Source of the DNA: Burkholderiales bacterium
GTDB taxonomy: Bacteria > Pseudomonadota > Gammaproteobacteria > Burkholderiales > Burkholderiaceae_C
Direction of reading: 5' to 3'
Assembly (NCBI GenBank): GCA_017307855.1
Contig: JAFKGD010000008.1
Location: 124,001-188,000 of the forward strand
Length of the DNA stretch: 64,000 nucleotides
Part shown: positions 1-64,000 of the stretch, one piece after another
Numbering within the stretch: position 1 is the first letter of the stretch
Layout: every line of letters starts with the position of its first letter
Program-made: the position numbers and the translations under genes
Notes under the pieces: model-generated
The model's input: the letters and a program-made list of their open reading frames with translations, nothing else
Database searches by the model: none
What the model was told of the DNA's origin: nothing

Positions 1-1323
1 GATCGCTGTGGAAGTGGCGCAGTACTTCACCGGCCGCGCATTCGACCGCTCGCTGCTGGACGACGCCTACATGGTGGCTTCCAACGTGAACGAGAACGAG
101 GGGCGCCTGCAGCTGGACATGTCACAGGGCGAGCTCGACGGCGTCCTGTTCGACCAGGCCGAAGCCATGCTGCTCAAGGTGCAGGCGGGCGATGGCACGC
201 TGGTGGCGGGCCAGGCCGAGCTGCCTTCGCAGCCCAGCGAGGAGACGGATCTGCCCTACCAGTTCCACGACGAGGTGGTGCAGGGCCGTGCCGTGCGCGC
301 GGTCACGCTGCGGCGCGACCAGCCCCAGCCCTTCCTGGTGGTGATGGCACAGACCGACCGCAGCCGCAGCATCATGCTGCGCAACGTGCTGGTCTATGCC
401 ACGGTGCCGCAGTTGCTGCTGCTCACGGGCCTGGCACTGTGGCTGCGCCGTGCCATCGGCGTCGATACCGAGTCGCTCAGCCAGTTGCAGCAGACGGTGG
501 ACCGGCGCGGCGAGGACGACCTCGGGCCCATCCATGTCGATGCCAGCACCAGCGATGTCGCGCAGCTCGGCGAGGCCATCAACTCGCTGCTGGCGCGGCT
601 CTCGCGCAGCCTGGAGGCGCAGCGCGAGTTCGCGGGCAACGTGGCGCACGAGCTGCGCACGCCGCTGGCCGGCATCCGCGCGCTGGCCGAGTACGGGCTG
701 GCGCAGAAGGATCCGCAGGTGTGGCGCACCCAGCTCGAGCGCATCGCCGGCAGCCAGGCGCGCGCCAGCCGCATGGTCGACCAGTTGCTGGCGCTGGCGC
801 TGGCCGACGAGGTGCGCACCGGCCTGCGCCTCACGCCCGTGGCGCTGGATGCGCAGGTGCAGGAGGCGGTGCTCCGGTTCCTGCCGCGCGCCGACGCGGC
901 GGGCGTCGATCTGGGCGCACGCGGCATCGACGCCGCGGTCACGGTGCAGGCGGACGCGATCCTGGTCGAAGGCATCCTCAACAACCTGCTCGACAACGCG
1001 CTGCGCTACGGCCGCCCGGCCGAGGGTGACGCGAGCATCACGGTGGAAGTGTCGCGCGAGGGCGGCGCCGACGGCGCGGTCGTGCTGTCGGTCAGCGACA
1101 ACGGCCCCGGCCTGCCCCCCGACCGGCGCGAAGCACTCACGCAACGCTGGATCCAGGGCGAGGCCGGCGCGTCACTCGGCCATGGATCGGGCCTGGGCCT
1201 GTCGATCGTGACCCAGTACGCGCAGCTGCTGGGTGCGCGCTTCACGCTGGAGGACGTGGCCGGCGGGCCCGGCCTGTGCGCCAGCGTGCGCTTTACGCCA
1301 CCCGCGCCGCGCGAGGGGCGGGC

Positions 1324-1333
<10 letters not shown>
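1..1333 (+). CDS. Two-component sensor histidine kinase, 5'-truncated by the window
   Basis: This is the C-terminal part (about 440 residues) of a membrane histidine kinase of the QseC/TctE kind. The frame is still open at base 2, so the true start and first membrane helix lie outside the window. What remains is a periplasmic sensor segment, a membrane helix (visible residues about 125-146), the H-box [15 protein letters not shown] with phospho-acceptor His214, the N-box [12 protein letters not shown]1 SDNGPGLP and G2 [11 protein letters not shown]. By family it autophosphorylates and passes phosphate to a response regulator, expected just upstream. It is convergent with gcvP, and the two coding ends overlap by 10 bp. 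Confidence 0.9.
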
Positions 1334-4215
<2,882 letters not shown>

Positions 4216-4255
4216 GGTGGGGCGGGTGTGGGGTTGCGGGCGGACGGAGCAGCGG

Positions 4256-4630
4256 TCAGCTGTTCTGCGTGAACTTGGCGTAGGCCGGCTCGTCCATCAG
4301 GACGTCGAACTCGGCCATGTCCTTGATCAGCACCTTGAAGAACCATCCCTGGCCCATGGGGTCGCTGTTGGCCAGGGCCGGATCGGCACGCAGGGCCTCG
4401 TTCACCTCGGTGACTTCGCCGGCCACGGGCATATAGAGATCGGCCGCGGCCTTGACGGACTCGACCACGCCGGCCACCTCGCCCTTGGCGAAGGTCTTGC
4501 CCACCTCGGGCAGATCGACGAACACCACGTCGCCCAGCGCGTCCTGCGCATGGAGGGTGATGCCGACGACGGCGGTTTCGTGGTCCTCGAGCTGGATCCA
4601 CTCGTGTTCTTCGGTGTATTTGACGGTCAT
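4256..4630 (-). CDS. gcvH: Glycine cleavage system H protein
   Basis: This 124-residue lipoyl carrier shuttles the aminomethyl intermediate between GcvP, GcvT and the L protein. The lipoylated lysine is Lys60 in [12 protein letters not shown], and the C-terminal GWFFKV segment is typical. The start is the ATG at 4630 ([11 protein letters not shown]), with a GAAAGAAGA-type Shine-Dalgarno just upstream; longer readings of this frame run into the overlapping gcvT region and are not coding. It sits 43 bp after gcvT and 40 bp before gcvP in one operon. Confidence 0.97.
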
Positions 4631-4673
4631 GGTTTCTTCTTTCGGTGAAGTCTTGGGAAGGCTTGGCGGGCTG

Positions 4674-5810
4674 TCAGCCGCGGTGGTAGCGCGGTGGCAC
4701 GAAGGGCAGGGCGGTGACTTCCATCGGCACGGGCTTGCCGCGCACCAGGGCGTCGATCCGCTGGCCCAGCGTAGCAAATTCCGGCGGCACGTAGCCCATC
4801 GCCACAGGCTGCTGCAAGGTGGGCGAGAGCAGGCCGCTGGTGACCTCGCCAATGGCCGGGCCGCCATCGGCCGCATGCAGCGCGGCGTGCTCGCGCACGG
4901 GCACGCGCTGCAGCGCCACCAGGCCCACGCGGCGGCGCGCGGCCTGCGCGGGATCGTCCAGCTGCGCCAGCACGCGCGCCGCGCCCGGGAAGCCACCCGC
5001 GCGCGCGCCACCCGTGCGGCGAACCTTCTGGATGGACCAGCCGAGTTGCGCTTGGGCCGGCGTGGTGGTGGTGTCGATGTCGTTGCCATAGAGGCACAGG
5101 CCGGCTTCGAGCCGCAGCGAGTTGCGCGCGCCCAGGCCCACGGGCTTCACCTCGGGGCGCGCGAGCAGGGCGCGTGCGAAGGGCTCGGCGGCGTCGGCGG
5201 GCAACGAGATCTCGAAGCCGTCCTCGCCCGTGTAGCCGCTGCGGGTGATGAAGAGCGCATGCCCGCGCCAGTCGAAGGCGGCGCCGGTCATGAACACCAG
5301 CGCGCCGACGCCGGGCAGCAAGGCTTCGAGCGCCGTGACGGCCTGCGGGCCCTGCAAGGCCAGCAGTGCGCGGTCGAACTGCGGCGTGACCTGACAACGC
5401 CCGCCGATGCGTTGCTGGATGTGGGCCAGGTCGGCGTTTTTGCAGGCACCGTTGACGATGACGAACAGCCCGTCGTCTCCCCGGTTCACGAACATCAGGT
5501 CGTCGAGGATGCCGCCGTCGTCGGCCAGCAGCAGGCCGTAGCGCTGGCGGCCGGGCGCCAGGCCGATCACGTCCGCCGGCACCAGCGATTCGAATGCAAG
5601 GGCCGCATTGGCGCCCGAAAGCGTGAGCTGGCCCATGTGCGAGACGTCGAACAGCCCGGCCGCCGTGCGCGTGTGCTGGTGCTCGGCCATCAGGCCGGCT
5701 GGGTACTGCACCGGCATCGAATAGCCGGCGAAGGGCACCATGCGCGCGCCCAGTTCGGCATGCAGCGCGTGCAGCGGCGTCTTGAGCAGGGTGTCGTCGG
5801 AGGTCGTCAT
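4674..5810 (-). CDS. gcvT: Aminomethyltransferase (glycine cleavage T protein)
   Basis: This is the T protein, which moves the one-carbon unit from aminomethyl-GcvH to tetrahydrofolate and releases ammonia. At 378 residues it is of normal length. Recognisable segments are FDVSHMGQ near the N-terminus, GGILDDLMF with the folate-site Asp, RSGYTGEDGFEI in mid-protein and the C-terminal barrel GEVTSGLLSPTL. I chose ATG 5810 (MTTSDDTLLKTPLH), where family similarity begins; an upstream in-frame ATG at 5846 would add 12 residues of unlikely sequence inside the leader. It is the first gene of gcvTHP and lies directly behind the glycine riboswitch. Confidence 0.96.
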   Translation of the reverse strand: MTTSDDTLLKTPLHALHAELGARMVPFAGYSMPVQYPAGLMAEHQHTRTAAGLFDVSHMGQLTLSGANAALAFESLVPADVIGLAPGRQRYGLLLADDGGILDDLMFVNRGDDGLFVIVNGACKNADLAHIQQRIGGRCQVTPQFDRALLALQGPQAVTALEALLPGVGALVFMTGAAFDWRGHALFITRSGYTGEDGFEISLPADAAEPFARALLARPEVKPVGLGARNSLRLEAGLCLYGNDIDTTTTPAQAQLGWSIQKVRRTGGARAGGFPGAARVLAQLDDPAQAARRRVGLVALQRVPVREHAALHAADGGPAIGEVTSGLLSPTLQQPVAMGYVPPEFATLGQRIDALVRGKPVPMEVTALPFVPPRYHRG

Positions 5811-5836
5811 GCGGCGGGCTTTCGGTGGGCGGTACG

Positions 5837-5860
5837 CACCGGGCACGCCAATGCCCGGTG
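5837..5860 (-). promoter_or_regulatory. Hairpin between glycine aptamer and gcvT start (expression platform candidate)
   Basis: A perfect 9-bp stem (CACCGGGCA / TGCCCGGTG, 6-nt loop) lies between aptamer II and the gcvT start codon, ending 27 nt before the ATG. There is no U-run after it, so it is not an intrinsic terminator. It could be an alternative-pairing element controlling access to the ribosome site. That role is inferred from position only. Confidence 0.5.
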
Positions 5861-5869
5861 TTCGAAAGC

Positions 5870-6062
5870 CCCGCTGTCCGCTTTACCTGAGAGATTCACC
5901 GGCAGATGCCGGCTTGCTCCTTCGGTGGACCGGCTGTGGCGCCGGCCTCTCTCCAGGGGGGAACGCCCGGTGGCCCGGGCGGCTGCCAGTCCTTTTGCCT
6001 GAGCGTTAAGGCGGTGAAGCCTGCGCCTTCGGCGGCCTCCTCGGGGGAGGCTCTCTCCTGAC
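5870..6062 (-). promoter_or_regulatory. Tandem glycine riboswitch
   Basis: Read on the minus strand, the leader of gcvT has two glycine aptamers in a row. Aptamer I opens with GGAGAGAGCC, has CCGAAGGCGC and closes with CTCAGGCAAAAGGAC. Aptamer II has CTGGAGAGAGG, CCACCGAAGGAGCAA and closes with AATCTCTCAGGTAAAG. These are the hallmark conserved stretches of the family. The tandem form binds glycine and usually turns on gcv expression when glycine is abundant, which fits its place directly before gcvTHP. Confidence 0.95.
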
Positions 6063-6069
6063 GTCGGCG

Positions 6070-6075
6070 AGTATA
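6070..6075 (-). promoter_or_regulatory. Probable -10 box of the gcvTHP promoter
   Basis: On the minus strand the sequence TATACT lies 7-8 nt before the first base of aptamer I. Transcription would then begin almost exactly at the riboswitch, as usual for such leaders. No good -35 box is seen at 17 bp, so the promoter may be weak or activator-dependent. Confidence 0.5.
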
Positions 6076-6156
6076 GCCGCCGCTTTTCCTCGCCCCGGAT
6101 AGGCCGTCGACGGCGCGGCGGAGGAGCCGGGGAGTCCGGGAAAACCCACAGAAGAT

Positions 6157-6210
6157 TAACAACCGTTTCCCGACTGATAACAATGGTTGCGGGCACCATT
6201 AACAACTGTT
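6157..6210. promoter_or_regulatory. Three phased 11-bp repeats, TAACAANNGTT
   Basis: TAACAACCGTT (6157-6167), TAACAATGGTT (6178-6188) and TAACAACTGTT (6200-6210) start 21 and 22 bp apart, about two helical turns. Each is a near-palindrome of the form AAC-N4-GTT. The array lies between the divergent gcvT leader and the pilus operon, roughly 95-145 bp before the first pilin start. It looks like a cooperative operator. Which promoter it serves is not shown by the sequence. Confidence 0.6.
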
Positions 6211-6302
6211 GCCGGCATCCATGACGCAGGCCACGGCTTCCAGAATCCAGTCCATGCCAACGCACCCCGAGTGCAACGGCGTCAACACCAAGGATGGAAA
6301 CC

Positions 6303-6893
6303 ATGTACCGCAGCAACGAATCAGTCTCGAGCCAACGCAACGGCCGGCGTGCCAACGCTGCGGTCCGGGTGTCCCGCGCCCTGTCCGCCAGGCTGGCCCT
6401 GGCCCTGTTGCCGGTCTCGGCGCTGATGGCCCTCTCGCCCGCCGCCCAGGCGGTCACGGCGACGACCACGTTCCAGGTGACGGCTTCCGTCGTCAAGGCC
6501 TGCCTGGTCACGACGCCCCCGACGCTGGGCTTCGGTACCTACGATCCGAACTCGTCCACGCCGCTGACGAGCACGACCACCTTCAACGTGACCTGTACGT
6601 CCGGCACGGCCTACTCGATCGGCATGAGCGCGGGCACCGGTGCCGGCGCCACCGTGACCAGCCGCAAGATGACCAGTGCTTCGGCCGCCGTCGGCAGCAA
6701 CACGCTGACCTACGGCCTGTACAAGGACGCCTCGTTCACCACCAACTGGGACAACAGCGTGAGCGCCACGGGCTACAGCGGCAATGGCGCGGCACAGCCG
6801 CTGACGGTCTATGGCCGCATCCCGGTCAACCAGTATTCCGCCGCCCCCGCGACGGATTACGCTGACACGATCACCCTGACCCTGACATACTGA
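6303..6893 (+). CDS. Csu-type pilus subunit (spore coat protein U domain)
   Basis: This secreted pilin-like subunit of the SCPU/Csu family has a signal peptide (hydrophobic run LALALLPVSALMAL, cleavage near AQA-VTA). The mature part is a single beta-rich SCPU domain with conserved LGFGTYDP, a Cys pair and the C-terminal strand DTITLTLTY, the pattern used for donor-strand exchange. I prefer ATG 6303 because AAGGA lies 8 nt before it; an ATG at 6294 sits inside that ribosome site. It heads the operon subunit-chaperone-usher-subunit and is the likely major rod subunit, by analogy with CsuA/B. Confidence 0.85.
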   Translation: MYRSNESVSSQRNGRRANAAVRVSRALSARLALALLPVSALMALSPAAQAVTATTTFQVTASVVKACLVTTPPTLGFGTYDPNSSTPLTSTTTFNVTCTSGTAYSIGMSAGTGAGATVTSRKMTSASAAVGSNTLTYGLYKDASFTTNWDNSVSATGYSGNGAAQPLTVYGRIPVNQYSAAPATDYADTITLTLTY

Positions 6894-6898
6894 AGGGC

Positions 6899-7708
6899 AT
6901 GAATGCCAGTTCTGTGTTGCGCTCCGCGCTCCACAGGGTCTTGAGATTCGCGCGCCAGCGGTGCGCCAGACCCGGGTGGGGGTTTGTACCAATCATCGCC
7001 ACGCTGATGTCGGCTCCCTTGTGGGCCGCCAGCCTGCATGTGGCTCCGTTGCGGCTGGACCTCGGTCCGCAGCGGCCGGTGGCGTCGCTGGTGATCGGCA
7101 ACCCGGAGCAGGCGGAGATGGCCATCCAGGCCGAGGTCGTGGCCTGGTCCCAGGAAGACGGCCGCGATGTCTACACCCCCACGCGCGACGTGCTCATCAA
7201 CCCGTCGATCTTCCGCATTCCTGCCGGGGGCCAGCAGATCGTGCGCGTGGGCCTGCAAGTGGGCGCCGACACCCAGGAGCGCAGCTACCGTGTCTTCGTG
7301 CGCCAGTTGCCGCAGGAAAGGCAGCCCGGCCAGGGGCTGGGGCTGCAGACCTTGCTGCGTATCGGCCTGCCGGTCTTCGTGCCCGCGGCCGCGCCGGTCG
7401 AAGCCATCGAGTGGCGGCTGCTGCCCGCCGCCGGTGGTGGCTACGAGCTCATGCTCGACAACCGCGGCACCGGCCACGTGCAGATCACCAGCCTGGTGGT
7501 CAGCCGCGAATCGGGGGGCGAGTTGCAGCGCAAGAATCTCTCGCACTACGTACTGGCCGGCAAGTCGGCGCCCATCCCGCTCGAACTCGGCGCGCCCGCT
7601 TCGCTGTCGCCCGACACGCCTTTGCGCATCGAGGCCGTGGCCGCCGGTGGCCGCGCGCTGGCGCCGGTGGTCCTGCGCGTGCCCCATGTGCCGGCCGCTG
7701 CGCGTTAG
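6899..7708 (+). CDS. Periplasmic pilus chaperone (PapD-like, CsuC type)
   Basis: This is a PapD-superfamily chaperone of 269 residues. A signal segment (VPIIATLMSAPLWA) is followed by the first immunoglobulin domain with LHVAPLRLDLGPQRPVASL and the chaperone signature NPSIFRIPAGGQQIVRVGL, then a second immunoglobulin domain. It would cap SCPU subunits in the periplasm and hand them to the usher. It begins 5 bp after the first subunit gene and its end overlaps the usher start, so the genes are co-transcribed and probably translationally coupled. The N-terminus before the hydrophobic run is long and Arg-rich, so the true start could be further in. Confidence 0.88.
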   Translation: MNASSVLRSALHRVLRFARQRCARPGWGFVPIIATLMSAPLWAASLHVAPLRLDLGPQRPVASLVIGNPEQAEMAIQAEVVAWSQEDGRDVYTPTRDVLINPSIFRIPAGGQQIVRVGLQVGADTQERSYRVFVRQLPQERQPGQGLGLQTLLRIGLPVFVPAAAPVEAIEWRLLPAAGGGYELMLDNRGTGHVQITSLVVSRESGGELQRKNLSHYVLAGKSAPIPLELGAPASLSPDTPLRIEAVAAGGRALAPVVLRVPHVPAAAR

Positions 7709-10163
7709 CGCGATCGGAGTCTGTGGCTGGCTGATGGCGCATCCGGCGGGTGCGCAGCAGGCAGCGCTGCCCGATGCGACGGCCGCGGTCGTCGCTGCCG
7801 GCCTGGTGGCCGACGAGGGCATGGCCTTCCTCGAAGTTCGCATCAACGGGCAGTTGCAGGAAGCGCCTCGCCCCTTGCTCCGGCGCGGCAGTCAATTGCT
7901 CGCATCGGCGGCCGACCTGCGTGCCTGGAACCTCGTCATCCCCGGCACGCCGACGTCGCGCTTCGAAGGCAGGGATTACTACGACCTGCGCGCGCTGGCA
8001 GGCGCACGGCTGGCGCTGGACGAGAACACGCAGACCGCCGACCTTCAGCTCGCGCCCGAGGCATTCGAGGCGACCGTGGGCGCGGCGCGCGGGATCGAGC
8101 GCCCGCCCGTGTTCCCCTCGGTGTTCGGTGCTTTCGTCAACTACGACCTGGTCCTGCAGCAGGATTCGGATGGCACGCGCCTGTCGGGCCTCGTCGACGC
8201 CACCGCATCGGGTGACTGGGGCAACGTCGGCACGAGCTTCCTCACCGGGCAGGCCCGGCTGGGTGGCGAGCGGACGACGCGGCTGGAAAGCACCTACTCG
8301 CGCGACGACCCCGATCGCCTGCATCGCCTCTCGGTAGGCGACGCGATCTCGCAGGCCTCTCCCTGGTCAACGCCAGTACGCTTCGGTGGGGTTCAGTTCG
8401 GCACGCGCTTCGGGCTGCAGCCGGGCTACGTCACCTATCCATTGCCCACGCTGCGCGGCGGCGCCTCGGTGCCGTCGTCGGTCGAGGTGTATGTCGACAA
8501 CGTGCTGCGCTACCAGCAGGCGGTGCCGGTGGGGCCCTTTGCCATCAACAACGTGCCCGTACTCTCGGGCGCGGGCGAGATGCGCTTCGCCGTCACCGAT
8601 GCGCTGGGCGTGCGGCGCTTCCTGACGACGCCTTACTACGTGAGCGCCAACCTGCTGCGCGCAGGCCTGTCGGACTACTCCGTCGAAGCCGGCAAGGTGC
8701 GCCGCGGCTACGGCGAGCGCAGTTTCGACTATGGCGACCTGTTCGCCTCGGGCAGCTGGCGGCGCGGCCTGTCGGACGCGGTCACGCTCGACGTGCGCGC
8801 TGAAGCCGCTGCGAGAAGCCGCACCGCGGGCGCGGGGCTGACATGGGTCTGGGGATCGATCGGCGAGTTCGCGCTGCACGCAGCGGGCAGCAGCGCGCAG
8901 GCCGCGCCGGCTGGTGCTGAAACGGTCAGCGGCACGGGCCACCTCTGGCGTGCCGCCTACACACGCACCAGCAGCGAATGGAGCTTCACCGCCATGCGGC
9001 AGGCCGCCAGCCGCAACTTCACGCAGATCGGATGGCAGGACGGCTTCTCGCACCTGTCGGCGCAGACGCAGCTGTTCGCCGGCCGGTCGTTCGGTCGTCT
9101 CGGCACGGTGGGCGCGAGCTACACCCAGCTGGCCTACAGCACGGGCGACCGCGTGGTCGTGACTTCGGCCAACTGGGCGCTGCCGATCGGTGAGTCGGCG
9201 TCGCTCGCCACCTTCATCGCGCGTTCGCAGCAGAACACCGGCCCCTCGTCCACCACGGTCGGCCTGACCTTCAGCGTGACGCTGGGCCGCAACCGCAATA
9301 CCTCGGTATCCACGCAGCGAACCGGGCGGGGGCGCGCCAACGTGCAGGCCGACTACAGCCAGCAGCCGCTGGAAGACCTGGGCTGGGGTTACCGCGTGCG
9401 CGCCGCCCAGGGCGACTCCACGCGCGCCGAAGCCGGCGTCGACTGGCGCACCCACGCGGCCGTGTTCTCCGCCGACGTGTCGCAGCTGGACAACCGCACG
9501 GCCGGGCGTCTGCGGGCTACCGGCTCGGCCGGCACGGCGGGCGGCATGCTGTTCGCGTCGCGCCTGTCCACCGATGCCTTCGCGCTGGTCACGGTGGAGA
9601 ACTCTCCGGGCGTGATGATCTACCGCGAGAACCAGCCCTGGACCGAAACCAACGCCAGCGGACGCGCCATCGTGCCGGGCCTGCGCGCCTACGGCAGCAA
9701 CCTGCTGAGCATCGATCCGGCCGACCTGCCGATCGAAGCCACGCTGCGGCGCGACAGCATGCTGGTGGTTCCGCGCTACAAGACCGTGGCTGACGTGCGT
9801 TTCGACCTCTCGTACGACCTGGTCGTCAACGCCACTGTCCGCCTGCCCGACGGCGAGCTGCTCCCGCCCGGGCTGGACATCGTCGGCTCGGGCCGCGCGG
9901 ATCCGCTGATCTCGGGCTTCGGTGGCGCGGTGTCGATCGCAGGCCCGCGCAGTGGCGAAGTGTTCGAAGTGCAGGGGCGGAACTGGCGGTGCCGCTTCAC
10001 GCTGGGTGAGATCGACCTGCGCCACAGATTGCCATCGCTGGGCCCCTATACCTGCGACGCCGTGTCGCTTGCCGTGCCGCCATTGCGGTCGAATACGCTG
10101 GCGCCCGTACCGTCACCCGTGCTGTCCACCACGCCGTTGCCGTCCGCAGCGCCCACGCCATGA
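7686..10163 (+). CDS. Outer-membrane pilus usher (CsuD type)
   Basis: This 825-residue outer-membrane usher forms the pore that takes up chaperone-subunit complexes and assembles the fibre. ATG 7686 gives a short, convincing signal peptide (MCRPLRVSAIGVCGWLMAHP, cleavage near AGA-QQA) and overlaps the chaperone gene by 23 bp; the frame upstream of this is noncoding shadow. Seen in order are the N-terminal domain (VRINGQLQEAPRPLLRRGSQ), the long beta-barrel region with FGGVQFGTRFGLQPGY, a plug-like middle part, and C-terminal domains ending in a Pro-rich tail. Confidence 0.9.
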   Translation: MCRPLRVSAIGVCGWLMAHPAGAQQAALPDATAAVVAAGLVADEGMAFLEVRINGQLQEAPRPLLRRGSQLLASAADLRAWNLVIPGTPTSRFEGRDYYDLRALAGARLALDENTQTADLQLAPEAFEATVGAARGIERPPVFPSVFGAFVNYDLVLQQDSDGTRLSGLVDATASGDWGNVGTSFLTGQARLGGERTTRLESTYSRDDPDRLHRLSVGDAISQASPWSTPVRFGGVQFGTRFGLQPGYVTYPLPTLRGGASVPSSVEVYVDNVLRYQQAVPVGPFAINNVPVLSGAGEMRFAVTDALGVRRFLTTPYYVSANLLRAGLSDYSVEAGKVRRGYGERSFDYGDLFASGSWRRGLSDAVTLDVRAEAAARSRTAGAGLTWVWGSIGEFALHAAGSSAQAAPAGAETVSGTGHLWRAAYTRTSSEWSFTAMRQAASRNFTQIGWQDGFSHLSAQTQLFAGRSFGRLGTVGASYTQLAYSTGDRVVVTSANWALPIGESASLATFIARSQQNTGPSSTTVGLTFSVTLGRNRNTSVSTQRTGRGRANVQADYSQQPLEDLGWGYRVRAAQGDSTRAEAGVDWRTHAAVFSADVSQLDNRTAGRLRATGSAGTAGGMLFASRLSTDAFALVTVENSPGVMIYRENQPWTETNASGRAIVPGLRAYGSNLLSIDPADLPIEATLRRDSMLVVPRYKTVADVRFDLSYDLVVNATVRLPDGELLPPGLDIVGSGRADPLISGFGGAVSIAGPRSGEVFEVQGRNWRCRFTLGEIDLRHRLPSLGPYTCDAVSLAVPPLRSNTLAPVPSPVLSTTPLPSAAPTP

Positions 10164-10684
10164 ATTTCCCTGCTTCTTCCCCGATCGTGCGGACCTGGGG
10201 CCTGCTGTGCACGGCTGCCGTGATGGCGGTCGCAGCTTTTCCGGCGCATGCCGGCTGCGCGGGCATTGGCGTGTTCTCCTGCAGCGCGACCGTGAGCGTG
10301 CCGCTGCCGCTGTCCTTCGGCAGCTACAACCCGGGTTCGCCCAAGACCGGCGCCACCGACATCTTGGTCACCGGCACGGTCACCGGCTTGGGCGTGCTGG
10401 TCACGCTGTCGTATTCCATCTCGCTGAGTGCCGGCACGGGTGGCAGCATCACCAACCGCGCACTCAGCGGGCCCGGCACGCCGCTGAGCTACAACCTCTA
10501 TACAGCCGACACTTACCAGGCCATCTGGGGCAACAACGGCCGCAGCGACAGTTACTCGCTGGTGGCCAGCGTGGGCGGCGTGTCGCGCACGATGAGCTAC
10601 ACCGTCTACGGGCTGATTCCGGCCGGCCAGTACGTGGCGGCCGGCAACTACACCGACACGATCACGGTGTCCGTGGTGTATTGA
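10160..10684 (+). CDS. Second Csu-type pilus subunit (single SCPU domain)
   Basis: This is a 174-residue secreted protein with a signal peptide ending near FPAHA-GC and one SCPU domain (LPLSFGSYNPGSP, LSYNLYTADTYQAIWGNN, C-terminal DTITVSVVY). It starts in an ATGA overlap with the usher stop. In A. baumannii the last csu gene encodes a two-domain tip adhesin (CsuE); here only one domain is present, so this may be a minor subunit or a reduced tip protein. It is almost flush (1 bp) with the convergent toxin gene. Confidence 0.82.
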   Translation: MNFPASSPIVRTWGLLCTAAVMAVAAFPAHAGCAGIGVFSCSATVSVPLPLSFGSYNPGSPKTGATDILVTGTVTGLGVLVTLSYSISLSAGTGGSITNRALSGPGTPLSYNLYTADTYQAIWGNNGRSDSYSLVASVGGVSRTMSYTVYGLIPAGQYVAAGNYTDTITVSVVY

Positions 10685-10685
10685 A

Positions 10686-11405
10686 TCAGCGCATGTCGAA
10701 CTCGACGCTGTCGCTGTCGTGAAGGAACATGACCGCCTGCCGCGTGGTCTTGCACACCCACGTCTGCTGGCGCGGCGGGCTGGGCAGCGACAGCGCGGCC
10801 GGCGCGAACACCACCGTGCAGGCGGCACCCTCGCGCCGCGCCGATTCGTAGCGGATCGCCGCCACCGGCGGCGTGCGGCCACGCACCGCATCGGCCAGTG
10901 CGTGGCAGGCGGCGTAGTCCGATGGATTGCGCCAGGCGGCGCGCTGGCGCGACCACGGCTCGCCCATCAGGTCGAGCTGCAGCCCCGAGAACCGCGCCCT
11001 GAAGAACGTGTGCTCGGTGACCAGGTGGCCGTCCTTGAGGCCGTCGGAATCCATGAAGAACCTCCAGCGCCAGTACGCCAGCTCGGCCGCCACGGTGAGC
11101 ACGTTGTCGGCCCCATACCAGACGCCGGGATGGTCGGCACGGCGAAAGCGCGAAGGCCAGGGCGATGCATAGCGGAACGGCGTGGAGAGCAGATAGCCCA
11201 GCCGTGCGGTGCCGGGCGGCAGCGGCGGCTTGCTGGCTTCGAGCAATTGCTCGAGCATGTCCTGCTCGGCCAGGTTGTCCACCAGCCGCATCGTGGCCAC
11301 GCGGTGCTGTGCTTCGACGCCGCGCCACAGGTCTGCACGGGCCGGCGCGGCCGTGTCGAACCACCTGTTCTTCCAGGCGGGGCGGGGCGACGATTCGCGG
11401 GTCAC
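10686..11405 (-). CDS. RES-domain toxin of a RES/Xre toxin-antitoxin pair
   Basis: This 239-residue RES-family protein belongs to a group of toxins that degrade or modify NAD+ or ADP-ribosylate a target. The conserved Arg, Glu and Ser of the family appear to be in LWRGVE, NVLTVAAELAYWR and IRYESARR. The start is GTG 11405 in a GTGA overlap with the antitoxin stop codon; no ATG lies nearby and family-like sequence begins there. The N-terminal extension before the core resembles the larger RES subfamily. Antitoxin first, toxin second is the usual order. Confidence 0.8.
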   Translation of the reverse strand: MTRESSPRPAWKNRWFDTAAPARADLWRGVEAQHRVATMRLVDNLAEQDMLEQLLEASKPPLPPGTARLGYLLSTPFRYASPWPSRFRRADHPGVWYGADNVLTVAAELAYWRWRFFMDSDGLKDGHLVTEHTFFRARFSGLQLDLMGEPWSRQRAAWRNPSDYAACHALADAVRGRTPPVAAIRYESARREGAACTVVFAPAALSLPSPPRQQTWVCKTTRQAVMFLHDSDSVEFDMR

Positions 11406-11779
11406 GACAGGGCGCGGGCGCCGTCGAGGTAGCGCACGACGAGCACCAGCCCTTCGACCGATTCGATCGCCTGGCGCGGGGGCTGGTTGAAGGCGTGGTT
11501 GAAGCTGTCCATCCAGCGGCGCCGCATGGCGTCGTCGTTGCCCACCAGCGCATCGAGCGAACGGTAGAGACGCACCAGCAGCAGGGCCAGCTCCGCTGGC
11601 TTGGTGCCAGGCTCCAGGCTGAGCTTGCCGGCGGCCATGCGCGAGATGCTGGCGGGCGAGAGCCCCACGACGCGGGCGAGCGCCGAATGCGTCAGGCCCA
11701 GTAAATCGCCGGCGCGGAACGCTGCCTTGGTGAGGACCGGGCCGGGTGCGGCGGTGGGTACGGCAACAGGGTTGGCCAT
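11402..11779 (-). CDS. Xre/MbcA-type antitoxin
   Basis: This 125-residue antitoxin has an N-terminal Xre-like helix-turn-helix (LGLTHSALARVVGLSPASIS) and a C-terminal toxin-binding region of the MbcA/ParS type (MRRRWMDSFNHAFNQPPRQ). It should neutralise the RES protein and repress its own promoter. It is translationally coupled to the toxin by a 4-nt overlap, and a palindrome lies 10 bp before its start. The N-terminal 20 residues are Ala/Pro-rich and variable. Confidence 0.82.
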   Translation of the reverse strand: MANPVAVPTAAPGPVLTKAAFRAGDLLGLTHSALARVVGLSPASISRMAAGKLSLEPGTKPAELALLLVRLYRSLDALVGNDDAMRRRWMDSFNHAFNQPPRQAIESVEGLVLVVRYLDGARALS

Positions 11780-11788
11780 GGCAGTTTT

Positions 11789-11826
11789 CTTTCAGATGAA
11801 AGACTACCACGCCGAAGTTTCATCTG
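11789..11826. promoter_or_regulatory. Operator-like palindromes before the RES/Xre genes
   Basis: A perfect 14-bp palindrome, CTTTCAGATGAAAG (11789-11802), lies just upstream of the antitoxin start at 11779. Half of it, CAGATGAAA (11793-11801), is repeated inverted as TTTCATCTG (11818-11826). Such paired inverted repeats suit autoregulation by the Xre antitoxin. The binding protein is inferred. Confidence 0.6.
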
Positions 11827-11862
11827 CAAGAAATGGGGTCTTCCTGGCCTGTACTCGGCGTG

Positions 11863-13140
11863 TCAACGCGCATAGACGAGATCGCGCAGCCCGAGCGACA
11901 GGGCCGGCACGTAGGTGATCACCACGAGGCACGCCATGATCACCAGGACGAACGGCACCAGGTGGGTGACGATGCGGTCGAGCGAGATGCGCGCCACGGT
12001 ACACGCCGCGAACAGATTGACCCCGAACGGTGGCGTGATCATGCCCAGCGCGAGGTTGACCACCATGATCAGCCCGAAATGCACCGGGTCGATGCCGAAA
12101 TGCATGGCCACCGGTGCGAGTATGGGCGCCAACACGATGATGGCCGCGCTCGTCTCGATGAACATGCCGATGATGAAGAGCGCGGCGTTCACGCCCAGCA
12201 GGAACAGCGTCGGGTTCTGGAGCACGGCCTCCAGCCAGCGGCCGATGGCGTCGGGCACGCCGGCGCGCGTGATGAGGAAGGCGAACAGCCCCGCGTTGGC
12301 GATGATGAACATGATCACCGCGCTGGACAGCACCGATTTGCGCAGGATCGTGAACAGATCCTTGGGTTTGATTTCGCGGTAGATCAGCAGGCCGACGATC
12401 AGCGCGTAGAACACGGCGACGGCCGAGGCTTCGGTCGGCGTGAACACGCCGCCGTAGATGCCGCCCAGGATGATGACCGGCATCAGCAGCGCCCAGCCGG
12501 CCTGTGCCGTGGCCGGCAGCAGGCGCATGCGGCCGTCACCGTCGTTCTTGCCCCAGCCCTTCCACTTGCAATAGGCCCACACGAACAGCATCAGCGCGCC
12601 GCTGATGAGAAGCCCCGGCCCGAAGCCGGCGATGAACAACTCGCCGATCGACACTTCGGCCGACACGCCATACAGGATCATGGGAATCGATGGAGGAATG
12701 ATCACCCCCAGTTCTGCGCTGGTGGCCTGCAGCGCCGCGGCATAGGGCGTGGGATAGCCATGCTTGATGAGTGCGGGAATGAGGATGGCGCCGATGGCGA
12801 AAGTGGTGGCCACCGACGACCCCGACACGGCTGCGAAGATCATGCAGGTGAGCACACAGGTCATCGGCAGACCACCCTGCACGCCGCCCACGATGGACTT
12901 GGCGAACTCCACCAGCCGGCGCGAGATACCGCCGGTTTCCATGAGGTTGCCGGCCAGGATGAAGAACGGAATGGCGGCCAGCGGAAATTTGTTGATCGAA
13001 CCGAACATCTCTTTCACCGAGATGAGCATGTTCACGTTCGAGACCTGGATGCCCAGAAGCGAGGCCAGGCCGATGGAGACCGCGACAGAGACGCTGAGGG
13101 CGAAGCACAGCACCATCGTGATGATCATGGCCGTTGTCAT
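11863..13140 (-). CDS. dctM: TRAP transporter large permease (DctM)
   Basis: This is the large membrane subunit of a TRAP transporter, 425 residues with about 12 helices. It carries the family signatures FFILAGNLMETGG, AVSGSSVATTFAIG and LGVIIPPSIPMILYG near the middle, and NLALGMITPPFGVNLF near the end. It forms the ion-coupled channel for the acid bound by DctP. The start is ATG 13140 in an ATGA overlap with dctQ. The substrate class (C4-dicarboxylate or a related carboxylate) is known for the family only; the sequence does not settle the ligand. Confidence 0.93.
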   Translation of the reverse strand: MTTAMIITMVLCFALSVSVAVSIGLASLLGIQVSNVNMLISVKEMFGSINKFPLAAIPFFILAGNLMETGGISRRLVEFAKSIVGGVQGGLPMTCVLTCMIFAAVSGSSVATTFAIGAILIPALIKHGYPTPYAAALQATSAELGVIIPPSIPMILYGVSAEVSIGELFIAGFGPGLLISGALMLFVWAYCKWKGWGKNDGDGRMRLLPATAQAGWALLMPVIILGGIYGGVFTPTEASAVAVFYALIVGLLIYREIKPKDLFTILRKSVLSSAVIMFIIANAGLFAFLITRAGVPDAIGRWLEAVLQNPTLFLLGVNAALFIIGMFIETSAAIIVLAPILAPVAMHFGIDPVHFGLIMVVNLALGMITPPFGVNLFAACTVARISLDRIVTHLVPFVLVIMACLVVITYVPALSLGLRDLVYAR

Positions 13141-13631
13141 TGCGCGGTCTCCAGCTCCGAGCGCTGCGGATCGATCAGGTTGCCCACGATGCCCAGCATG
13201 GAAAACAGCCCGCCCACCGGCATGGCCAGATAGGCCCACACCATCGACAGGCTCTCCAGTCCCGCCATGGTCTGGACACGGCCGCGCATGGCGTAGTCCC
13301 ATCCCCACCAGACGATGGCAGCCACCAGCACCAGCGCTGCGATGGCCACCGCCCAGTCGAGCACACGCCGCACGCCTGGCGGGCTCCAGCGGTAGAGCAC
13401 GTCCACGCTCACCATCGCGCCCAGCCGGAAGGCCGCCGGCACGCCCAGGAACACCATCCAGATCAGCGAGAAGCGGATCAGCACCTCCGTCCATTCGGCC
13501 GGCTGTTCCAGCACGAAGCGGGTGATGATCTGGAACATGCCGAGCGTGGCGGCGATGGCGAGCATGGCGCAGGCGCCGATCATGGCCAACTGCGTGGCCC
13601 GGCGCTCGAAGGCGAGGAAAGCTTGTTTCAT
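13137..13631 (-). CDS. dctQ: TRAP transporter small permease (DctQ)
   Basis: This 164-residue protein with four membrane helices is the small TRAP subunit that pairs with DctM. The start is ATG 13631 (MKQAFLAFERRATQL), after a spacer of 106 bp from dctP. The helix-rich core contains PAEWTEVLIRFSLIWMVFLG, typical of the family. It overlaps dctM by 4 bp. Confidence 0.9.
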   Translation of the reverse strand: MKQAFLAFERRATQLAMIGACAMLAIAATLGMFQIITRFVLEQPAEWTEVLIRFSLIWMVFLGVPAAFRLGAMVSVDVLYRWSPPGVRRVLDWAVAIAALVLVAAIVWWGWDYAMRGRVQTMAGLESLSMVWAYLAMPVGGLFSMLGIVGNLIDPQRSELETAQ

Positions 13632-13737
13632 AGCGGACGGACGTGCGGCCCGGCCGGGCCGTATCGGGAAACGAAACGCCCGCCATTCGGCGGGCGCTGG
13701 GCGGTGGACCGCGCGTGGTGCACGGTCCGGGCCGCCA

Positions 13738-14709
13738 TCACTTGTAGTTGCGGATCTGGTCGAGCGCGGCCTTGCCGAACTGCTTTTCGAAATCGGCCTG
13801 TACCGGGGCAAGCGCAGCGACGAATTTTGCCTTGTCGACGTTGTCGATCACCGTCATGCCCTTGGCGCGCAGGTCGGCTACGCCCTTGGCGTCGTCCTCG
13901 TCCACGCGGGCGCGGTTGGCCTTGGTAGCTTCCTTCGCGGCGTCGACGAACGCCTGCTTGTCGGCCGCCGACAGTTTGTCGAACGTGCCCTTGTTCATGA
14001 CGAATATGCAGGGCGAATAGACATGGCCGGTCAGCGTGAGGTGCTTTTGCACCTGCTCGAACTTGGCCGAGATGATCACCGGCAACGGGTTCTCCTGGCC
14101 ATCGACCGTGCCCTGTTGCAGTGCGGTGAACACCTCGGGGAAAGCCATGGGCGTGGTGATGATGCCGAAGGCCTTGTAGGCCTGGATATGCACCGGGTTC
14201 TCCATGGTGCGCATCTTCAGGCCTTTGAGATCGGCGGGATCCTTCACGTCGCGCTTGCTGTTGGTCATGTGGCGGAAGCCGTTCTCTGCCCAGGCCAGCG
14301 CCTTGAAACCCTTGGCGTCGAACTTCGTGAGCAGATCCTGGCCGATGGGGCCATCGAGCACTGCACGGGCATGCGCCTTGTCACGGAAGAGGAACGGCAC
14401 ATCGAGGATCTTGGTCTCGGGCACGAAGTTGGGCACCGGGCCGGTGGACGAGAACGCCAGCTCCTGGGTGCCCAGTTGCACGGCCTCGATCGACTCGCGC
14501 TCGCCACCGAGGGCGCCGTTGTAGAACGTCTGCACCTTGTAGCGGCCACCCGTGCGCTTCTCGACCTCCCTGGCGAAGGTGTCGATCGCCACGCCCTGAT
14601 GCGAGTTCTGGGCCGTGGAAATGCTGATCTTCATGGTCGTCTGCGCAAGCGCCGCGGCCGCGAAGCCCAGGCCCAGCATCAGTCCGCCCAGTAGTCGGGT
14701 CAGTTGCAT
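13738..14709 (-). CDS. dctP: TRAP transporter substrate-binding protein (DctP)
   Basis: This 323-residue periplasmic binding protein has a signal peptide MQLTRLLGGLMLGLGFAAAA cleaved near LAQ-TT. The DctP fold is shown by NSHQGVAIDTFAREVEKRTGG, the ligand-pocket Arg in KMRTMENP (the conserved carboxylate contact) and VDGQENPLPVI. ATG 14709 is preceded by GGAGACG. It is the first gene of dctP-dctQ-dctM on the minus strand. Confidence 0.93.
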   Translation of the reverse strand: MQLTRLLGGLMLGLGFAAAALAQTTMKISISTAQNSHQGVAIDTFAREVEKRTGGRYKVQTFYNGALGGERESIEAVQLGTQELAFSSTGPVPNFVPETKILDVPFLFRDKAHARAVLDGPIGQDLLTKFDAKGFKALAWAENGFRHMTNSKRDVKDPADLKGLKMRTMENPVHIQAYKAFGIITTPMAFPEVFTALQQGTVDGQENPLPVIISAKFEQVQKHLTLTGHVYSPCIFVMNKGTFDKLSAADKQAFVDAAKEATKANRARVDEDDAKGVADLRAKGMTVIDNVDKAKFVAALAPVQADFEKQFGKAALDQIRNYK

Positions 14710-14750
14710 GTCATCGTCTCCTTGTGTGTTTGATTGGCTCTGATAACTAT

Positions 14751-14763
14751 GCCGCAGTGCGGC
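14751..14763. promoter_or_regulatory. 13-bp palindrome upstream of dctP
   Basis: GCCGCA-G-TGCGGC is a perfect palindrome 42-54 bp upstream of the dctP start, in the gap between divergent dctP and the membrane gene at 14889. It could be an operator or a short hairpin at the start of the transcript. No regulator gene is adjacent. Confidence 0.35.
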
Positions 14764-14888
14764 AAGGAGGCGACTCAGGGCTTTCACCCACGCCAGGAAG
14801 CGGCGCTGGACCTGCGGCGTCGGGGCTGGCAGAGTCCGCTCCCGGAGGGCGCCCGCGTCTCGGCGCGCCCCGTCGATGAGGAGACGCC

Positions 14889-15326
14889 ATGTCTGCAGCA
14901 TTGATGTTCGCGCTGGTCTTCACCGTCGCCCTGGTGATGACCAAGGCCTACTTCCTCATGGGCTCCGTGCCGCTGCTCGTGCTCAAGCACGATACGCCGC
15001 TGGATGCGCGGTTCGTGCGCGGGTTCTTCAATACCTACTATGTCCTGTCGCTCATCACGGCAGGCGGCACGGCCGTCGGGTATGCGCTGGCGGGCCGCCC
15101 GGCCCTGGCCACTGGCGCGGCGTTGCTTGCCCTGCTGGCGTTCGTCTTGCGCAAGCAGATGATTCCGAAGATGGACGCGCTCGGCGCCCAGATCCAGTCG
15201 AGCGGCGTGGGCGCGATCCCCGGATTCCGCCGGGCCCACCTCATTGCCATCGGCCTCAACCTGGCGCAACTGGTGCTGATCGTGTGGTGCTTGATGGGGT
15301 TGCGGACGTGGAGTGATTTCCGTTAG
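14889..15326 (+). CDS. Small four-helix membrane protein, function unknown
   Basis: This is a 145-residue integral membrane protein with four predicted helices (about residues 3-25, 48-66, 70-88, 117-138). A cytoplasmic-looking stretch with IPKMDALGAQIQSSGVG and FRRAHLIAIGLNLAQL resembles DUF1772/DUF4149-like small membrane proteins, but I cannot name the family firmly. The start ATG 14889 has GAGGAG 6 nt before it. It is divergent from the TRAP operon and opens the accessory stretch to the right. Confidence 0.7.
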   Translation: MSAALMFALVFTVALVMTKAYFLMGSVPLLVLKHDTPLDARFVRGFFNTYYVLSLITAGGTAVGYALAGRPALATGAALLALLAFVLRKQMIPKMDALGAQIQSSGVGAIPGFRRAHLIAIGLNLAQLVLIVWCLMGLRTWSDFR

Positions 15327-15445
15327 GCGTCCGCTTCGGGTCCGCGTTGGCCCTGGAGGGCTTGTCGGGTTGGCATGGCCAGCATCTCGTCCGGGCAGTG
15401 GCACCGCATCTTGCGCTCTGGCGTGCGGATACACGACACTTGGCC

Positions 15446-15700
15446 ATGGCCTTCTTCCAATCCGTACTGTTCTTCGGCATGGGCGTTTTCCTGCTCGCGC
15501 TCGACTGGCGTGGCCTCAAGCGTGGCTCTCTGCCGTTCGGCTCCAAAGCGTTTCTCCAGACGCTGACCTACGAGCGGGACCGGGACGCCGTCCGGTTCTG
15601 GATCGCATTCGCGACGTACCTTGTCGTGGGTGTCGGCATGATCGTCTACGCTCTCATGCTGTCGGTCAGTGCTGCGGTGCCCCTGCCGGTGAGCCGGTAG
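15446..15700 (+). CDS. Small two-helix membrane protein, unknown
   Basis: This is an 84-residue protein with two hydrophobic segments (MAFFQSVLFFGMGVFLLAL and IAFATYLVVGVGMIVYALML) joined by a basic loop. I chose ATG 15446, the first residue of the first helix. No clear ribosome site precedes it, and the upstream part of the open frame (from about 15347) runs through a dispersed repeat, so it is probably not coding. Function is not recognised. Confidence 0.5.
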   Translation: MAFFQSVLFFGMGVFLLALDWRGLKRGSLPFGSKAFLQTLTYERDRDAVRFWIAFATYLVVGVGMIVYALMLSVSAAVPLPVSR

Positions 15701-15719
15701 CGACGGTCAGGAGCGGACA

Positions 15720-16208
15720 TTGGAGAAGATGCTTGCGATGAACGAGCAACGCCAATTTGCGTTCGAGGTATCCGTCGACTACCAGCAGTTTTATCTTCAA
15801 GACGCAGAGGCCTACCCCGACGCTCCAACAGATTGGAACGATGAAGATGTCGAGCGGCGTGCCAAGGTAGCTCCCAACGTCGTCGTCGTCTGCCCTCTTC
15901 GCAATGACACAGTGCGGGCGGAGCTGGTGATTGATGCGCATCCTGCAACCTCTTCTAGAGATGCAGACCATGTCGTGATGTGTGCGCTGGAGGTTCCCAG
16001 CGGCGTTCTCCAGGTGCATGAATGCACTGGCGGCGAATGCTTGCGCGTCAACATCGAGCCTGGAACCTATGCCGTTCTGTTGGAGTTCTTCCGCCTTGCG
16101 ACGATTTCGGAAGACGGATTTGAAGGCGACGATCTATATCGAATGACGCTCTGGCCGAGCGAGCCGCGTTCCCTTGAAGTCATCAAGGCTTGGCCGCAAG
16201 TTGCCTGA
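15720..16208 (+). CDS. ComJ/Nin-like protein (possible nuclease inhibitor or immunity protein)
   Basis: The pattern SVDYQQFYLQD, TDWNDEDVERRAKVAP, CPLRNDTVRAELVI, a central strand pair and NIEPGTYAVLLEFFRL follows Bacillus ComJ/Nin (inhibitor of the DNA-entry nuclease NucA) along its length. By family it would bind and block a nuclease. No NucA-like nuclease is next to it, so it is an orphan here. The start could be TTG 15720 (AGGAG 6 nt upstream), ATG 15729 or ATG 15738. GC is clearly lower than in the core genes, and the gene lies between copies of a palindromic repeat. Confidence 0.6.
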   Translation: MEKMLAMNEQRQFAFEVSVDYQQFYLQDAEAYPDAPTDWNDEDVERRAKVAPNVVVVCPLRNDTVRAELVIDAHPATSSRDADHVVMCALEVPSGVLQVHECTGGECLRVNIEPGTYAVLLEFFRLATISEDGFEGDDLYRMTLWPSEPRSLEVIKAWPQVA

Positions 16209-16249
16209 AGGTGTTCGCTGTGGGTCAGAAGCGGGGAGCTCGGCTAGCA

Positions 16250-16280
16250 TGTCGGCTATCGGCCAGAAGCGGACGTTCGG
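16250..16280. repeat. Island repeat copy A (revcomp orientation)
   Basis: The core TGTCGGCTATCGGCC continued by AGAAGCGGAC is shared exactly, in inverse orientation, with the copy at 17244-17275 (25 bp identical). A partial copy (GGGTCAGAAGCGG) lies just before it at about 16223-16235. If translated it reads SAIGQKRTF, which falsely extends the next gene. Confidence 0.7.
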
Positions 16281-16290
16281 AGTTGAGGCA

Positions 16291-16644
16291 ATGACGAAGG
16301 CGAGCGAGATCAGCGGACTCGACGGGTGGTTTCAGGAGTGGAGTGAGCACGACTCAAGTGCAACTCCCCTGGCACAGATTGGCGGCACGTACACCATCTA
16401 TACCGGTCGCCTCACGGATACGGAGCAGAACGCACTCGTCGAAATTCTTCGTGGTCTGCCAGGGTGGGATGAAGCCTCAGGCTTTTATTTTGGCAACCCG
16501 TCTGAGGGACTTGGCCTGGGCACATCTTGGGAGCCGTCTGGCATTCAAGTGTTCGGTCATGTGCCTGCAGCTCAATGGGCAACCTGGGACTTAGCCTTCC
16601 GCACGGCCGTTGAGAACGCTAAGCTGCCCCGATTTCTCGCCTAG
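16291..16644 (+). CDS. Hypothetical protein, island gene
   Basis: This is a 117-residue soluble protein with no family I recognise; it has several Trp/Gly motifs (LDGWFQEWSEHD, GLPGWDEASGFYFG, QVFGHVPAAQWATWD). ATG 16291 follows GAGG closely. Upstream in-frame starts lie inside the dispersed repeat and would add an artefactual SAIGQKRTF-containing tail. Its size and setting beside a ComJ-like gene would suit an immunity-type protein, but that is only a guess. Confidence 0.55.
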   Translation: MTKASEISGLDGWFQEWSEHDSSATPLAQIGGTYTIYTGRLTDTEQNALVEILRGLPGWDEASGFYFGNPSEGLGLGTSWEPSGIQVFGHVPAAQWATWDLAFRTAVENAKLPRFLA

Positions 16645-16647
16645 TCA

Positions 16648-16677
16648 GACGTCCGCTTCGGGCCCAAAGCGGACGTC
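16648..16677. repeat. Island repeat copy B, perfect 11-bp palindrome
   Basis: GACGTCCGCTT and AAGCGGACGTC form perfect 11-bp arms around an 8-nt loop, immediately after the stop codon of the gene ending at 16644. It belongs to the same family as the copies at 16250, 16965 and 17244. It could act as a bidirectional hairpin between convergent genes. Confidence 0.7.
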
Positions 16678-16695
16678 ACGATTACAGTAAATGCG

Positions 16696-16959
16696 CTAGC
16701 GGTTGGCGCGAAAAGCAGCGACAGCGCAAAGAACCATCGCGGCAGCACAGATGACTGCTTGCCACCCGAAGAACGCGCTCCAGAAGTCGAAGGCGGTTGG
16801 TTCAACAAGACGGTCAATTCTTTTTGACCCACCGCGTCCACCAAACTCTAGAACGCCAGTGCTAGCACCCGTCCATCGAATGTGCCAGCCAGCTAGCGCA
16901 GCTGCACTGAACATGGCACATGCAAAGCACCAGAATCTACGGGTGAGAGCAATCGTCAT
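16696..16959 (-). CDS. Small membrane protein, island gene
   Basis: This 87-residue protein has two hydrophobic segments (FWCFACAMFSAAALAGW and FGWQAVICAAAMVLCAVAAF) around a soluble loop with GGRGGSKRIDRL. ATG 16959 has no strong ribosome site. It is convergent with the gene ending at 16644, with repeat copy B between them. No family is recognised, and base composition is lower in GC than the surrounding core genes. Confidence 0.5.
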   Translation of the reverse strand: MTIALTRRFWCFACAMFSAAALAGWHIRWTGASTGVLEFGGRGGSKRIDRLVEPTAFDFWSAFFGWQAVICAAAMVLCAVAAFRANR

Positions 16960-16964
16960 CTAGC

Positions 16965-16995
16965 AATGTCTGCCTCTGGCCAATTGGCGACCTGT
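16965..16995. repeat. Island repeat copy C (diverged)
   Basis: CAATGTCTGCCTCTGGCC is a diverged copy of CAATGTCCGCTTCTGGCC at 17244. It sits between the two small membrane-protein genes at 16696 and 16995. Confidence 0.55.
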
Positions 16996-17237
16996 TAGCG
17001 GCTGAGCAGTTTAAAGAGAACCGCCAGTCCCAACGACCCAAGAATGATGAGCTGGCAAACAATCATCACCATGCCGACTCGCGGCTTGTCCTTTCCGAGC
17101 TGCCGCATCGCCAGCGCATAGGGCATGTTCTTGTCACGGAAGTATTCTGGATTGGCGCCGTAGCTGATCCCCAGCCATACCACCCCGGCTACCAAGACAA
17201 CCACGATAAGAGCGATTCCAACGCTTGAACTCATCAT
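16995..17237 (-). CDS. Small membrane protein, island gene
   Basis: This 80-residue protein has an N-terminal helix (VGIALIVVVLVAGVVWLGI) and a C-terminal helix (VGMVMIVCQLIILGSLGLAVLF). A short loop holds NPEYFRDKNMPYALAMRQLG. I chose ATG 17237; the upstream in-frame extension to 17297 is translated repeat (SAIGQKRTL) and should not be counted. Function is unknown. Confidence 0.5.
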   Translation of the reverse strand: MMSSSVGIALIVVVLVAGVVWLGISYGANPEYFRDKNMPYALAMRQLGKDKPRVGMVMIVCQLIILGSLGLAVLFKLLSR

Positions 17238-17243
17238 GCTGGG

Positions 17244-17275
17244 CAATGTCCGCTTCTGGCCGATAGCCGACATCG
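17244..17275. repeat. Island repeat copy D
   Basis: CAATGTCCGCTTCTGGCC followed by GATAGCCGACATCG is the inverse of copy A, sharing 25 identical bases. It lies just upstream of the small membrane gene and 22 bp before the end of the recombinase gene. A further partial copy (GGCGTCCGCTTCGGGTCCGC) is at 15326-15345. Confidence 0.7.
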
Positions 17276-17297
17276 TACCGACTATTGATTTCATCAC

Positions 17298-17918
17298 CTA
17301 AGCATCCGTCTGTTCGGCCAATTCGAGTGCATCCTCGACTTCGATTCCCAGGTAGCGAACAGTGCTCTCCAGCTTGGTGTGCCCCAGCAACAGTTGCACT
17401 GCGCGGAGGTTCCTGGTGCGCCGGTAGATCAGCGTCGGCTTGGTTCTGCGGATCGAATGCGTGCCGAAGGTCGCCGGATCGAGTCCGATGGCCGAGACCC
17501 AGCCGTGGACGATCCGGGCGTATTGCCGGGTGCACAGATGGGCGCCTGGGCGCGCTCTGCCTGGAAACAGATAGTCCTGCGCGCGCAGCCCCATTGCTGC
17601 GATCCACTGCGCTATCGATGTCCGAGCCGCTTCCGTGATCTCGAACTGGACGGGGCGCTCCGTTTTTTGCTGCATGACGATGGCACGTTGTGCCACGCGG
17701 TCGCCGTGGCAGACATCCTTGACCCTGAGCTTCACCAGATCGCACGCGCGCAGCTTGCTGTCGATCCCGAGGTTGAAGAGCGCCAGGTCACGGGGCTTCG
17801 CCTGAAGCTGCAGCCGAACGCGTATGGCCCAGATATCGCGAAGCCTGAGCGGCGCTTTCTGTCCAACAAGTTTTCCCTTGTTCCAGGGCGCGTGATTGGG
17901 TGTCGAGGCAGTCTCCAT
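17298..17918 (-). CDS. Short tyrosine recombinase/integrase
   Basis: This is a 206-residue tyrosine recombinase of the compact type that starts with PWNKGKLVGQKAPL and is common as a lone gene in Proteobacteria. The catalytic residues are visible: Arg in SKLRACDLVKL, HxxR in THSIRRTK, His in LLGHTKLEST and Tyr in VRYLGIEV. There is no separate arm-binding domain. ATG 17918 has AAGGAGAG 7 nt upstream. It marks the island as mobile or formerly mobile; its own recombination site was not identified. Confidence 0.88.
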   Translation of the reverse strand: METASTPNHAPWNKGKLVGQKAPLRLRDIWAIRVRLQLQAKPRDLALFNLGIDSKLRACDLVKLRVKDVCHGDRVAQRAIVMQQKTERPVQFEITEAARTSIAQWIAAMGLRAQDYLFPGRARPGAHLCTRQYARIVHGWVSAIGLDPATFGTHSIRRTKPTLIYRRTRNLRAVQLLLGHTKLESTVRYLGIEVEDALELAEQTDA

Positions 17919-18033
17919 GTGTTCTCTCCTTGAAAGAGAGCCAGTGTGTCGTTGCCACGCTAGGCATTCGTCGCAACCTCCTGTCGTCTGCCTTCGACCT
18001 TGGCAGGCGCCGACCCCTGCAGTACATTCGCGT

Positions 18034-18113
18034 TGTTCTGCAAAGAACACGGGCTTGGCAGCCCGTCACCACAGGCGCAGCGGCCGCGCCACCCCCATGG
18101 GGCGCGGCTTTTT
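18034..18113 (+). ncRNA. Candidate small RNA ending in an intrinsic terminator
   Basis: Three hairpins follow one another: TGTTCT-GCAA-AGAACA (18034-18049, GNRA-type loop), CGGGC-TTGGCA-GCCCG (18050-18065), and a terminator stem with T-run (18083-18113). No coding frame leads into the terminator on this strand, so an unannotated short transcript is implied. It contains TTGGCAG (18055-18061) and CCACAGG (18069-18075), exact complements of two stretches in the C4-like RNA downstream. The 5' end is not known. Confidence 0.5.
18083..18113 (+). terminator. Intrinsic terminator
   Basis: An 8-bp GC stem (GCCGCGCC / GGCGCGGC) with a 10-nt loop is followed by five Ts. It reads on the plus strand only. 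It separates the upstream segment from the C4-like RNA module. Confidence 0.8.
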
Positions 18114-18139
18114 CATTGCTGCATGACATGGTCCGTTTT

Positions 18140-18236
18140 CGGCGGGCCGTGCGGGACACCCGCGAGGGTGTGCCGGTCCTGTGGCCGGTCTGCCAACCCG
18201 CACGGTCCGCCACCTCTCTTGGCAGGGTGGTGGCGG
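18140..18236 (+). ncRNA. C4-like antisense RNA (phage P1/P7 c4 type)
   Basis: A 9-bp outer stem CCGTGCGGG / CCCGCACGG (18147-18155 with 18197-18205) encloses ACACCC-GCGA-GGGTGT (18156-18171) and a second hairpin around 18173-18188. A terminal hairpin CCGCCACC / GGTGGCGG follows (18207-18236). TCCTGTGG (18177-18184) is an exact complement of CCACAGGA at the Shine-Dalgarno site of the next gene. CTGCCAA (18190-18196) is an exact complement of TTGGCAG in the terminal loop. Two separate antisense contacts on the following ribosome site are the mark of C4 RNAs, and ACACCCGCGAGG with CTGCCAACC fits my memory of that family. Confidence 0.72.
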
Positions 18237-18249
18237 TTTCGATACCGTC

Positions 18250-18257
18250 CCACAGGA
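18250..18257 (+). promoter_or_regulatory. Ribosome site paired by the C4-like RNA
   Basis: CCACAGGA includes the AGGAG Shine-Dalgarno core (18254-18258) of the small gene at 18265 and is exactly complementary to 18177-18184. Pairing would hide the ribosome site. Confidence 0.7.
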
Positions 18258-18264
18258 GCCATTC

Positions 18265-18567
18265 ATGGCTGACACCTCCGCCCGCCGGCAGCGACACAAC
18301 GCTGCTCCTCGTCGTCTCCACGCGAATTCAGCACCGCCAGCCAGCGCGCCCGAGCCTCCCGACCCGATAGCCATCACCCGGTCGGTCCAGTCCGCCGTCC
18401 TGCGCCTGCGCATGACGATCCTCGCGATGAAGTCCGCCGCCGATGGCGAGCATGAGAACCCGCATCACGAGAGGCTGTTCTGGCCCGACCTGATGGACGC
18501 ACTGACCTTGCTGACGCCCGATGCCGACGTGCTCGACGTCGTGGTGGACGAACTGCAACGCGCCTAG
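18265..18567 (+). CDS. Small protein controlled by the C4-like RNA
   Basis: This 100-residue protein has a basic, Pro/Ala-rich N-terminus and a helical C-terminal half (SVQSAVLRLRMTILAMKSAA, FWPDLMDALTLLTPDADVLD). ATG 18265 has CAGGAG at a good distance. It takes the place of the small icd-type gene that follows c4 in P1-like phages, but no antirepressor gene follows; the next gene (RhuM) is on the other strand. A 7-bp hairpin CGCAACG / CGTTGCG lies right after the stop (18568-18592). Function unknown. Confidence 0.65.
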   Translation: MADTSARRQRHNAAPRRLHANSAPPASAPEPPDPIAITRSVQSAVLRLRMTILAMKSAADGEHENPHHERLFWPDLMDALTLLTPDADVLDVVVDELQRA

Positions 18568-18681
18568 CGCAACGCCGCGCGGCCTCGTTGCGTGAGGGCT
18601 GGGCCGAGATGTTGTGTTGGTGCAGCTAGGCTGCCGGCAGTGCGCCAGAGCACGAGCCCGGATGTTTGGGGCCGTTCTCTG

Positions 18682-19692
18682 TCATTTCCTGGGGCGGCGC
18701 TTGATGCGGCTTTCCAGCGCTTGCAGGTCCGCCTCGTCCTGCTGGTCGGCCGCGATGGCTTCCGCCCGTTTGCGGTCCTGGTCGAACTTCACGTACAGCT
18801 CATCCGTGCGCGCTTCCATCTGCTCATGGCTGATGGTGCCGGCATGCGCAAGCAGCGGAAAGCCGTTGGACGTGATGATCTGATCCACGTTCTGCTTCCA
18901 GAAGGCCATGCGCGTCTCTTGCCGGCTCTTGGCCCGCAGTTCGGCGGTTTCCAGGAAGATGACCACCAGCCGGTTCAGGGTGTCGATCTCGTCCTCGGTG
19001 AGGTAGTTCTTGGCCACCACGATGTCGGTCTTGCGCACCTTGTCGCCCTTCCACGCCAGCAGGCCGAAATGCGGATCGGCGGGGTTGGCGCGGGCGGTGA
19101 TGAGTTCGGCGGCAGTCTTGTGCGTCACGGCAAAGATCAGCAGGTTCTGCACGGTGGCGAAGAAGACCTGCGTGGCCTGATCCGTCTTGTCGTAGTCGCT
19201 GGAGAGGGCGAAGAGGTCGCGCACCTTTTGATAGAAGCGCTTCTCGGAGGCGCGGACGTCGCGGATGCGGGCCAGCATCTCGTCGAAGTAATCCGGACGG
19301 CCGTCCGGGTTCTTCAGGCGCTCGTCGTCCATCACGAAGCCCTTGGTCAGGTACTCCTTCAGCACGGTGGAAGCCCAGCGGCGGAACTGCACCCCGCGCG
19401 GTGAGCGCACGCGATAGCCCACGGCCAGGATGGCGTCGAGGTTGTAGAGGGTGACGGGGCGTTGAACCTGACGGCTGCCCTCGATTTGAACTGTCAAGGA
19501 TTCCTTGACAGTTGCCACGGGGTCCAACTCCTCGTCCTCGAAGAGGTTCTTCAAGTGCAGGGAGATGTTCTGCTTGGTGGCATCAAAAAGCTCTGCCATC
19601 TCCAACTGCGTCAGCCAGACGGTCTGGTCCTTCGCCCGCAGCTTGATCTGGCTGCGCCCATCTTCGGTGGTGTAGAGAATCAGGTCGGTCAT
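18682..19692 (-). CDS. rhuM: RhuM-family protein
   Basis: This 336-residue protein has the RhuM layout. The N-terminal region begins ILYTTEDGRSQIKLRAKDQT, with VWLTQLEMAELFDATKQNIS resembling a DNA-binding or KilA-N/Bro-like helix pair, then VTLYNLDAILAVGYRVRSPRG and FRRWASTVLKEYLTKGF, and a long helical C-terminus. RhuM was first named in the Salmonella SPI-3 island and is common on islands and near restriction systems; its biochemical role is not settled. Here it stands alone, without restriction genes, at the right edge of the island. ATG 19692 is used; TACACT 30-35 bp upstream could be a -10 box. Confidence 0.88.
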   Translation of the reverse strand: MTDLILYTTEDGRSQIKLRAKDQTVWLTQLEMAELFDATKQNISLHLKNLFEDEELDPVATVKESLTVQIEGSRQVQRPVTLYNLDAILAVGYRVRSPRGVQFRRWASTVLKEYLTKGFVMDDERLKNPDGRPDYFDEMLARIRDVRASEKRFYQKVRDLFALSSDYDKTDQATQVFFATVQNLLIFAVTHKTAAELITARANPADPHFGLLAWKGDKVRKTDIVVAKNYLTEDEIDTLNRLVVIFLETAELRAKSRQETRMAFWKQNVDQIITSNGFPLLAHAGTISHEQMEARTDELYVKFDQDRKRAEAIAADQQDEADLQALESRIKRRPRK

Positions 19693-19753
19693 GGTGCTTG
19701 GGCTGGGTACTCGACTGGAGTGTATTCAGCCCGATGGCGCGGCGCGACGTCGT

Positions 19754-21235
19754 CTAGTGTCCGTTGAGCACGGTGTCCGCATCGTGTTTGTCGTGAACGC
19801 CGAACTTGTCGACCAGGGTCGCGCTGGCCTGATTGAGTCCGAGGACTTCGACGACGGCGCCCTTGCGGCGAAGCTTGAAGACGACTTTGTCCAGTGCGCT
19901 CACGGCGGTGATGTCCCAGAAATGGGCGTGCGTGAGGTCGATGCGCACGCGCCTGTGCGGGGTGTCGAAGTCGAACGCGCCCATGAAGCGGTCTGCAGAG
20001 GCGAAGAACACCTGGCCGTAGATGGTGTAGCTGCGACATCCCCGAGCGTCGTCCTGTTCGACCTGGATGGCGAGGATCTGGCCGATCTTGTGGGCGAAGA
20101 AGAAGCCTGACAGGAGCACGCCTGTCAGCACCCCCTTGGCCAGGTCGTGCGTGTAGACCGTCACCGCGACGGTCGCCAGCATCACGACGCTGGAGCTTTT
20201 GGGGTGTTCGCGCAGGTTGCGAAACGAGTTCCAGTCGAACGTGCCGATCGACACCATGATCATGACGGCGACCAGCGCGGCCATCGGAATACGGGCGACC
20301 CAGTCGCCCAGGAAAACCACGAGGACGAGCAGCACGACACCTGCTGTCAGCGAGGACAGGCGCCCCCGCCCGCCGGACTTCACGTTGATGACGGACTGGC
20401 CGATCATCGCGCACCCTGCCATGCCGCCGATGAAGCCGGTGGCGATGTTGGCGACGCCCTGGCCGACGCACTCGCGGTTCTTGTTGCTGCGGGTGTCGGT
20501 CATGTCGTCCACGATCGTGGCCGTCATCAACGATTCGAGCAATCCGACCACCATCAGCGTGAGCGAGTAGGGCAGGATGATGGCCAGCGTCTCGAAGGTC
20601 AGAGGAATATCGGGGATCAGGAAGGTGGGCAGGCTGTCGGGCAGGGCCCCCATGTCGCCGACGGTGCGGATGTCCAGGCCGAGCGCGATGGAGACGCCCG
20701 TGAGAAGCACGATGGTGACCAGGGGCGACGGAACCGCTTTTGTGAGGCGGGGCAGCCCGTAGATGATGGCCAGGCCCGCAGCGGTCATCGCGTACACCTG
20801 CCAGGTGACGTGGGTGAGTTCGGGCAGTTGCGCCAGGAAGATGAGGATGGCCAGCGCGTTCACGAAGCCGGTGACCACAGAGCGGGAGACGAAGCGCATG
20901 AGCGCGCCCAGGCGCGCCCATCCGGCCACGACCTGCAGCAGCCCGGCGAGGATGGACGCCGCCAGCAGGTAGTCCAGTCCGTGGTCCTTGACCAGGCTGA
21001 CCATGACGAGAGCCATGGCGCCTGTCGCCGCCGAGATCATGCCGGGCCGGCCGCCGGCGAAGGCGGTGATGGTGGCGATGGAGAACGAGGCGTAGAGGCC
21101 GACCTTCGGGTCGACGCCCGCGATGATCGAGAACGCGATGGCTTCTGGAATGAGCGCCAGCGCGACTACGAGGCCGGCCAGCAGATCGTTGCGCGTGTTG
21201 AAGAACCACGCGCTGCGCAGGGATTGAAAGTTCAT
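19754..21235 (-). CDS. SulP-family anion transporter with STAS domain
   Basis: This 493-residue inner-membrane transporter of the SulP (SLC26) family moves sulfate, bicarbonate or another small anion. The membrane core carries [26 protein letters not shown] and the [20 protein letters not shown] segment, followed by a C-terminal STAS domain ([33 protein letters not shown]). The last 20 residues are rich in His/Asp. ATG 21235 fits the start of similarity, although a Shine-Dalgarno is poor. A strongly folded leader precedes it. Confidence 0.92.
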
Positions 21236-21244
21236 GAGGATGCA

Positions 21245-21350
21245 GCCGTCGCGATGACGCGACGGCGGGGAAACAAGAGGATGGAGAGGGCTCGCGGTGC
21301 GCGAGCCGGTGGCAAGCCGCACGCGTGCGGCTGCTCAAAGCCTCAAGGCG
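21245..21350 (-). promoter_or_regulatory. Folded leader of the SulP gene: three perfect hairpins
   Basis: Within 90 bases upstream of the SulP start there are three perfect hairpins: GCCGTCGCG / CGCGACGGC with a 4-nt loop (21245-21266), GGCTCGCG / CGCGAGCC with a 3-nt loop (21289-21307), and AGCCGCA / TGCGGCT with a CGCG loop (21315-21332). A fourth small stem GCCT-CA-AGGC follows near 21345. None ends in a T-run. The nearest ends 9 bp before the ATG, in the ribosome-binding zone. Confidence 0.55.
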
Positions 21351-21438
21351 GGCTGACCGAATGGAAATGGCCGCGAGGCATTCCGCTGCCCGGAAATGAC
21401 GCGCAGTACGGCGCGCGCGGTGCGTGTTGCATCGCAGC

Positions 21439-21444
21439 ATTGTA
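21439..21444 (-). promoter_or_regulatory. Possible -10 box for the SulP transcript
   Basis: TACAAT on the minus strand, about 200 bp upstream of the SulP start, would give a leader that includes all the hairpins. No clear -35 box is visible at 17 bp. Confidence 0.35.
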
Positions 21445-21549
21445 GGCCGGCCCGCCGGCGACGAGGATGCGAAGTCGCGCGTTTGGGCCGGGCTGATGTG
21501 TCGCCGGGCGGCGCGGCGCAGTGCGGCCGGGCCCTGCCGCACCAGGCGG

Positions 21550-22680
21550 TCAGAGCTTGCCTTCCAGATGCTCCGGCGCGGCGATGGTGCGCATCCACTT
21601 GATGGATTCGACCTTCCAGCCCGGCTCGCGCTGGATGATTTCCATCACACCGGGCAGATGGGCAGCGCCGTAGGTCACGTAGATGCGGGGTCGGGGGTCG
21701 GCCAGCAGTTGGGCCGCGAGATGGCGGTTGCGGAAGTCGAGCACGACGGCGTCCATCGGCCCGCCTTGCCGCTCGGTCGTGCGTCGCATGGCATAGCTCA
21801 TGACGCCGCGGCACAGTGTGCCGGCCAGCACGCGGCGGCGCTCGTCGCCGGTCTTCTGGCGCTCGATGAGCCAGCCGATCACGTCGGGTGCGTCGTCGTC
21901 ATCGTCCGCCGGCGTCGCCTCGCGCGTGCGCATGGCGGCGGCGAAGGTGGGGTCGGCCTGCATCAGGCGGTCGTATTCCTGCTTCATGGCGCGCGTGTCC
22001 ACGTCCATGGTCACGTGACGCTCGGGATGGGCGCGGGCGTCCGCGACGAGCGGGCCGAAGTAGTCGATCTGATAGGACAGGCCGCAGGTCTTGCCGAGTT
22101 CGCGGTAGCTGTCTCCGAGGTCTTTGCCGTGGCTGAGCGCTGCCTTGAACCACGCGTCGGCCTCGGGGTCGCTGTTGGCCACGCCCTCGTAGGCGAGCAC
22201 GTAGCCTTCGGCCAGGGCGTTTTCCAGGTCGTACACCACGGCCTGGTAGAAGTGGTCTGTGCCCACGTGCTGCATGCCCTGCAGCACGAGGGTGCGCGTG
22301 CCGTTGCCCAGGGTGATGGTGGGCACGAGGGCTGGCCGCGTCTCGGTCGTGATGGCCAGGCCATAGATGGGTGCGGCCAGGGCCCCGCACATCAGGAACC
22401 ACAAGCCCGTGGCGGTGCGCAGCCAGACGGCTGCCCAGCGCTTGTTGCGCGCGGGCCGCCAGCCGCGCCGCCACAGCCAGGCCAGCGGCACGGCGAGCAC
22501 GGCCGCCAGCGCCGCCAGCGCGGGCAGTACGAGCCAGGTTGCGCCCAGCAGCACGGGCAGGCCGGCCAGGAACGCGATCACGAGTGCGGCCCACAGCAGC
22601 GTGGAGACACGCAGGGCCCACGCGCCGGGCGACGCCGTCCCCTGCGGAGTCGAGGCGGATGCGAGGTGGGAGGTCGTCAT
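21550..22680 (-). CDS. Membrane protein with TraB/GumN-like domain
   Basis: This 376-residue protein has three hydrophobic segments in its first 115 residues (STLLWAALVIAFLAGLPVLL, TWLVLPALAALAAVLAVPLA, ATGLWFLMCGALAAPIYGLA). The large outer domain has TraB-like features: LVLQGMQHVGTDHFY near its start and PRIYVTYGAAHLPGVMEII near its end. TraB-type domains are often metal-dependent proteases (TIKI) or of unknown role. A run of five Asp lies in the middle. ATG 22680 follows the upstream gene by 2 bp; it is the last gene of the MscS operon. Confidence 0.65.
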   Translation of the reverse strand: MTTSHLASASTPQGTASPGAWALRVSTLLWAALVIAFLAGLPVLLGATWLVLPALAALAAVLAVPLAWLWRRGWRPARNKRWAAVWLRTATGLWFLMCGALAAPIYGLAITTETRPALVPTITLGNGTRTLVLQGMQHVGTDHFYQAVVYDLENALAEGYVLAYEGVANSDPEADAWFKAALSHGKDLGDSYRELGKTCGLSYQIDYFGPLVADARAHPERHVTMDVDTRAMKQEYDRLMQADPTFAAAMRTREATPADDDDDAPDVIGWLIERQKTGDERRRVLAGTLCRGVMSYAMRRTTERQGGPMDAVVLDFRNRHLAAQLLADPRPRIYVTYGAAHLPGVMEIIQREPGWKVESIKWMRTIAAPEHLEGKL

Positions 22681-22682
22681 GT

Positions 22683-23423
22683 TCAGAACCGCCGGCTCGC
22701 GCCCCAGTCGCCGACGTCGCATTTGCCGCTGAAGCCGGGCCGTCCCTTGATTTCGGCGACACCGCTGCGCCGGTCGATTTCCACGGCCAGCCGGTTGAGC
22801 CCGCTGACGCGGTAGTGGGCGGTGATGCGGTCGGGGCCCATCTGCAGGTCTTCCAGTGGCCACCACCCATCGGTGCCGCCGGAGTGCAGCGGCGGGATCA
22901 GTTTGTCGCTGAGGTGCACGCGGCCCCCGCCGTCGCGGAAGTCGAACTGAACGCCGGTCTGGAACTGTTCCGACGCGGTCTCCATCCGTTGCATGGGTTC
23001 GTAGCGCTTGCTCTTTTCGTTCCATTCATAGCCGGAGTGGCTCGAATAGACCGCGTGTTCCCCCTGGCCGTAGCAGACGAGGGTGAGGACGTCCGGACGC
23101 GGTGGCGCGGGCGTACCGGCCGCCATGCCGCCCGGTCGGCAGTTCTGCTCGGGAATGCGGTTGATCGCAGCGTAGCGCCCGTCTGTGGTAGCCACGGCAA
23201 CGCAGGCACGCTGGACATCGCTCCACCAGAGCGTCCACGACTGATCGCGCACGAGGGTGGCGCGCACCTGCTGGTAGCCGCGCGCCAGCAACTGCGTCTC
23301 GCCGCCCGCGCCCCGCACGCCCACCAGATCCTGCAGGTCGGGTGGCGTCTGTGCGTGGGCCGGTATGGCGCACGTCAATGTGGCGGCAAGGATCGAGGCC
23401 GCTGCCGGAAAGTGTCGTTTCAT
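22683..23423 (-). CDS. Secreted protein of unknown function
   Basis: This is a 246-residue protein with a signal peptide (MKRHFPAAASILAATLTCAI, cleavage near AHA-QT). The mature part has two or three Cys (VQRACVAV, QNCRPGG, LVCYGQGE), a middle YSSHSGYEWNEKSKRYEPM and a beta-rich C-terminus. No family recognised. It starts in an ATGA overlap with the MscS gene and ends 2 bp before the TraB-like gene, so the three are one operon and likely act at the same envelope site. Confidence 0.7.
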   Translation of the reverse strand: MKRHFPAAASILAATLTCAIPAHAQTPPDLQDLVGVRGAGGETQLLARGYQQVRATLVRDQSWTLWWSDVQRACVAVATTDGRYAAINRIPEQNCRPGGMAAGTPAPPRPDVLTLVCYGQGEHAVYSSHSGYEWNEKSKRYEPMQRMETASEQFQTGVQFDFRDGGGRVHLSDKLIPPLHSGGTDGWWPLEDLQMGPDRITAHYRVSGLNRLAVEIDRRSGVAEIKGRPGFSGKCDVGDWGASRRF

Positions 23424-25936
23424 CTTTGCGCTCCGTCGTGGGTGGGGGTGTCTGGACTTTCGGAAGAGACGCTGCCGCGCCGCGACTGCATCTGTGCGTC
23501 GGACAGGTGCAGATCGAGCTGGGGGTAGGGAATGGCGATGCCTTCGGCCTGCAGGGCGGCCAGGACGCGCGCCATCAGTTCGCTGCGCAGGGCGCCCCAG
23601 TTGTCGATGTTCAGGGTCCAGGCGCGCAGCACGAAGTTCAGCGCGTTGTCTCCGTAGCCCGTGAGCTGCGCCGCGGGTGCGGGCTTTTCTGCAATGCCGG
23701 GGATGGCCCGTGCCGTGGATTCGAGCAGGTGCAGCACCTGCGACGGATCGCTGCCGTAGGCCACGCCGACGGCGATCTCGAAGCGGCGGCTGCGGTCGAA
23801 CATCGTCCAGTTGGTGAGGTTGCTGCTGAGCAGCAAGCCGTTGGGAACGACGACGTCGGCGCCGTCGTAAGTGCGCAGGGTGGTGGCGCGCAGCCCGATC
23901 TCGCGCACGGTGCCCGCCACGCCGCCGGTCTCGACCATGTCGCCGGGCTGGATCGGCCGCTCGAACATCAGCACCAGGCCCGACACGAAGTTGTTCACCA
24001 CGTTCTGCAGCCCGAAGCCCACGCCCACCCCCAGGGCGCCCAGCATCAGCGTCAGCTGGCTCAGTTTCAGCCCCGCCGCCGACAGCGCCACCAGCAGGCC
24101 GAGCAGCAGCACGCCGTAATAGCTGAGCGTGGCGATGCTGTTGCCCGCGCCCCGGGGCAGGTGCGAGTAGCGGGGCAGCTCGTCGTGCAGCAGCCGGCGC
24201 ACGGCGCGGGCTGACCAGTAGGCCAGCCAGACGGAAACGGCGAAGGCGAGTACGTCGCCCACGTGGATGGAAACCTCGCCCACGTCGACGCCCAGCTTGA
24301 GCACTGCGAAGCCGAAGGTCTGCAGGGGTTGCAGCACGCGGAAGACATCGAGCGCGTACACCAGCCAGCACAGCGATGCCGCGAGCACCAGCAGTCGGTT
24401 GCCCGCAGACAGCAGCAGGGCCCCGTGCTTCTGCAGCAGCCTGCGGCCGGCGATCTCGGGTTGATCCAGCAAGGTGCGGACGATGCCCATGCAGGCCACG
24501 ACGGCGGCGAACAGCAGCAGCGCCATGTAGCCGCTGTCGATCAGCGCGCTGGTGAGCATCTCGGCGAGCGATACGTTGCCAGACACGTTGGCCACAGCCG
24601 ATACGGCCAGCAACGGTACGGCCAGCCAGCCCATCATCTTCAGGACCCGGACGAGGCTGCTGCCCTGCCCCGCTTCATGAGTCACCGGATGCCGCAGCAG
24701 CCACACCGTGGCGCCCAGCGTCAGCAGGGTCTGCGCCAGCACGAACAGGCGGTAGGCCGGCGCGTCGGCCACGGCCGCGACGCCGAGCCTGTCGAGGGCG
24801 TAGAGCGCAATGGCCACGTAAGGCCAGGCGCCGAGCGCCGCCAACGCCGCCCGGGGCAGCAGTCGCAGCACCGGCACGAGTGCGAGCAGCAAGGCGAATT
24901 CGTGGACCAGCAGCGGCGCGTCGGGCTCCAGCACCAGCACGCCCAGCATCGACAGGAGCAGCCACGACGATACCGGACGGCGCAGCGCCGGCGCCACGTG
25001 CGCAGTGTGCGCTGCATCGATCCGCGACGACCTGCTGCGGTAGGTGAGCCACAGGATCAACGGCAACAGCAGCAGCTGCAGAACCCGGAGAGCCTGCTGG
25101 TTGGCCGTGTCGGCGGCGCTGTAATCCGCCGCGAAGCGGCTCTCGACGTCCATGCCCTGTTTCATCGCCTCCCACGCAGCGCCGGTGCCCAGGCCGGTCC
25201 CGAGGCCACGCCACAGGGGCGGCGCGTCCCTGTGCAGCAGGCGGCGGTCGATGTCTTCGATGGCCGCTGCCGCGTCGCTCGCTCCCGCCTGGATGCGCGC
25301 CGTCAGTTCACTGGCGCGCTGCGTCAGCGCGAACTGGCGAGCCAGCGCACGGCCGAGTCCGGCCTCTGCGCTGTCAATCTGCGCCAGGATCGCATCCACG
25401 CGGTCCGACATGACAGCGGGCAGGCCGTCAAGCAGGCCCGACGCCCGGGTGGCCGACCAGGCCTGCCGGCGCTGCGCCAGTTGCAGGGCGCTGTCGGAGT
25501 AAGGCGCGAAGTCGCGCCGTGCCTGCGCTTCCCAGCGTCCGATGCGGTCGGCGTCGAAGTTCCAGTGGCGGGCCAGGCTTTCGAGCCGCCGGATCGGCAG
25601 TGCCCGCAAGTTCGCGGCGTCTTCGGTCTCCACCTTGGACTCGACCGAACGGGCGATGCCGTCGAGCTGGAGCGACAGCCGATCGACCGGGTCGGCCGAG
25701 GCCAGCAGGCGCGTGGCGCGTTCGGCGCGCCGCTGGTCTTCAGCGGCCCTGGAGAGGATGTCGCCCAGGGCGATCGGAGTGATCGGAGCGATGACGGCGG
25801 GCGGGGTCGAAGCGCGTGGGGCGTTGTCTCGTGCGACCGTCTCTGCCATGCATGCCACGGCGAGCGAGGCCAAGAGACCGGCCAGGACGCGCCGCGCTGT
25901 ATGCGCACTGCCGGGGAACATTCTGATGCTCGGCAT
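23420..25936 (-). CDS. Large mechanosensitive channel (MscS superfamily, MscK-like)
   Basis: This is an 838-residue protein with a signal peptide, a long periplasmic helical region (residues about 40-270), about ten membrane helices and a C-terminal MscS domain. The pore-lining helix and beta domain are clear in LGALGVGVGFGLQNVVNNF and FERPIQPGDMVETGGVAGTV. By family it opens under membrane tension and protects against osmotic downshock. ATG 25936 gives MPSIRMFPGSAHTARRVLAG. First gene of a three-gene operon. Confidence 0.9.
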   Translation of the reverse strand: MPSIRMFPGSAHTARRVLAGLLASLAVACMAETVARDNAPRASTPPAVIAPITPIALGDILSRAAEDQRRAERATRLLASADPVDRLSLQLDGIARSVESKVETEDAANLRALPIRRLESLARHWNFDADRIGRWEAQARRDFAPYSDSALQLAQRRQAWSATRASGLLDGLPAVMSDRVDAILAQIDSAEAGLGRALARQFALTQRASELTARIQAGASDAAAAIEDIDRRLLHRDAPPLWRGLGTGLGTGAAWEAMKQGMDVESRFAADYSAADTANQQALRVLQLLLLPLILWLTYRSRSSRIDAAHTAHVAPALRRPVSSWLLLSMLGVLVLEPDAPLLVHEFALLLALVPVLRLLPRAALAALGAWPYVAIALYALDRLGVAAVADAPAYRLFVLAQTLLTLGATVWLLRHPVTHEAGQGSSLVRVLKMMGWLAVPLLAVSAVANVSGNVSLAEMLTSALIDSGYMALLLFAAVVACMGIVRTLLDQPEIAGRRLLQKHGALLLSAGNRLLVLAASLCWLVYALDVFRVLQPLQTFGFAVLKLGVDVGEVSIHVGDVLAFAVSVWLAYWSARAVRRLLHDELPRYSHLPRGAGNSIATLSYYGVLLLGLLVALSAAGLKLSQLTLMLGALGVGVGFGLQNVVNNFVSGLVLMFERPIQPGDMVETGGVAGTVREIGLRATTLRTYDGADVVVPNGLLLSSNLTNWTMFDRSRRFEIAVGVAYGSDPSQVLHLLESTARAIPGIAEKPAPAAQLTGYGDNALNFVLRAWTLNIDNWGALRSELMARVLAALQAEGIAIPYPQLDLHLSDAQMQSRRGSVSSESPDTPTHDGAQR

Positions 25937-26216
25937 GTGAAGAATCTCGCCCCTCGTCGTGATGGTTCTGGCTGTCGATGAACGGCCGGCGCCGTCGGCG
26001 CGCGGATGGCAGTACCGCCATACAGATCCGAAGAGGTGACCGGCGCATGGTCTGGAAATACTCCGTTGGCCGCCCGCAGATGTTAGCGAAATCAGTCTCC
26101 TGCAACGCCGATACACACATCCCGCGCACCTACCGGCCTCCGCTGACGACCCGCAGCCGTGGCGGCGCCTACGGTGTGATCTGGCAATCCTGCCGATCAC
26201 ATCGAAGGAGACCCCC

Positions 26217-27038
26217 ATGGGCTACAGCGACGATTACGAACGCAACCAGCGCCAACAACGAAGCCACCAGTACGACGGTGACGACCGGCGCGACCACCGC
26301 CAGCAATCATCCTTCACGCCGTTCGGCGTGCAGCAGGGCGATTTCAGCAGCCAGGACCGCGATTCGGGTGGATGGCACCGGGGGCAGGAGCATGAGAACC
26401 ATGGCCGCTCCAAGTTCAGCCCGTCGGGCAACCAGCAGGATTTCAGCGGCGGCCAGGATCGCGGCTTTGAGGACGCTCGACGCTACGGCTCGGGCCAGAG
26501 CCGTGGCCATGGCGGCGGCAACTTCGGCAGCAACTCCGGCGGTTATGGCCGCGGCCCGGGCCGCAACGATGAGTTCGCCTACGCCAACGACCGCGAGAGC
26601 TACGGCGGCACGGGCCGCTCGGAATACAGCAACGACATCGGACGCGACCAGGGGCAGGGCTATGGCCGCGATCAGGGTCGCGACTCGAACTCCACCTACG
26701 GTCGCAGCTACGGCGGCAGTTATGGCGGTAGTGGCCAGCTGGGCCGCGTCTCGGGCTTCGACCGCAGCAACGAAAGCCGTGGCGGCTATGGCCGCGAACA
26801 GCAGCCCCATCGCGACCCCGATTACCACCAATGGCGCGAAGAGCAGATCCGCAACCTCGACAACGACTACGACACCTGGCGGCAGGAGCGCTACAGCAAG
26901 TTCTCGGAAGAGTTCAGCACCTGGCGCAAGAACCGGCAGGGCCTGGGCCCGCGCGACACGCAGGAGATGCAGAGCGACGCCGACGTGGCCGCCGCCAACA
27001 AGCAGATCCAGGCCGATCAGGGCAAGACCCGCAAGTGA
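26217..27038 (+). CDS. Low-complexity Gly/Arg/Gln/Ser-rich protein
   Basis: This is a 273-residue, probably disordered protein. Residues 1-200 are biased to Gly, Arg, Gln, Ser, Asp and Tyr with recurring YGR, RDQG and GGSYGGS units. The C-terminal 70 residues form a conserved-looking block, DPDYHQWREEQIRNLDNDYD and WRQERYSKFSEEFSTWRKNR, which I recall from betaproteobacterial SWFGD-type proteins, though the SWFGD motif is absent. No signal peptide or membrane segment. AAGGAG precedes ATG 26217, and an intrinsic terminator follows. Function unknown; about 280 bp without genes lie before it. Confidence 0.8.
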   Translation: MGYSDDYERNQRQQRSHQYDGDDRRDHRQQSSFTPFGVQQGDFSSQDRDSGGWHRGQEHENHGRSKFSPSGNQQDFSGGQDRGFEDARRYGSGQSRGHGGGNFGSNSGGYGRGPGRNDEFAYANDRESYGGTGRSEYSNDIGRDQGQGYGRDQGRDSNSTYGRSYGGSYGGSGQLGRVSGFDRSNESRGGYGREQQPHRDPDYHQWREEQIRNLDNDYDTWRQERYSKFSEEFSTWRKNRQGLGPRDTQEMQSDADVAAANKQIQADQGKTRK

Positions 27039-27081
27039 CCGACCATGCACGGGCGGCCCGCGTGCCGCCCGGGTCCATGCA

Positions 27082-27105
27082 AGCCGCCGCCAGGGCGGCT
27101 TTTTC
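27082..27105 (+). terminator. Intrinsic terminator after the low-complexity gene
   Basis: A stem AGCCGCC / GGCGGCT with a 5-nt loop is followed by TTTTC. A second hairpin (GGGCGGC / GCCGCCC, 27051-27070) precedes it. Confidence 0.8.
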
Positions 27106-27122
27106 TCGTGGCGTGTGGGTCT

Positions 27123-29915
27123 TCAGCGCGAGGCGGTCTGCCCGCCCGGCGCAGGCTGTGCTGGCGGGGCCGCGCGGGAGGTGTCAAGGGCCTGGCGCAG
27201 ATAGGGCGCGGTGCGGCTGTGCGGCTGCCGGCCGGCCACCTCGTCGGGCGTGCCGGCCGCCACCACCTGCCCGCCTTCGCGCCCGGCGCCCGGCCCGATG
27301 TCGATGACCCAGTCGGCCGCCGCCACCACGCGCATGTCGTGTTCCACCACGACGACGGTGTTGCCGGCCTCGGCCAGGCCGTCCAGTTGCACCAGCAGGC
27401 GGTCCACGTCGGCGGGGTGCAGGCCGGTGGTGGGTTCGTCCAGCACGTAGAGCGCATCGCCGCGCTGCTTGCGCTGCAGCTCGGTGGCCAGCTTGATGCG
27501 TTGCGCTTCGCCGCCGCTGAGTTCGGTGGCGGGCTGGCCCAGGCGCAGGTAGCCCAGGCCGATGTCGCGCAGCAGGGCCAGCGGGCGCAGCACGGCGGGC
27601 TCGCCGGCGAAGATGTCGCAGGCGCTTTCCACCGTCAGTTCCAGCACCTGCGCGATGGTGAGGCCGTTCCACTGCACCTCCAGCGTGGCCGGGTTGTAGC
27701 GGGCGCCATGGCACTCGGGGCAGGGCGCGTACACGCTGGGCAGAAAAAGCAGTTCCACGCTCACGAAGCCTTCGCCCTCGCAGACCGGGCATCGGCCCTG
27801 CGCCACGTTGAACGAGAAGCGGCCCGGCCCGTAGCGCCGCCGCCGCGCGAGCGGTGTCTGCGCGAACAGGCGGCGCACGCCGTCGAACAGGCCGGTGTAG
27901 GTGGCCAGGTTGGAGCGCGGCGTGCGGCCGATGGGCCGCTGGTCCACGCGCACCAGGCGGCGGATGCCGCCCAGACCGCCAGCGATGCGGCCGGCAACGG
28001 GTGCGCTGGCGGCGTCGTCGGCGGCGCCGGGGTCGTCGTCCTGCAGGTGGGTGCGTGCGGCGCTGGCGGCATCGGTCACGCCGTCGTCGTTGTCGTCTTC
28101 GGCATGGGCCGCGTCGGCGTCGGCGCCGTGGGTGCCCAGCGCGCTGGCCACCAGTTGCACCAGCGCCTGGCTCACCAGGCTCGACTTGCCCGAGCCCGAC
28201 ACGCCGGTCACCGCCGTCAGGCAGCCGACGGGAAACGCCGCGTCCACGCCCTGCAGGTTGTGCCGCACCACGCCTTCGATGCGCAGCCAGTCGCCTGGCT
28301 CGCGTGGCGTCCGTGGCGTGCGCGCGGCCGGCGTGGCGGCCGTCCCGGCTTCGGGGAAGAGGTAGCGGCGCGTCTGCGAAGCCGCCACGCCGGCCAGCCC
28401 GGCCGGCGGGCCGCTGTAGAGCACCGCGCCGCCACGCACGCCGGCGCCGGGGCCGACGTCCACCAGCCAGTCGGCCTGCTGCATGGTGGCCAGGTCGTGC
28501 TCCACCACGAACAGCGTGTTGCCTTCTCCCTTGAGCCGGTGCAGCGCGGCCAGCAGGGCTTCGCCGTCGGCGGGGTGCAGGCCGGCCGACGGCTCGTCCA
28601 GCACGTAGACCACGCCGAAGAGCTGCGCAGTCAACTGGGTGGCGATGCGCAGGCGCTGCAGCTCGCCGGATGACAGCGAGGGCGTCGAGCGCTCCAGCGT
28701 CAGATAGCCCAGGCCCAGTTGCGCCAGCGCGTCGATGCGCTTGACGATCTCCTGAGCCAGGCGCTGGGCGGCCAGCACCTTCTCGGCCGATAACTCGGGT
28801 GTGCGTGTGACGTCGGGCGCGCCCGCATGCGCCGTGCCAGGCGTGCTGGCGCGGCGCATCGGGGCGGCGCGCGCGCGCCGTGGCGGTGCGCCGTCGGTCT
28901 GCGCCTGGGCATGGGCTTGCGCTTCGCCCAGCCGGCCTTCGGCCACGGGCTGCAGCAGGCGCGCCACGTCCGTCAGTGGCAGGCGGCCCAGCGCCGCGAT
29001 GTCGTGCCCGGCGAAGGTCACCGACAGCGCCTCGGCCTTGAGCCGCTTGCCGCCGCAGGCAGGGCAGGGGCTGGCCACCATGAAGCCGGCCGCGCGCTCG
29101 CGCATTCGCGCGCTCTTGCTGTGCGCGAAGCTGTGCAGCACGTGGCGCCGCGCGCTGGTGAAGGTGCCCATGTAGCTGGGCGCGGTGCCGGCCCGGCGGG
29201 CGGCCCGGGCTTCATGGCGGTCGAAGCCGACGTACACCGGCACGGTGGGCTGCTCGTCGGTGAACAGGATCCAGTCGCGCGTCTTCTGCGGAAGCTCGCG
29301 CCAGGGCCGGTCCACGTCGTGGCCCAGCGTGGTGAGGATGTCGCGCAGGTTCTGCCCGCCCCATGCGGTGGGCCAGGCGGCCACGGCGCGCTCGCGGATG
29401 GTGAGGCTGTCGTCGGGCACCAGCGATCGCTCGGTCACCTCGAAGACGCGGCCCATGCCGTGGCAGCGCGGGCAGGCGCCCTGCGGCGTGTTGGGCGAGA
29501 AGTCTTCGGCGAAGAGCATGGGCTGGCGTGGCGGATAGTGCCCGGCGCGCGAATACAGCAGCCGCAGCAGGCTGGAAATGGCGGTGGCACTGCCCACCGA
29601 CGAGCGCGCCGTCGGCGTGCCGCGCTGCTGCTGCAGCGCCACGGCGGGCGGCAGCCCGTCGATGCTGTCCACCTCGGGCGTGCCCGCCTGGTCGATCAGC
29701 CGGCGCGCATAGGGCGCCACCGATTCGAGATAGCGCCGCTGCGCCTCGGCATACAGCGTGCCGAACGCCAGCGACGACTTGCCCGAGCCCGACACGCCGG
29801 TGAACACCACCAGTGCGTCGCGCGGCAGGTCGACGTCGACGTTCTTCAGGTTGTGCTCGCGCGCGCCGCGCACGCGGATGAAGCCGGCAGGGCGATGCGG
29901 TGGAGTCTGGGACAC
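27123..29915 (-). CDS. UvrA-like ABC ATPase (UvrA paralogue)
   Basis: This 930-residue protein has two ABC ATPase halves. Walker A motifs are [17 protein letters not shown] and [14 protein letters not shown]; signatures are [11 protein letters not shown] and [14 protein letters not shown]; zinc-binding knuckles include [16 protein letters not shown] and CPVCEGEG...CPECHG. It resembles the shorter UvrA2/drug-resistance group rather than housekeeping UvrA. Two Ala/Asp-rich insertions (around residues 345-375 and 600-645) look disordered and are unusual. It may take part in DNA repair or lesion protection; this is not provable from sequence. Confidence 0.85.
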
Positions 29916-30134
29916 GACGTGATGCCTGGTGTGTTGGAGCAGGGGTGCGATGCGCCGCGCGCGGGCGGCTTCCCGACGCTAACGGCCCGACCGGGCCCGC
30001 GCTTGTAGGACAAGGGCGTGCAGACAGCAGGGCGATGCCAACCGGGGCTGTCACAACGCGGGGCCTCGGCGCGTCTGAGGGAAGGAGCGGCCGGGTGTCC
30101 GGCCGACCGGCCCCCTCATGAAAGGACACTCATC

Positions 30135-30584
30135 ATGACCCGCGCGAACTGGTTCGCCGTTTCCCCCGAAGGCGCCAAGGCTGTCGGCGCCCTGCATCAC
30201 CACGTCGTCAACGGCAGCGGGCTGCCTGCGGCGCTCGTGCACCTGGTGTTCCTGCGCGTGTCGCAGATCAACGGATGCGCGCACTGCATCGACATCCACA
30301 CGCGTGATCTGCTCAAGGAAGGCCTGTCCGTCGAGAAGGCCGTGCTGGTGCCCGTGTGGCACGAGGCCGAATACCTCTTCACGCCGCAGGAGCGCGCCGC
30401 GCTGGCCTGGTCGGAAGAAGTGACGCGCGTGAGCGAAACGCATGCCTCCGACGCGGCCTACGAAGCTGCGCTGACCGTCTTCGGTGAGAAAGACCTGGTG
30501 GAACTGACCCTGGCCATCGCGACCATGAACGCGATCAACCGGCTGGGCATCGGCTTCCGGCTCAGGCCGCGCGCGCGGGCGTGA
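30135..30584 (+). CDS. Carboxymuconolactone decarboxylase-family (AhpD-like) protein
   Basis: This 149-residue alpha-helical protein has the AhpD-type core INGCAHCIDIHTRD, where the CxxC pair and downstream His suggest a thiol peroxidase-linked redox role. The rest (AALAWSEEVTRVSET, VELTLAIATMNAINRLG) is typical of the family. ATG 30135 has AAAGGA upstream. It stands alone and is convergent with the binding-protein gene. Confidence 0.85.
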   Translation: MTRANWFAVSPEGAKAVGALHHHVVNGSGLPAALVHLVFLRVSQINGCAHCIDIHTRDLLKEGLSVEKAVLVPVWHEAEYLFTPQERAALAWSEEVTRVSETHASDAAYEAALTVFGEKDLVELTLAIATMNAINRLGIGFRLRPRARA

Positions 30585-30621
30585 GCATCGCACTGGCGCG
30601 GGAGGTCGTGCCGCATCGCGC

Positions 30622-31350
30622 TCAGGCCGGCGGCGCCACGGCCGCGCCGTCGACGCCATGCCGTCGCAGCGCCTGGGCGACGAAGCCCGTCGCCTTCATC
30701 TCTTCGACGAAGCCGCGCAGGAAGGCGTGGGCCTCGGCGCCCCGGGTGGCCGGCAGTCCCATGGCCTGCTCGATCACCATGAAGCGCCCGGGCAGCAGAC
30801 GCAGCCCGCCGATGCGTGCGGCGTCGAGTTCGAGCTGCTGGCGCACGCCGGCCGCGACGTCGGCGTTGCTGGCGAGGAATTCGTCCACCACGGCGGGCGC
30901 CGTGGGCGCGCGCTCGATCGACGCATGCACCAGATGCTTGGTGAGGAACAGGTCGTAGGCGCTGTCCTTGCCGACGGTGACCCGCCGCCCCGGCGCATCG
31001 ACTTCGTCGTTCGCGCGCAGCGGCGACTCATCCCGCACCAGGTAGCAGCCTTCGATGTGCACGTAGGCGGCGGTGAACAGCACGTTCTGCGCGCGCGCGG
31101 GATCGATGGCGAAGAAGCCGATGTCGGCGCGCTCGTCGCGCACGTTCGCCACTGATTTTCCGGCGTTGTCCACGACCACGAAGTCGAGCGGTACGCCCAG
31201 ACGTTGTGCCAGCTCGCGTGCCAGATCGACCGAGACGCCGGTGGGCTCGCCTTCGCGCCGGGCGGCGAGCACGGCGTTGCCCACGTTGATGGAGGCGCGC
31301 AGCGCGCCGGTGGGCGCGAACGCCCTCAGGAGGGAATCGGGGGATGTCAT
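30622..31350 (-). CDS. ABC-type substrate-binding protein, family 3-like
   Basis: This 242-residue protein with the amino-acid-binding (SBP_bac_3) fold shows ALRASINVGNAVLAARREGE, GVSVDLARELAQRLGVPLDF, ADIGFFAIDPARAQNVLFTA and YLVRDES. Unusually, no signal peptide is visible: the protein begins MTSPDSLLRAFAPTG, directly before the domain. It may act in the cytoplasm or the start may be misread, but no better start lies upstream. No permease genes are adjacent. Confidence 0.75.
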   Translation of the reverse strand: MTSPDSLLRAFAPTGALRASINVGNAVLAARREGEPTGVSVDLARELAQRLGVPLDFVVVDNAGKSVANVRDERADIGFFAIDPARAQNVLFTAAYVHIEGCYLVRDESPLRANDEVDAPGRRVTVGKDSAYDLFLTKHLVHASIERAPTAPAVVDEFLASNADVAAGVRQQLELDAARIGGLRLLPGRFMVIEQAMGLPATRGAEAHAFLRGFVEEMKATGFVAQALRRHGVDGAAVAPPA

Positions 31351-31435
31351 CGCGGCGGGCCTCGGTGTCTGCAGGTGGCGCAGATTCTGACGCCGATCCT
31401 GACGTGAGGGCGACCGACCCCGAGATCGCGCGGCT

Positions 31436-31723
31436 TCAGGCGTCGATGCGCGGCAGCACCGCCAGTTGCTGGCCGGGTGGTACCTCGGGGCTGTCGACGA
31501 AGGTGGCGCGCCCGCCCACGTCGCCCACCAGCACGGTGCTGCCGGCGGCGCCTTCGAAGCAGACATGCACCGTGTGGCCGTCGGCGCGCCGCACGGCCTG
31601 CTCCACCGGCACAACCTCGGAAGGCCCGTTCACGATGCCGTCCGCGTACTCCAGGCTGTGCCAGCGTACGCGTTGCAGGACACCGTTCGTGTCGAAATCG
31701 ACAGCTTCAATGGCGAAGATCAT
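31436..31723 (-). CDS. Small conserved-looking hypothetical protein
   Basis: This 95-residue protein begins MIFAIEAVDFDTNGVLQRVR and contains GPSEVVPVEQAVRRADGHTV and GSTVLVGDVGGRATFVD. The alternation suggests an all-beta fold, somewhat like DUF3892-type small proteins; the match is not certain. It lies 85 bp upstream of the binding-protein gene and may share its transcript. Confidence 0.6.
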   Translation of the reverse strand: MIFAIEAVDFDTNGVLQRVRWHSLEYADGIVNGPSEVVPVEQAVRRADGHTVHVCFEGAAGSTVLVGDVGGRATFVDSPEVPPGQQLAVLPRIDA

Positions 31724-31812
31724 GGGTGACAGTCTGAGATGAGCGAAGCCCTGGCGACGTAGGACGCGCCCGCGTCCGGCATGAGGGCAGCCGCAAGGGG
31801 GCGGGCGACGGT

Positions 31813-31989
31813 TCAGAAGCGCTGGCGCGCCGTGGCGGGCTCGTCGCCCGCCGCGCTGACGGTGCGCACGGCCTGCCGCAGCCGGGCCTCGCGCACGTCC
31901 AGGGCTTCGGCCCAGTCGTGGCGCTCGTAGTCCTGTTCGGTGCCCAGTAGAAGGCGCTCACGCGCGTCGAGGGTCAGATCGTCACTCAT
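31813..31989 (-). CDS. DUF3606-like small protein
   Basis: This 58-residue protein contains ERHDWAEALDVREARLRQAV, the pattern of DUF3606 (Trp, then helix with V-x-x-x-x-LxxAV). ATG 31989 has AAGGAC 9 nt upstream. Such proteins are common small stress-associated proteins of unknown function. About 225 bp without a gene separate it from the divergent LuxR-type gene; a TTTACT-17-TACCCT pair near 32101 is the only promoter candidate seen there. Confidence 0.65.
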   Translation of the reverse strand: MSDDLTLDARERLLLGTEQDYERHDWAEALDVREARLRQAVRTVSAAGDEPATARQRF

Positions 31990-32214
31990 GGCAGATGTCC
32001 TTGGCGTTGTCGGCGACGTCTGCGAGCTTCGGGCGGCCACGGCGCGCTTGGCGTAGGACGAGGCCGTGGTTGCCGGGTCGGTCGGCTGATTTCCGTGCGC
32101 TTTACTTGGCCGGCGCATGCCCGTACCCTCGTGCCCCAAGGGCGCGGCCGGCGGCGTCAGGGGGATGCCGGGCCGCGAGCGGATCAATCCAGGGACCGGG
32201 GGGGCCTTGCCGAC

Positions 32215-33366
32215 ATGTCGCGCATCGACAAACACATGAGCCGGGCGACCGAAGCGCTGTATGAGGCGGTGCTCGACCCTTCCGCCTGGGACGACGTGAT
32301 GCACGCGACCCGCGCCCTCTACGACTCGCGCGTCGAGGCGCTCTACTACCTCGATCTCGACGAGAACGCGATCAGGCCGGTGCGCATACGCGGCGTGGGC
32401 GGTGCCGAACTCAAGCGGTTTTCCGCCTGCTTCTACACGCCCGACAATCCCTGCCTCCACACGCCCGACCTGCACCGGCCCGGCGTGATCCGCACCGACC
32501 AGCATCTGGTGGAGCATTTCCGCGATGCGTCGGTGCTGCGCCGCTCCACCTACTACAACGAGTGGATGCGTCCGCTGGGCCTCGATCACACCATGGGCAC
32601 CACGCCGCTGGCACAGGAAGGCCTGGTGCTCAACCTGAGCCTGCTGCGTCCGGCCGAGCGGGGCGGCTTCAGCCGGGCGGAGCAGTGCAGCTTCGCCGCG
32701 CTGGTGCGGCACCTGGAGCGTGCGATGCGCATGGCGCTCAAGCTGGACACGCTCCAGCAGCGCCTGGCGGCCAGCACGCAGGCGCTCGACCGGATGCCGC
32801 ATGGCGTGGCGGTGCTGGACGCCCGGGGCGTGCTGCTGCAGGCCAACCGCCGCGCGCTCGGCTGGCTGGCCGGGGAGCGGGGCGTGTACCTGCGGCGGGG
32901 CAAGCTGGCCGCGCGCGATTCGCGCGATCAGGCCGCGCTCGATGCCGTGCTGCGCCAGTGCACGGCGGCGCAGCATGGCGCACAACTGCCCGCGGCCGTG
33001 GCGCCGCTGGTGGTGGGCGGCCTGGTGGTGCAGGCCACGCCGCTGCACAGCGCGCGCGGCCTGTTCGTGTCGCCGAGGGCGGCGGTGCTCGTCAGCCTGT
33101 CGGAGCCACTGGCACTGCGCGCGGCGCCCACGCCCGAGGTGCTGGCGCCGCTGTTCGGCTTCACGCCGGCCGAGGCGCGGCTGGCCTCGTCGATCATGGC
33201 CGGCGGCACCTTGCGCGACGCGGCTGGGCGGGCCGGCATGAGCTATGCCACGGCCCGCTGGTACCTGAAGATCCTGTTCCAGAAGACCGCCACCCGCCGG
33301 CAGAGCGAGCTGGTGCGTGCACTCTCTGGCGCCGCGCAGCACGGCGAGCCCATGCTGCTGCACTGA
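32215..33366 (+). CDS. LuxR-type transcriptional regulator
   Basis: This 383-residue regulator has a PAS/GAF-like sensory N-terminal part (residues about 1-300, with LYEAVLDPSAWDDVMHATRA) and a C-terminal LuxR-type helix-turn-helix (PLFGFTPAEARLASSIMAGG, AAGRAGMSYATARWYLKILF, TATRRQSELVRAL). Start ATG 32215 is chosen because the frame upstream has no family features. Target genes are unknown; the neighbouring gene at 33475 runs in the same direction but with a 108-bp gap. Confidence 0.85.
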   Translation: MSRIDKHMSRATEALYEAVLDPSAWDDVMHATRALYDSRVEALYYLDLDENAIRPVRIRGVGGAELKRFSACFYTPDNPCLHTPDLHRPGVIRTDQHLVEHFRDASVLRRSTYYNEWMRPLGLDHTMGTTPLAQEGLVLNLSLLRPAERGGFSRAEQCSFAALVRHLERAMRMALKLDTLQQRLAASTQALDRMPHGVAVLDARGVLLQANRRALGWLAGERGVYLRRGKLAARDSRDQAALDAVLRQCTAAQHGAQLPAAVAPLVVGGLVVQATPLHSARGLFVSPRAAVLVSLSEPLALRAAPTPEVLAPLFGFTPAEARLASSIMAGGTLRDAAGRAGMSYATARWYLKILFQKTATRRQSELVRALSGAAQHGEPMLLH

Positions 33367-33474
33367 GGGCGCGGGGGCCGCGCGGCATCACACGCCGCCC
33401 CCCGTTTGGGAGGTGCGCAGGACGGCGGCGATGCATAGCATGCGGCGCAGTGCAACCAACGACGGAGAGCAGTC

Positions 33475-34257
33475 TTGTCCATCGAATCCCTGTATCGCCT
33501 GTTCCGCCTGCGCGCGCCGTGCATCGTGGCGACTGTGGCCTGCGCCGCGCTGCCGGGCATTGCCAGCGCCCAGGCCTCGTTCGACATCGTGGGCATCAAG
33601 CCCGGCATGACCGAGGCGCAGGCGATGGCCGCGCTGGCCGCGCACCGCCCCGGCATGCGCACGAGCAAGCGCAGCATGGCCTACACATTCAGCGATGGCG
33701 CGCAGCAGCAGAAGACGGCCGAGTTCCTGCACGAGGTGACGGTGACCTTCGACGACGCGCAGGGCCGCGAGGACTTCCAGCTCTATTTCTCGCCGCCGCC
33801 CGGCGATCCGCGCGTCGTCGGCGTGAACCGGCAGATGAGCCTGAAGGCACCGCCCACGCAGGCGCAGCTCACGGCTCAGCTGAGCCAGAAGTACGGCGCG
33901 CCCACCACCAGCGGCAAGAGCAACGCCATGTTCAACCTGGTCTGGGGCGAGGCGGGCAAGCCGATGTGCTGGCGCTCGACGCCCAACATGACGAGCATCG
34001 GCGCGGGCGATGCCTCCGACATCGTGGGCCTGCTGCAGCGTGGGCAGGCCCGCGGATGGGCGCCGCGCGACTTCTCGCAATGCGGCGTGGCCGTGGCGGC
34101 TTCGCTGGCCGGCGAGCCCGTGCACAACCTGCGCGTGCGCATGACGGACTACGCGGCCTGGGCCACCACCCAGCAGAAAGCCAGCGCGTGGGTGGAGCAG
34201 CAGCGGCAGGAAGCCGTCAAGGCCCGCATGGGCAAAGGCGCCGGCCCGAAGCTTTGA
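33475..34257 (+). CDS. Secreted protein of unknown function
   Basis: This 260-residue protein has a signal peptide (VATVACAALPGIASA-QA) and a mature region beginning FDIVGIKPGMTEAQAMAALA, a motif like that of SmpA/BamE-type or DUF-type envelope proteins (GMTxxQVxxxL). The C-terminus is helical. The likely start is TTG 33475, with GGAGAG 6 nt before it; no ATG is nearby. It is convergent with the lipoprotein hydrolase gene. Confidence 0.7.
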   Translation: MSIESLYRLFRLRAPCIVATVACAALPGIASAQASFDIVGIKPGMTEAQAMAALAAHRPGMRTSKRSMAYTFSDGAQQQKTAEFLHEVTVTFDDAQGREDFQLYFSPPPGDPRVVGVNRQMSLKAPPTQAQLTAQLSQKYGAPTTSGKSNAMFNLVWGEAGKPMCWRSTPNMTSIGAGDASDIVGLLQRGQARGWAPRDFSQCGVAVAASLAGEPVHNLRVRMTDYAAWATTQQKASAWVEQQRQEAVKARMGKGAGPKL

Positions 34258-34278
34258 GCCGGGGCCGGGCGTCGGCCC

Positions 34279-35658
34279 TCAACGCCGCGGCGTCACGCGC
34301 GTGTCGAGCGCGGCCGGCTGGTAGTCGGGCCGGAAGCGGCAGCCGTCGCCGAACTGCGGCTTGAAGCCCTCGCACTGCGCGGCGATCTGCGCCGGCGTGG
34401 GTTTGTGGCCGCCCTGCGCCCAGGCCGAGAGCGCCGCCAGCAGCGTGGGATACACCGGATCGCTCAGGTAGCTGTGCGTGTCGTCGGTGGTGAAGGTCTG
34501 CACCAGGTGGCCCGCGGTGCCGGCGGCTTCCATGGTGCGGCGGAAAGCATCGTCCATCTCGACGAAGGCCGTCGGGTCGCCGATGCCGTGCACGGTGAGC
34601 ACGGGCACGGGGATGCGCCCGTCCGGATCGGTGTCGGCGCCGAAGGCGGCCACGGCGGCCGGGTCGGCGCGGTAGCGCAGCACCTCGCGGTTGAGCACGG
34701 CGTCGTCGGGCGATCCGACGTAGCGCGCGGTGGCGTTGTCGAACACGTTGCGGCCACCGGTGCGGTGTTGCGCGATGTCCTGGAAGTGCCAGGTGCCCCA
34801 GTTGAGGTGGGCCTGGATGGAGCTCGCCGGAATCTTCAGCACGCGCGTGATCGTGTCCACCTTGCGCTGCTGTTCGGGCGTGCGCTGCGCGGCGGGCTTG
34901 TCGAGCGCCAGGCACGCGTTCACGCGGTTGCGCAGCTCGGCCTGTGTGAGGCTGGCGCCGGCCGGCAGGCCTTGCCACAGCGGATATTGCAACTCGTCCG
35001 GGCGCGGATGGTTGTTGCACAGATGCTGGTAGATCGCACGCAGGTCGAGCCGGAAGTCATACGCGCGGGTGCCGCCGGCCAGCACGCCGCTGGTGAGCAG
35101 CACGGCGTCGTACGGCCGCTTGCCCGCGCCGTCGTCGGTGAACATCGATGCGCCGACGGCGGCCACGCTCGCGCCCCACGACTGCCCGTGCAGGATGGTG
35201 AAGCGCGGTTGCAGCACGTGCTGCACGACGATGCGGCGCAGCCGCTCGGTGTCTTCGGCGGCCGGGCGCACGGTCACGCCGCCCTGGCGGAAGCTCGAGC
35301 CGGCCCAGGCATAGCCCGCGCGCACGGTGATGGACCAGCGGTCCAGGTCTTCCACGGTGCGCGCCAGCGTGGGCGGGCCGAGCGTGGGGCCGCCATGCGC
35401 GTGCATCACCAGCGTGCCGTTCCATTGCGCGGGCACGGCGATCAGGTAGTGCGCACCGGCCGAGTCCTGGCCAGAGAGGCAGCGCGTGCCGGCGGGCAAC
35501 TGCGCCTTGGCCGGGCAGGCCATGGCCTGCGGAGCAGATTCCGTGGTGGCTGGCAGGGTGGCCGAGGGGCGGGGTGGCGTGGCACAGCCGGCCAGCGCCG
35601 CGAGAGCGGCAGTCAGCAGCGCCGCGCTCACGGCACGCCAGGGGCGAGGGGATGTCAT
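34279..35658 (-). CDS. Lipoprotein alpha/beta hydrolase
   Basis: This 459-residue protein has a lipoprotein signal (LTAALAALAGC-AT) and an alpha/beta-hydrolase domain. The oxyanion region is NGTLVMHAHGGP, the nucleophile elbow is GQSWGAS (G-x-S-x-G), and the acid/His region contains VLTVHGIGDPTAF and TDDTHSYL. It would hydrolyse an ester or amide at the cell envelope; the substrate is unknown. ATG 35658 is preferred over 35706 because the lipobox then sits at a normal distance. It is divergent from the LysR gene at 35801. Confidence 0.8.
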   Translation of the reverse strand: MTSPRPWRAVSAALLTAALAALAGCATPPRPSATLPATTESAPQAMACPAKAQLPAGTRCLSGQDSAGAHYLIAVPAQWNGTLVMHAHGGPTLGPPTLARTVEDLDRWSITVRAGYAWAGSSFRQGGVTVRPAAEDTERLRRIVVQHVLQPRFTILHGQSWGASVAAVGASMFTDDGAGKRPYDAVLLTSGVLAGGTRAYDFRLDLRAIYQHLCNNHPRPDELQYPLWQGLPAGASLTQAELRNRVNACLALDKPAAQRTPEQQRKVDTITRVLKIPASSIQAHLNWGTWHFQDIAQHRTGGRNVFDNATARYVGSPDDAVLNREVLRYRADPAAVAAFGADTDPDGRIPVPVLTVHGIGDPTAFVEMDDAFRRTMEAAGTAGHLVQTFTTDDTHSYLSDPVYPTLLAALSAWAQGGHKPTPAQIAAQCEGFKPQFGDGCRFRPDYQPAALDTRVTPRR

Positions 35659-35800
35659 TCGGTTGTCTCCGGTGTCATGCGTGTGGCGCCGACGATAGGC
35701 GGCCATGTGCAGTGCGTCAAATACGCCAATCGAGGCATCTGCAGACGTTCCGGATATGTAGACTCGCAGGGGCGTCCAGCAAGGCCCCAGGAGACGATCG

Positions 35801-36733
35801 ATGGAACTCAGGCAGTTGCGCTACTTCGTGGCCGTGGCCGAAGCCGGCCACATCACGCAGGCCGCCGCGCGGCTGGGCATGCAGCAGCCGCCGCTCAGCC
35901 AGCAGATCCGCGCGCTCGAGATGCGGCTGGGGCTGGTGCTGTTCGAGCGCCATCCGAAGGGCGTCACCCTCACCGGCAGCGGCGAGGTGCTGCTCGCCGA
36001 GAGCCGCCGCCTGCTGGCCGAGGCCGACGCGATGGCGCGCCGCATGCAGGCGCTGTCGGCCGGGCATGCGGGTGTGCTGTCGGTCGGCTTCACCAGCTCG
36101 GCGGCCGCGCATGCGTTCACGCCGCAGGTCCTGCGCAAGAGCCGCGAGACCTATCCCTCGATCGCGCTGCAGATCAGCGAAGACCATGCCGCAGGCCTGA
36201 CCGAAGCCGTGCTCGAAGGGCGGCTGCATTGCGGTTTCCTGCGCATGCCGGTGGCGCGCCCGCCGGGCCTGGTGTTCGAGACGCTGCTGCGCGAGCCGGT
36301 GCTGGCGGCGTTGCCGGCCGGCCATCCGCTGGCCGATGCGCCCCGGGGGCTGCGGCTGAAGGCGCTGCGCGGCGAGCGCTTCATCCTCGTGCGGCGCAGC
36401 GGCGCGCCCGGGCTGTATGCCGAACTGCTGGCGCTGTGCGAGAAGCGCGGCTTCCTGCCGGACGTCACGCACGAGGTACCGCGCATGATGACCGCGCTCA
36501 ACCTGGTGGCCGCGGGCGAAGGCGTGACGGTGGTGCCGGCGTCGATGCGCGGCGCGCATCCGCAAGCCATCGCCTACCGGCCGCTGGCCGACGGCGCGAG
36601 CCTGGATGCACCGCTGACCCTGGTGTGGCGGCGCGGCGAGGAGCAGGGCGCGCTGGGCTCGTTCATCGCGCTGGTGCGCGACGCCGCAGCCGGGCGGCCC
36701 GCGGCACGCACCCGACGGGCCGCGCGCGCATGA
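35801..36733 (+). CDS. LysR-type regulator
   Basis: This 310-residue LysR regulator has an N-terminal HTH (MELRQLRYFVAVAEAGHITQ, PPLSQQIRALEMRLGLVLFE) and a substrate-binding domain of the BenM/CatM-like set (GVLSVGFTSSAAAHAF, VLAALPAGHPLA). GGAGA precedes ATG 35801. Its stop overlaps the start of the Bug gene (ATGA), so it is co-transcribed with it and may also control the divergent hydrolase. The 142-bp divergent gap contains no obvious T-N11-A box that I would assert. Confidence 0.92.
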   Translation: MELRQLRYFVAVAEAGHITQAAARLGMQQPPLSQQIRALEMRLGLVLFERHPKGVTLTGSGEVLLAESRRLLAEADAMARRMQALSAGHAGVLSVGFTSSAAAHAFTPQVLRKSRETYPSIALQISEDHAAGLTEAVLEGRLHCGFLRMPVARPPGLVFETLLREPVLAALPAGHPLADAPRGLRLKALRGERFILVRRSGAPGLYAELLALCEKRGFLPDVTHEVPRMMTALNLVAAGEGVTVVPASMRGAHPQAIAYRPLADGASLDAPLTLVWRRGEEQGALGSFIALVRDAAAGRPAARTRRAARA

Positions 36734-37695
36734 CGCTGCGGCGCCGTGAGGTGGTCCACGTCGCCGGTATCGCGGGCGCGGCGGCGGTGCTGGGCACGGC
36801 CGGCCCGCTGCGGGCGCGCGGCACGGCCGTGCGCATCGTGGTGGCGTATCCGCCAGGCGGCGTGAGCGACACCGCCGCGCGCCTGCTGGCCACGCTGCTC
36901 GAGCCCGCGCTGCAGTCGCCGGTCATCGTCGAGAACCGCGGCGGCGCGGGCGGCAGCGTGGCGCTGGCCGGCGTGGCGCGCGCGGCGCCTGATGGGCGTA
37001 CGCTGGGCTTCTCGGCCATCAGCCCGCTCACGCTGTCGCCGCATTTCGGCGTGGCTGCGCCGCGGGTGGTGCCCGTCATCGGCGTCATGCGCACGCCGCA
37101 GCTGCTGGTGGCCACGCCGGCGATCGCGGCCACGGGCTTTGCCGACATGCTGCGGCTGGCGCGCGCGCGGTCGGCGTACGGCGGCGGCGGGCTGCGCTGG
37201 GCCACGTCGGGCGTGGGCACGCTGGGCCACCTGATCCTCGAAGAGGTGCGGCGCGCCACGCAGATCGACGTGGTGCACATCCCGTATGCGGGCGGCGGGC
37301 CGCAGTTGCAGGACGCGCTGGCCGGCCGCTTCGAGCTGCTGTCCACCAATCTCGCGCCGCTGCAACTGGACTACGTGGCGGCCGGCCGCTTCGTGCCGCT
37401 GGCGCTGGGCGCGCGGCAACGCACGGCGCTGCTGCCGCAGGTGCCCACCTTCGCCGAGGCCGGTTGCCCGGGCGCCAACCGCTCGTCGCTGTTCGGGCTG
37501 TTCGCGCCGCAGGGCACCCCGGCCGCGCAGGTGGCGCGGCTGCACGCGGCCTGCAGCGCGGCACTGCGGCAGCCGGCCTTCGTGCAGATGCTGCGCAGCT
37601 CGGGCAACGAGGCCGGCGCCGATGCGACAGAAGCGTTCGCGCGCGAGATCGCGCACGAGTTCGCGGCCAATCGCCGCCTGTTCACGCAGCGCTGA
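36730..37695 (+). CDS. Bug-type (TctC) periplasmic binding protein, Tat-like signal
   Basis: This 321-residue Bug protein begins MTLRRREVVHVAGIAGAAAV, a twin-arginine-like signal rather than the usual Sec one. The mature part carries VAYPPGGVSDTAARLLA, VIVENRGGAGGSVA, VHIPYAGGGPQLQD and a C-terminal FGLFAPQGTPAAQ. Bug proteins bind carboxylates for tripartite tricarboxylate transporters; no TctA/TctB genes lie nearby, so the partner is unlinked or absent. It overlaps the LysR gene by 4 bp. Confidence 0.9.
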   Translation: MTLRRREVVHVAGIAGAAAVLGTAGPLRARGTAVRIVVAYPPGGVSDTAARLLATLLEPALQSPVIVENRGGAGGSVALAGVARAAPDGRTLGFSAISPLTLSPHFGVAAPRVVPVIGVMRTPQLLVATPAIAATGFADMLRLARARSAYGGGGLRWATSGVGTLGHLILEEVRRATQIDVVHIPYAGGGPQLQDALAGRFELLSTNLAPLQLDYVAAGRFVPLALGARQRTALLPQVPTFAEAGCPGANRSSLFGLFAPQGTPAAQVARLHAACSAALRQPAFVQMLRSSGNEAGADATEAFAREIAHEFAANRRLFTQR

Positions 37696-37747
37696 TCGCC
37701 GCCCGTGCGCCCGGGCCACGGCCTGCCGCACGGTTAACATTTCGGTC

Positions 37748-39256
<1,509 letters not shown>

Positions 39257-40576
39257 ACTGCGCGCGCTGCGCGCGGTGCTGGCCGTGGCCGACGCGGGCA
39301 GCACGGCTGCGGGCGGCGCGCACCTGCACCTGTCGCAACCTGCCGTGGCGCGCGCCGTGCAGCGCGTCGAGTCGCACCTGGGCCTGCCGTTGTTCGAGCG
39401 CGTGGCGCGCGGCATGCGCGCCAACGCTGTCGGCCAGGCCCTGGCCGCGCGCGTGCGGCAGGCGCTGGCCGAACTGGCGGGCGAGGGCGATGGCCCGCCC
39501 GCCAGCCCGCGCCTGGCCAGCCTGGGTACACCCGCGCAGTTCGGCGTGTTGCTGGCGCTGGCCGATGCGGCATCGGGCCGCCGCGTGGCGCAGCAACTGG
39601 GCGTGAGCCAGCCGGCCGTGCAGCAGGCCGTTCGGCAGCTCGAGCACGCCTGGGGCGCGGCGCTGTTCGAGCGCACGCGCACCGGTCTCGTGCCCAACGC
39701 CGCCGGCCGGCTGGCGCTGGCGCGGGCCAAGCGCGCGCTGGCCGAGCTGCGCGGCGCCGAGGAAGACCTGCAGGCACTGGCCGGCGCGGTGCGTGGCCGC
39801 GTGGTGGTGGGCACGCTGCCCTATTGGGGCGGCAGCTTCCTGCCGCGTGCCCTCGGCCGCCTGGCCGAACGGCACCCCGGCATCTCGATCACGGTGGTGG
39901 ACGGCACCTACGACTCGCTGCTCGCCCAACTGCGCCAGGCCGACATCGACCTGCTGGTGGGCGCGTTGCGCGAGGCGCCGCCGCCGGGGCCGCTGCTGCA
40001 ATCGCCGCTGCTGGACGACCCGCTGGCCGCCGTGGTGCGCGCCGGCCATCCGCTGGTGGGCCGCGCGCCCACGCGCCTGCGGCAGTTGCGCGGTGCGCAA
40101 TGGATCCTGGCCATGCCGGGCGCGCCCGCGCGCCGCATGCTGGAGCAGGCGTTCGCGCACGAAGGCCTGCCGCCACCCCAAGGTGGCGTGCAGGTCAACA
40201 GCCCGGCGCTGTTGCAATCCATGCTGCTGGAAGGCGACGGCGTCGCGCTGATGTCGCCGCGCCAGCTGGAACGCGAGATCGCTGCCGGCCTGCTGCGCGT
40301 GCTGCCGGTACGCGTGCCGCAGTCGCGGCGCAGCATCGGACTGGTGATGCGCTCGGCCTTCGAGCCGCCGGCGCCGCTGCGCGAGCTGATCGACAGCCTG
40401 CGCGAAGCCGGTGCGCAGGCGGCTGCGGCACCGGCCGCCGCTGCACGCCGATAAGCCGGACGCATCGCCCGCATGGCGCTACGCATTGGCGCGTGGCGCG
40501 CACGCGCGGCATGCTCTGCGGCAGCCTCGCCAGCGGCGGCATCCGCCCGCCCCGGGGACTGCACGGAGACACACAC

Positions 40577-41578
40577 ATGCCGACATCCTTCCTCGCCCCG
40601 GGCCTGCGGTCCGGCATCCGTACGTTCGCGCTGCGCGCCTGCCTGGCCGCGGCCGCCGCGCTCGCCACGGGTGGCGCGCTGGCGCAGGTGGCCGGCACGG
40701 TGCGCGTGGTGGTGCCGCATCCTGCCGGCGGGCCGGCCGACGCCATCGCGCGTGTCACGGCCAACGAACTGGCCAAGTCGCTGGGCCAGCCGGTCATCGT
40801 GGACAACCGGCCCGGCGGCGGCAGCCTGATCGGCACGCAGGCGGTGGCGCAGGCCAGGCCCGATGGGCAGACGCTGCTGGTCAACGCATCGGTGCACGTC
40901 ACCTACCCGGCGCTGTTCAAGCAGGCGGGCTTCGACGTGATCGACGACTTCAAGCCCATCGCGCAGCTCACGCGCGTGCCCATGGTGCTGCTGGTGAATC
41001 CGCAGGTGCCCGCGCGCGACGTGAAGGAACTGGTGGCCTATGCCCGGGCCAACCCCGGCAAGCTGTCGTTCGGCTCGTCGGGCAACGCGGGTGCTGCGCA
41101 TCTGGCGGGCGAGCTGTTCAAGCAGATGACGGGCACCGACATCGTCCACGTGCCGTACCGTGGCGCGCCCGCGGCCCTCAACGACCTGATCGGTGGCCAG
41201 GTGCAGATGATGTTCGACCCCGCCTCGTCGTCGCTGCAGCACGTGCGCACCGGCAAGCTGCGCGCGCTGGCCGTCACCTCCGATCGCCGCTACGGCGCCG
41301 TGCCCGACGTGCCCACCATGATCGAGGCCGGTGTGCCCGGCTATGTGCTCACCAACTGGTACGGCCTGTGGGCGCCCAAGGGCACGCCGGACGCGCTGGC
41401 CGCGCGCATGGCGGCCGACGTGGCCCGGGCCTTCCGCACCGACGAAGTGGCCGCGCAGTTGCGCGGCATGGGCGCCGAAGTGGTGGCCAGCACGCCCGAG
41501 GAATTCGCGCGCTTCGTGGTGGCCGAGAAGCAGAAGTGGGCCGAGATCGTGACACGATCGGGCGCCAAGATGGATTGA
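40577..41578 (+). CDS. Bug-type periplasmic binding protein
   Basis: This 333-residue Bug (TctC-family) protein has a Sec signal peptide (LRACLAAAAALATGGALA-QV) and core motifs VVPHPAGGPADAIARV, VIVDNRPGGGSLIGTQAV, VHVPYRGAPAALNDLIGG and NWYGLWAPKGTPDALA. ATG 40577 has GGAGA upstream. It follows the tandem-HTH LysR gene and precedes a small alpha/beta hydrolase by 16 bp, suggesting uptake coupled to hydrolysis of a carboxylate ester or amide. Confidence 0.92.
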   Translation: MPTSFLAPGLRSGIRTFALRACLAAAAALATGGALAQVAGTVRVVVPHPAGGPADAIARVTANELAKSLGQPVIVDNRPGGGSLIGTQAVAQARPDGQTLLVNASVHVTYPALFKQAGFDVIDDFKPIAQLTRVPMVLLVNPQVPARDVKELVAYARANPGKLSFGSSGNAGAAHLAGELFKQMTGTDIVHVPYRGAPAALNDLIGGQVQMMFDPASSSLQHVRTGKLRALAVTSDRRYGAVPDVPTMIEAGVPGYVLTNWYGLWAPKGTPDALAARMAADVARAFRTDEVAAQLRGMGAEVVASTPEEFARFVVAEKQKWAEIVTRSGAKMD

Positions 41579-41594
41579 AGAGGAAGCCCCGCGC

Positions 41595-42347
41595 GTGCCC
41601 GAGATGACGACTGGAGAACCGACCCCGCTGCTGCTGATCCCCGGCCTGCTGTGCGACGACGTCGTCTGGCAGCCGCAGATCGCCGCGCTCGCGGGCATCG
41701 CCGACTGCACGGTGGCGCGCAACGGCGCCACCGACAGCATCACGCGCATGGCCGAACAGGCGCTGGCGCTGATGCCGCCCGGACCGTTCGCCGTGGCGGG
41801 CCACAGCATGGGCGGGCGCGTGGCGCTGGAGATCGTGCGCCTCGCGCCCGAGCGCGTGTCGCGCCTGGCGCTGCTCGACACCGGCTACCAGGCCATCGCG
41901 CCAGGGCTGCCAGGGCAGGGCGAGCGCAACGGGCGCATGCAACTCCTGGAGGTGGCGCGCACCCAGGGCATGCGGGCCATGGGTGAGCGATGGGCGCGCG
42001 GCATGGTTCACCCCGACGTGGTGGGCACGCCGCTGTTCGAGGCCGTGCTCGACATGCTCGAGCGCGCGACGCCGGATCTGTTCGAGGCGCAGATCCATGC
42101 ACTGCTCGGCCGGCCCGACGCCACGCCGCTGCTGCCGCACATCCGCGTTCCCACGCTGGTGCTGTGCGGGCGCGAGGACGGCTGGAGCCCGCTGGCGCGG
42201 CACGAGACCATGCGCGATCTTATCGGCGATGTGGCGCGCCTGGCCGTCGTCGAGCATTGCGGTCACATGAGCACGATGGAGCAGCCCGGCGTGGTCAGCG
42301 GCTGGATGGCGCGCTGGCTCGGTGGGGACGACGTGACAGCAGGTTAG
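41595..42347 (+). CDS. Alpha/beta hydrolase
   Basis: This is a 250-residue hydrolase with an N-terminal LLLIPGLLCDDVVWQPQI, nucleophile elbow AGHSMGGRVALEI (Ser), an acid in REDGWSPL and catalytic His in EHCGHMSTMEQP. It resembles cytoplasmic esterases and MhpC-like C-C hydrolases, without enough detail to choose. The start is GTG 41595, with AGGAAG upstream; ATG 41604 is an alternative. Its stop overlaps the convergent LysR gene by 4 bp. Confidence 0.85.
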   Translation: MPEMTTGEPTPLLLIPGLLCDDVVWQPQIAALAGIADCTVARNGATDSITRMAEQALALMPPGPFAVAGHSMGGRVALEIVRLAPERVSRLALLDTGYQAIAPGLPGQGERNGRMQLLEVARTQGMRAMGERWARGMVHPDVVGTPLFEAVLDMLERATPDLFEAQIHALLGRPDATPLLPHIRVPTLVLCGREDGWSPLARHETMRDLIGDVARLAVVEHCGHMSTMEQPGVVSGWMARWLGGDDVTAG

Positions 42348-43261
42348 GCGCGCGGCAGCGCCAGGCAGACGGTGGCGATCGCCTCGCGCAGCCAGGCATG
42401 GCCGGCGTCGGATTCGCGCACCGGGTGCCACTGCATGCTTTCCTCCAGTGGAGGACAGGCGAAGGGGCAGCGGTGGATCGACAACGGCAGGCGCCAGCGC
42501 CGGTAGAGCTGGGCCACCTGGCTCTGCACCGTGGCCACGCGCCGCGTGCCGATGACCGCCAGTGGCAACAGGCCGTACTGCGGCACGCGGATGGCGACCT
42601 TGCGTGAGATCTTCTGGCGATCGAGTTCCCATTCTTCCAGCGGCGGGAAGCTGGGATGGTTCTCGCGTTTGGCGACGTGCTCCATGGCCAGGAACCGCGT
42701 CAGCGTGAGATTGCGGCCGGGCAGGGTGTTGCGGCTCCAGGTGACACATACCCAGGGATCCTCGAACAGTACCTGCACCGGGTAGTTCTTCACGGCGTAC
42801 AGGCTCGGCACGATCAGCAGATCGACGTCGCCGCGCTCGAGCTCGTCGGACAGACGCGCGCCCAGCGGCATCACGTCCAGTCCCACCTGCGGCGCCCGCT
42901 CGCCCAGATACTGAAGCAGGGGCGGCAGCACCACCATCGAGAAGTAATCGGACGCGGCGACGCGGAACACGCGCTGCGCGGTGCCGGGCTCGAAGCTGTC
43001 GGCCGGGCGCGTCACCTGCTGGATGCGCATCAGGATGGCGCGCACCTCGGCGCGCAGCGCCTGCGCGCGCTCGGTCAGCACCATGCGTCGGCCCACCTGC
43101 ACCACGAGGTCGTCGCCGAAGTGGCGGCGCAACCGGCCCAGCGCATTGCTCATGGCGGACTGGGTGATGAACACGCGGTCGGCGGCGCGCGAGACGCTGC
43201 TTTCCTCCAGCAGCGCGTCGAGCGCGACGAGCAGGTTGAGATCGAGCTTGTGATAGCGCAA
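42344..43261 (-). CDS. LysR-type regulator of the catabolic operon
   Basis: This 305-residue LysR regulator is of the NodD/NahR-like branch (YHKLDLNLLVALDALLEESS, RVFITQSAMSNALGRLRRHF, VGRRMVLTERA). The start codon is TTG 43261; the frame upstream has no ATG. It is divergent from the FAH-led operon with a 94-bp AT-richer gap, the classic setting for control of that operon by a pathway substrate or product. Confidence 0.9.
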   Translation of the reverse strand: MRYHKLDLNLLVALDALLEESSVSRAADRVFITQSAMSNALGRLRRHFGDDLVVQVGRRMVLTERAQALRAEVRAILMRIQQVTRPADSFEPGTAQRVFRVAASDYFSMVVLPPLLQYLGERAPQVGLDVMPLGARLSDELERGDVDLLIVPSLYAVKNYPVQVLFEDPWVCVTWSRNTLPGRNLTLTRFLAMEHVAKRENHPSFPPLEEWELDRQKISRKVAIRVPQYGLLPLAVIGTRRVATVQSQVAQLYRRWRLPLSIHRCPFACPPLEESMQWHPVRESDAGHAWLREAIATVCLALPRA

Positions 43262-43355
43262 TGTATGTACCCCGTGAATGCATTGAATTTATCGAATTCA
43301 TTTGTTGAATACAACCGCGGCGCCTAGATTTGCCTGCGGAACAACAGGAGACAAA
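43262..43355. promoter_or_regulatory. Divergent promoter/operator region, LysR - catabolic operon
   Basis: This is a short AT-rich stretch in an otherwise GC-rich region, with repeated GAAT/ATTC elements: GAATGCATTGAATTTATC and GAATTCATTTGTTGAATAC. AATGCATT is a palindrome, and several A/T-flanked half-sites could form LysR boxes. The ribosome site AGGAG of the FAH gene is at 43346-43350. Confidence 0.6.
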
Positions 43356-44384
43356 GTGAGTCGTGCCAGCCGCCCCTTCGCGCTGGGGCTGTTCAGCGCC
43401 CCGGGCCAACCCGCCCTGCCGACACCGTTCGTCGGCGTCGTGCTCGACACCTGCAACGTGCTGCCGCTGGCGCAGCTGTTTCCTTCGCACGCGCCCTGGC
43501 TTGGCGCTGCGCTGCCCGACAGCATCTTTGCCTTGCTGCAGGACTGGGACGGCGCGTTTGCCGCGATCTCCGGCGCGCTGGACCGCGACGACGCCGGACG
43601 GCTCGCCACGATGCCGCTGGACGGTCTTCGTGCGCATGCGCCGCTGGCGCAGACCCGCCAGCTGATCTGCACCGGCGCCAACTACCGCCAGCATGTGATC
43701 GACCTGGTGGTGGCGCAGGGCGGCGGCGCGGGCACCGAGGGCATGACCGCGGAAGAGCGCCGCGCCGACGCCGCGGCACGCGTCGATTCGCGCGCCGCCG
43801 GCGGCATTCCGTATGCCTTCCCCAAGCTGGTGGGCGCGATCACCGGGCCCTGCGACGACATCGTCGTGCCGCGCGATGCGCAGCAGCTCGACTGGGAGCT
43901 GGAGCTGGGCGTGGTGATCGGCCGCGCATGCTGGCGCGTGCCGCGCGAATCCGCCATGGACGCCGTGGCCGGCTACCTCATCGTGAACGACATCACGCGG
44001 CGGGAACTGGTCTACCGGCCCGATCTGCGCTCGCTGGGATCGGACTGGCTGCGCGCCAAGAGCGGACCGGGCTTCATGCCCATCGGCCCGCTGTTCGTGC
44101 CTGCCGCGTTCGTGGCCGATCCGCACCAGTTGCGTCTGCGCCTGGAGCTCAACGGCCAGGTGATGCAGGACGAGAGCACGTCCGACATGATCTTCCGCAT
44201 CGAGCGGCAGATCGAATACGTGTCGTCCTATGCGCGCCTCTTGCCGGGCGACATCCTGGCCACCGGCTCGCCTGCCGGCAACGGCATGCACCACGGCCGC
44301 TTCCTGCAGCCCGGCGACCGGATGCGCGCCACCATCACGGGCCTGGGCGAGCAGGTCAACCATCTCATTGCCGAAGAAAGTTGA
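43356..44384 (+). CDS. Fumarylacetoacetate hydrolase-family protein
   Basis: This 342-residue protein of the FAH superfamily hydrolyses or decarboxylates beta-keto acids from ring cleavage. The metal site is indicated by QLDWELELGVVIGRACWRVP, the core by GYLIVNDITRRELVYR, and the C-terminus by RLLPGDILATGSPAGNG. The start is GTG 43356 with AGGAG 5 nt before it; an upstream TTG at 43302 lies in the promoter region. It leads the operon FAH-VOC-amidohydrolase-monooxygenase-cyclase-NTF2-Bug. Confidence 0.88.
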   Translation: MSRASRPFALGLFSAPGQPALPTPFVGVVLDTCNVLPLAQLFPSHAPWLGAALPDSIFALLQDWDGAFAAISGALDRDDAGRLATMPLDGLRAHAPLAQTRQLICTGANYRQHVIDLVVAQGGGAGTEGMTAEERRADAAARVDSRAAGGIPYAFPKLVGAITGPCDDIVVPRDAQQLDWELELGVVIGRACWRVPRESAMDAVAGYLIVNDITRRELVYRPDLRSLGSDWLRAKSGPGFMPIGPLFVPAAFVADPHQLRLRLELNGQVMQDESTSDMIFRIERQIEYVSSYARLLPGDILATGSPAGNGMHHGRFLQPGDRMRATITGLGEQVNHLIAEES

Positions 44385-44389
44385 ACGCC

Positions 44390-45382
44390 ATGGCCATCAC
44401 CGGGGTGAAGTCCCTCAACTACCGTATCGCCGAGCCCGAACGCATCGCCAGCGCGCGCACCTTCTTCACCGAGTTCGGCCTGGGCGCACCGCAGGACGAT
44501 GCCGCGCCCGCTTTTACCCTGCCGGATGGCGCGCGCGTGCGCCTGCAGCCGCCGGCGGCCGCGGCCTTCGACACCGCCGTCACCACCGAGACGGTGTGGG
44601 GCGTGAGCGATGAAGACGCGCTCGCGCGTCTGGTGGATGCGCTGTCGCGCGATCTCACGCTGGTGCAGGACGCGCGCGGCGACTGGCACTTCACCACGCC
44701 CGACGGCCTGCCGATGGGCCTGGGCCTGTTCGACCGGCGGCCGGTGCTCAACCGGCCCGACCCGCTGAATGCGCCCGGCCACGTGCAGCGCCTGAACCAG
44801 TGGCGCAAGTGGCGCTTCCGGGCGCAACCCAGAACCATCAACCACGTGGTGTACGGCGTGGACGACTACAAGGCCAGCTGGGACTTCTTCCGGCACCGGT
44901 TGGGGTTCCGGCTGTCGGACCATTCGCGCGGACTCGGGGTCTTCCTGCGCGCCGACGGCGCGTGCGAACACCACAACCTGTTCCTGGCCAACGCGCACTA
45001 CCACCGGCCCTCGGCGCCCTCGTTCCAGCACGCCTGCTTCGGCGTGGAAGACGTCGATGAAATCATGGCGGGGGCCAATCACCTGACGCGACTGGGCCAC
45101 GTGAGCAAGCTGGGCCTGGGCCGCCACCGCATTGCGTCGGCCCTGTTCTACTACGTCGACTGCCCGGCCGGCGGCGAAGCCGAGTATGGTGCCGACACCG
45201 ACTACCTCGACGACGGCTGGGTGCCGCGCGAGTGGGACCCCAAGTTCGGCTACATCGTCTGGTGCGCCAACCTGCCGCCGTTCATGCAACAGGAGGCCGG
45301 GCGCGACGTGCGTCTGCTGGCGAACGAGGACGACGTGGATGTGCCCGACCTGGCGGCCTGGCGACAGCGGGGTGCCGCGTGA
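44390..45382 (+). CDS. VOC-family extradiol dioxygenase-like protein
   Basis: This 330-residue two-module VOC protein is laid out like type I extradiol dioxygenases. The likely iron ligands are His in NHVVYGVDDY, His in FQHACFGVEDVD and Glu in GGEAEYGADTD. It would cleave a catechol-type or hydroxylated heteroaromatic ring next to the diol. It begins 5 bp after the FAH gene and overlaps the next by 4 bp. The substrate is not evident. Confidence 0.82.
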   Translation: MAITGVKSLNYRIAEPERIASARTFFTEFGLGAPQDDAAPAFTLPDGARVRLQPPAAAAFDTAVTTETVWGVSDEDALARLVDALSRDLTLVQDARGDWHFTTPDGLPMGLGLFDRRPVLNRPDPLNAPGHVQRLNQWRKWRFRAQPRTINHVVYGVDDYKASWDFFRHRLGFRLSDHSRGLGVFLRADGACEHHNLFLANAHYHRPSAPSFQHACFGVEDVDEIMAGANHLTRLGHVSKLGLGRHRIASALFYYVDCPAGGEAEYGADTDYLDDGWVPREWDPKFGYIVWCANLPPFMQQEAGRDVRLLANEDDVDVPDLAAWRQRGAA

Positions 45383-46527
45383 GCGATGCCGGAGCCAGCG
45401 GCCTGATGGTGTGCCACTGCTGTGGCCAGCACCATGCCGGCGTGTCCGTGAGCGAGCCGGCGGCAGGTCCGCGTCTGCCGCATTTCACGGTCGACATGCA
45501 TTGCCACCTGCTGGTGCCCGCGGTGGAGGAATGTGTCGCCGGCCATCCGCACAAGCAGGCCGAGACGGCGCAGCAGGCACGTCTGATGGGAGCGGCCTCG
45601 CTGGCGCACAACCAGCAGATGCGCGCAGCCATCGGGCCGCGCCTGACCACACCGGCGGTGCGCGTGGCCGACATGGACCGGCTGGGCATCGATCTGCAGG
45701 TGCTCAGTCCGTCGCCCACGCAGTACTACACCTGGGCCGATGCGGGGCTGGCGCGCGACGTGGTACGACTGCAGAACGAAGCCATCGCCGGCGTGGTGCG
45801 CGCGCAGCCCGATCGATTCGAAGGACTGGGGGCCGTGGCGCTGCAGCACCCGGAGCTGGCGGCCGAACAGTTGCGCGAGGCCGTGAGCACACTCGGCCTG
45901 CGCGGCGCCGAGATCACGTCCGACCCGACCGGCAAGGGACTGGACGATCCCGCGCTCGACGTGTTCTGGCGCGAGGCGCAGCGACTGGACGCGGTGATCT
46001 TCCTGCATCCGCTGGGCACGTCGCTGGGCGAGCGCGTGAACCGCTACTACCTCTCCAACGTGATCGGTCAGCCGCTGGAGACCACCATCGCGCTGTCCGA
46101 ACTGATCCATGGCGGCGTGCTCGACCGGTTCACGCGCCTGCGCATCTGCGCGGCCCATGGCGGCGGCTATCTGCCCTTTGCGCCAGGCCGTTCCGATCAC
46201 GGGTTCGGCGTGCGGCCCGAGGCGCGCGGCTGCGCCCGGTCGCCAGGCGAATACCTGCAGCGGATGTGGTTCGACAGTGTGGTGTTCCGCCCCGAGTCGC
46301 TGCGCGTGCTGATCGACACGGTGGGCCTGGGCCAGGTGGTGGCGGGCACCGACTACCCCTTCGACATGGGCGAATACGCGTTGCATGAACTGATACGCCG
46401 CGTGCCCGGCCTGGCGTCGGCGGGGCAGGCCGCGCTGCTGGGCGGAAACGCCAGCGCGCTGCTGCGGCTGGACGCACACCATCCGGCGCGCCTGCGCGCC
46501 GACCTGACACCCGAGGACATCCGATGA
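45379..46527 (+). CDS. Amidohydrolase-family decarboxylase (ACMSD-like)
   Basis: This 382-residue protein is of the ACMSD-like amidohydrolase group, which includes nonoxidative decarboxylases of ring-cleavage products. Metal ligands are HxH in VDMHCHLLVP, His in ICAAHGGGYLPF and Asp in GTDYPFDMG. A Cys pair (MVCHCCGQHH) near the N-terminus is unusual. GTG 45379 overlaps the stop of the dioxygenase gene. It fits decarboxylation or hydrolysis of a muconate-semialdehyde-type intermediate. Confidence 0.85.
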   Translation: MSDAGASGLMVCHCCGQHHAGVSVSEPAAGPRLPHFTVDMHCHLLVPAVEECVAGHPHKQAETAQQARLMGAASLAHNQQMRAAIGPRLTTPAVRVADMDRLGIDLQVLSPSPTQYYTWADAGLARDVVRLQNEAIAGVVRAQPDRFEGLGAVALQHPELAAEQLREAVSTLGLRGAEITSDPTGKGLDDPALDVFWREAQRLDAVIFLHPLGTSLGERVNRYYLSNVIGQPLETTIALSELIHGGVLDRFTRLRICAAHGGGYLPFAPGRSDHGFGVRPEARGCARSPGEYLQRMWFDSVVFRPESLRVLIDTVGLGQVVAGTDYPFDMGEYALHELIRRVPGLASAGQAALLGGNASALLRLDAHHPARLRADLTPEDIR

Positions 46528-47654
46528 CAAACAACCCCATCTGGCCGCGCGCCCTGATCGTGGGCGGCGGCATAGGCGGACTGGCGGCTGCCATGGCGCT
46601 GCGGCGCGCCGGCTGCGACGTCGATCTGGTGGAGATCAAGCCGGCCTGGGCGCAGTCGGGCGTGGGCATCATCCAGCCGGCCAACGCGCTGCGCGCGCTC
46701 GACACGCTGGGCGTGGCGCAGGACTGCCTGGCGGCCGGCTTCGCCTATGACGGCTATGACTACATGACCGCCGACGGCACGCTGCTCAATGCTTTTGCGG
46801 GCCCGCGCGCCGCGCCCCACCTGCCGGCCTACAACGGCATCCTGCGCTCGCGGCTGCACGACATCCTGCTGCGCGGTGCGCGCGAGGCCGGTGCGCGGCT
46901 GCAACTGGGCACGACGGTGGTGGCGCTGTCCCAGACGCAGGAAGGCGCGCACGTGACGCTGTCCGACGGCACGCAGCGCGGCTATGCGCTGGTGGTCGCC
47001 GCCGACGGCATCTATTCGCCCCTGCGCCACCGATTGCACGGCCAGCGCTTCGTGCCCACGGCCACGGGCCAGAGCGTGTGGCGCCTGACGCTGCCACGCC
47101 CGCCCGCCATGAGGCGCGGCGTGATGATGCTGGGCGAGTCGCGCAAGGCCGGCTTCATACCGCTGAACGACGACAGCATGTACCTGCTGCTGGTGACCCA
47201 GGAGGCGCCCGGCGTCCAGTTTTCCGCCGACGAGTTGCCGCGTCTGCTGCTGGAGCGGCTGGACGGCTTCGGCGGGCTGGTCGAACACACGCGCCAGTAC
47301 GTGCAGGCCGACAGCGCCGTGGTGTACCGGCCGCTCGAAGTGGTGACGCTGGATGCCCCCTGGCATACCGGGCGCGTGGTCTTCATCGGCGACGCGGCGC
47401 ATGCGTCCACGCCGCATCTGGGGCAGGGCGCGGCCATGGCCATCGAGGATGCGGTGGTGCTGGGCGAACTGGTGGGCGGCGGCGCCGCTCCCGCCCGGCT
47501 GGGGGACGACTACATGGACCGGCGCCATGCGCGGGCCCGCGAGATTCAGGATGCCTCGTTCACGATCGGCGAGTACGAGCAGGGCCGCCGCCCTGGCCTG
47601 GATCTCGCGGCGCTACTGCAGCGGACGCGCCACCGCGCGGTGGAGCCGATATGA
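46524..47654 (+). CDS. FAD-dependent aromatic monooxygenase
   Basis: This 376-residue flavoprotein is of the salicylate/para-hydroxybenzoate hydroxylase type. It has the dinucleotide motif VGGGIGGLAAAMALRRAG, a central DG motif in VVAADGIYSPLRHRL and the GD motif FIGDAAHASTPHLGQGAAMA. It would hydroxylate (or oxidatively decarboxylate) the ring before cleavage, using NAD(P)H and O2. It overlaps both neighbours by 4 bp, so it is translationally coupled. Confidence 0.9.
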   Translation: MTNNPIWPRALIVGGGIGGLAAAMALRRAGCDVDLVEIKPAWAQSGVGIIQPANALRALDTLGVAQDCLAAGFAYDGYDYMTADGTLLNAFAGPRAAPHLPAYNGILRSRLHDILLRGAREAGARLQLGTTVVALSQTQEGAHVTLSDGTQRGYALVVAADGIYSPLRHRLHGQRFVPTATGQSVWRLTLPRPPAMRRGVMMLGESRKAGFIPLNDDSMYLLLVTQEAPGVQFSADELPRLLLERLDGFGGLVEHTRQYVQADSAVVYRPLEVVTLDAPWHTGRVVFIGDAAHASTPHLGQGAAMAIEDAVVLGELVGGGAAPARLGDDYMDRRHARAREIQDASFTIGEYEQGRRPGLDLAALLQRTRHRAVEPI

Positions 47655-48442
47655 GAGAAGACCGTTTCATCGACATCTCGATGCACCTGGAAAACGACGT
47701 GCGCAGCGATCCGGACATTGCCCGGCCGCGCATCGAGTATCTGGCCCATCAGGAAACCATCGGCCGCATCCAGAGCTTCTTTCCGGGCCTCAAGCCCGAA
47801 GACCTGCCCGATGCCGCGGGATGGGCGGTGGAGCGGGTGCAGCTGACCACGCACAACGGAACGCACCTGGACGCTCCCTACCACTTCCATCCGACGATGA
47901 ATCACGCCAGCGGCGAGCCGCAGCGGGCCTGGACCATCGACGAGGTGCCCCTGTCGTGGTGCTTCGCGCCCGGCGTGAAGCTGGACTTCCGCCACTTTCC
48001 GGATGGCTACGTCGCGACTGCGGCCGACGTCGAGGCCGAGCTCGCGCGCATCGGCCACCGGCTGGCCGAAGGCGACATCGTGCTGGTCAACACCCGCGCC
48101 GGCAGCCGCTACGGCCACGACGACTATGTGGAGGCGGGCTGCGGCATGGGCCGCGAAGCGACGCTCTACCTGCTCGAGCGCGGTGTGCACCTGACTGGCA
48201 CCGACGCCTGGAGCTGGGATGCGCCGTTCGTCTACACCCGCCAGAAGGTGGATGCCACGGGCGACGCCGGCCTCATCTGGGAAGGCCACAAGGCGGGACG
48301 CGACATCGGCTACTGCCACCTGGAGAAGTTGCACAACCTGGAAGCACTGCCACCGCACGGTTTCACGGTCAGCTGCTTTCCCGTGAAGATCCGCGGCGCC
48401 TCGGCGGGCTGGACCCGCGCCGTCGCCATCCTCGATCGATGA
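47651..48442 (+). CDS. Cyclase/kynurenine formamidase-family hydrolase
   Basis: This 263-residue metal hydrolase of the cyclase family has the signature THNGTHLDAPYHFHP and a C-terminal YCHLEKLHNLEALPP. Family members hydrolyse formamides or lactam/lactone-like rings (KynB type) or isatin. In this operon it may open or deformylate an N-containing intermediate, which points to an N-heterocyclic or anthranilate-like substrate. This is an inference. ATG 47651 overlaps the monooxygenase stop. Confidence 0.88.
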   Translation: MREDRFIDISMHLENDVRSDPDIARPRIEYLAHQETIGRIQSFFPGLKPEDLPDAAGWAVERVQLTTHNGTHLDAPYHFHPTMNHASGEPQRAWTIDEVPLSWCFAPGVKLDFRHFPDGYVATAADVEAELARIGHRLAEGDIVLVNTRAGSRYGHDDYVEAGCGMGREATLYLLERGVHLTGTDAWSWDAPFVYTRQKVDATGDAGLIWEGHKAGRDIGYCHLEKLHNLEALPPHGFTVSCFPVKIRGASAGWTRAVAILDR

Positions 48443-48468
48443 TCAACCGACCCACGACAGGAGATGAC

Positions 48469-48843
48469 ATGCAGGCACAGGAACTCTTGCGGCGCTTCTA
48501 CCACCGCGACCGCGAACCCCTCTTCGAGCGTTTCGCCGACGGCTACACCTGCCACACGCCGGGCGACAACCCGATCGCGGGGGCGCATCGCGGCCGCGAC
48601 GGCATGCTGGCCCACGTGGCGCGCATGCAGGCGCTCACCGGCCATACGTTCCGGCCGCATCACAAGGATGTGTTCCTCACCGACGGCGAATGGGCACTGG
48701 TGCCGGTGCATCTGCAGGCCGAGCGCCAGGGCCGGCGGCTGGACCAGCCGGCCTTCGGCATCTGGAGGTTCAAGGACGGACAGGTGACCGATCACTGGGA
48801 ATGCCCCACCGACATGCCGGCCTTCGACGCCTTCTGGCGTTGA
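48469..48843 (+). CDS. NTF2/SnoaL-like small protein
   Basis: This 124-residue protein has the cone-shaped NTF2-like fold pattern (ELLRRFYHRDREPLFERFAD, HRGRDGMLAHVARMQALTG, GIWRFKDGQVTDHWECPTDM). Such proteins act as isomerases, hydratases or ring-hydroxylase partners. ATG 48469 has AGGAG 5 nt upstream and is preferred; ATG 48439 overlaps the cyclase stop and would add 10 residues. Confidence 0.85.
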   Translation: MQAQELLRRFYHRDREPLFERFADGYTCHTPGDNPIAGAHRGRDGMLAHVARMQALTGHTFRPHHKDVFLTDGEWALVPVHLQAERQGRRLDQPAFGIWRFKDGQVTDHWECPTDMPAFDAFWR

Positions 48844-48889
48844 CCGCCCCGGCAGTTTTCTTCCTCATCCACACAGAACAGAGACAACC

Positions 48890-49885
48890 ATGACTTGCTG
48901 CACAACTCTCCCCGGGCGCACGGCCCGCCACCTGGTGTCCGGCCTGCTCGCCGGACTGGCGCTGCTGGCGGGCCTGCCTGCCGCGGCGCAGTCCGCGGGC
49001 GCGGCCGGCTATCCGTCGCGGCCTTTGCAGATGATCGTGCCGTTCCCGGCCGGCGCGCCGGTGGATCTGGTGGCGCGCTCGTTCGCCCAGGCGCTCGACT
49101 GCAAACTCGGCCAGCGCGTCGTCGTGCTCAACCGTGAAGGCGGCAGCACCACCGTGGGCATGAACGCCTTGCTGGGCGCGCCGGCCGACGGCTACACCTT
49201 CGTGTATGGACCCGTGACCGCGCTGACGGTGCACCTGCACTGGATGAAGGGGTTGCAGTTCAAGGCCGAATCGTTCGTGCCCGTGTGCCAGACGTTCGAG
49301 AACATCTTCATCCTGGCCACGCGCGCCGACTCGCCCATCGACAGCTTCGAGGCCGCGGTTTCACGCGCCAGGGCCGAGCCGGGCAAGCTGACGTACGGGC
49401 ATCCGGGCGTGTCCAGCTCGCCGCATCTGGCGGGGGCCGAGCTGTTCCAGCGCGCCGGCGTGGCTGTCAACGACGTGCCCTATCGCGGCGAGACGCCGAT
49501 GGTGCCGCAGATCAGGAGCGGCGACATCGATATGGCGGTGGTCACCACGGGTCTGGTCATCACGCATGGCATGCGCGCACTGGCGGTGTTCTCGGAAAAG
49601 CGGCTCGCGGCTTTCCCGAACGTGCCCACGGTCAAGGAACTGGGCTACGCCGTCAGCCCGTCCGGCTACGGCGGCCTGTTCGTGCGCGCCGACACGCCCC
49701 AGCCCATCGTCGCCGCGCTGGAGACCGGCTGCCGCGACGCGCTGGCCGATCCGGCCTTCCGCGAGGTGGCGCAGCGCCAGTTCCAGCAGGCGGAGTACCT
49801 CGACCACACGCGTTTCAAGGCTCGCATCGACGCCGACTACAAGTCCAAGGAAACCCTGCTCAAGACGGTCAAGCTCGACCGCTGA
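48890..49885 (+). CDS. Bug-type periplasmic binding protein of the catabolic operon
   Basis: This 331-residue Bug protein has a Sec signal peptide (GLLAGLALLAGLPAAAQ) and core LQMIVPFPAGAPVDLVARSF, VVVLNREGGSTTVGMNALL, VNDVPYRGETPMVPQI. It follows the NTF2-like gene by 46 bp and closes the operon, so it likely brings in the aromatic acid degraded by the enzymes upstream. No tctA/tctB partner is in the window. Confidence 0.9.
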   Translation: MTCCTTLPGRTARHLVSGLLAGLALLAGLPAAAQSAGAAGYPSRPLQMIVPFPAGAPVDLVARSFAQALDCKLGQRVVVLNREGGSTTVGMNALLGAPADGYTFVYGPVTALTVHLHWMKGLQFKAESFVPVCQTFENIFILATRADSPIDSFEAAVSRARAEPGKLTYGHPGVSSSPHLAGAELFQRAGVAVNDVPYRGETPMVPQIRSGDIDMAVVTTGLVITHGMRALAVFSEKRLAAFPNVPTVKELGYAVSPSGYGGLFVRADTPQPIVAALETGCRDALADPAFREVAQRQFQQAEYLDHTRFKARIDADYKSKETLLKTVKLDR

Positions 49886-49926
49886 CCCCGGCTTGCTGGG
49901 AAACCCTGACAAGGAATAAGACATTC

Positions 49927-49964
49927 GTCTGAATTTCAGACAAATAAACTGTCTGAAATTCATG
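49927..49964. promoter_or_regulatory. GTCTGAA palindrome and half-site before the liv-type operon
   Basis: GTCTGAA-T-TTCAGAC (49927-49941) is a perfect palindrome. GTCTGAA recurs at 49951-49957, 24 bp further, followed by an imperfect arm (ATTCATG). This looks like an operator for a dimeric repressor, for instance of the GntR class. It lies about 100-135 bp before the binding-protein start; no regulator gene adjoins. Confidence 0.6.
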
Positions 49965-50063
49965 CGATTTGTCTGGGGTGGACAGAGAAATCCTTTCAGA
50001 TCAATGTTTTAGGCGCTGGCATGGTGTGTGCAATGAGCAGGCATCACTCCAAGGAGACTCTCC

Positions 50064-51260
50064 ATGCAACGCCGCTCGCTCTTCGCCCTGACTGCCCTGG
50101 CCTCCGTGGCCGCCGCGCTCGCCTCGCCCGCCGCACTGGCGCAGGGCAAGGACATCCGCATCGCCCACGTCTACAGCAAGACCGGCCCGCTCGAGGCCTA
50201 CGGCAAGCAGACGCAGACGGGCCTGCTGATGGGGCTGGACTACGCCACTGGCGGCACCATGACTGTCAACGGCCGCAAGCTGGTCGTGATCGAGAAGGAC
50301 GATCAGGGCAAGCCCGACCTGGGCAAGTCGCAACTGGCCACGGCCTATTCCGACGACAAGGCCGACATCGCCGTCGGGCCCACCGCATCGGGCGTGGCGC
50401 TGGCCATGCTGCCGGTAGCCGAGGAGTACAAGAAGATCCTGCTGGTCGAGCCGGCCGTGGCCGATTCGATCACGGGAGACAAGTGGAACAAGTACATCTT
50501 CCGTACCGGCCGCAACTCCAGCCAGGACGCGATCTCCAACGCCGTGGCCATCGACAAGGAAGGCGTCACCATCGCCACGCTGGCGCAGGACAACGCCTTC
50601 GGCCGTGACGGCGTGAAGGCATTCAAGGATTCGGTGAAGAAGGCCAAGCTGGCGCACGAGGAATACCTGCCCGCCGCCACCACCGACTTCACGGCCGGCG
50701 CGCAGCGGCTGATCGACAAACTGAAAGACCAGCCGGGCCGCAAGATCATCTGGATCGTCTGGGCCGGCGCGGGCAATCCGTTCAAGATCGTCGACCTCGA
50801 CCTCAAGCGCCACGGCATCGAGATCGCCACCGGCGGCAACATCCTGCCCGCCATGGCCGCGTACAAGAACCTGCCCGGCATGGAAGGCGCCACCTACTAC
50901 TACTTCGGCATCCCGAAGAACCCGGTGAACGAGGCGCTGGTGGCCCAGCACTACAAGCAGTTCAAGAGCCCGCCCGACTTCTTCACCGCGGGCGGCTTCT
51001 CGGCCGCCATGGCCATCGTCACCGCGCTCAAGAAGACCAACGGCGACACCAACACCAACAAGCTCATTTCCACCATGGAAGGCATGAGCTTCGACACGCC
51101 CAAGGGCAAGATGACCTTCCGCAAGGAAGACCACCAGGCCATGCAGTCGATGTACCACTTCAAGATCAAGGTGGACCCGGCCTTCGCCTGGGGCGTGCCG
51201 GAGCTGGTGCGCGAGATCAAGCCTGAAGAAATGCAGGTCCCGATCCGCAACAAGAGATAA
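50064..51260 (+). CDS. Branched-chain amino-acid-type ABC binding protein
   Basis: This 398-residue periplasmic binding protein (family 1/LivK-like) has a signal peptide (LTALASVAAALASPAALA-QG) and core IRIAHVYSKTGPLEAYGKQT and VIEKDDQGKPDLGKSQLATA. It is the first gene of the operon; the ABC subunits follow after a 150-bp insert that contains a dispersed repeat. The ligand could be an amino acid, amide or aromatic acid, as this family is broad. Confidence 0.9.
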   Translation: MQRRSLFALTALASVAAALASPAALAQGKDIRIAHVYSKTGPLEAYGKQTQTGLLMGLDYATGGTMTVNGRKLVVIEKDDQGKPDLGKSQLATAYSDDKADIAVGPTASGVALAMLPVAEEYKKILLVEPAVADSITGDKWNKYIFRTGRNSSQDAISNAVAIDKEGVTIATLAQDNAFGRDGVKAFKDSVKKAKLAHEEYLPAATTDFTAGAQRLIDKLKDQPGRKIIWIVWAGAGNPFKIVDLDLKRHGIEIATGGNILPAMAAYKNLPGMEGATYYYFGIPKNPVNEALVAQHYKQFKSPPDFFTAGGFSAAMAIVTALKKTNGDTNTNKLISTMEGMSFDTPKGKMTFRKEDHQAMQSMYHFKIKVDPAFAWGVPELVREIKPEEMQVPIRNKR

Positions 51261-51278
51261 GAGACCACCCCGTTTCTT

Positions 51279-51356
51279 GCTCACTTCGTGTAGCCGAATC
51301 CCCCTCAGGGGGCGACACCAGCGGCCCGGCAAAGCCGGTTCCGCGGTGTCCCTGGC
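51279..51356. repeat. Dispersed genomic repeat, copy 1
   Basis: CACTTCGTGTAG, a CCCCCTCAGGGGG hairpin, then GGCCCGGCAAAGCCGGTTCC. This combination is a dispersed intergenic repeat that I recall from Comamonadaceae genomes. It lies inside the operon between the binding protein and the first ATPase. Confidence 0.75.
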
Positions 51357-51410
51357 CTGCGGTGGGTGGTTCTCGGTCTTTCTGCCCCGGCAAGACTTTT
51401 CTTTTTCTTC

Positions 51411-52175
51411 ATGCTTCAAACCCGAGATCTGACGGTCCGCTTCGGCGGGCACGTGGCGGTGAATGCTGTCTCGTGCGAATTCGCGCCGGGCACGCTCACC
51501 GCCATCGTCGGCCCCAATGGGGCGGGCAAGACCACGTACTTCAACCTCATCTCGGGCCAGATCGCGGCCACGGCCGGAACGGTGTCGCTGGACGGGCAGG
51601 ATCTGTCGCGCCTGCCGGCTTCGGCCCGCACGCGCGCCGGCCTGGGCCGGGCCTTCCAGCTGACCAACCTGTTCCCCAACCTCACGGTGCGCGAGAACGT
51701 GCGGCTGGCCGTGCAGGCCGCGCGCACGGGCGCGCACCGGCGCGGGCTGAATCTGTGGAGCATCTGGAGCGACCACACGGCGCTGTCGGCGCGCGCCGAC
51801 GAGATCCTGGCCGACGTCTCGATGACCGAACGCGCATCGGCCACCGTCGCCAGCCTGCCGCATGGCGACCAGCGCAAGCTCGAAGTGGCGCTGCTGATGG
51901 CGCTGGAGCCGCGCGTTTTCATGTTCGACGAGCCCACGGCCGGCATGAGCCACGACGAGGCGCCGGTCATCCTCAACCTGATCCGCAAGCTCAAGGCCGA
52001 CCGGACCAAGACCATCCTGCTGGTCGAGCACAAGATGGACGTGGTGCGCGAGCTGGCCGACCGCATCATCGTGCTGCACAACGGCCAGCTGGTGGCCGAC
52101 GGCGACCCGGCCGAGGTGATCGCCTCGCCCGTCGTGCAGGAAGCCTACCTGGGCGTGGCCAAGGAGGCTGCATGA
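51411..52175 (+). CDS. livG: ABC transporter ATPase, LivG type
   Basis: This 254-residue ATPase has Walker A VGPNGAGKTTYFNLISG, a LivG-type extended middle (GRAFQLTNLFPNLTVRENV), signature region SLPHGDQRKLEVALLMA, Walker B RVFMFDEPTAG and H-loop VEHKMDVV. The signature SLPHGDQ departs from LSGGQ, which is common in LivG. ATG 51411 has no Shine-Dalgarno; a pyrimidine tract (CTTTTCTTTTTCTTC) precedes it. It overlaps livF by 4 bp. Confidence 0.92.
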   Translation: MLQTRDLTVRFGGHVAVNAVSCEFAPGTLTAIVGPNGAGKTTYFNLISGQIAATAGTVSLDGQDLSRLPASARTRAGLGRAFQLTNLFPNLTVRENVRLAVQAARTGAHRRGLNLWSIWSDHTALSARADEILADVSMTERASATVASLPHGDQRKLEVALLMALEPRVFMFDEPTAGMSHDEAPVILNLIRKLKADRTKTILLVEHKMDVVRELADRIIVLHNGQLVADGDPAEVIASPVVQEAYLGVAKEAA

Positions 52176-52912
52176 CGAACAACAACGACAGCAGCCAGCT
52201 GCTCGTGCTCTCCGGTGTGCACACGCACATCGGCGCGTATCACATCCTGCATGGCGTCGACCTGGCCGTGCCGCGCGGCCAGCTCACCATGCTGCTGGGC
52301 CGCAACGGCGCGGGCAAGACGACCACGCTGCGCACGGTGATGGGCCTGTGGCAGGCCAGCCAGGGCAGCGTGCGTTTCAACGGCGAAGACATCACCAAGA
52401 TGGCCACGCCCGAGATCGCGCATCTGGGCATCGCCTACGTGCCCGAGACCATGGGCATCTTCTCCGACCTCACGGTGAAGGAAAACCTGCTGCTGGCCGC
52501 GCGCGGCGCGCGCACGGTGGATGACATGGACGATGCGCGCGTGAAGTGGATCTTCCGCCTGTTCCCGGCGGTGGAGAAGTTCTGGAACCACCCGGCCGGC
52601 AAGCTCTCGGGCGGGCAGAAGCAGATGCTGGCCGTGGCGCGCGCCATCGTCGAGCCGCGCGAGCTGCTCATCGTGGACGAGCCCAGCAAGGGCCTGGCGC
52701 CGGCCATCATCAACAACATGATCGACGCCTTCGCCGAACTCAAGGCCAGCGGCGTGACGCTGCTGCTGGTGGAGCAGAACCTCAACTTCGCCAAACGACT
52801 GGGCGACACCGTGGCCGTGATGGACAACGGCCGCGTGGTGCACGCGGGTTCCATGGACGAGCTCTCGCGCGACGAGGCATTGCAGCAGTCGCTGCTGGGG
52901 TTGGCACTGTGA
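52172..52912 (+). CDS. livF: ABC transporter ATPase, LivF type
   Basis: This 246-residue ATPase has Walker A LLGRNGAGKTTTLRTVMG, signature KLSGGQKQMLAVARA, Walker B ELLIVDEPSKGLAP and H-loop VEQNLNFAKRL. It pairs with LivG to drive LivHM. AAGGAGG lies 5 nt before ATG 52172, within the end of livG. Confidence 0.93.
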   Translation: MTNNNDSSQLLVLSGVHTHIGAYHILHGVDLAVPRGQLTMLLGRNGAGKTTTLRTVMGLWQASQGSVRFNGEDITKMATPEIAHLGIAYVPETMGIFSDLTVKENLLLAARGARTVDDMDDARVKWIFRLFPAVEKFWNHPAGKLSGGQKQMLAVARAIVEPRELLIVDEPSKGLAPAIINNMIDAFAELKASGVTLLLVEQNLNFAKRLGDTVAVMDNGRVVHAGSMDELSRDEALQQSLLGLAL

Positions 52913-52920
52913 CGAGCACC

Positions 52921-52981
52921 GCCGGATCGCTCCAAGGTGCGAGCACCCCCTCGGGGGGCAGCGCAGTACACGAAGTGACAA
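52921..52981. repeat. Dispersed genomic repeat, copy 2 (inverted)
   Basis: CCCCCTCGGGGGG followed by TACACGAAGTGAC is the inverse orientation of copy 1 at 51279-51356. It lies between livF and livH, so both long gaps of this operon hold the same repeat. Confidence 0.7.
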
Positions 52982-52994
52982 GCGTGGGGGCACG

Positions 52995-53978
52995 ATGAAA
53001 CTCGATATCGACTGGAAGCCGCTGGCCCTCGTGCCGGTGCTGGCGCTCATCGCGCTGCCACTGATCGGCTCGGGCTCCACGTGGCTCACGCTCACCGTGG
53101 CGGGCCTGGCCATGGGCATGATCATCTTCATCATCGCCTCGGGCCTCACGCTCGTCTTCGGCCTGATGGACGTGCTCAACTTCGGCCACGGCGTGTTCAT
53201 CGCGCTGGGTGCCTTCGTGGCCACCAGCGTGCTGGGCGCCATGGGCGACTGGACGGGCTCGCAGGAGCTCTGGCGCAACCTGGTGGCGGTGATCCCGGCC
53301 ATGGTGGTGGCGATGCTGGTGGCCGGCGCCGTCGGCCTGGCGTTCGAGCGCTTCATCGTGCGGCCGGTGTACGGCCAGCACCTGAAGCAGATCCTCATCA
53401 CCATGGGCGGCATGATCATCGGCGAGGAGCTGATCAAGGTCATCTGGGGGCCGCAGCAGATTCCGCTGCCGCTGCCCGAGGCCATGAAGGGCGCGCTGCT
53501 GGTGGGCGATGCCGCCGTCGAGAAGTACCGCCTGATCGCCGTGGTGGTGGGCGCCGTGGTGTTCGGCCTGCTGGCCTGGACGCTCTCGCGAACCAAGGTG
53601 GGCCTGCTGATCCGCGCCGGCGTGCAGGACCGCGAGATGGTCGAATCGCTCGGCTACCGCATCCGGCGCCTGTTCGTGGGCATCTTCGTGGTGGGCAGCG
53701 CGCTGGCCGGCCTGGGCGGCGTGATGTGGGGCCTGTACCAGCAGAACGTCATCCCGCAGATGGGCGCGCAGGTCAACGTGCTGATCTTCATCGTGATCAT
53801 CATCGGCGGGCTGGGCTCGACCACGGGCGCCCTGATCGGTGCGCTGCTGGTGGGCCTGATGGCCAACTACACCGGCTTCCTCGTGCCCAAGGTGGCGCTG
53901 TTCTCCAACATCGCGCTCATGGTCGCCATCCTGCTGTGGCGTCCGCAGGGCGTGTACCCGGTCGCGTCGTCGCGCTGA
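52995..53978 (+). CDS. livH: ABC transporter permease, LivH type
   Basis: This 327-residue permease has eight or so helices and the LivH signatures LTLVFGLMDVLNFGHGVFIA, YRIRRLFVGIFVVGSALAGL and IIIGGLGSTTGALIGALLVG. It forms the channel with LivM. ATG 52995 follows the repeat directly. Confidence 0.92.
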   Translation: MKLDIDWKPLALVPVLALIALPLIGSGSTWLTLTVAGLAMGMIIFIIASGLTLVFGLMDVLNFGHGVFIALGAFVATSVLGAMGDWTGSQELWRNLVAVIPAMVVAMLVAGAVGLAFERFIVRPVYGQHLKQILITMGGMIIGEELIKVIWGPQQIPLPLPEAMKGALLVGDAAVEKYRLIAVVVGAVVFGLLAWTLSRTKVGLLIRAGVQDREMVESLGYRIRRLFVGIFVVGSALAGLGGVMWGLYQQNVIPQMGAQVNVLIFIVIIIGGLGSTTGALIGALLVGLMANYTGFLVPKVALFSNIALMVAILLWRPQGVYPVASSR

Positions 53979-53997
53979 CGAAGAAGGAAGACGCCTC

Positions 53998-55080
53998 ATG
54001 CTGACCCGACTTCTTTCCGCCGACTTTCCGCGCAGCCGCATCCTTGCCGCGCTGCTGCTGGCCGTCGTCGTGGGCCTGGCCTTCGCGCCGTTCATCTTCC
54101 CGGGTGTCAAGGCGCTCAACGTGGCCGCCAAGGTGCTGATCTTCATCGTGCTGGTGGCCAGCTTCGACCTGCTGCTGGGCTACACCGGCATCGTGAGCTT
54201 CGCCCACACCATGTTCTTCGGCATCGGCGCCTACGGCATCGCCATCGCTTCGAGCCGCATGGGCGCGAGCTGGACGGCGCTGGCCACGGGCGTTGCCGGC
54301 GCGCTGGCGATCTCGCTGGTGCTGGCGCTGGCCATCGGCCTGTTCTCGCTCAGGGTGCGCGCGATCTTCTTCGCCATGATCACGCTGGCGGTGGCCTCGG
54401 CCTTCATGACGCTGGCGTCGCAGCTGTCGGAGTTCACCGGCGGCGAGGACGGCCTGACCTTCCGCGTGCCCGAACTGCTCTCGCCCTCGTTCGAGCTGTC
54501 CGAAGAGCCGTTCCTCGGCGTGTCGCTGGACGGTCGGCTGATCACCTACTACCTGCTGTTCGTGTGCGCCGTGGTGCTGGTGCTGGCGCTGCTGCGCGTG
54601 GTGAATTCGCCGTTCGGCCGCGTGCTGCAGGCGATCCGCGAGAACGAATTCCGCGCCGAGGCCATCGGCTATCGCGTGGTGGTCTACCGCACGCTCTCCA
54701 GCGTGCTGTCGGCACTGTTCGCCACGCTGGCCGGCTGCATGCTGGCGCTCTGGCTGCGCTACAACGGGCCCGACACGTCGCTGTCGTTCGAGATCATGCT
54801 CGACGTGCTGCTCATCGTCGTCATCGGCGGCATGGGCACGATCTACGGCGCGCTGCTGGGCTCGGTGCTGTTCGTGGTGGCGCAGAGCTATCTGCAGGAT
54901 CTGCTGCGGCTGGGCAGCGAGGCCGCCCAGGCCGTGCCGCTGCTGTCGCAACTGCTTTCGCCCGACCGCTGGCTGCTGTGGCTGGGCCTGCTGTTCGTGC
55001 TCTCGGTCTACTACTTCCCGACCGGTGTGGTCGGACGGCTGCGCGCCCGTGCCCAGGCGCGCCTGGAGGTGAAGCGATGA
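53998..55080 (+). CDS. livM: ABC transporter permease, LivM type
   Basis: This 360-residue permease has the LivM pattern (FDLLLGYTGIVSFAHTMFFG, LRVVNSPFGRVLQAIRENEF, IGGMGTIYGALLGSVLF). GAAGGAAGA precedes ATG 53998. It overlaps the hydrolase gene by 4 bp, which ties that enzyme to the transporter. Confidence 0.92.
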   Translation: MLTRLLSADFPRSRILAALLLAVVVGLAFAPFIFPGVKALNVAAKVLIFIVLVASFDLLLGYTGIVSFAHTMFFGIGAYGIAIASSRMGASWTALATGVAGALAISLVLALAIGLFSLRVRAIFFAMITLAVASAFMTLASQLSEFTGGEDGLTFRVPELLSPSFELSEEPFLGVSLDGRLITYYLLFVCAVVLVLALLRVVNSPFGRVLQAIRENEFRAEAIGYRVVVYRTLSSVLSALFATLAGCMLALWLRYNGPDTSLSFEIMLDVLLIVVIGGMGTIYGALLGSVLFVVAQSYLQDLLRLGSEAAQAVPLLSQLLSPDRWLLWLGLLFVLSVYYFPTGVVGRLRARAQARLEVKR

Positions 55081-56006
55081 ACGCCCGCATCGAACCCGCG
55101 CCGGCCGCCAGCGGCCTGCAGCCGGTGTCGCGCTACCTGCGCTGCGCCGGCCGCGAGATCCACGTGACCGAGTGGGGCGTGGATCACGCGCCCGACGCGC
55201 CCGTGGTCATCGCCTGGCATGGCCTGGCGCGCACCGGCCGCGACATGGACGAGCTGGCGCAGCACCTGGCGGGCCGCTTTCGCGTGATCTGCCCCGACAC
55301 CCTCGGCCGCGGCTTCAGCCAGTGGAGCCCGGCGCCGCGCGACGAATACAAGCTGTCGTTCTACGCGCGCATCGCGGCCGAGCTGATCGACCAGCTGGGC
55401 ATCGCGCGCGCGCACTGGGTGGGCACATCGATGGGCGGGGCCATCGGCACCGTCTGCGCCTCGGGCCTGTTCGAGCCCCAACTCAAGGGCCGCATCGCCA
55501 GCCTGGTGCTCAACGACAACGCGCCGCAACTGGCCGAGGCCGCCCTGGGCCGTATCCGCGCCTACGCGGGCAGCCCGCCGGCCTTCGACAGCATGGCCGA
55601 GCTCGAGGGCTTCCTGCGCCAGGTCTACAAGCCCTATGGCTGGCTGAGCGACACGCAGTGGCGCCGCATGGCCGAAACCTCGATGCGGCGCCTGCCCGAC
55701 GGCCGCGTGACACCGCATTACGACCCGGCGATGGTGCAGCAGTTCGTGCACTACCCCGACGACTACCTGATCTGGGACCACTACGACGCGCTCACGATTC
55801 CCGTGCTGTGCCTGCGCGGAGCCGAGTCCGACCTGGTGATGCCCGAGACCTGCGACGAGATGCTGCGCCGCGGGCCGGGTGCGCGCGGCCTGGCGCGCGT
55901 GGTGGAAATCGCCGGCTGCGGCCACGCCCCGGCGCTCAACGTGCCCGACCAGCTGGAGCTGGTGGCGGGTTTCATCGACGACGCCCAGGCGCGGGCGGTG
56001 CGCTGA
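55077..56006 (+). CDS. Alpha/beta hydrolase of the ABC operon
   Basis: This 309-residue hydrolase has VVIAWHGLARTGRDMDEL, nucleophile elbow VGTSMGGAIGTV (Ser), acid in RGAESDLVMPE and His in EIAGCGHAPALNVPDQ. It is coupled to livM by an ATGA overlap, so it likely acts on the imported compound, as an esterase, amidase or C-C hydrolase. It has no signal peptide, so it works in the cytoplasm. Confidence 0.87.
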   Translation: MNARIEPAPAASGLQPVSRYLRCAGREIHVTEWGVDHAPDAPVVIAWHGLARTGRDMDELAQHLAGRFRVICPDTLGRGFSQWSPAPRDEYKLSFYARIAAELIDQLGIARAHWVGTSMGGAIGTVCASGLFEPQLKGRIASLVLNDNAPQLAEAALGRIRAYAGSPPAFDSMAELEGFLRQVYKPYGWLSDTQWRRMAETSMRRLPDGRVTPHYDPAMVQQFVHYPDDYLIWDHYDALTIPVLCLRGAESDLVMPETCDEMLRRGPGARGLARVVEIAGCGHAPALNVPDQLELVAGFIDDAQARAVR

Positions 56007-56139
56007 GGCGGGCGTCGCCGTCCCGGCCATCGCCCCGATGGCCGGACGGATCGTCCTGTTTCCGTGGCGAATCGGCCGGGAACCATCGCGTGCCCGTGTG
56101 CTCTGACGGGACGACGACCCGATCAGATACACGGAAGAC

Positions 56140-56319
56140 ATGGACTCGATCAAGTATTACCTCGCCATCTCGGCCGCCTGCGCGTTCACGATGACCCCGT
56201 GCTCGGCCAAGGAAGCCATTGGCAACGCCGTGCTGACGCCGCCCGAGACGGCCGCGGCCACGCCGGTCGTCGCACCAGCGGTCGCACCGGCGGCTGCGGC
56301 CGAGGCCAGCGCGCGCTGA
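56140..56319 (+). CDS. Very small secreted Ala/Pro-rich protein
   Basis: This is a 59-residue reading frame: ATG, a hydrophobic N-terminus MDSIKYYLAISAACAFTM ending near CSA-KE, then an Ala/Pro/Val-rich tail. GGAAG lies 4 nt before the ATG. It could be a small secreted peptide. The sequence after the signal is simple, so it may also be chance; no family is recognised. It lies between the liv operon and the convergent hemH. Confidence 0.45.
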   Translation: MDSIKYYLAISAACAFTMTPCSAKEAIGNAVLTPPETAAATPVVAPAVAPAAAAEASAR

Positions 56320-56346
56320 GGCCGCCACTGGCGGCCTTGTCCGCCT

Positions 56347-57438
56347 CTACTGCCTGGCTCCTGCGGCGTGCGCACGCGCGCGCGTGTCGGCCAGCGCCTG
56401 CACGTCAGTGGGCCGGTCGGTATCCCAGCCGGCGAGGTGGCGCCGGGCGATGGCGGCCAGCGCGTCGATCCACTCCGGGCTGTCGTTGAGGCACGGGATG
56501 TAGTGGAAGGCGCTGCCGCCGGCCGCCAGGAAGGCGTCTTTCGCCTCCTGCGCGATTTCTTCCAGCGTCTCCAGGCAGTCGGCGACGAAGCCGGGGCAGA
56601 CGACGTCGACGCGCTTCGTTCCGTTCTTCGCCAACTGCTGCAGCGTGGGCTCGGTGTAGGGCTCGATCCACTTGGCGCGGCCGAAGCGCGACTGGAAGGT
56701 GAGGGTGAAGCGTTCGCGCGGCAGGCCCAGCGCATCGGCCAGCAGGCGGCCGGTCTTGAGGCATTCGCAGTGATACGGGTCGCCCAGGTGCAGCGTGCGC
56801 TCGGGCACGCCGTGGAAGCTCATCACCAGGTGGTCGGGCGTGCCGTGGGTGGCCCAGTACTGGCGCACGCGCGCGGCCAGGGCGCCGATGTAGCCGGCGT
56901 CGTCGTGGTAGCGGTTGACGAAGCGCAGCTCGGGCACGTGGCGCGCGCGCCCGGCCCAGGCGTTCACGGCATCCGAGACGCTGGCGGTGGTGGTGCCCGA
57001 ATACTGCGGGTAGGCATTGAGCACCAGCACGCGCGTCACGCCCTCGCGCCGCAAGGCGTCGAGCTGATCGGAGATCGACGGGTTGCCATAGCGCATCGCC
57101 GCGCGCACCACCACGCGGTGGCCCTGCGCGCCCAGCGCGGCGTGCAGCAGGGCAGCCTGCTTTTCCGTCCACACCTTCAGGGGTGAGCCTTCGGGCGTCC
57201 AGACGGTCTGGTACTTGGCGGCCGACTTGGCCGGCCGCGTGCGCAGGATGATGCCGTGCAGGATGGGCTTCCATGCGATCGGCGGGATCTCGACCACGCG
57301 CGGGTCGGACAGGAACTGCGCCAGATAGCGGCGCACGGCCGGCGCGGTGGGCTCGTCGGGCGTGCCCAGGTTGCACAGCAGCACGGCGGTGAGGGCCGGC
57401 TGGCCGTGCGTGTGGGTCGGTTCGGTGCGGAAAGCCAT
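56347..57438 (-). CDS. hemH: Ferrochelatase
   Basis: This 363-residue protoporphyrin/coproporphyrin ferrochelatase catalyses the iron-insertion step of haem synthesis. Signatures are AVLLCNLGTPDEPTAPAVRR, the conserved YPQYSGTTTASV, VMSFHGVPERTLHLGDPY with the catalytic His, FQSRFGRAKWIEPYTEPTL and VVCPGFVADCLETLEEI with the metal-site residues. Its start codon overlaps, head to head, the region just before the HAD gene (57455). Confidence 0.97.
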   Translation of the reverse strand: MAFRTEPTHTHGQPALTAVLLCNLGTPDEPTAPAVRRYLAQFLSDPRVVEIPPIAWKPILHGIILRTRPAKSAAKYQTVWTPEGSPLKVWTEKQAALLHAALGAQGHRVVVRAAMRYGNPSISDQLDALRREGVTRVLVLNAYPQYSGTTTASVSDAVNAWAGRARHVPELRFVNRYHDDAGYIGALAARVRQYWATHGTPDHLVMSFHGVPERTLHLGDPYHCECLKTGRLLADALGLPRERFTLTFQSRFGRAKWIEPYTEPTLQQLAKNGTKRVDVVCPGFVADCLETLEEIAQEAKDAFLAAGGSAFHYIPCLNDSPEWIDALAAIARRHLAGWDTDRPTDVQALADTRARAHAAGARQ

Positions 57439-57454
57439 GCGCTATTCTCGCCGG

Positions 57455-58156
57455 ATGCTGTTCGAGCCTTCGCGCGTGCGCGCCATCACCATCGACCTGG
57501 ACGACACGCTCTGGCCCATCTGGCCCACCATCGCGCGCGCCGAAGCCGTGCTGCACGCCTGGCTGGCCGACCGCGCGCCGGCCACGGCCGCGAAGTACGC
57601 CACGCCGCAGGCGCTGCGCGAGCTGCGCCAGGCCATGGCGATCGAGCGGCCCGACCTCGTGCACGACCCGGGCGCCATGCGGCGCGAATCCATCCGCCTG
57701 GCGCTCACGCGTGCCGGTGACGATCCGGCGCTGGCCGAGCCGGCCTTCGACGTGTTCTTCGACGAGCGCCAGCGCGTCGAGCTGTACGAGGATGCGCTGC
57801 CGGCGCTCGAGTTCCTCGTGCAACGCTATCCGGTGGTGGCGCTCACCAACGGCAATTCGGATCTGGCCCGCGTGGGCCTCACGCATTTTTTCCGTCACAC
57901 CTTCAGCGCCAGCGCGTTCGGCATCGCCAAGCCCGATGCGCGCATCTTCCACGCCGCGGCCGCCGCCGCCGGGGTGGCGCCGCGCGAAGTGCTGCACGTG
58001 GGCGACGACCCGCTGCTCGACGTGGTGGGTGCGATCGAGGCGGGCATGCAGGCTTACTGGCTGTCGCGCGAGTCGGTGGCCTGGGCGCATGGCCATCGCG
58101 GCCAGCCGCACGTGGTGGCGGACGGGCTGCACAGGCTGGCCGAAATCCTGGCCTGA
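57455..58156 (+). CDS. HAD-superfamily hydrolase
   Basis: This 233-residue hydrolase has motif I ITIDLDDTLWP (Asp nucleophile), motif II PVVALTNGNSD, motif III Lys in GIAKPDARIF and motif IV HVGDDPLLDVVGA. It resembles YigB/PhoE-type phosphatases of the HAD family and probably removes phosphate from a small metabolite. I chose ATG 57455; ATG 57437 is possible, and TATTCT, which could be a -10 box, lies between them. Confidence 0.88.
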   Translation: MLFEPSRVRAITIDLDDTLWPIWPTIARAEAVLHAWLADRAPATAAKYATPQALRELRQAMAIERPDLVHDPGAMRRESIRLALTRAGDDPALAEPAFDVFFDERQRVELYEDALPALEFLVQRYPVVALTNGNSDLARVGLTHFFRHTFSASAFGIAKPDARIFHAAAAAAGVAPREVLHVGDDPLLDVVGAIEAGMQAYWLSRESVAWAHGHRGQPHVVADGLHRLAEILA

Positions 58157-58299
58157 ACCCGGCCCGCAGGCTCAGTCAAGCCTAAAAAGCATGGCTGGTG
58201 TACCGGAACCGCCATAGCGGGCGGCTCCTTGACCCAGAACAATCCGCGCACCCTGCGCCATCTTCATCGCGCGGGGACACAACGATTCTGGAGACCACC

Positions 58300-59298
58300 A
58301 TGCCCGCCTTCGCCCCCGCTTCCCCGTTCCGCTGGCTGCGCCGCTGTATCGGACTGGCCCTGCTGGCCGCCACCACCTTCGCCGCGGCGCAGGACTTCCC
58401 GGCGCGCCCGCTGAAACTGGTCGTCGGCTTCGGCCCCGGCGGCCTGGGCGACACCGTGGCGCGTGCGCTGGCCCAGAAGATGGGCGAGTCGATGGGCCAG
58501 CCGGTGGTGGTGGAGAACACGCCGGGCGCCGGCGGCATCACGGCCGCGTCGTCCGTGGCCCGTGCCGCACCGGATGGCTACACGCTCCTGCTGGTGAGCG
58601 GCCAGAACGCGTTCAGCCCGTCGCTGTTCAAGTCGCTGCCCTACGACCCGGTCAACAGCTTCAGCATGATTTCCACGCTCGGGCGCTTCCATTTCCTGGT
58701 GGTGGTGGACAAGGACAGCCCGCACAAGAACCTGGCCGACGCGCTCGCCGCCGCCAGGCGTGACCCGGCGCGCTTCAACGTCGGCACCATCAACGTGGGC
58801 AGCGCCCAGCACCTGTCGGCGCGCCTGCTGCTGACCATGGCCGACCTCGACGTGCCCATCGTGCCGTTCAAGTCCACCGGCGACGTCGTCACCGCGCTCA
58901 AGGGCCAGACGGTGCAGGTGGGCGTGGAGACCACCACGGGCGTGATCGGCCAGGTCAAGGGCGGCAGCCTGCGCGCGCTGGCCACCTCGTCGCCCAGGCG
59001 GCTGACGGTGCTGCCCGACGTACCCACCGTGGCAGAAGCCGGCATTCCGGCGCTGGCCAGCTACGAGTCGGATTCGTGGAACGGCATCGTGGCACCCGCC
59101 AACACGCCGCGCGACGTGGTGATGCGCCTGCAGCGCGAGATCGACAAGGCCCTCGCCACGCCCGACCTGCGCCAGCGCCTGCTGGGCCTGGGCATCGAGC
59201 CGGCGTCCAGCACGCCGGAGGAATTGCGCCAGGTGTTCATCCGCGATGCCGCCAAGTGGGGCGCGGTGATCCGCCAGGCCAACATCGAGAAGCAGTAA
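58300..59298 (+). CDS. Bug-type periplasmic binding protein of the acid-sugar cluster
   Basis: This 332-residue Bug protein has a Sec signal peptide (GLALLAATTFAAA-QD) and LKLVVGFGPGGLGDTVARAL, VVVENTPGAGGITAASSVA and SWNGIVAPANTPRDVV. It is followed at 16 bp by a class II aldolase gene and further acid-sugar enzymes, so it likely binds a sugar acid. GGAGA precedes ATG 58300. Confidence 0.9.
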   Translation: MPAFAPASPFRWLRRCIGLALLAATTFAAAQDFPARPLKLVVGFGPGGLGDTVARALAQKMGESMGQPVVVENTPGAGGITAASSVARAAPDGYTLLLVSGQNAFSPSLFKSLPYDPVNSFSMISTLGRFHFLVVVDKDSPHKNLADALAAARRDPARFNVGTINVGSAQHLSARLLLTMADLDVPIVPFKSTGDVVTALKGQTVQVGVETTTGVIGQVKGGSLRALATSSPRRLTVLPDVPTVAEAGIPALASYESDSWNGIVAPANTPRDVVMRLQREIDKALATPDLRQRLLGLGIEPASSTPEELRQVFIRDAAKWGAVIRQANIEKQ

Positions 59299-59314
59299 TC
59301 CGGAAAGCGACAGC

Positions 59315-60121
59315 ATGCATGCCATCGAGAACCCGCCCGCCGCCGTCGGCGCGACACCGCCCATGAGCGAGGACGAGCGCCGCGCGCGCATCGACCTGGC
59401 CGCCTGCTACCGGCTGATCGACCTCTACGGCATGAGCGACGGCATCCTCAACCACATCTCGGCCCGCGTGCCGGGGCGCGACGAGCACTTCCTCATCAAC
59501 CCGTTCGGCCTGCTGTACGAGGAGATCACCGCGTCGAGCCTGATCAAGGTGGATCTGGACGGCACCGTGCTGGCCAACGCCGACCCGCGCTACACCATCA
59601 ACCTGCCGGGCTACGTGATCCACAGCGCCATCCATGGCGCCCGCCACGACGTGGCCTGCGTGCTGCACACCCACACGCCGGCCGGCATGGCGGTGTCCGC
59701 GCTCGAATGCGGCCTGCTGCCCATCAACCAGACGGCGATGCGCTTCGCCGGCAGCGTGGCGTATCACGACTTCGAAGGCGTGGCCGTCGATACCGAAGAG
59801 CGCCGCCGCCTGGTGGCCGACCTGGGCGACAACGACGTGATGATCCTGCGCAATCACGGCCTGCTGGCCGTGGGCCGCACGGTGGCCGAGGCCTTCGTCA
59901 ACATGCAGCGGCTCGAGCGTGCCTGCCAGACGCAGTTGCTGGCCATGTCGGCCGGCAGCCCGCTGGTGCGGTTGGCGCCCGAGCTCGTGGACAAGACCTT
60001 CCAGCAGCTTCGCCAGGCTCCCACGCCCGCCGCCGACGGCCGCCGCCTGCCGCACGGCGAGCGCGAATGGCCCGCGCTGCTGCGCAAGCTCGACCGCATC
60101 GACCCGTCGTACCGCGACTGA
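59315..60121 (+). CDS. Class II aldolase/adducin-family protein
   Basis: This 268-residue metal-dependent protein of the class II aldolase family has the zinc-site motif LHTHTPAGMAVSALE and a second His in ILRNHGLLAVG. Family members include L-fuculose-phosphate aldolase and 3-oxo-tetronate 4-phosphate decarboxylase (OtnC). With an OtnI-like gene two places downstream, a role in four-carbon sugar acid breakdown is likely but not proven. Confidence 0.87.
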   Translation: MHAIENPPAAVGATPPMSEDERRARIDLAACYRLIDLYGMSDGILNHISARVPGRDEHFLINPFGLLYEEITASSLIKVDLDGTVLANADPRYTINLPGYVIHSAIHGARHDVACVLHTHTPAGMAVSALECGLLPINQTAMRFAGSVAYHDFEGVAVDTEERRRLVADLGDNDVMILRNHGLLAVGRTVAEAFVNMQRLERACQTQLLAMSAGSPLVRLAPELVDKTFQQLRQAPTPAADGRRLPHGEREWPALLRKLDRIDPSYRD

Positions 60122-60176
60122 AGCGACGGAACTGGCGCAAGATACGCCGCTTTCACCGAACCGGATTCCGAACCCC

Positions 60177-61124
60177 ATGACCCGTCACCGCGTCCTCCAG
60201 ACCCATTCCATTTCGGCACCGCTCGATGCGCAGCTGCAGGCCCTGCCCGGTGCCGACGTGCATTGCCTCTGGAAGGAAGCCGATCCGCAGGCCTTCCTCG
60301 CGGCGCACGGCGGCGAGTTCGAGGCGGTGGCCGCGCACGTGCGCTTCGGCTGCTCCGCGCAGACCATGGCGGCCTTGCCCTCCCTGCGTGCGATCTGCAG
60401 TTTCGGCGCGGGCTACGACAAGATCGACATGGACGCGGCGCGCGCGCGCGGCATCCAGGTCTCCAACACCCCCGACGTGCTCAACGGCTGCGTGGCCGAC
60501 CTGGCCATGGGCCTGGTCCTCGACGTCGCCCGGGGGCTGTCGGTCACCGACCGTTTCGTGCGTGCCGGCGGCTGGGCCGCCGGCGGGCAGATGCCGCTGA
60601 TGACGCGGGTGCATGGCAAGAAGCTCGGCCTGCTGGGCTTCGGCGGCATCGGCCAGGCCATCGCGCGCCGTGCGGCGGGCTTCGACATGGAGGTGCGCTA
60701 CAACACGCGCCGCCCCGTCGCGCAATCGCCGTTCATGCACGTGCCCGACCTGATGGCGCTGGCGTCGTGGTGCGATTTCCTGGTGGTGGCCTGCGTGGGT
60801 GGGCCGACCACCCGCCACCTGGTGTCGGCCGCGGTGCTGGACGCGCTCGGGCCGCAGGGCATCGTGGTCAACATCGCGCGCGGCTCGGTGATCGACGAGG
60901 CGGCCCTGGTCGCCGCGCTGTCCCAGGGCCGGATCGCGGGCGCGGGCCTGGACGTGTTCGAGAACGAGCCGCACGTGCCCGCCGAGCTGCTGGCCATGGA
61001 CAACGTGGTCGTGCTCTCGCACATCGCCGGCTTCACGCGCGAGACGCGCCGCGACATGGAGCAGCGCGTGTACGACAACCTGCAGGCCTATTTCGACACG
61101 GGGCGCGTGCTCGATCCGGTCTGA
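60177..61124 (+). CDS. D-2-hydroxyacid dehydrogenase (glyoxylate/hydroxypyruvate reductase-like)
   Basis: This 315-residue NAD(P)-dependent dehydrogenase has the nucleotide-binding motif LLGFGGIGQAIARRAAGF and catalytic Arg in NIARGSVIDE, Glu in DVFENEPHVP and His in VLSHIAGFTRETR. It likely reduces glyoxylate, hydroxypyruvate or a related 2-keto acid. It lies 55 bp after the aldolase gene and 3 bp before the isomerase gene, in one operon. Confidence 0.93.
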   Translation: MTRHRVLQTHSISAPLDAQLQALPGADVHCLWKEADPQAFLAAHGGEFEAVAAHVRFGCSAQTMAALPSLRAICSFGAGYDKIDMDAARARGIQVSNTPDVLNGCVADLAMGLVLDVARGLSVTDRFVRAGGWAAGGQMPLMTRVHGKKLGLLGFGGIGQAIARRAAGFDMEVRYNTRRPVAQSPFMHVPDLMALASWCDFLVVACVGGPTTRHLVSAAVLDALGPQGIVVNIARGSVIDEAALVAALSQGRIAGAGLDVFENEPHVPAELLAMDNVVVLSHIAGFTRETRRDMEQRVYDNLQAYFDTGRVLDPV

Positions 61125-61127
61125 GCC

Positions 61128-61943
61128 ATGCCCGGCTTCGCCGCCAACCTGACGCTGCTCTACACGGAGTTGCCCTTCATGCGGCGCTTCGAGGCCGCCG
61201 CGCGCGATGGGTTCGAGGCGGTGGAGCTGCTGTTTCCCTATGACTGGCCGGCCGCGGAACTGGCTGCGCAGTTGCGGTCCCATGGGCTGGAACTGCTGTT
61301 TTTCAACGCGACGCCGCGCAGCCGGCCACAGGATCGCGGCGTCGCCTGCCTGCCCGAGCGGCGTGCCGAGTTCCGCGACGCCTTCCTGCGGGCGCTCGCG
61401 TGGGCCGACACGCTGGGCTGCGACCGGCTGCACGTGATGGCTGGCCTGATGCCCCCGGGCGCCAGCCGTGCGGCCCTGCGCGAGTGCTACCTGGACAACC
61501 TGCGCTGGGCCGCGCGCGAGGCGGCAGCGTGCGGGCGCGGCGTGCTCATCGAGCCCATCAACGCGCACGACATGCCGGGCTTCTTCCTGCAGCGGCAGGA
61601 CGAGGCGCATGCCCTGGTCGCCGAGGCGGGCGAGGCCAATGTGCACGTGATGATGGACATCTACCACTGCGAGCGCACCGAGGGCGATGCTCTGGCGCAG
61701 CTGCGCCGCCATCTGGCCAGTCGGCGCATCGGCCATGTGCAGATCGCAGGCGTGCCCGGGCGGCACGAGCCGTCGGCCGACGATGCGGTGGATTGGCCCG
61801 CGCTGTTCGCGCTGCTCGATGCGCAGGGCTACGAAGGATGGGTGGGCGCGGAATACCACCCGCGCCTGGGTACCGCGCCCGGCGCTACGTCGCGGGGCCT
61901 GGGCTGGCGGACGATGGCGGCCGTGTCCCCGGTTCGCGGCTGA
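61128..61943 (+). CDS. Hydroxypyruvate isomerase-like TIM-barrel protein (Hyi/OtnI)
   Basis: This 271-residue TIM-barrel isomerase has RFEAAARDGFEAVELLFPYD, metal-site Glu in LIEPINAHDMPGFF and a further Glu in VGAEYHPRL. Members convert hydroxypyruvate and tartronate semialdehyde or 2-/3-oxo-tetronate. With the reductase just upstream it could feed hydroxypyruvate-level intermediates to glycerate. Its last 59 bp overlap the convergent LysR gene. Confidence 0.9.
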   Translation: MPGFAANLTLLYTELPFMRRFEAAARDGFEAVELLFPYDWPAAELAAQLRSHGLELLFFNATPRSRPQDRGVACLPERRAEFRDAFLRALAWADTLGCDRLHVMAGLMPPGASRAALRECYLDNLRWAAREAAACGRGVLIEPINAHDMPGFFLQRQDEAHALVAEAGEANVHVMMDIYHCERTEGDALAQLRRHLASRRIGHVQIAGVPGRHEPSADDAVDWPALFALLDAQGYEGWVGAEYHPRLGTAPGATSRGLGWRTMAAVSPVRG

Positions 61944-62823
61944 GCACCTTCGTCGCCACCTCGCGCAGCAATTGCAGGGCAGCTTGCTGCGTGAGAGTCG
62001 CGGGACGGCGCGCGCTCACGGCCTGCATGAGCTCGATGCGCAGGTTGGATATGGGGCGACACGCGAAGTCCGGCTCGCGGCCCGACTTCACGACCGCATT
62101 GAGCGACAGCACCGCCGAGCCCGCGCCGTCGGCCACGAGGTCGAGGATGGCCGCGATGCCGTCCACTTCCAGCGCGATGGTGGGCCGGCAGCCAATGCCC
62201 GCGAGCCGCGATTCGACCAGGGTGCGGATGGCATGCGAGCGCGTGGGGATGATGAGTGGCTCGGCAGCGAGTTCATGCAGCCCGATCGGCGCTTCGCTCA
62301 TGCCCGGGCGGCGCAGCGTGACCAGGAAGAAATCTTCTTCCAGCACGCAGGTGCACTCCAGCTCGGGCGACCACGCGGCGTTGTAGAGAAGGGCGACGTC
62401 GAGGTGGCCGCCGATCAACTGGTCCTGCAGTTGCAGCGAGAGCCCCTCGGCGATGGAGACCGTGGCGTCCGGCAATTGCGCGCGGAACGCACGTGTGAGT
62501 GGAACCGCCAGCATCTTGGCGATGCCAGGGGGCAGCCCCACCGCCACATGGCCGCCCAGGCCGCCGCGCACGCGGCCCACATCCTCGCGCGCGCGTTGCA
62601 GCTGGTGCAGGATGACGCGGGCATGCTCGAGCAGCACCTTGCCGGCTTCCGTCAGCTCCACTCCGCGGCCATGCCGGATGAGCAGGTTCTGGCGCAGCTC
62701 GGTTTCCAGCTGGCGGATCTGGCGGCTGAGTGCCGGCTGCGTCACGTCCAGGTCGATCGAGGCGCGCGTGACGTTGCCGAGTTCGGCCACGCGCACGAAG
62801 TATTCAAGCTGCCGGATGTCCAT
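61885..62823 (-). CDS. LysR-type regulator
   Basis: This 312-residue LysR regulator is of the Nac/Cbl-like set (MDIRQLEYFVRVAELGNVTR, LDVTQPALSRQIRQLETELR, HVAVGLPPGIAKMLAVPLTR). It is convergent with the acid-sugar operon, overlapping it by 59 bp, and is therefore a candidate regulator of that operon acting at a distance. The C-terminal 25 residues (after VATKVLSREPG) are Pro/Ser-rich and lie in the overlap. Confidence 0.92.
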   Translation of the reverse strand: MDIRQLEYFVRVAELGNVTRASIDLDVTQPALSRQIRQLETELRQNLLIRHGRGVELTEAGKVLLEHARVILHQLQRAREDVGRVRGGLGGHVAVGLPPGIAKMLAVPLTRAFRAQLPDATVSIAEGLSLQLQDQLIGGHLDVALLYNAAWSPELECTCVLEEDFFLVTLRRPGMSEAPIGLHELAAEPLIIPTRSHAIRTLVESRLAGIGCRPTIALEVDGIAAILDLVADGAGSAVLSLNAVVKSGREPDFACRPISNLRIELMQAVSARRPATLTQQAALQLLREVATKVLSREPGTRPPSSASPGPAT

Positions 62824-62872
62824 GGGTGAACGGAGGGTACGGGCGGGCGTGCCTGCGCGGCGCGCTGGGCCC

Positions 62873-63718
62873 TCAGCTCATCCGGCCCAGCGCCTGCACT
62901 TTCCACGCCAGCCAGAACTTGCGCAGCGGCGTGAGCGACACCCGGCGGTCGAGCACCTGGAAGTTGTCGCGCTCGATCTCGCGCAGCAGGGTTCGGTAGA
63001 TGCTGGCCATCATCAGGCCGGGCTTCTGCGTGCGGCGGTCGGCCGCGGGAAGGAGGGCCAGGGCGTCGTCGTAGCAGGCATGGGCGCGGTCGGCCTGGAA
63101 CTTCATCAGGGCGACGAAGCGTTCGGAGTGCACGCGGTTGAGGATCTCGTGGGCCTTGACGTCGAACTGCTGCAGCTCGTTCACCGGCAGGTAGATGCGT
63201 CCGCGCATCGCGTCCTCGCCCACGTCGCGGATGATGTTGGTGAGCTGGAAGGCGAGACCCAGCTTGTGCGCGTACTCGGTGGTCTTCGGATCGGTCTGCC
63301 CGAAGATGAGGGCAGCCACTTCGCCCACCACGCCCGCCACCAGGTGGCAGTAACGGCGCAGGTCGGGGAAATCCAGGTAGCGGGTCTGTTCCAGATCCAT
63401 CTCGCAGCCTTCGATGACGGCTTCGAGTTGCGAGGCTTTCAGGCCGTAGTGCGGCACATGCGGCATCAGGGCCAGCATGACCGGGTGCGACGGTTGGCCG
63501 GCGAAGGCGCGCGCCACCTCGCCGCGCCACCAGGCCAGCTTGGTGCGGGCCACGCCCGCATCGGAGACTTCGTCGACCACGTCGTCCACCTCGCGGCAGA
63601 AGGCATAGAAAGCAGTGATCGCGGCGCGGCGCGGCCGGGGCAGGAAGAGGAAGGCGTAATAGAAGCTGCTGCCGGAGGCGGCGGCCTTGTCCTGGACGTA
63701 CTGCTCGGGCGTGGTCAT
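62873..63718 (-). CDS. hpnD: Presqualene diphosphate synthase (squalene/phytoene synthase family)
   Basis: This 281-residue enzyme joins two farnesyl diphosphates on the way to squalene for hopanoids. The two aspartate-rich motifs are visible: YAFCREVDDVVDEV and QLTNIIRDVGEDAMRGRIYL. It starts in an ATGA overlap with a second squalene-synthase-like gene upstream, so the two are co-transcribed. Confidence 0.93.
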   Translation of the reverse strand: MTTPEQYVQDKAAASGSSFYYAFLFLPRPRRAAITAFYAFCREVDDVVDEVSDAGVARTKLAWWRGEVARAFAGQPSHPVMLALMPHVPHYGLKASQLEAVIEGCEMDLEQTRYLDFPDLRRYCHLVAGVVGEVAALIFGQTDPKTTEYAHKLGLAFQLTNIIRDVGEDAMRGRIYLPVNELQQFDVKAHEILNRVHSERFVALMKFQADRAHACYDDALALLPAADRRTQKPGLMMASIYRTLLREIERDNFQVLDRRVSLTPLRKFWLAWKVQALGRMS

Positions 63719-64000
63719 GCGGGGGATTGTCCCATCGCCGCCGCGTGGGGCCCGGCCAGCCGGCGCAGGGTCGCGCGCGAGGCCGCGCCCAGCGCGAGCC
63801 GCAGCACCAGCGCGCGCACCTCGGCGCGTGGCACTTTCACGCGCTGCCGCAAGGCCGGCGCGCCGGCGGCGTCGAGCCGGTCCAGCGTTCGCAGGCCGAT
63901 GAGGGCGGGCAGGGCGGCCGCGGCGCGGGCGCGCCGATGGTTCACGGCCAGCGCGTAGGCCAGTCCGTCTTGCAAGGCGCTGCGGGCGTCGGCGCGCAGG
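63715..64000 (-). CDS. Squalene/phytoene synthase-family protein, 3' part only
   Basis: These are the last 94 or so residues of a protein whose start lies beyond the window. ALQDGLAYALAVNHRRARAA and LPALIGLRTLDRLDAAGAPA followed by KVPRAEVRALVLRL match the C-terminal part of farnesyl-diphosphate farnesyltransferase-like enzymes. It overlaps hpnD by 4 bp; a second isoprenoid condensation enzyme fits a hopanoid operon. The catalytic motifs are outside the window, so the call is tentative. Confidence 0.6.
   Translation of the reverse strand, partial: LRADARSALQDGLAYALAVNHRRARAAAALPALIGLRTLDRLDAAGAPALRQRVKVPRAEVRALVLRLALGAASRATLRRLAGPHAAAMGQSPA

Follow-up and report, generated by a model that had tools for sequence, protein, structure and literature searches.

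The window, by which we mean the whole 64-kb stretch of DNA that was analysed, contains an apparently complete antisense switch of the C4 type, placed before a gene other than an antirepressor. The unit is ordered as promoter, IsrK-like leader with the targets a1/b1, terminator, C4 RNA, a second pair of targets a2/b2, and a small gene. We consider it about 75% probable that C4 blocks translation of this gene via a2/b2 and that the leader, through a1/b1, counteracts C4. The anatomy and the covariation behind this reading are observed, while transcription, RNase P processing, repression, and decoy action would follow from what is described for P1/P7 C4 and related loci. Related bacteria attach a C4 switch to many different genes, so the reuse in the window is real but not unique. 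What is new here is a lineage-specific small protein; its gene occurs three times, with no recognisable prophage around it, and has defence-like neighbours. A literature search, made mostly outside subscription papers and supplements, found no paper on C4 with exchangeable cargo other than antirepressors.

The original prediction was of a C4-like antisense RNA, and the Rfam C4 covariance model (RF01695) matches positions 18135–18217 on the plus strand with 55.8 bits, above the curated gathering cut-off of 45. Two other marks of RF01695 are also present, namely the three-stem fold, in both the MFE and the alignment folds, and the complementarity of a'/b' to a2/b2. The MFE fold of 18135–18275 has z = −4.39, and none of 200 shuffles was equally stable. 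The outer stem in the MFE fold has 15 pairs (18141–18155 with 18197–18211) instead of the 9 bp first described, and the GCGA-capped hairpin (18156–18171) and the second hairpin (18172–18189) inside it both appear as predicted. By analogy with the published P1/P7 and A. baumannii C4 RNAs, processing, which for C4 would be by RNase P to about 77 nt, is expected to set the 5' end at the GG at 18141, which agrees with the C4 processing site given in the available text of PMC5320573.

Both complementarities that had been proposed are exact. The b' element TCCTGTGG (18177–18184) is the complement of b2, CCACAGGA (18250–18257), which lies over the Shine–Dalgarno sequence (AGGAG, 18254–18258) 5' of the ATG at 18265. 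The a' element CTGCCAA (18190–18196), single-stranded in the C4 MFE fold, is the complement of a2, TTGGCAG (18219–18225). All of these lie on the plus strand. By itself, CCACAGGA is unsurprising, with 4 occurrences in 64 kb against 1.95 expected and 14 of 100 shuffles reaching 4. The combination of TTGGCAG, 3–33 nt, and CCACAGG is found three times in 64 kb, with 0.03 expected and no shuffle among 100 reaching 3. All three occurrences are within the C4 module: in a1b1 (18055–18075), in C4 on the other strand (18178–18196), and in a2b2 (18219–18256). RNAcofold of C4 with either target gives zero net gain, loop–loop contacts with a folded C4 being beyond the model of that program.

The module as originally described stands for C4 with a2/b2, and its upstream half, made up of promoter, a1/b1, and terminator, had been overlooked. 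A sigma-70-like promoter (TTGGCA, 17-nt spacer, TACATT) is located at 18000–18028 on the plus strand; the pattern scan found one, with 0.1 expected in shuffles. It is followed on the same strand by a1, TTGGCAG (18055–18061), which is complementary to a' and lies inside the hairpin CGGGCTTGGCAGCCCG, and by b1, CCACAGG (18069–18075), complementary to b'. A terminator-like hairpin with a T-run (−21.1 kcal/mol), found by a hairpin scan at 18082–18113 on the plus strand and absent from the output of one simpler terminator scan, would close an IsrK-like leader RNA of ~80 nt. Among the C4 loci compared, a looser promoter rule is matched in 17 of 49, against 3 of 182 control segments, and 36 of 49 have a terminator-like hairpin after b1 and before C4, against 20 of 182, where the controls are random stretches from the same loci and are mostly coding DNA. 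When the whole leader transcript is folded, the MFE structure pairs all 7 bases of a1 with a' and all 7 of b1 with b', which fits a leader that opposes C4; a2 and the 5' half of b2 are largely unpaired.

The upstream element at this locus works like IsrK but is not classed as IsrK. Over 18034–18114 the isrK model (RF01394) scores 26 bits, under the cut-off of 50, which leaves the element outside that family, and the c4-a1b1 model (RF03163) scores 17.2 bits upstream of C4, under its cut-off of 46.7, though a1/b1 are exactly complementary to C4. The isrK cut-off is reached by none of 30 C4 loci from the same taxonomic family as the host, and the c4-a1b1 cut-off by two of the 30 (L018 and L030). 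A phage record, L091, does reach the isrK cut-off, and it has isrK, c4-a1b1, and C4 adjacent, all above the cut-offs. Such a pairing has also been recorded in bacteria. In Burkholderia cenocepacia J2315, according to the available text of PMC4603805, dRNA-seq places isrK (81 nt, ending in a terminator) in a single transcription unit with C4 (90 nt), located between BCAL2965 and BCAL2965a and ahead of the latter. This unit (ncS23 and ncS24) resembles the one in the window in its terminated IsrK leader followed by C4. For Xylella fastidiosa, a published table (PMC12189769, available in part) likewise has isrK beside C4.

The proposed mechanism is as follows. The single promoter would give a transcript able to stop at the terminator at 18113, leaving an IsrK-like RNA that carries a1/b1. 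Read-through transcripts would be cut, presumably by RNase P, to release C4 (about 18141–18212). The a'/b' elements of C4 would then bind a2/b2 on the small-gene mRNA, hiding the Shine–Dalgarno sequence and turning the gene off. The leader RNA, which has the same targets, could occupy C4 as a built-in decoy, and the gene would be on when the leader exceeds C4. The closest parallels to the leader come from the IsrK–orf45–anrP region of Salmonella Gifsy-1 (RF01394), which shares with the window a short terminated leader RNA, complementarity between leader and downstream RNA, and a read-through transcript that includes a small ORF and yields a processed RNA, features that in the window are read or predicted from the DNA. 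There, orf45 is translationally coupled to the antirepressor anrP, whereas the small gene of the window has no successor on its strand, and the upstream element of the window is under the isrK cut-off. In Gifsy-1, the short IsrK switches translation on in trans via a structural rearrangement, according to the available part of PMC4825925. The same source also reports a different, in-cis structural mechanism for Salmonella IsrK, which we count against the proposed mechanism.

The contacts were compared in two sets of relatives. C4 is present in 28 of 200 genomes of the family, which gave a family set of 50 loci above the cut-off, one partial match (G038:C20, 31.2 bits) of 51 rows being excluded. 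It is matched in 44 of 300 genomes of a second draw, 42 of them above the cut-off; an order set of 28 loci from other families of the order was taken from the best matches after one of 29 new loci (L118) proved to be of the same family. In the family set, the complementarity of each element to its own partner exceeded that to permuted partners for a'/a2 (18.5 vs 13.5), a'/a1 (17.7 vs 13.4), b'/b2 (21.1 vs 14.3), and b'/b1 (18.9 vs 13.8), and for none of the four contacts was the observed value reached in 2000 permutations, which ignore kinship between loci here and in the order set. Target regions and a1 anchors in the family set had been placed by hand on the same data; in the order set, C4 was placed by rule, the whole upstream stretch was used, and three loci (L092, L100, and L114) have cut flanks. 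The order set gave 17.5 vs 13.5 for a'/a2 and 22.2 vs 14.3 for b'/b2, and 18.5 vs 16.0 for a' and 20.5 vs 17.3 for b' against the whole upstream stretch, again with 0 of 2000 permutations for each. Helices of at least 6 pairs are found among the 50 family loci in 49 for a'/a2, 46 for a'/a1, 46 for b'/b2, and 45 for b'/b1, counts that include matches in other registers, L047 for example matching through the ribosome-site consensus only. Seven loci of the family set have no convincing b2 match (L047, L055, L062, L063, L065, L070, and L073); in the order set, L110 and L114 show neither contact, and b2 is missing in L103. In an alignment of 30 C4 sequences, double changes occur at 13 of the 20 predicted stem pairs.

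Judged by these comparisons, complementarity to the ribosome site of the gene has been kept by covarying changes, because own-partner complementarity beats 2000 of 2000 permutations in both sets. The original prediction had named covariation of the stems and of the a/b pairs in homologues as a check to make, and both covary, the stems in 30 sequences and the a/b pairs over 50 and 28 loci. It had also held that a missing C4 match and lost complementarity in homologous loci would speak against it; the match is there and most of the homologous loci keep the complementarity. Selection for orthogonality among the C4 RNAs of one genome was considered and rejected: no pair among 72 within genomes shares both a' and b', but between genomes only 1 of 1153 does.

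In an alternative reading, C4 pairing would chiefly govern termination at 18113 and not ribosome access. The anatomy of target, terminator, antisense RNA, and second target is that of seqA–CI–seqC in P4, where an antisense RNA likewise lies between upstream and downstream targets and, according to the available part of PMC4825925, the CI RNA acts on termination. In most loci, b2 lies on the Shine–Dalgarno sequence, and the mean for b'/b2 is not below that for b'/b1, part of the b'/b2 score stemming from the ribosome-site consensus itself; we regard control chiefly by termination as quite unlikely.

What does the switch control? The gene (18265–18567, plus strand) encodes 100 residues that had been called unrecognised, and searches of Pfam, PHROGs, and PADLOC indeed returned no match. 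Beyond the three copies in its own genome, no relative reached a convincing score in draws of 200 and 399 family genomes, which overlap. Three further matches in family genomes (E 0.002–0.006, one with five stops) were not accepted as relatives. Pattern-based scans, which may overlook distant relatives, gave 31 pattern matches in genome contigs and 38 in viral contigs, none confirmed, and no relative was found in plasmids or phages. Comparison by hhalign of this protein group with 15 other groups of C4-controlled small proteins, a subset of those proteins, found no relationship (all probabilities below 3.3). Our guess, by analogy with P1 Icd, is that the protein is a mobile-element cargo that would be costly if freely made.

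Two further C4 loci are found in the 5.0-Mb host genome, at G000:C11:205709-205791 and G000:C11:247361-247443, and each precedes a paralogue of the small gene, with 55% and 70% identity to the one in the window. By eye, similarity among the three copies starts near the promoter and stops with the gene. The b' elements all differ, being TCCTGTGG in the window and ACTCGTAT and TCCTACGT in the others, and two different a' elements occur (CTGCCAA in the window, CGACCAA, and again CTGCCAA). In each copy, a' and b' are complementary to the targets on both sides of its C4, one upstream contact including a G–U pair. For the three gene pairs, dN/dS by NG86 is 0.21/0.88, 0.33/0.86, and 0.32/0.66, or about 0.24, 0.38, and 0.48, over 71–82 core codons and with dS near saturation. 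YN00 gave 0.27/1.05 for one pair and no value for the other two. With that saturation in mind, dN below dS fits selection on the small protein; the host genus is represented by a single genome among those examined. Many chromosomal C4-like RNAs in a single genome, with a GG processing site, are also known from the Group 1 C4-like sRNAs of A. baumannii, which are expressed. There trans targets have been proposed, whereas here each copy has its own cis target; the available part of PMC5320573 proposes bacterial co-option of the A. baumannii RNAs.

The arrangement had been taken for a special case of reuse, and this is not what the relatives show: in those sampled, C4 before a small gene of unrecognised function is the commonest arrangement. 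First genes after C4 in the family set are mixed in kind. A start was assigned in 48 of the 50 loci, that of L050 (14 codons) looking misassigned and the frames of L047 and L052 being 9 codons, and the scan took in 45 genes of 25 codons or more. Pfam places AntA in four, Bro-N in two, and P22_AR_N, pRha, and KilA-N in one each, or ~9 antirepressors, a sum of alignment-mode counts with members unnamed that agrees with the nine picked by sequence. Six of the 45 match HTH_36 and the replication O-like families of PHROGs, all in genome G038 by clustering, and the remaining ~30 have no Pfam family indicating function. In the order set, 27 of 28 loci have a start and 24 first genes of at least 30 codons were scanned; Bro-N is present in two and ORF6N in one that may coincide with a Bro-N match, giving two, perhaps three, antirepressor-domain genes. 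From these fractions, C4 without an antirepressor is common in these relatives and not exceptional. Half of the first proteins (24 of 48) begin with MAD, 17 of them with MADT, and lack detectable mutual similarity; nine of the 24 come from G038. This shared start across dissimilar proteins suggests that the leader and the first codons may move as a cassette in which the cargo is swapped. Some genomes are rich in C4, with 12 matches in G038, 14 in G495, and 11 in G471; six in G038 precede one replication O-like family. Pseudomonas phage records L090 (225–1094) and L091 (2647–3531) have genes of ~290 codons, annotated as hypothetical, after C4.

In P1, icd is the first gene of the C4-controlled operon, and P1/P7 C4 has a second pair of targets, a1/b1, upstream, which is also in Rfam (RF03163) and is shared with the locus in the window. 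The likeness extends to the three-stem RNA, to a'/b' that pair with a2/b2 at a downstream ribosome site, and to a small gene in the operon, P1 having icd besides ant according to the available text of PMC8198154. The window differs in having no ant, in its three chromosomal copies without a recognisable prophage, and in a protein outside all families searched. That no ant gene follows had been noted before and holds: no P1/P7-type antirepressor was found in the controlled operon, and the next gene downstream is a RhuM-family gene on the opposite strand (18682–19692, minus; best PADLOC match PDC-S05, 2.3e-148). The N-terminal part of the RhuM-family protein has a very weak PHROGs match to the anti-repressor Ant (E 0.065).

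Such a locus could also be what is left of a decayed prophage immunity region, in which an icd-like first gene survives after the loss of ant and of the phage genes and the remainder is kept passively. In P1, c4 and icd do share an operon with ant (PMC8198154, in its available part), and a short Phage_integrase-family gene (17298–17918, minus strand; 206 aa from the ATG used) lies directly upstream of the unit and divergent from it. Around the three loci, 40 hand-picked ORF proteins, not gene calls, had no PHROGs match with a name that refers to structure, packaging, or lysis; the names obtained were integrase, ABC transporter, ATPase, and SbcC-like, and the other matched PHROGs are unnamed. 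On these 40 proteins, none of the three loci has the phage or prophage location of the P1/P7 operon. Broken cargo in some relatives would fit decay as well, with the 9-codon frames of L047 and L052 and no start found in L062 and L073. Against passive retention, each of the three dispersed copies retains a/b pairing that is exact and its own, its reading frame is unbroken, and dN is lower than dS. Moreover, the 20 genes scanned downstream of small first genes at 17 loci include one antirepressor (L064, AntA), so the lack of ant behind a small gene is an established pattern and not a local loss. We hold decay to be rather unlikely and prefer a working switch in which C4 silences the small gene.

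The surroundings of the three copies raise another reading of the unit, as a type I toxin–antitoxin-like module for addiction or abortive infection, in which C4 would be the RNA antitoxin and the protein would inhibit growth or division. All three are near defence-like genes: RhuM (PDC-S05) in the window, bSEFIR at the second locus, and a SIR2-like protein and SoFic at the third. A PIN-TPR-GreABC domain protein is also encoded near the second locus, and a Ham1 protein near the third. P1 Icd blocks cell division, as stated in the available text of PMC8198154. Against this reading, the small protein has no toxin family match and is acidic and not hydrophobic (pI 4.3–5.9, GRAVY −0.41 to 0.09). 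The C4 neighbours in other genomes are mixed (phage, housekeeping, and defence), with terminase, portal, VapE, AbiEii, and transketolase among the families listed; this survey covered 77 hand-picked proteins of 145, and the first 25 of 32 and the first 25 of 67 families. Typical type I toxins differ from the small protein in its acidic, non-hydrophobic character, and we consider a toxin–antitoxin unit unlikely. Given the mixed neighbours elsewhere, the defence neighbourhood of the three loci is an observation only. Near the third unit (L037 7747–9122, minus strand), the SIR2-like gene overlaps the Ham1-family gene, possibly as a two-gene defence operon.

A resident C4 might instead act in trans, giving superinfection immunity by silencing the antirepressor of an incoming phage that shares its a/b sequences, much as P1/P7 heteroimmunity has been ascribed to differences in such sequences (PMC12197685 and PMC5320573, both available in part). 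The specificity pattern of the window's C4 has no exact match in 2.9 million viral contigs. In the contigs of 84,980 genomes, one other true C4 shares its a' and b' core (L086, a MAG contig labelled Rhodobacteraceae), and at this locus (900–1450, minus strand) the C4 precedes another small gene, different from that of the window. Our guess is that the match could be chance among the many C4 loci in so many genomes, and trans immunity of this kind seems highly improbable. An ORF near the L086 C4 resembles what we take to be an AlpA-type regulator. A further candidate for the same specificity, L085, reads as coding sequence without a C4 match and was taken as chance.

C4 is known chiefly as antirepressor control in P1-like phages. 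In this family, a switch with four contacts precedes antirepressors, replication O-like proteins, and many small proteins, its specificity rewritten by covariation, and given these data C4 would be a general, retargetable cassette. The natural specificity variants are a ready set for learning the rules of RNA kissing, and the C4 loci draw attention to small, uncharacterised proteins that are apparently kept silent in their carriers. A bolder extension, which we think very unlikely, is that C4 and its IsrK-like leader form a portable switch that silences diverse cargo in mobile elements or defence regions and is tripped in trans by phage RNA. If so, the matching leader or target RNA of an infecting phage would titrate C4 and release the protein, and the three-copy family of the host would be an RNA-sensed phage-response system. 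Elsewhere in the window, two glycine riboswitch aptamers lie in tandem on the minus strand at 5864–6070 (58.4 and 57.2 bits).
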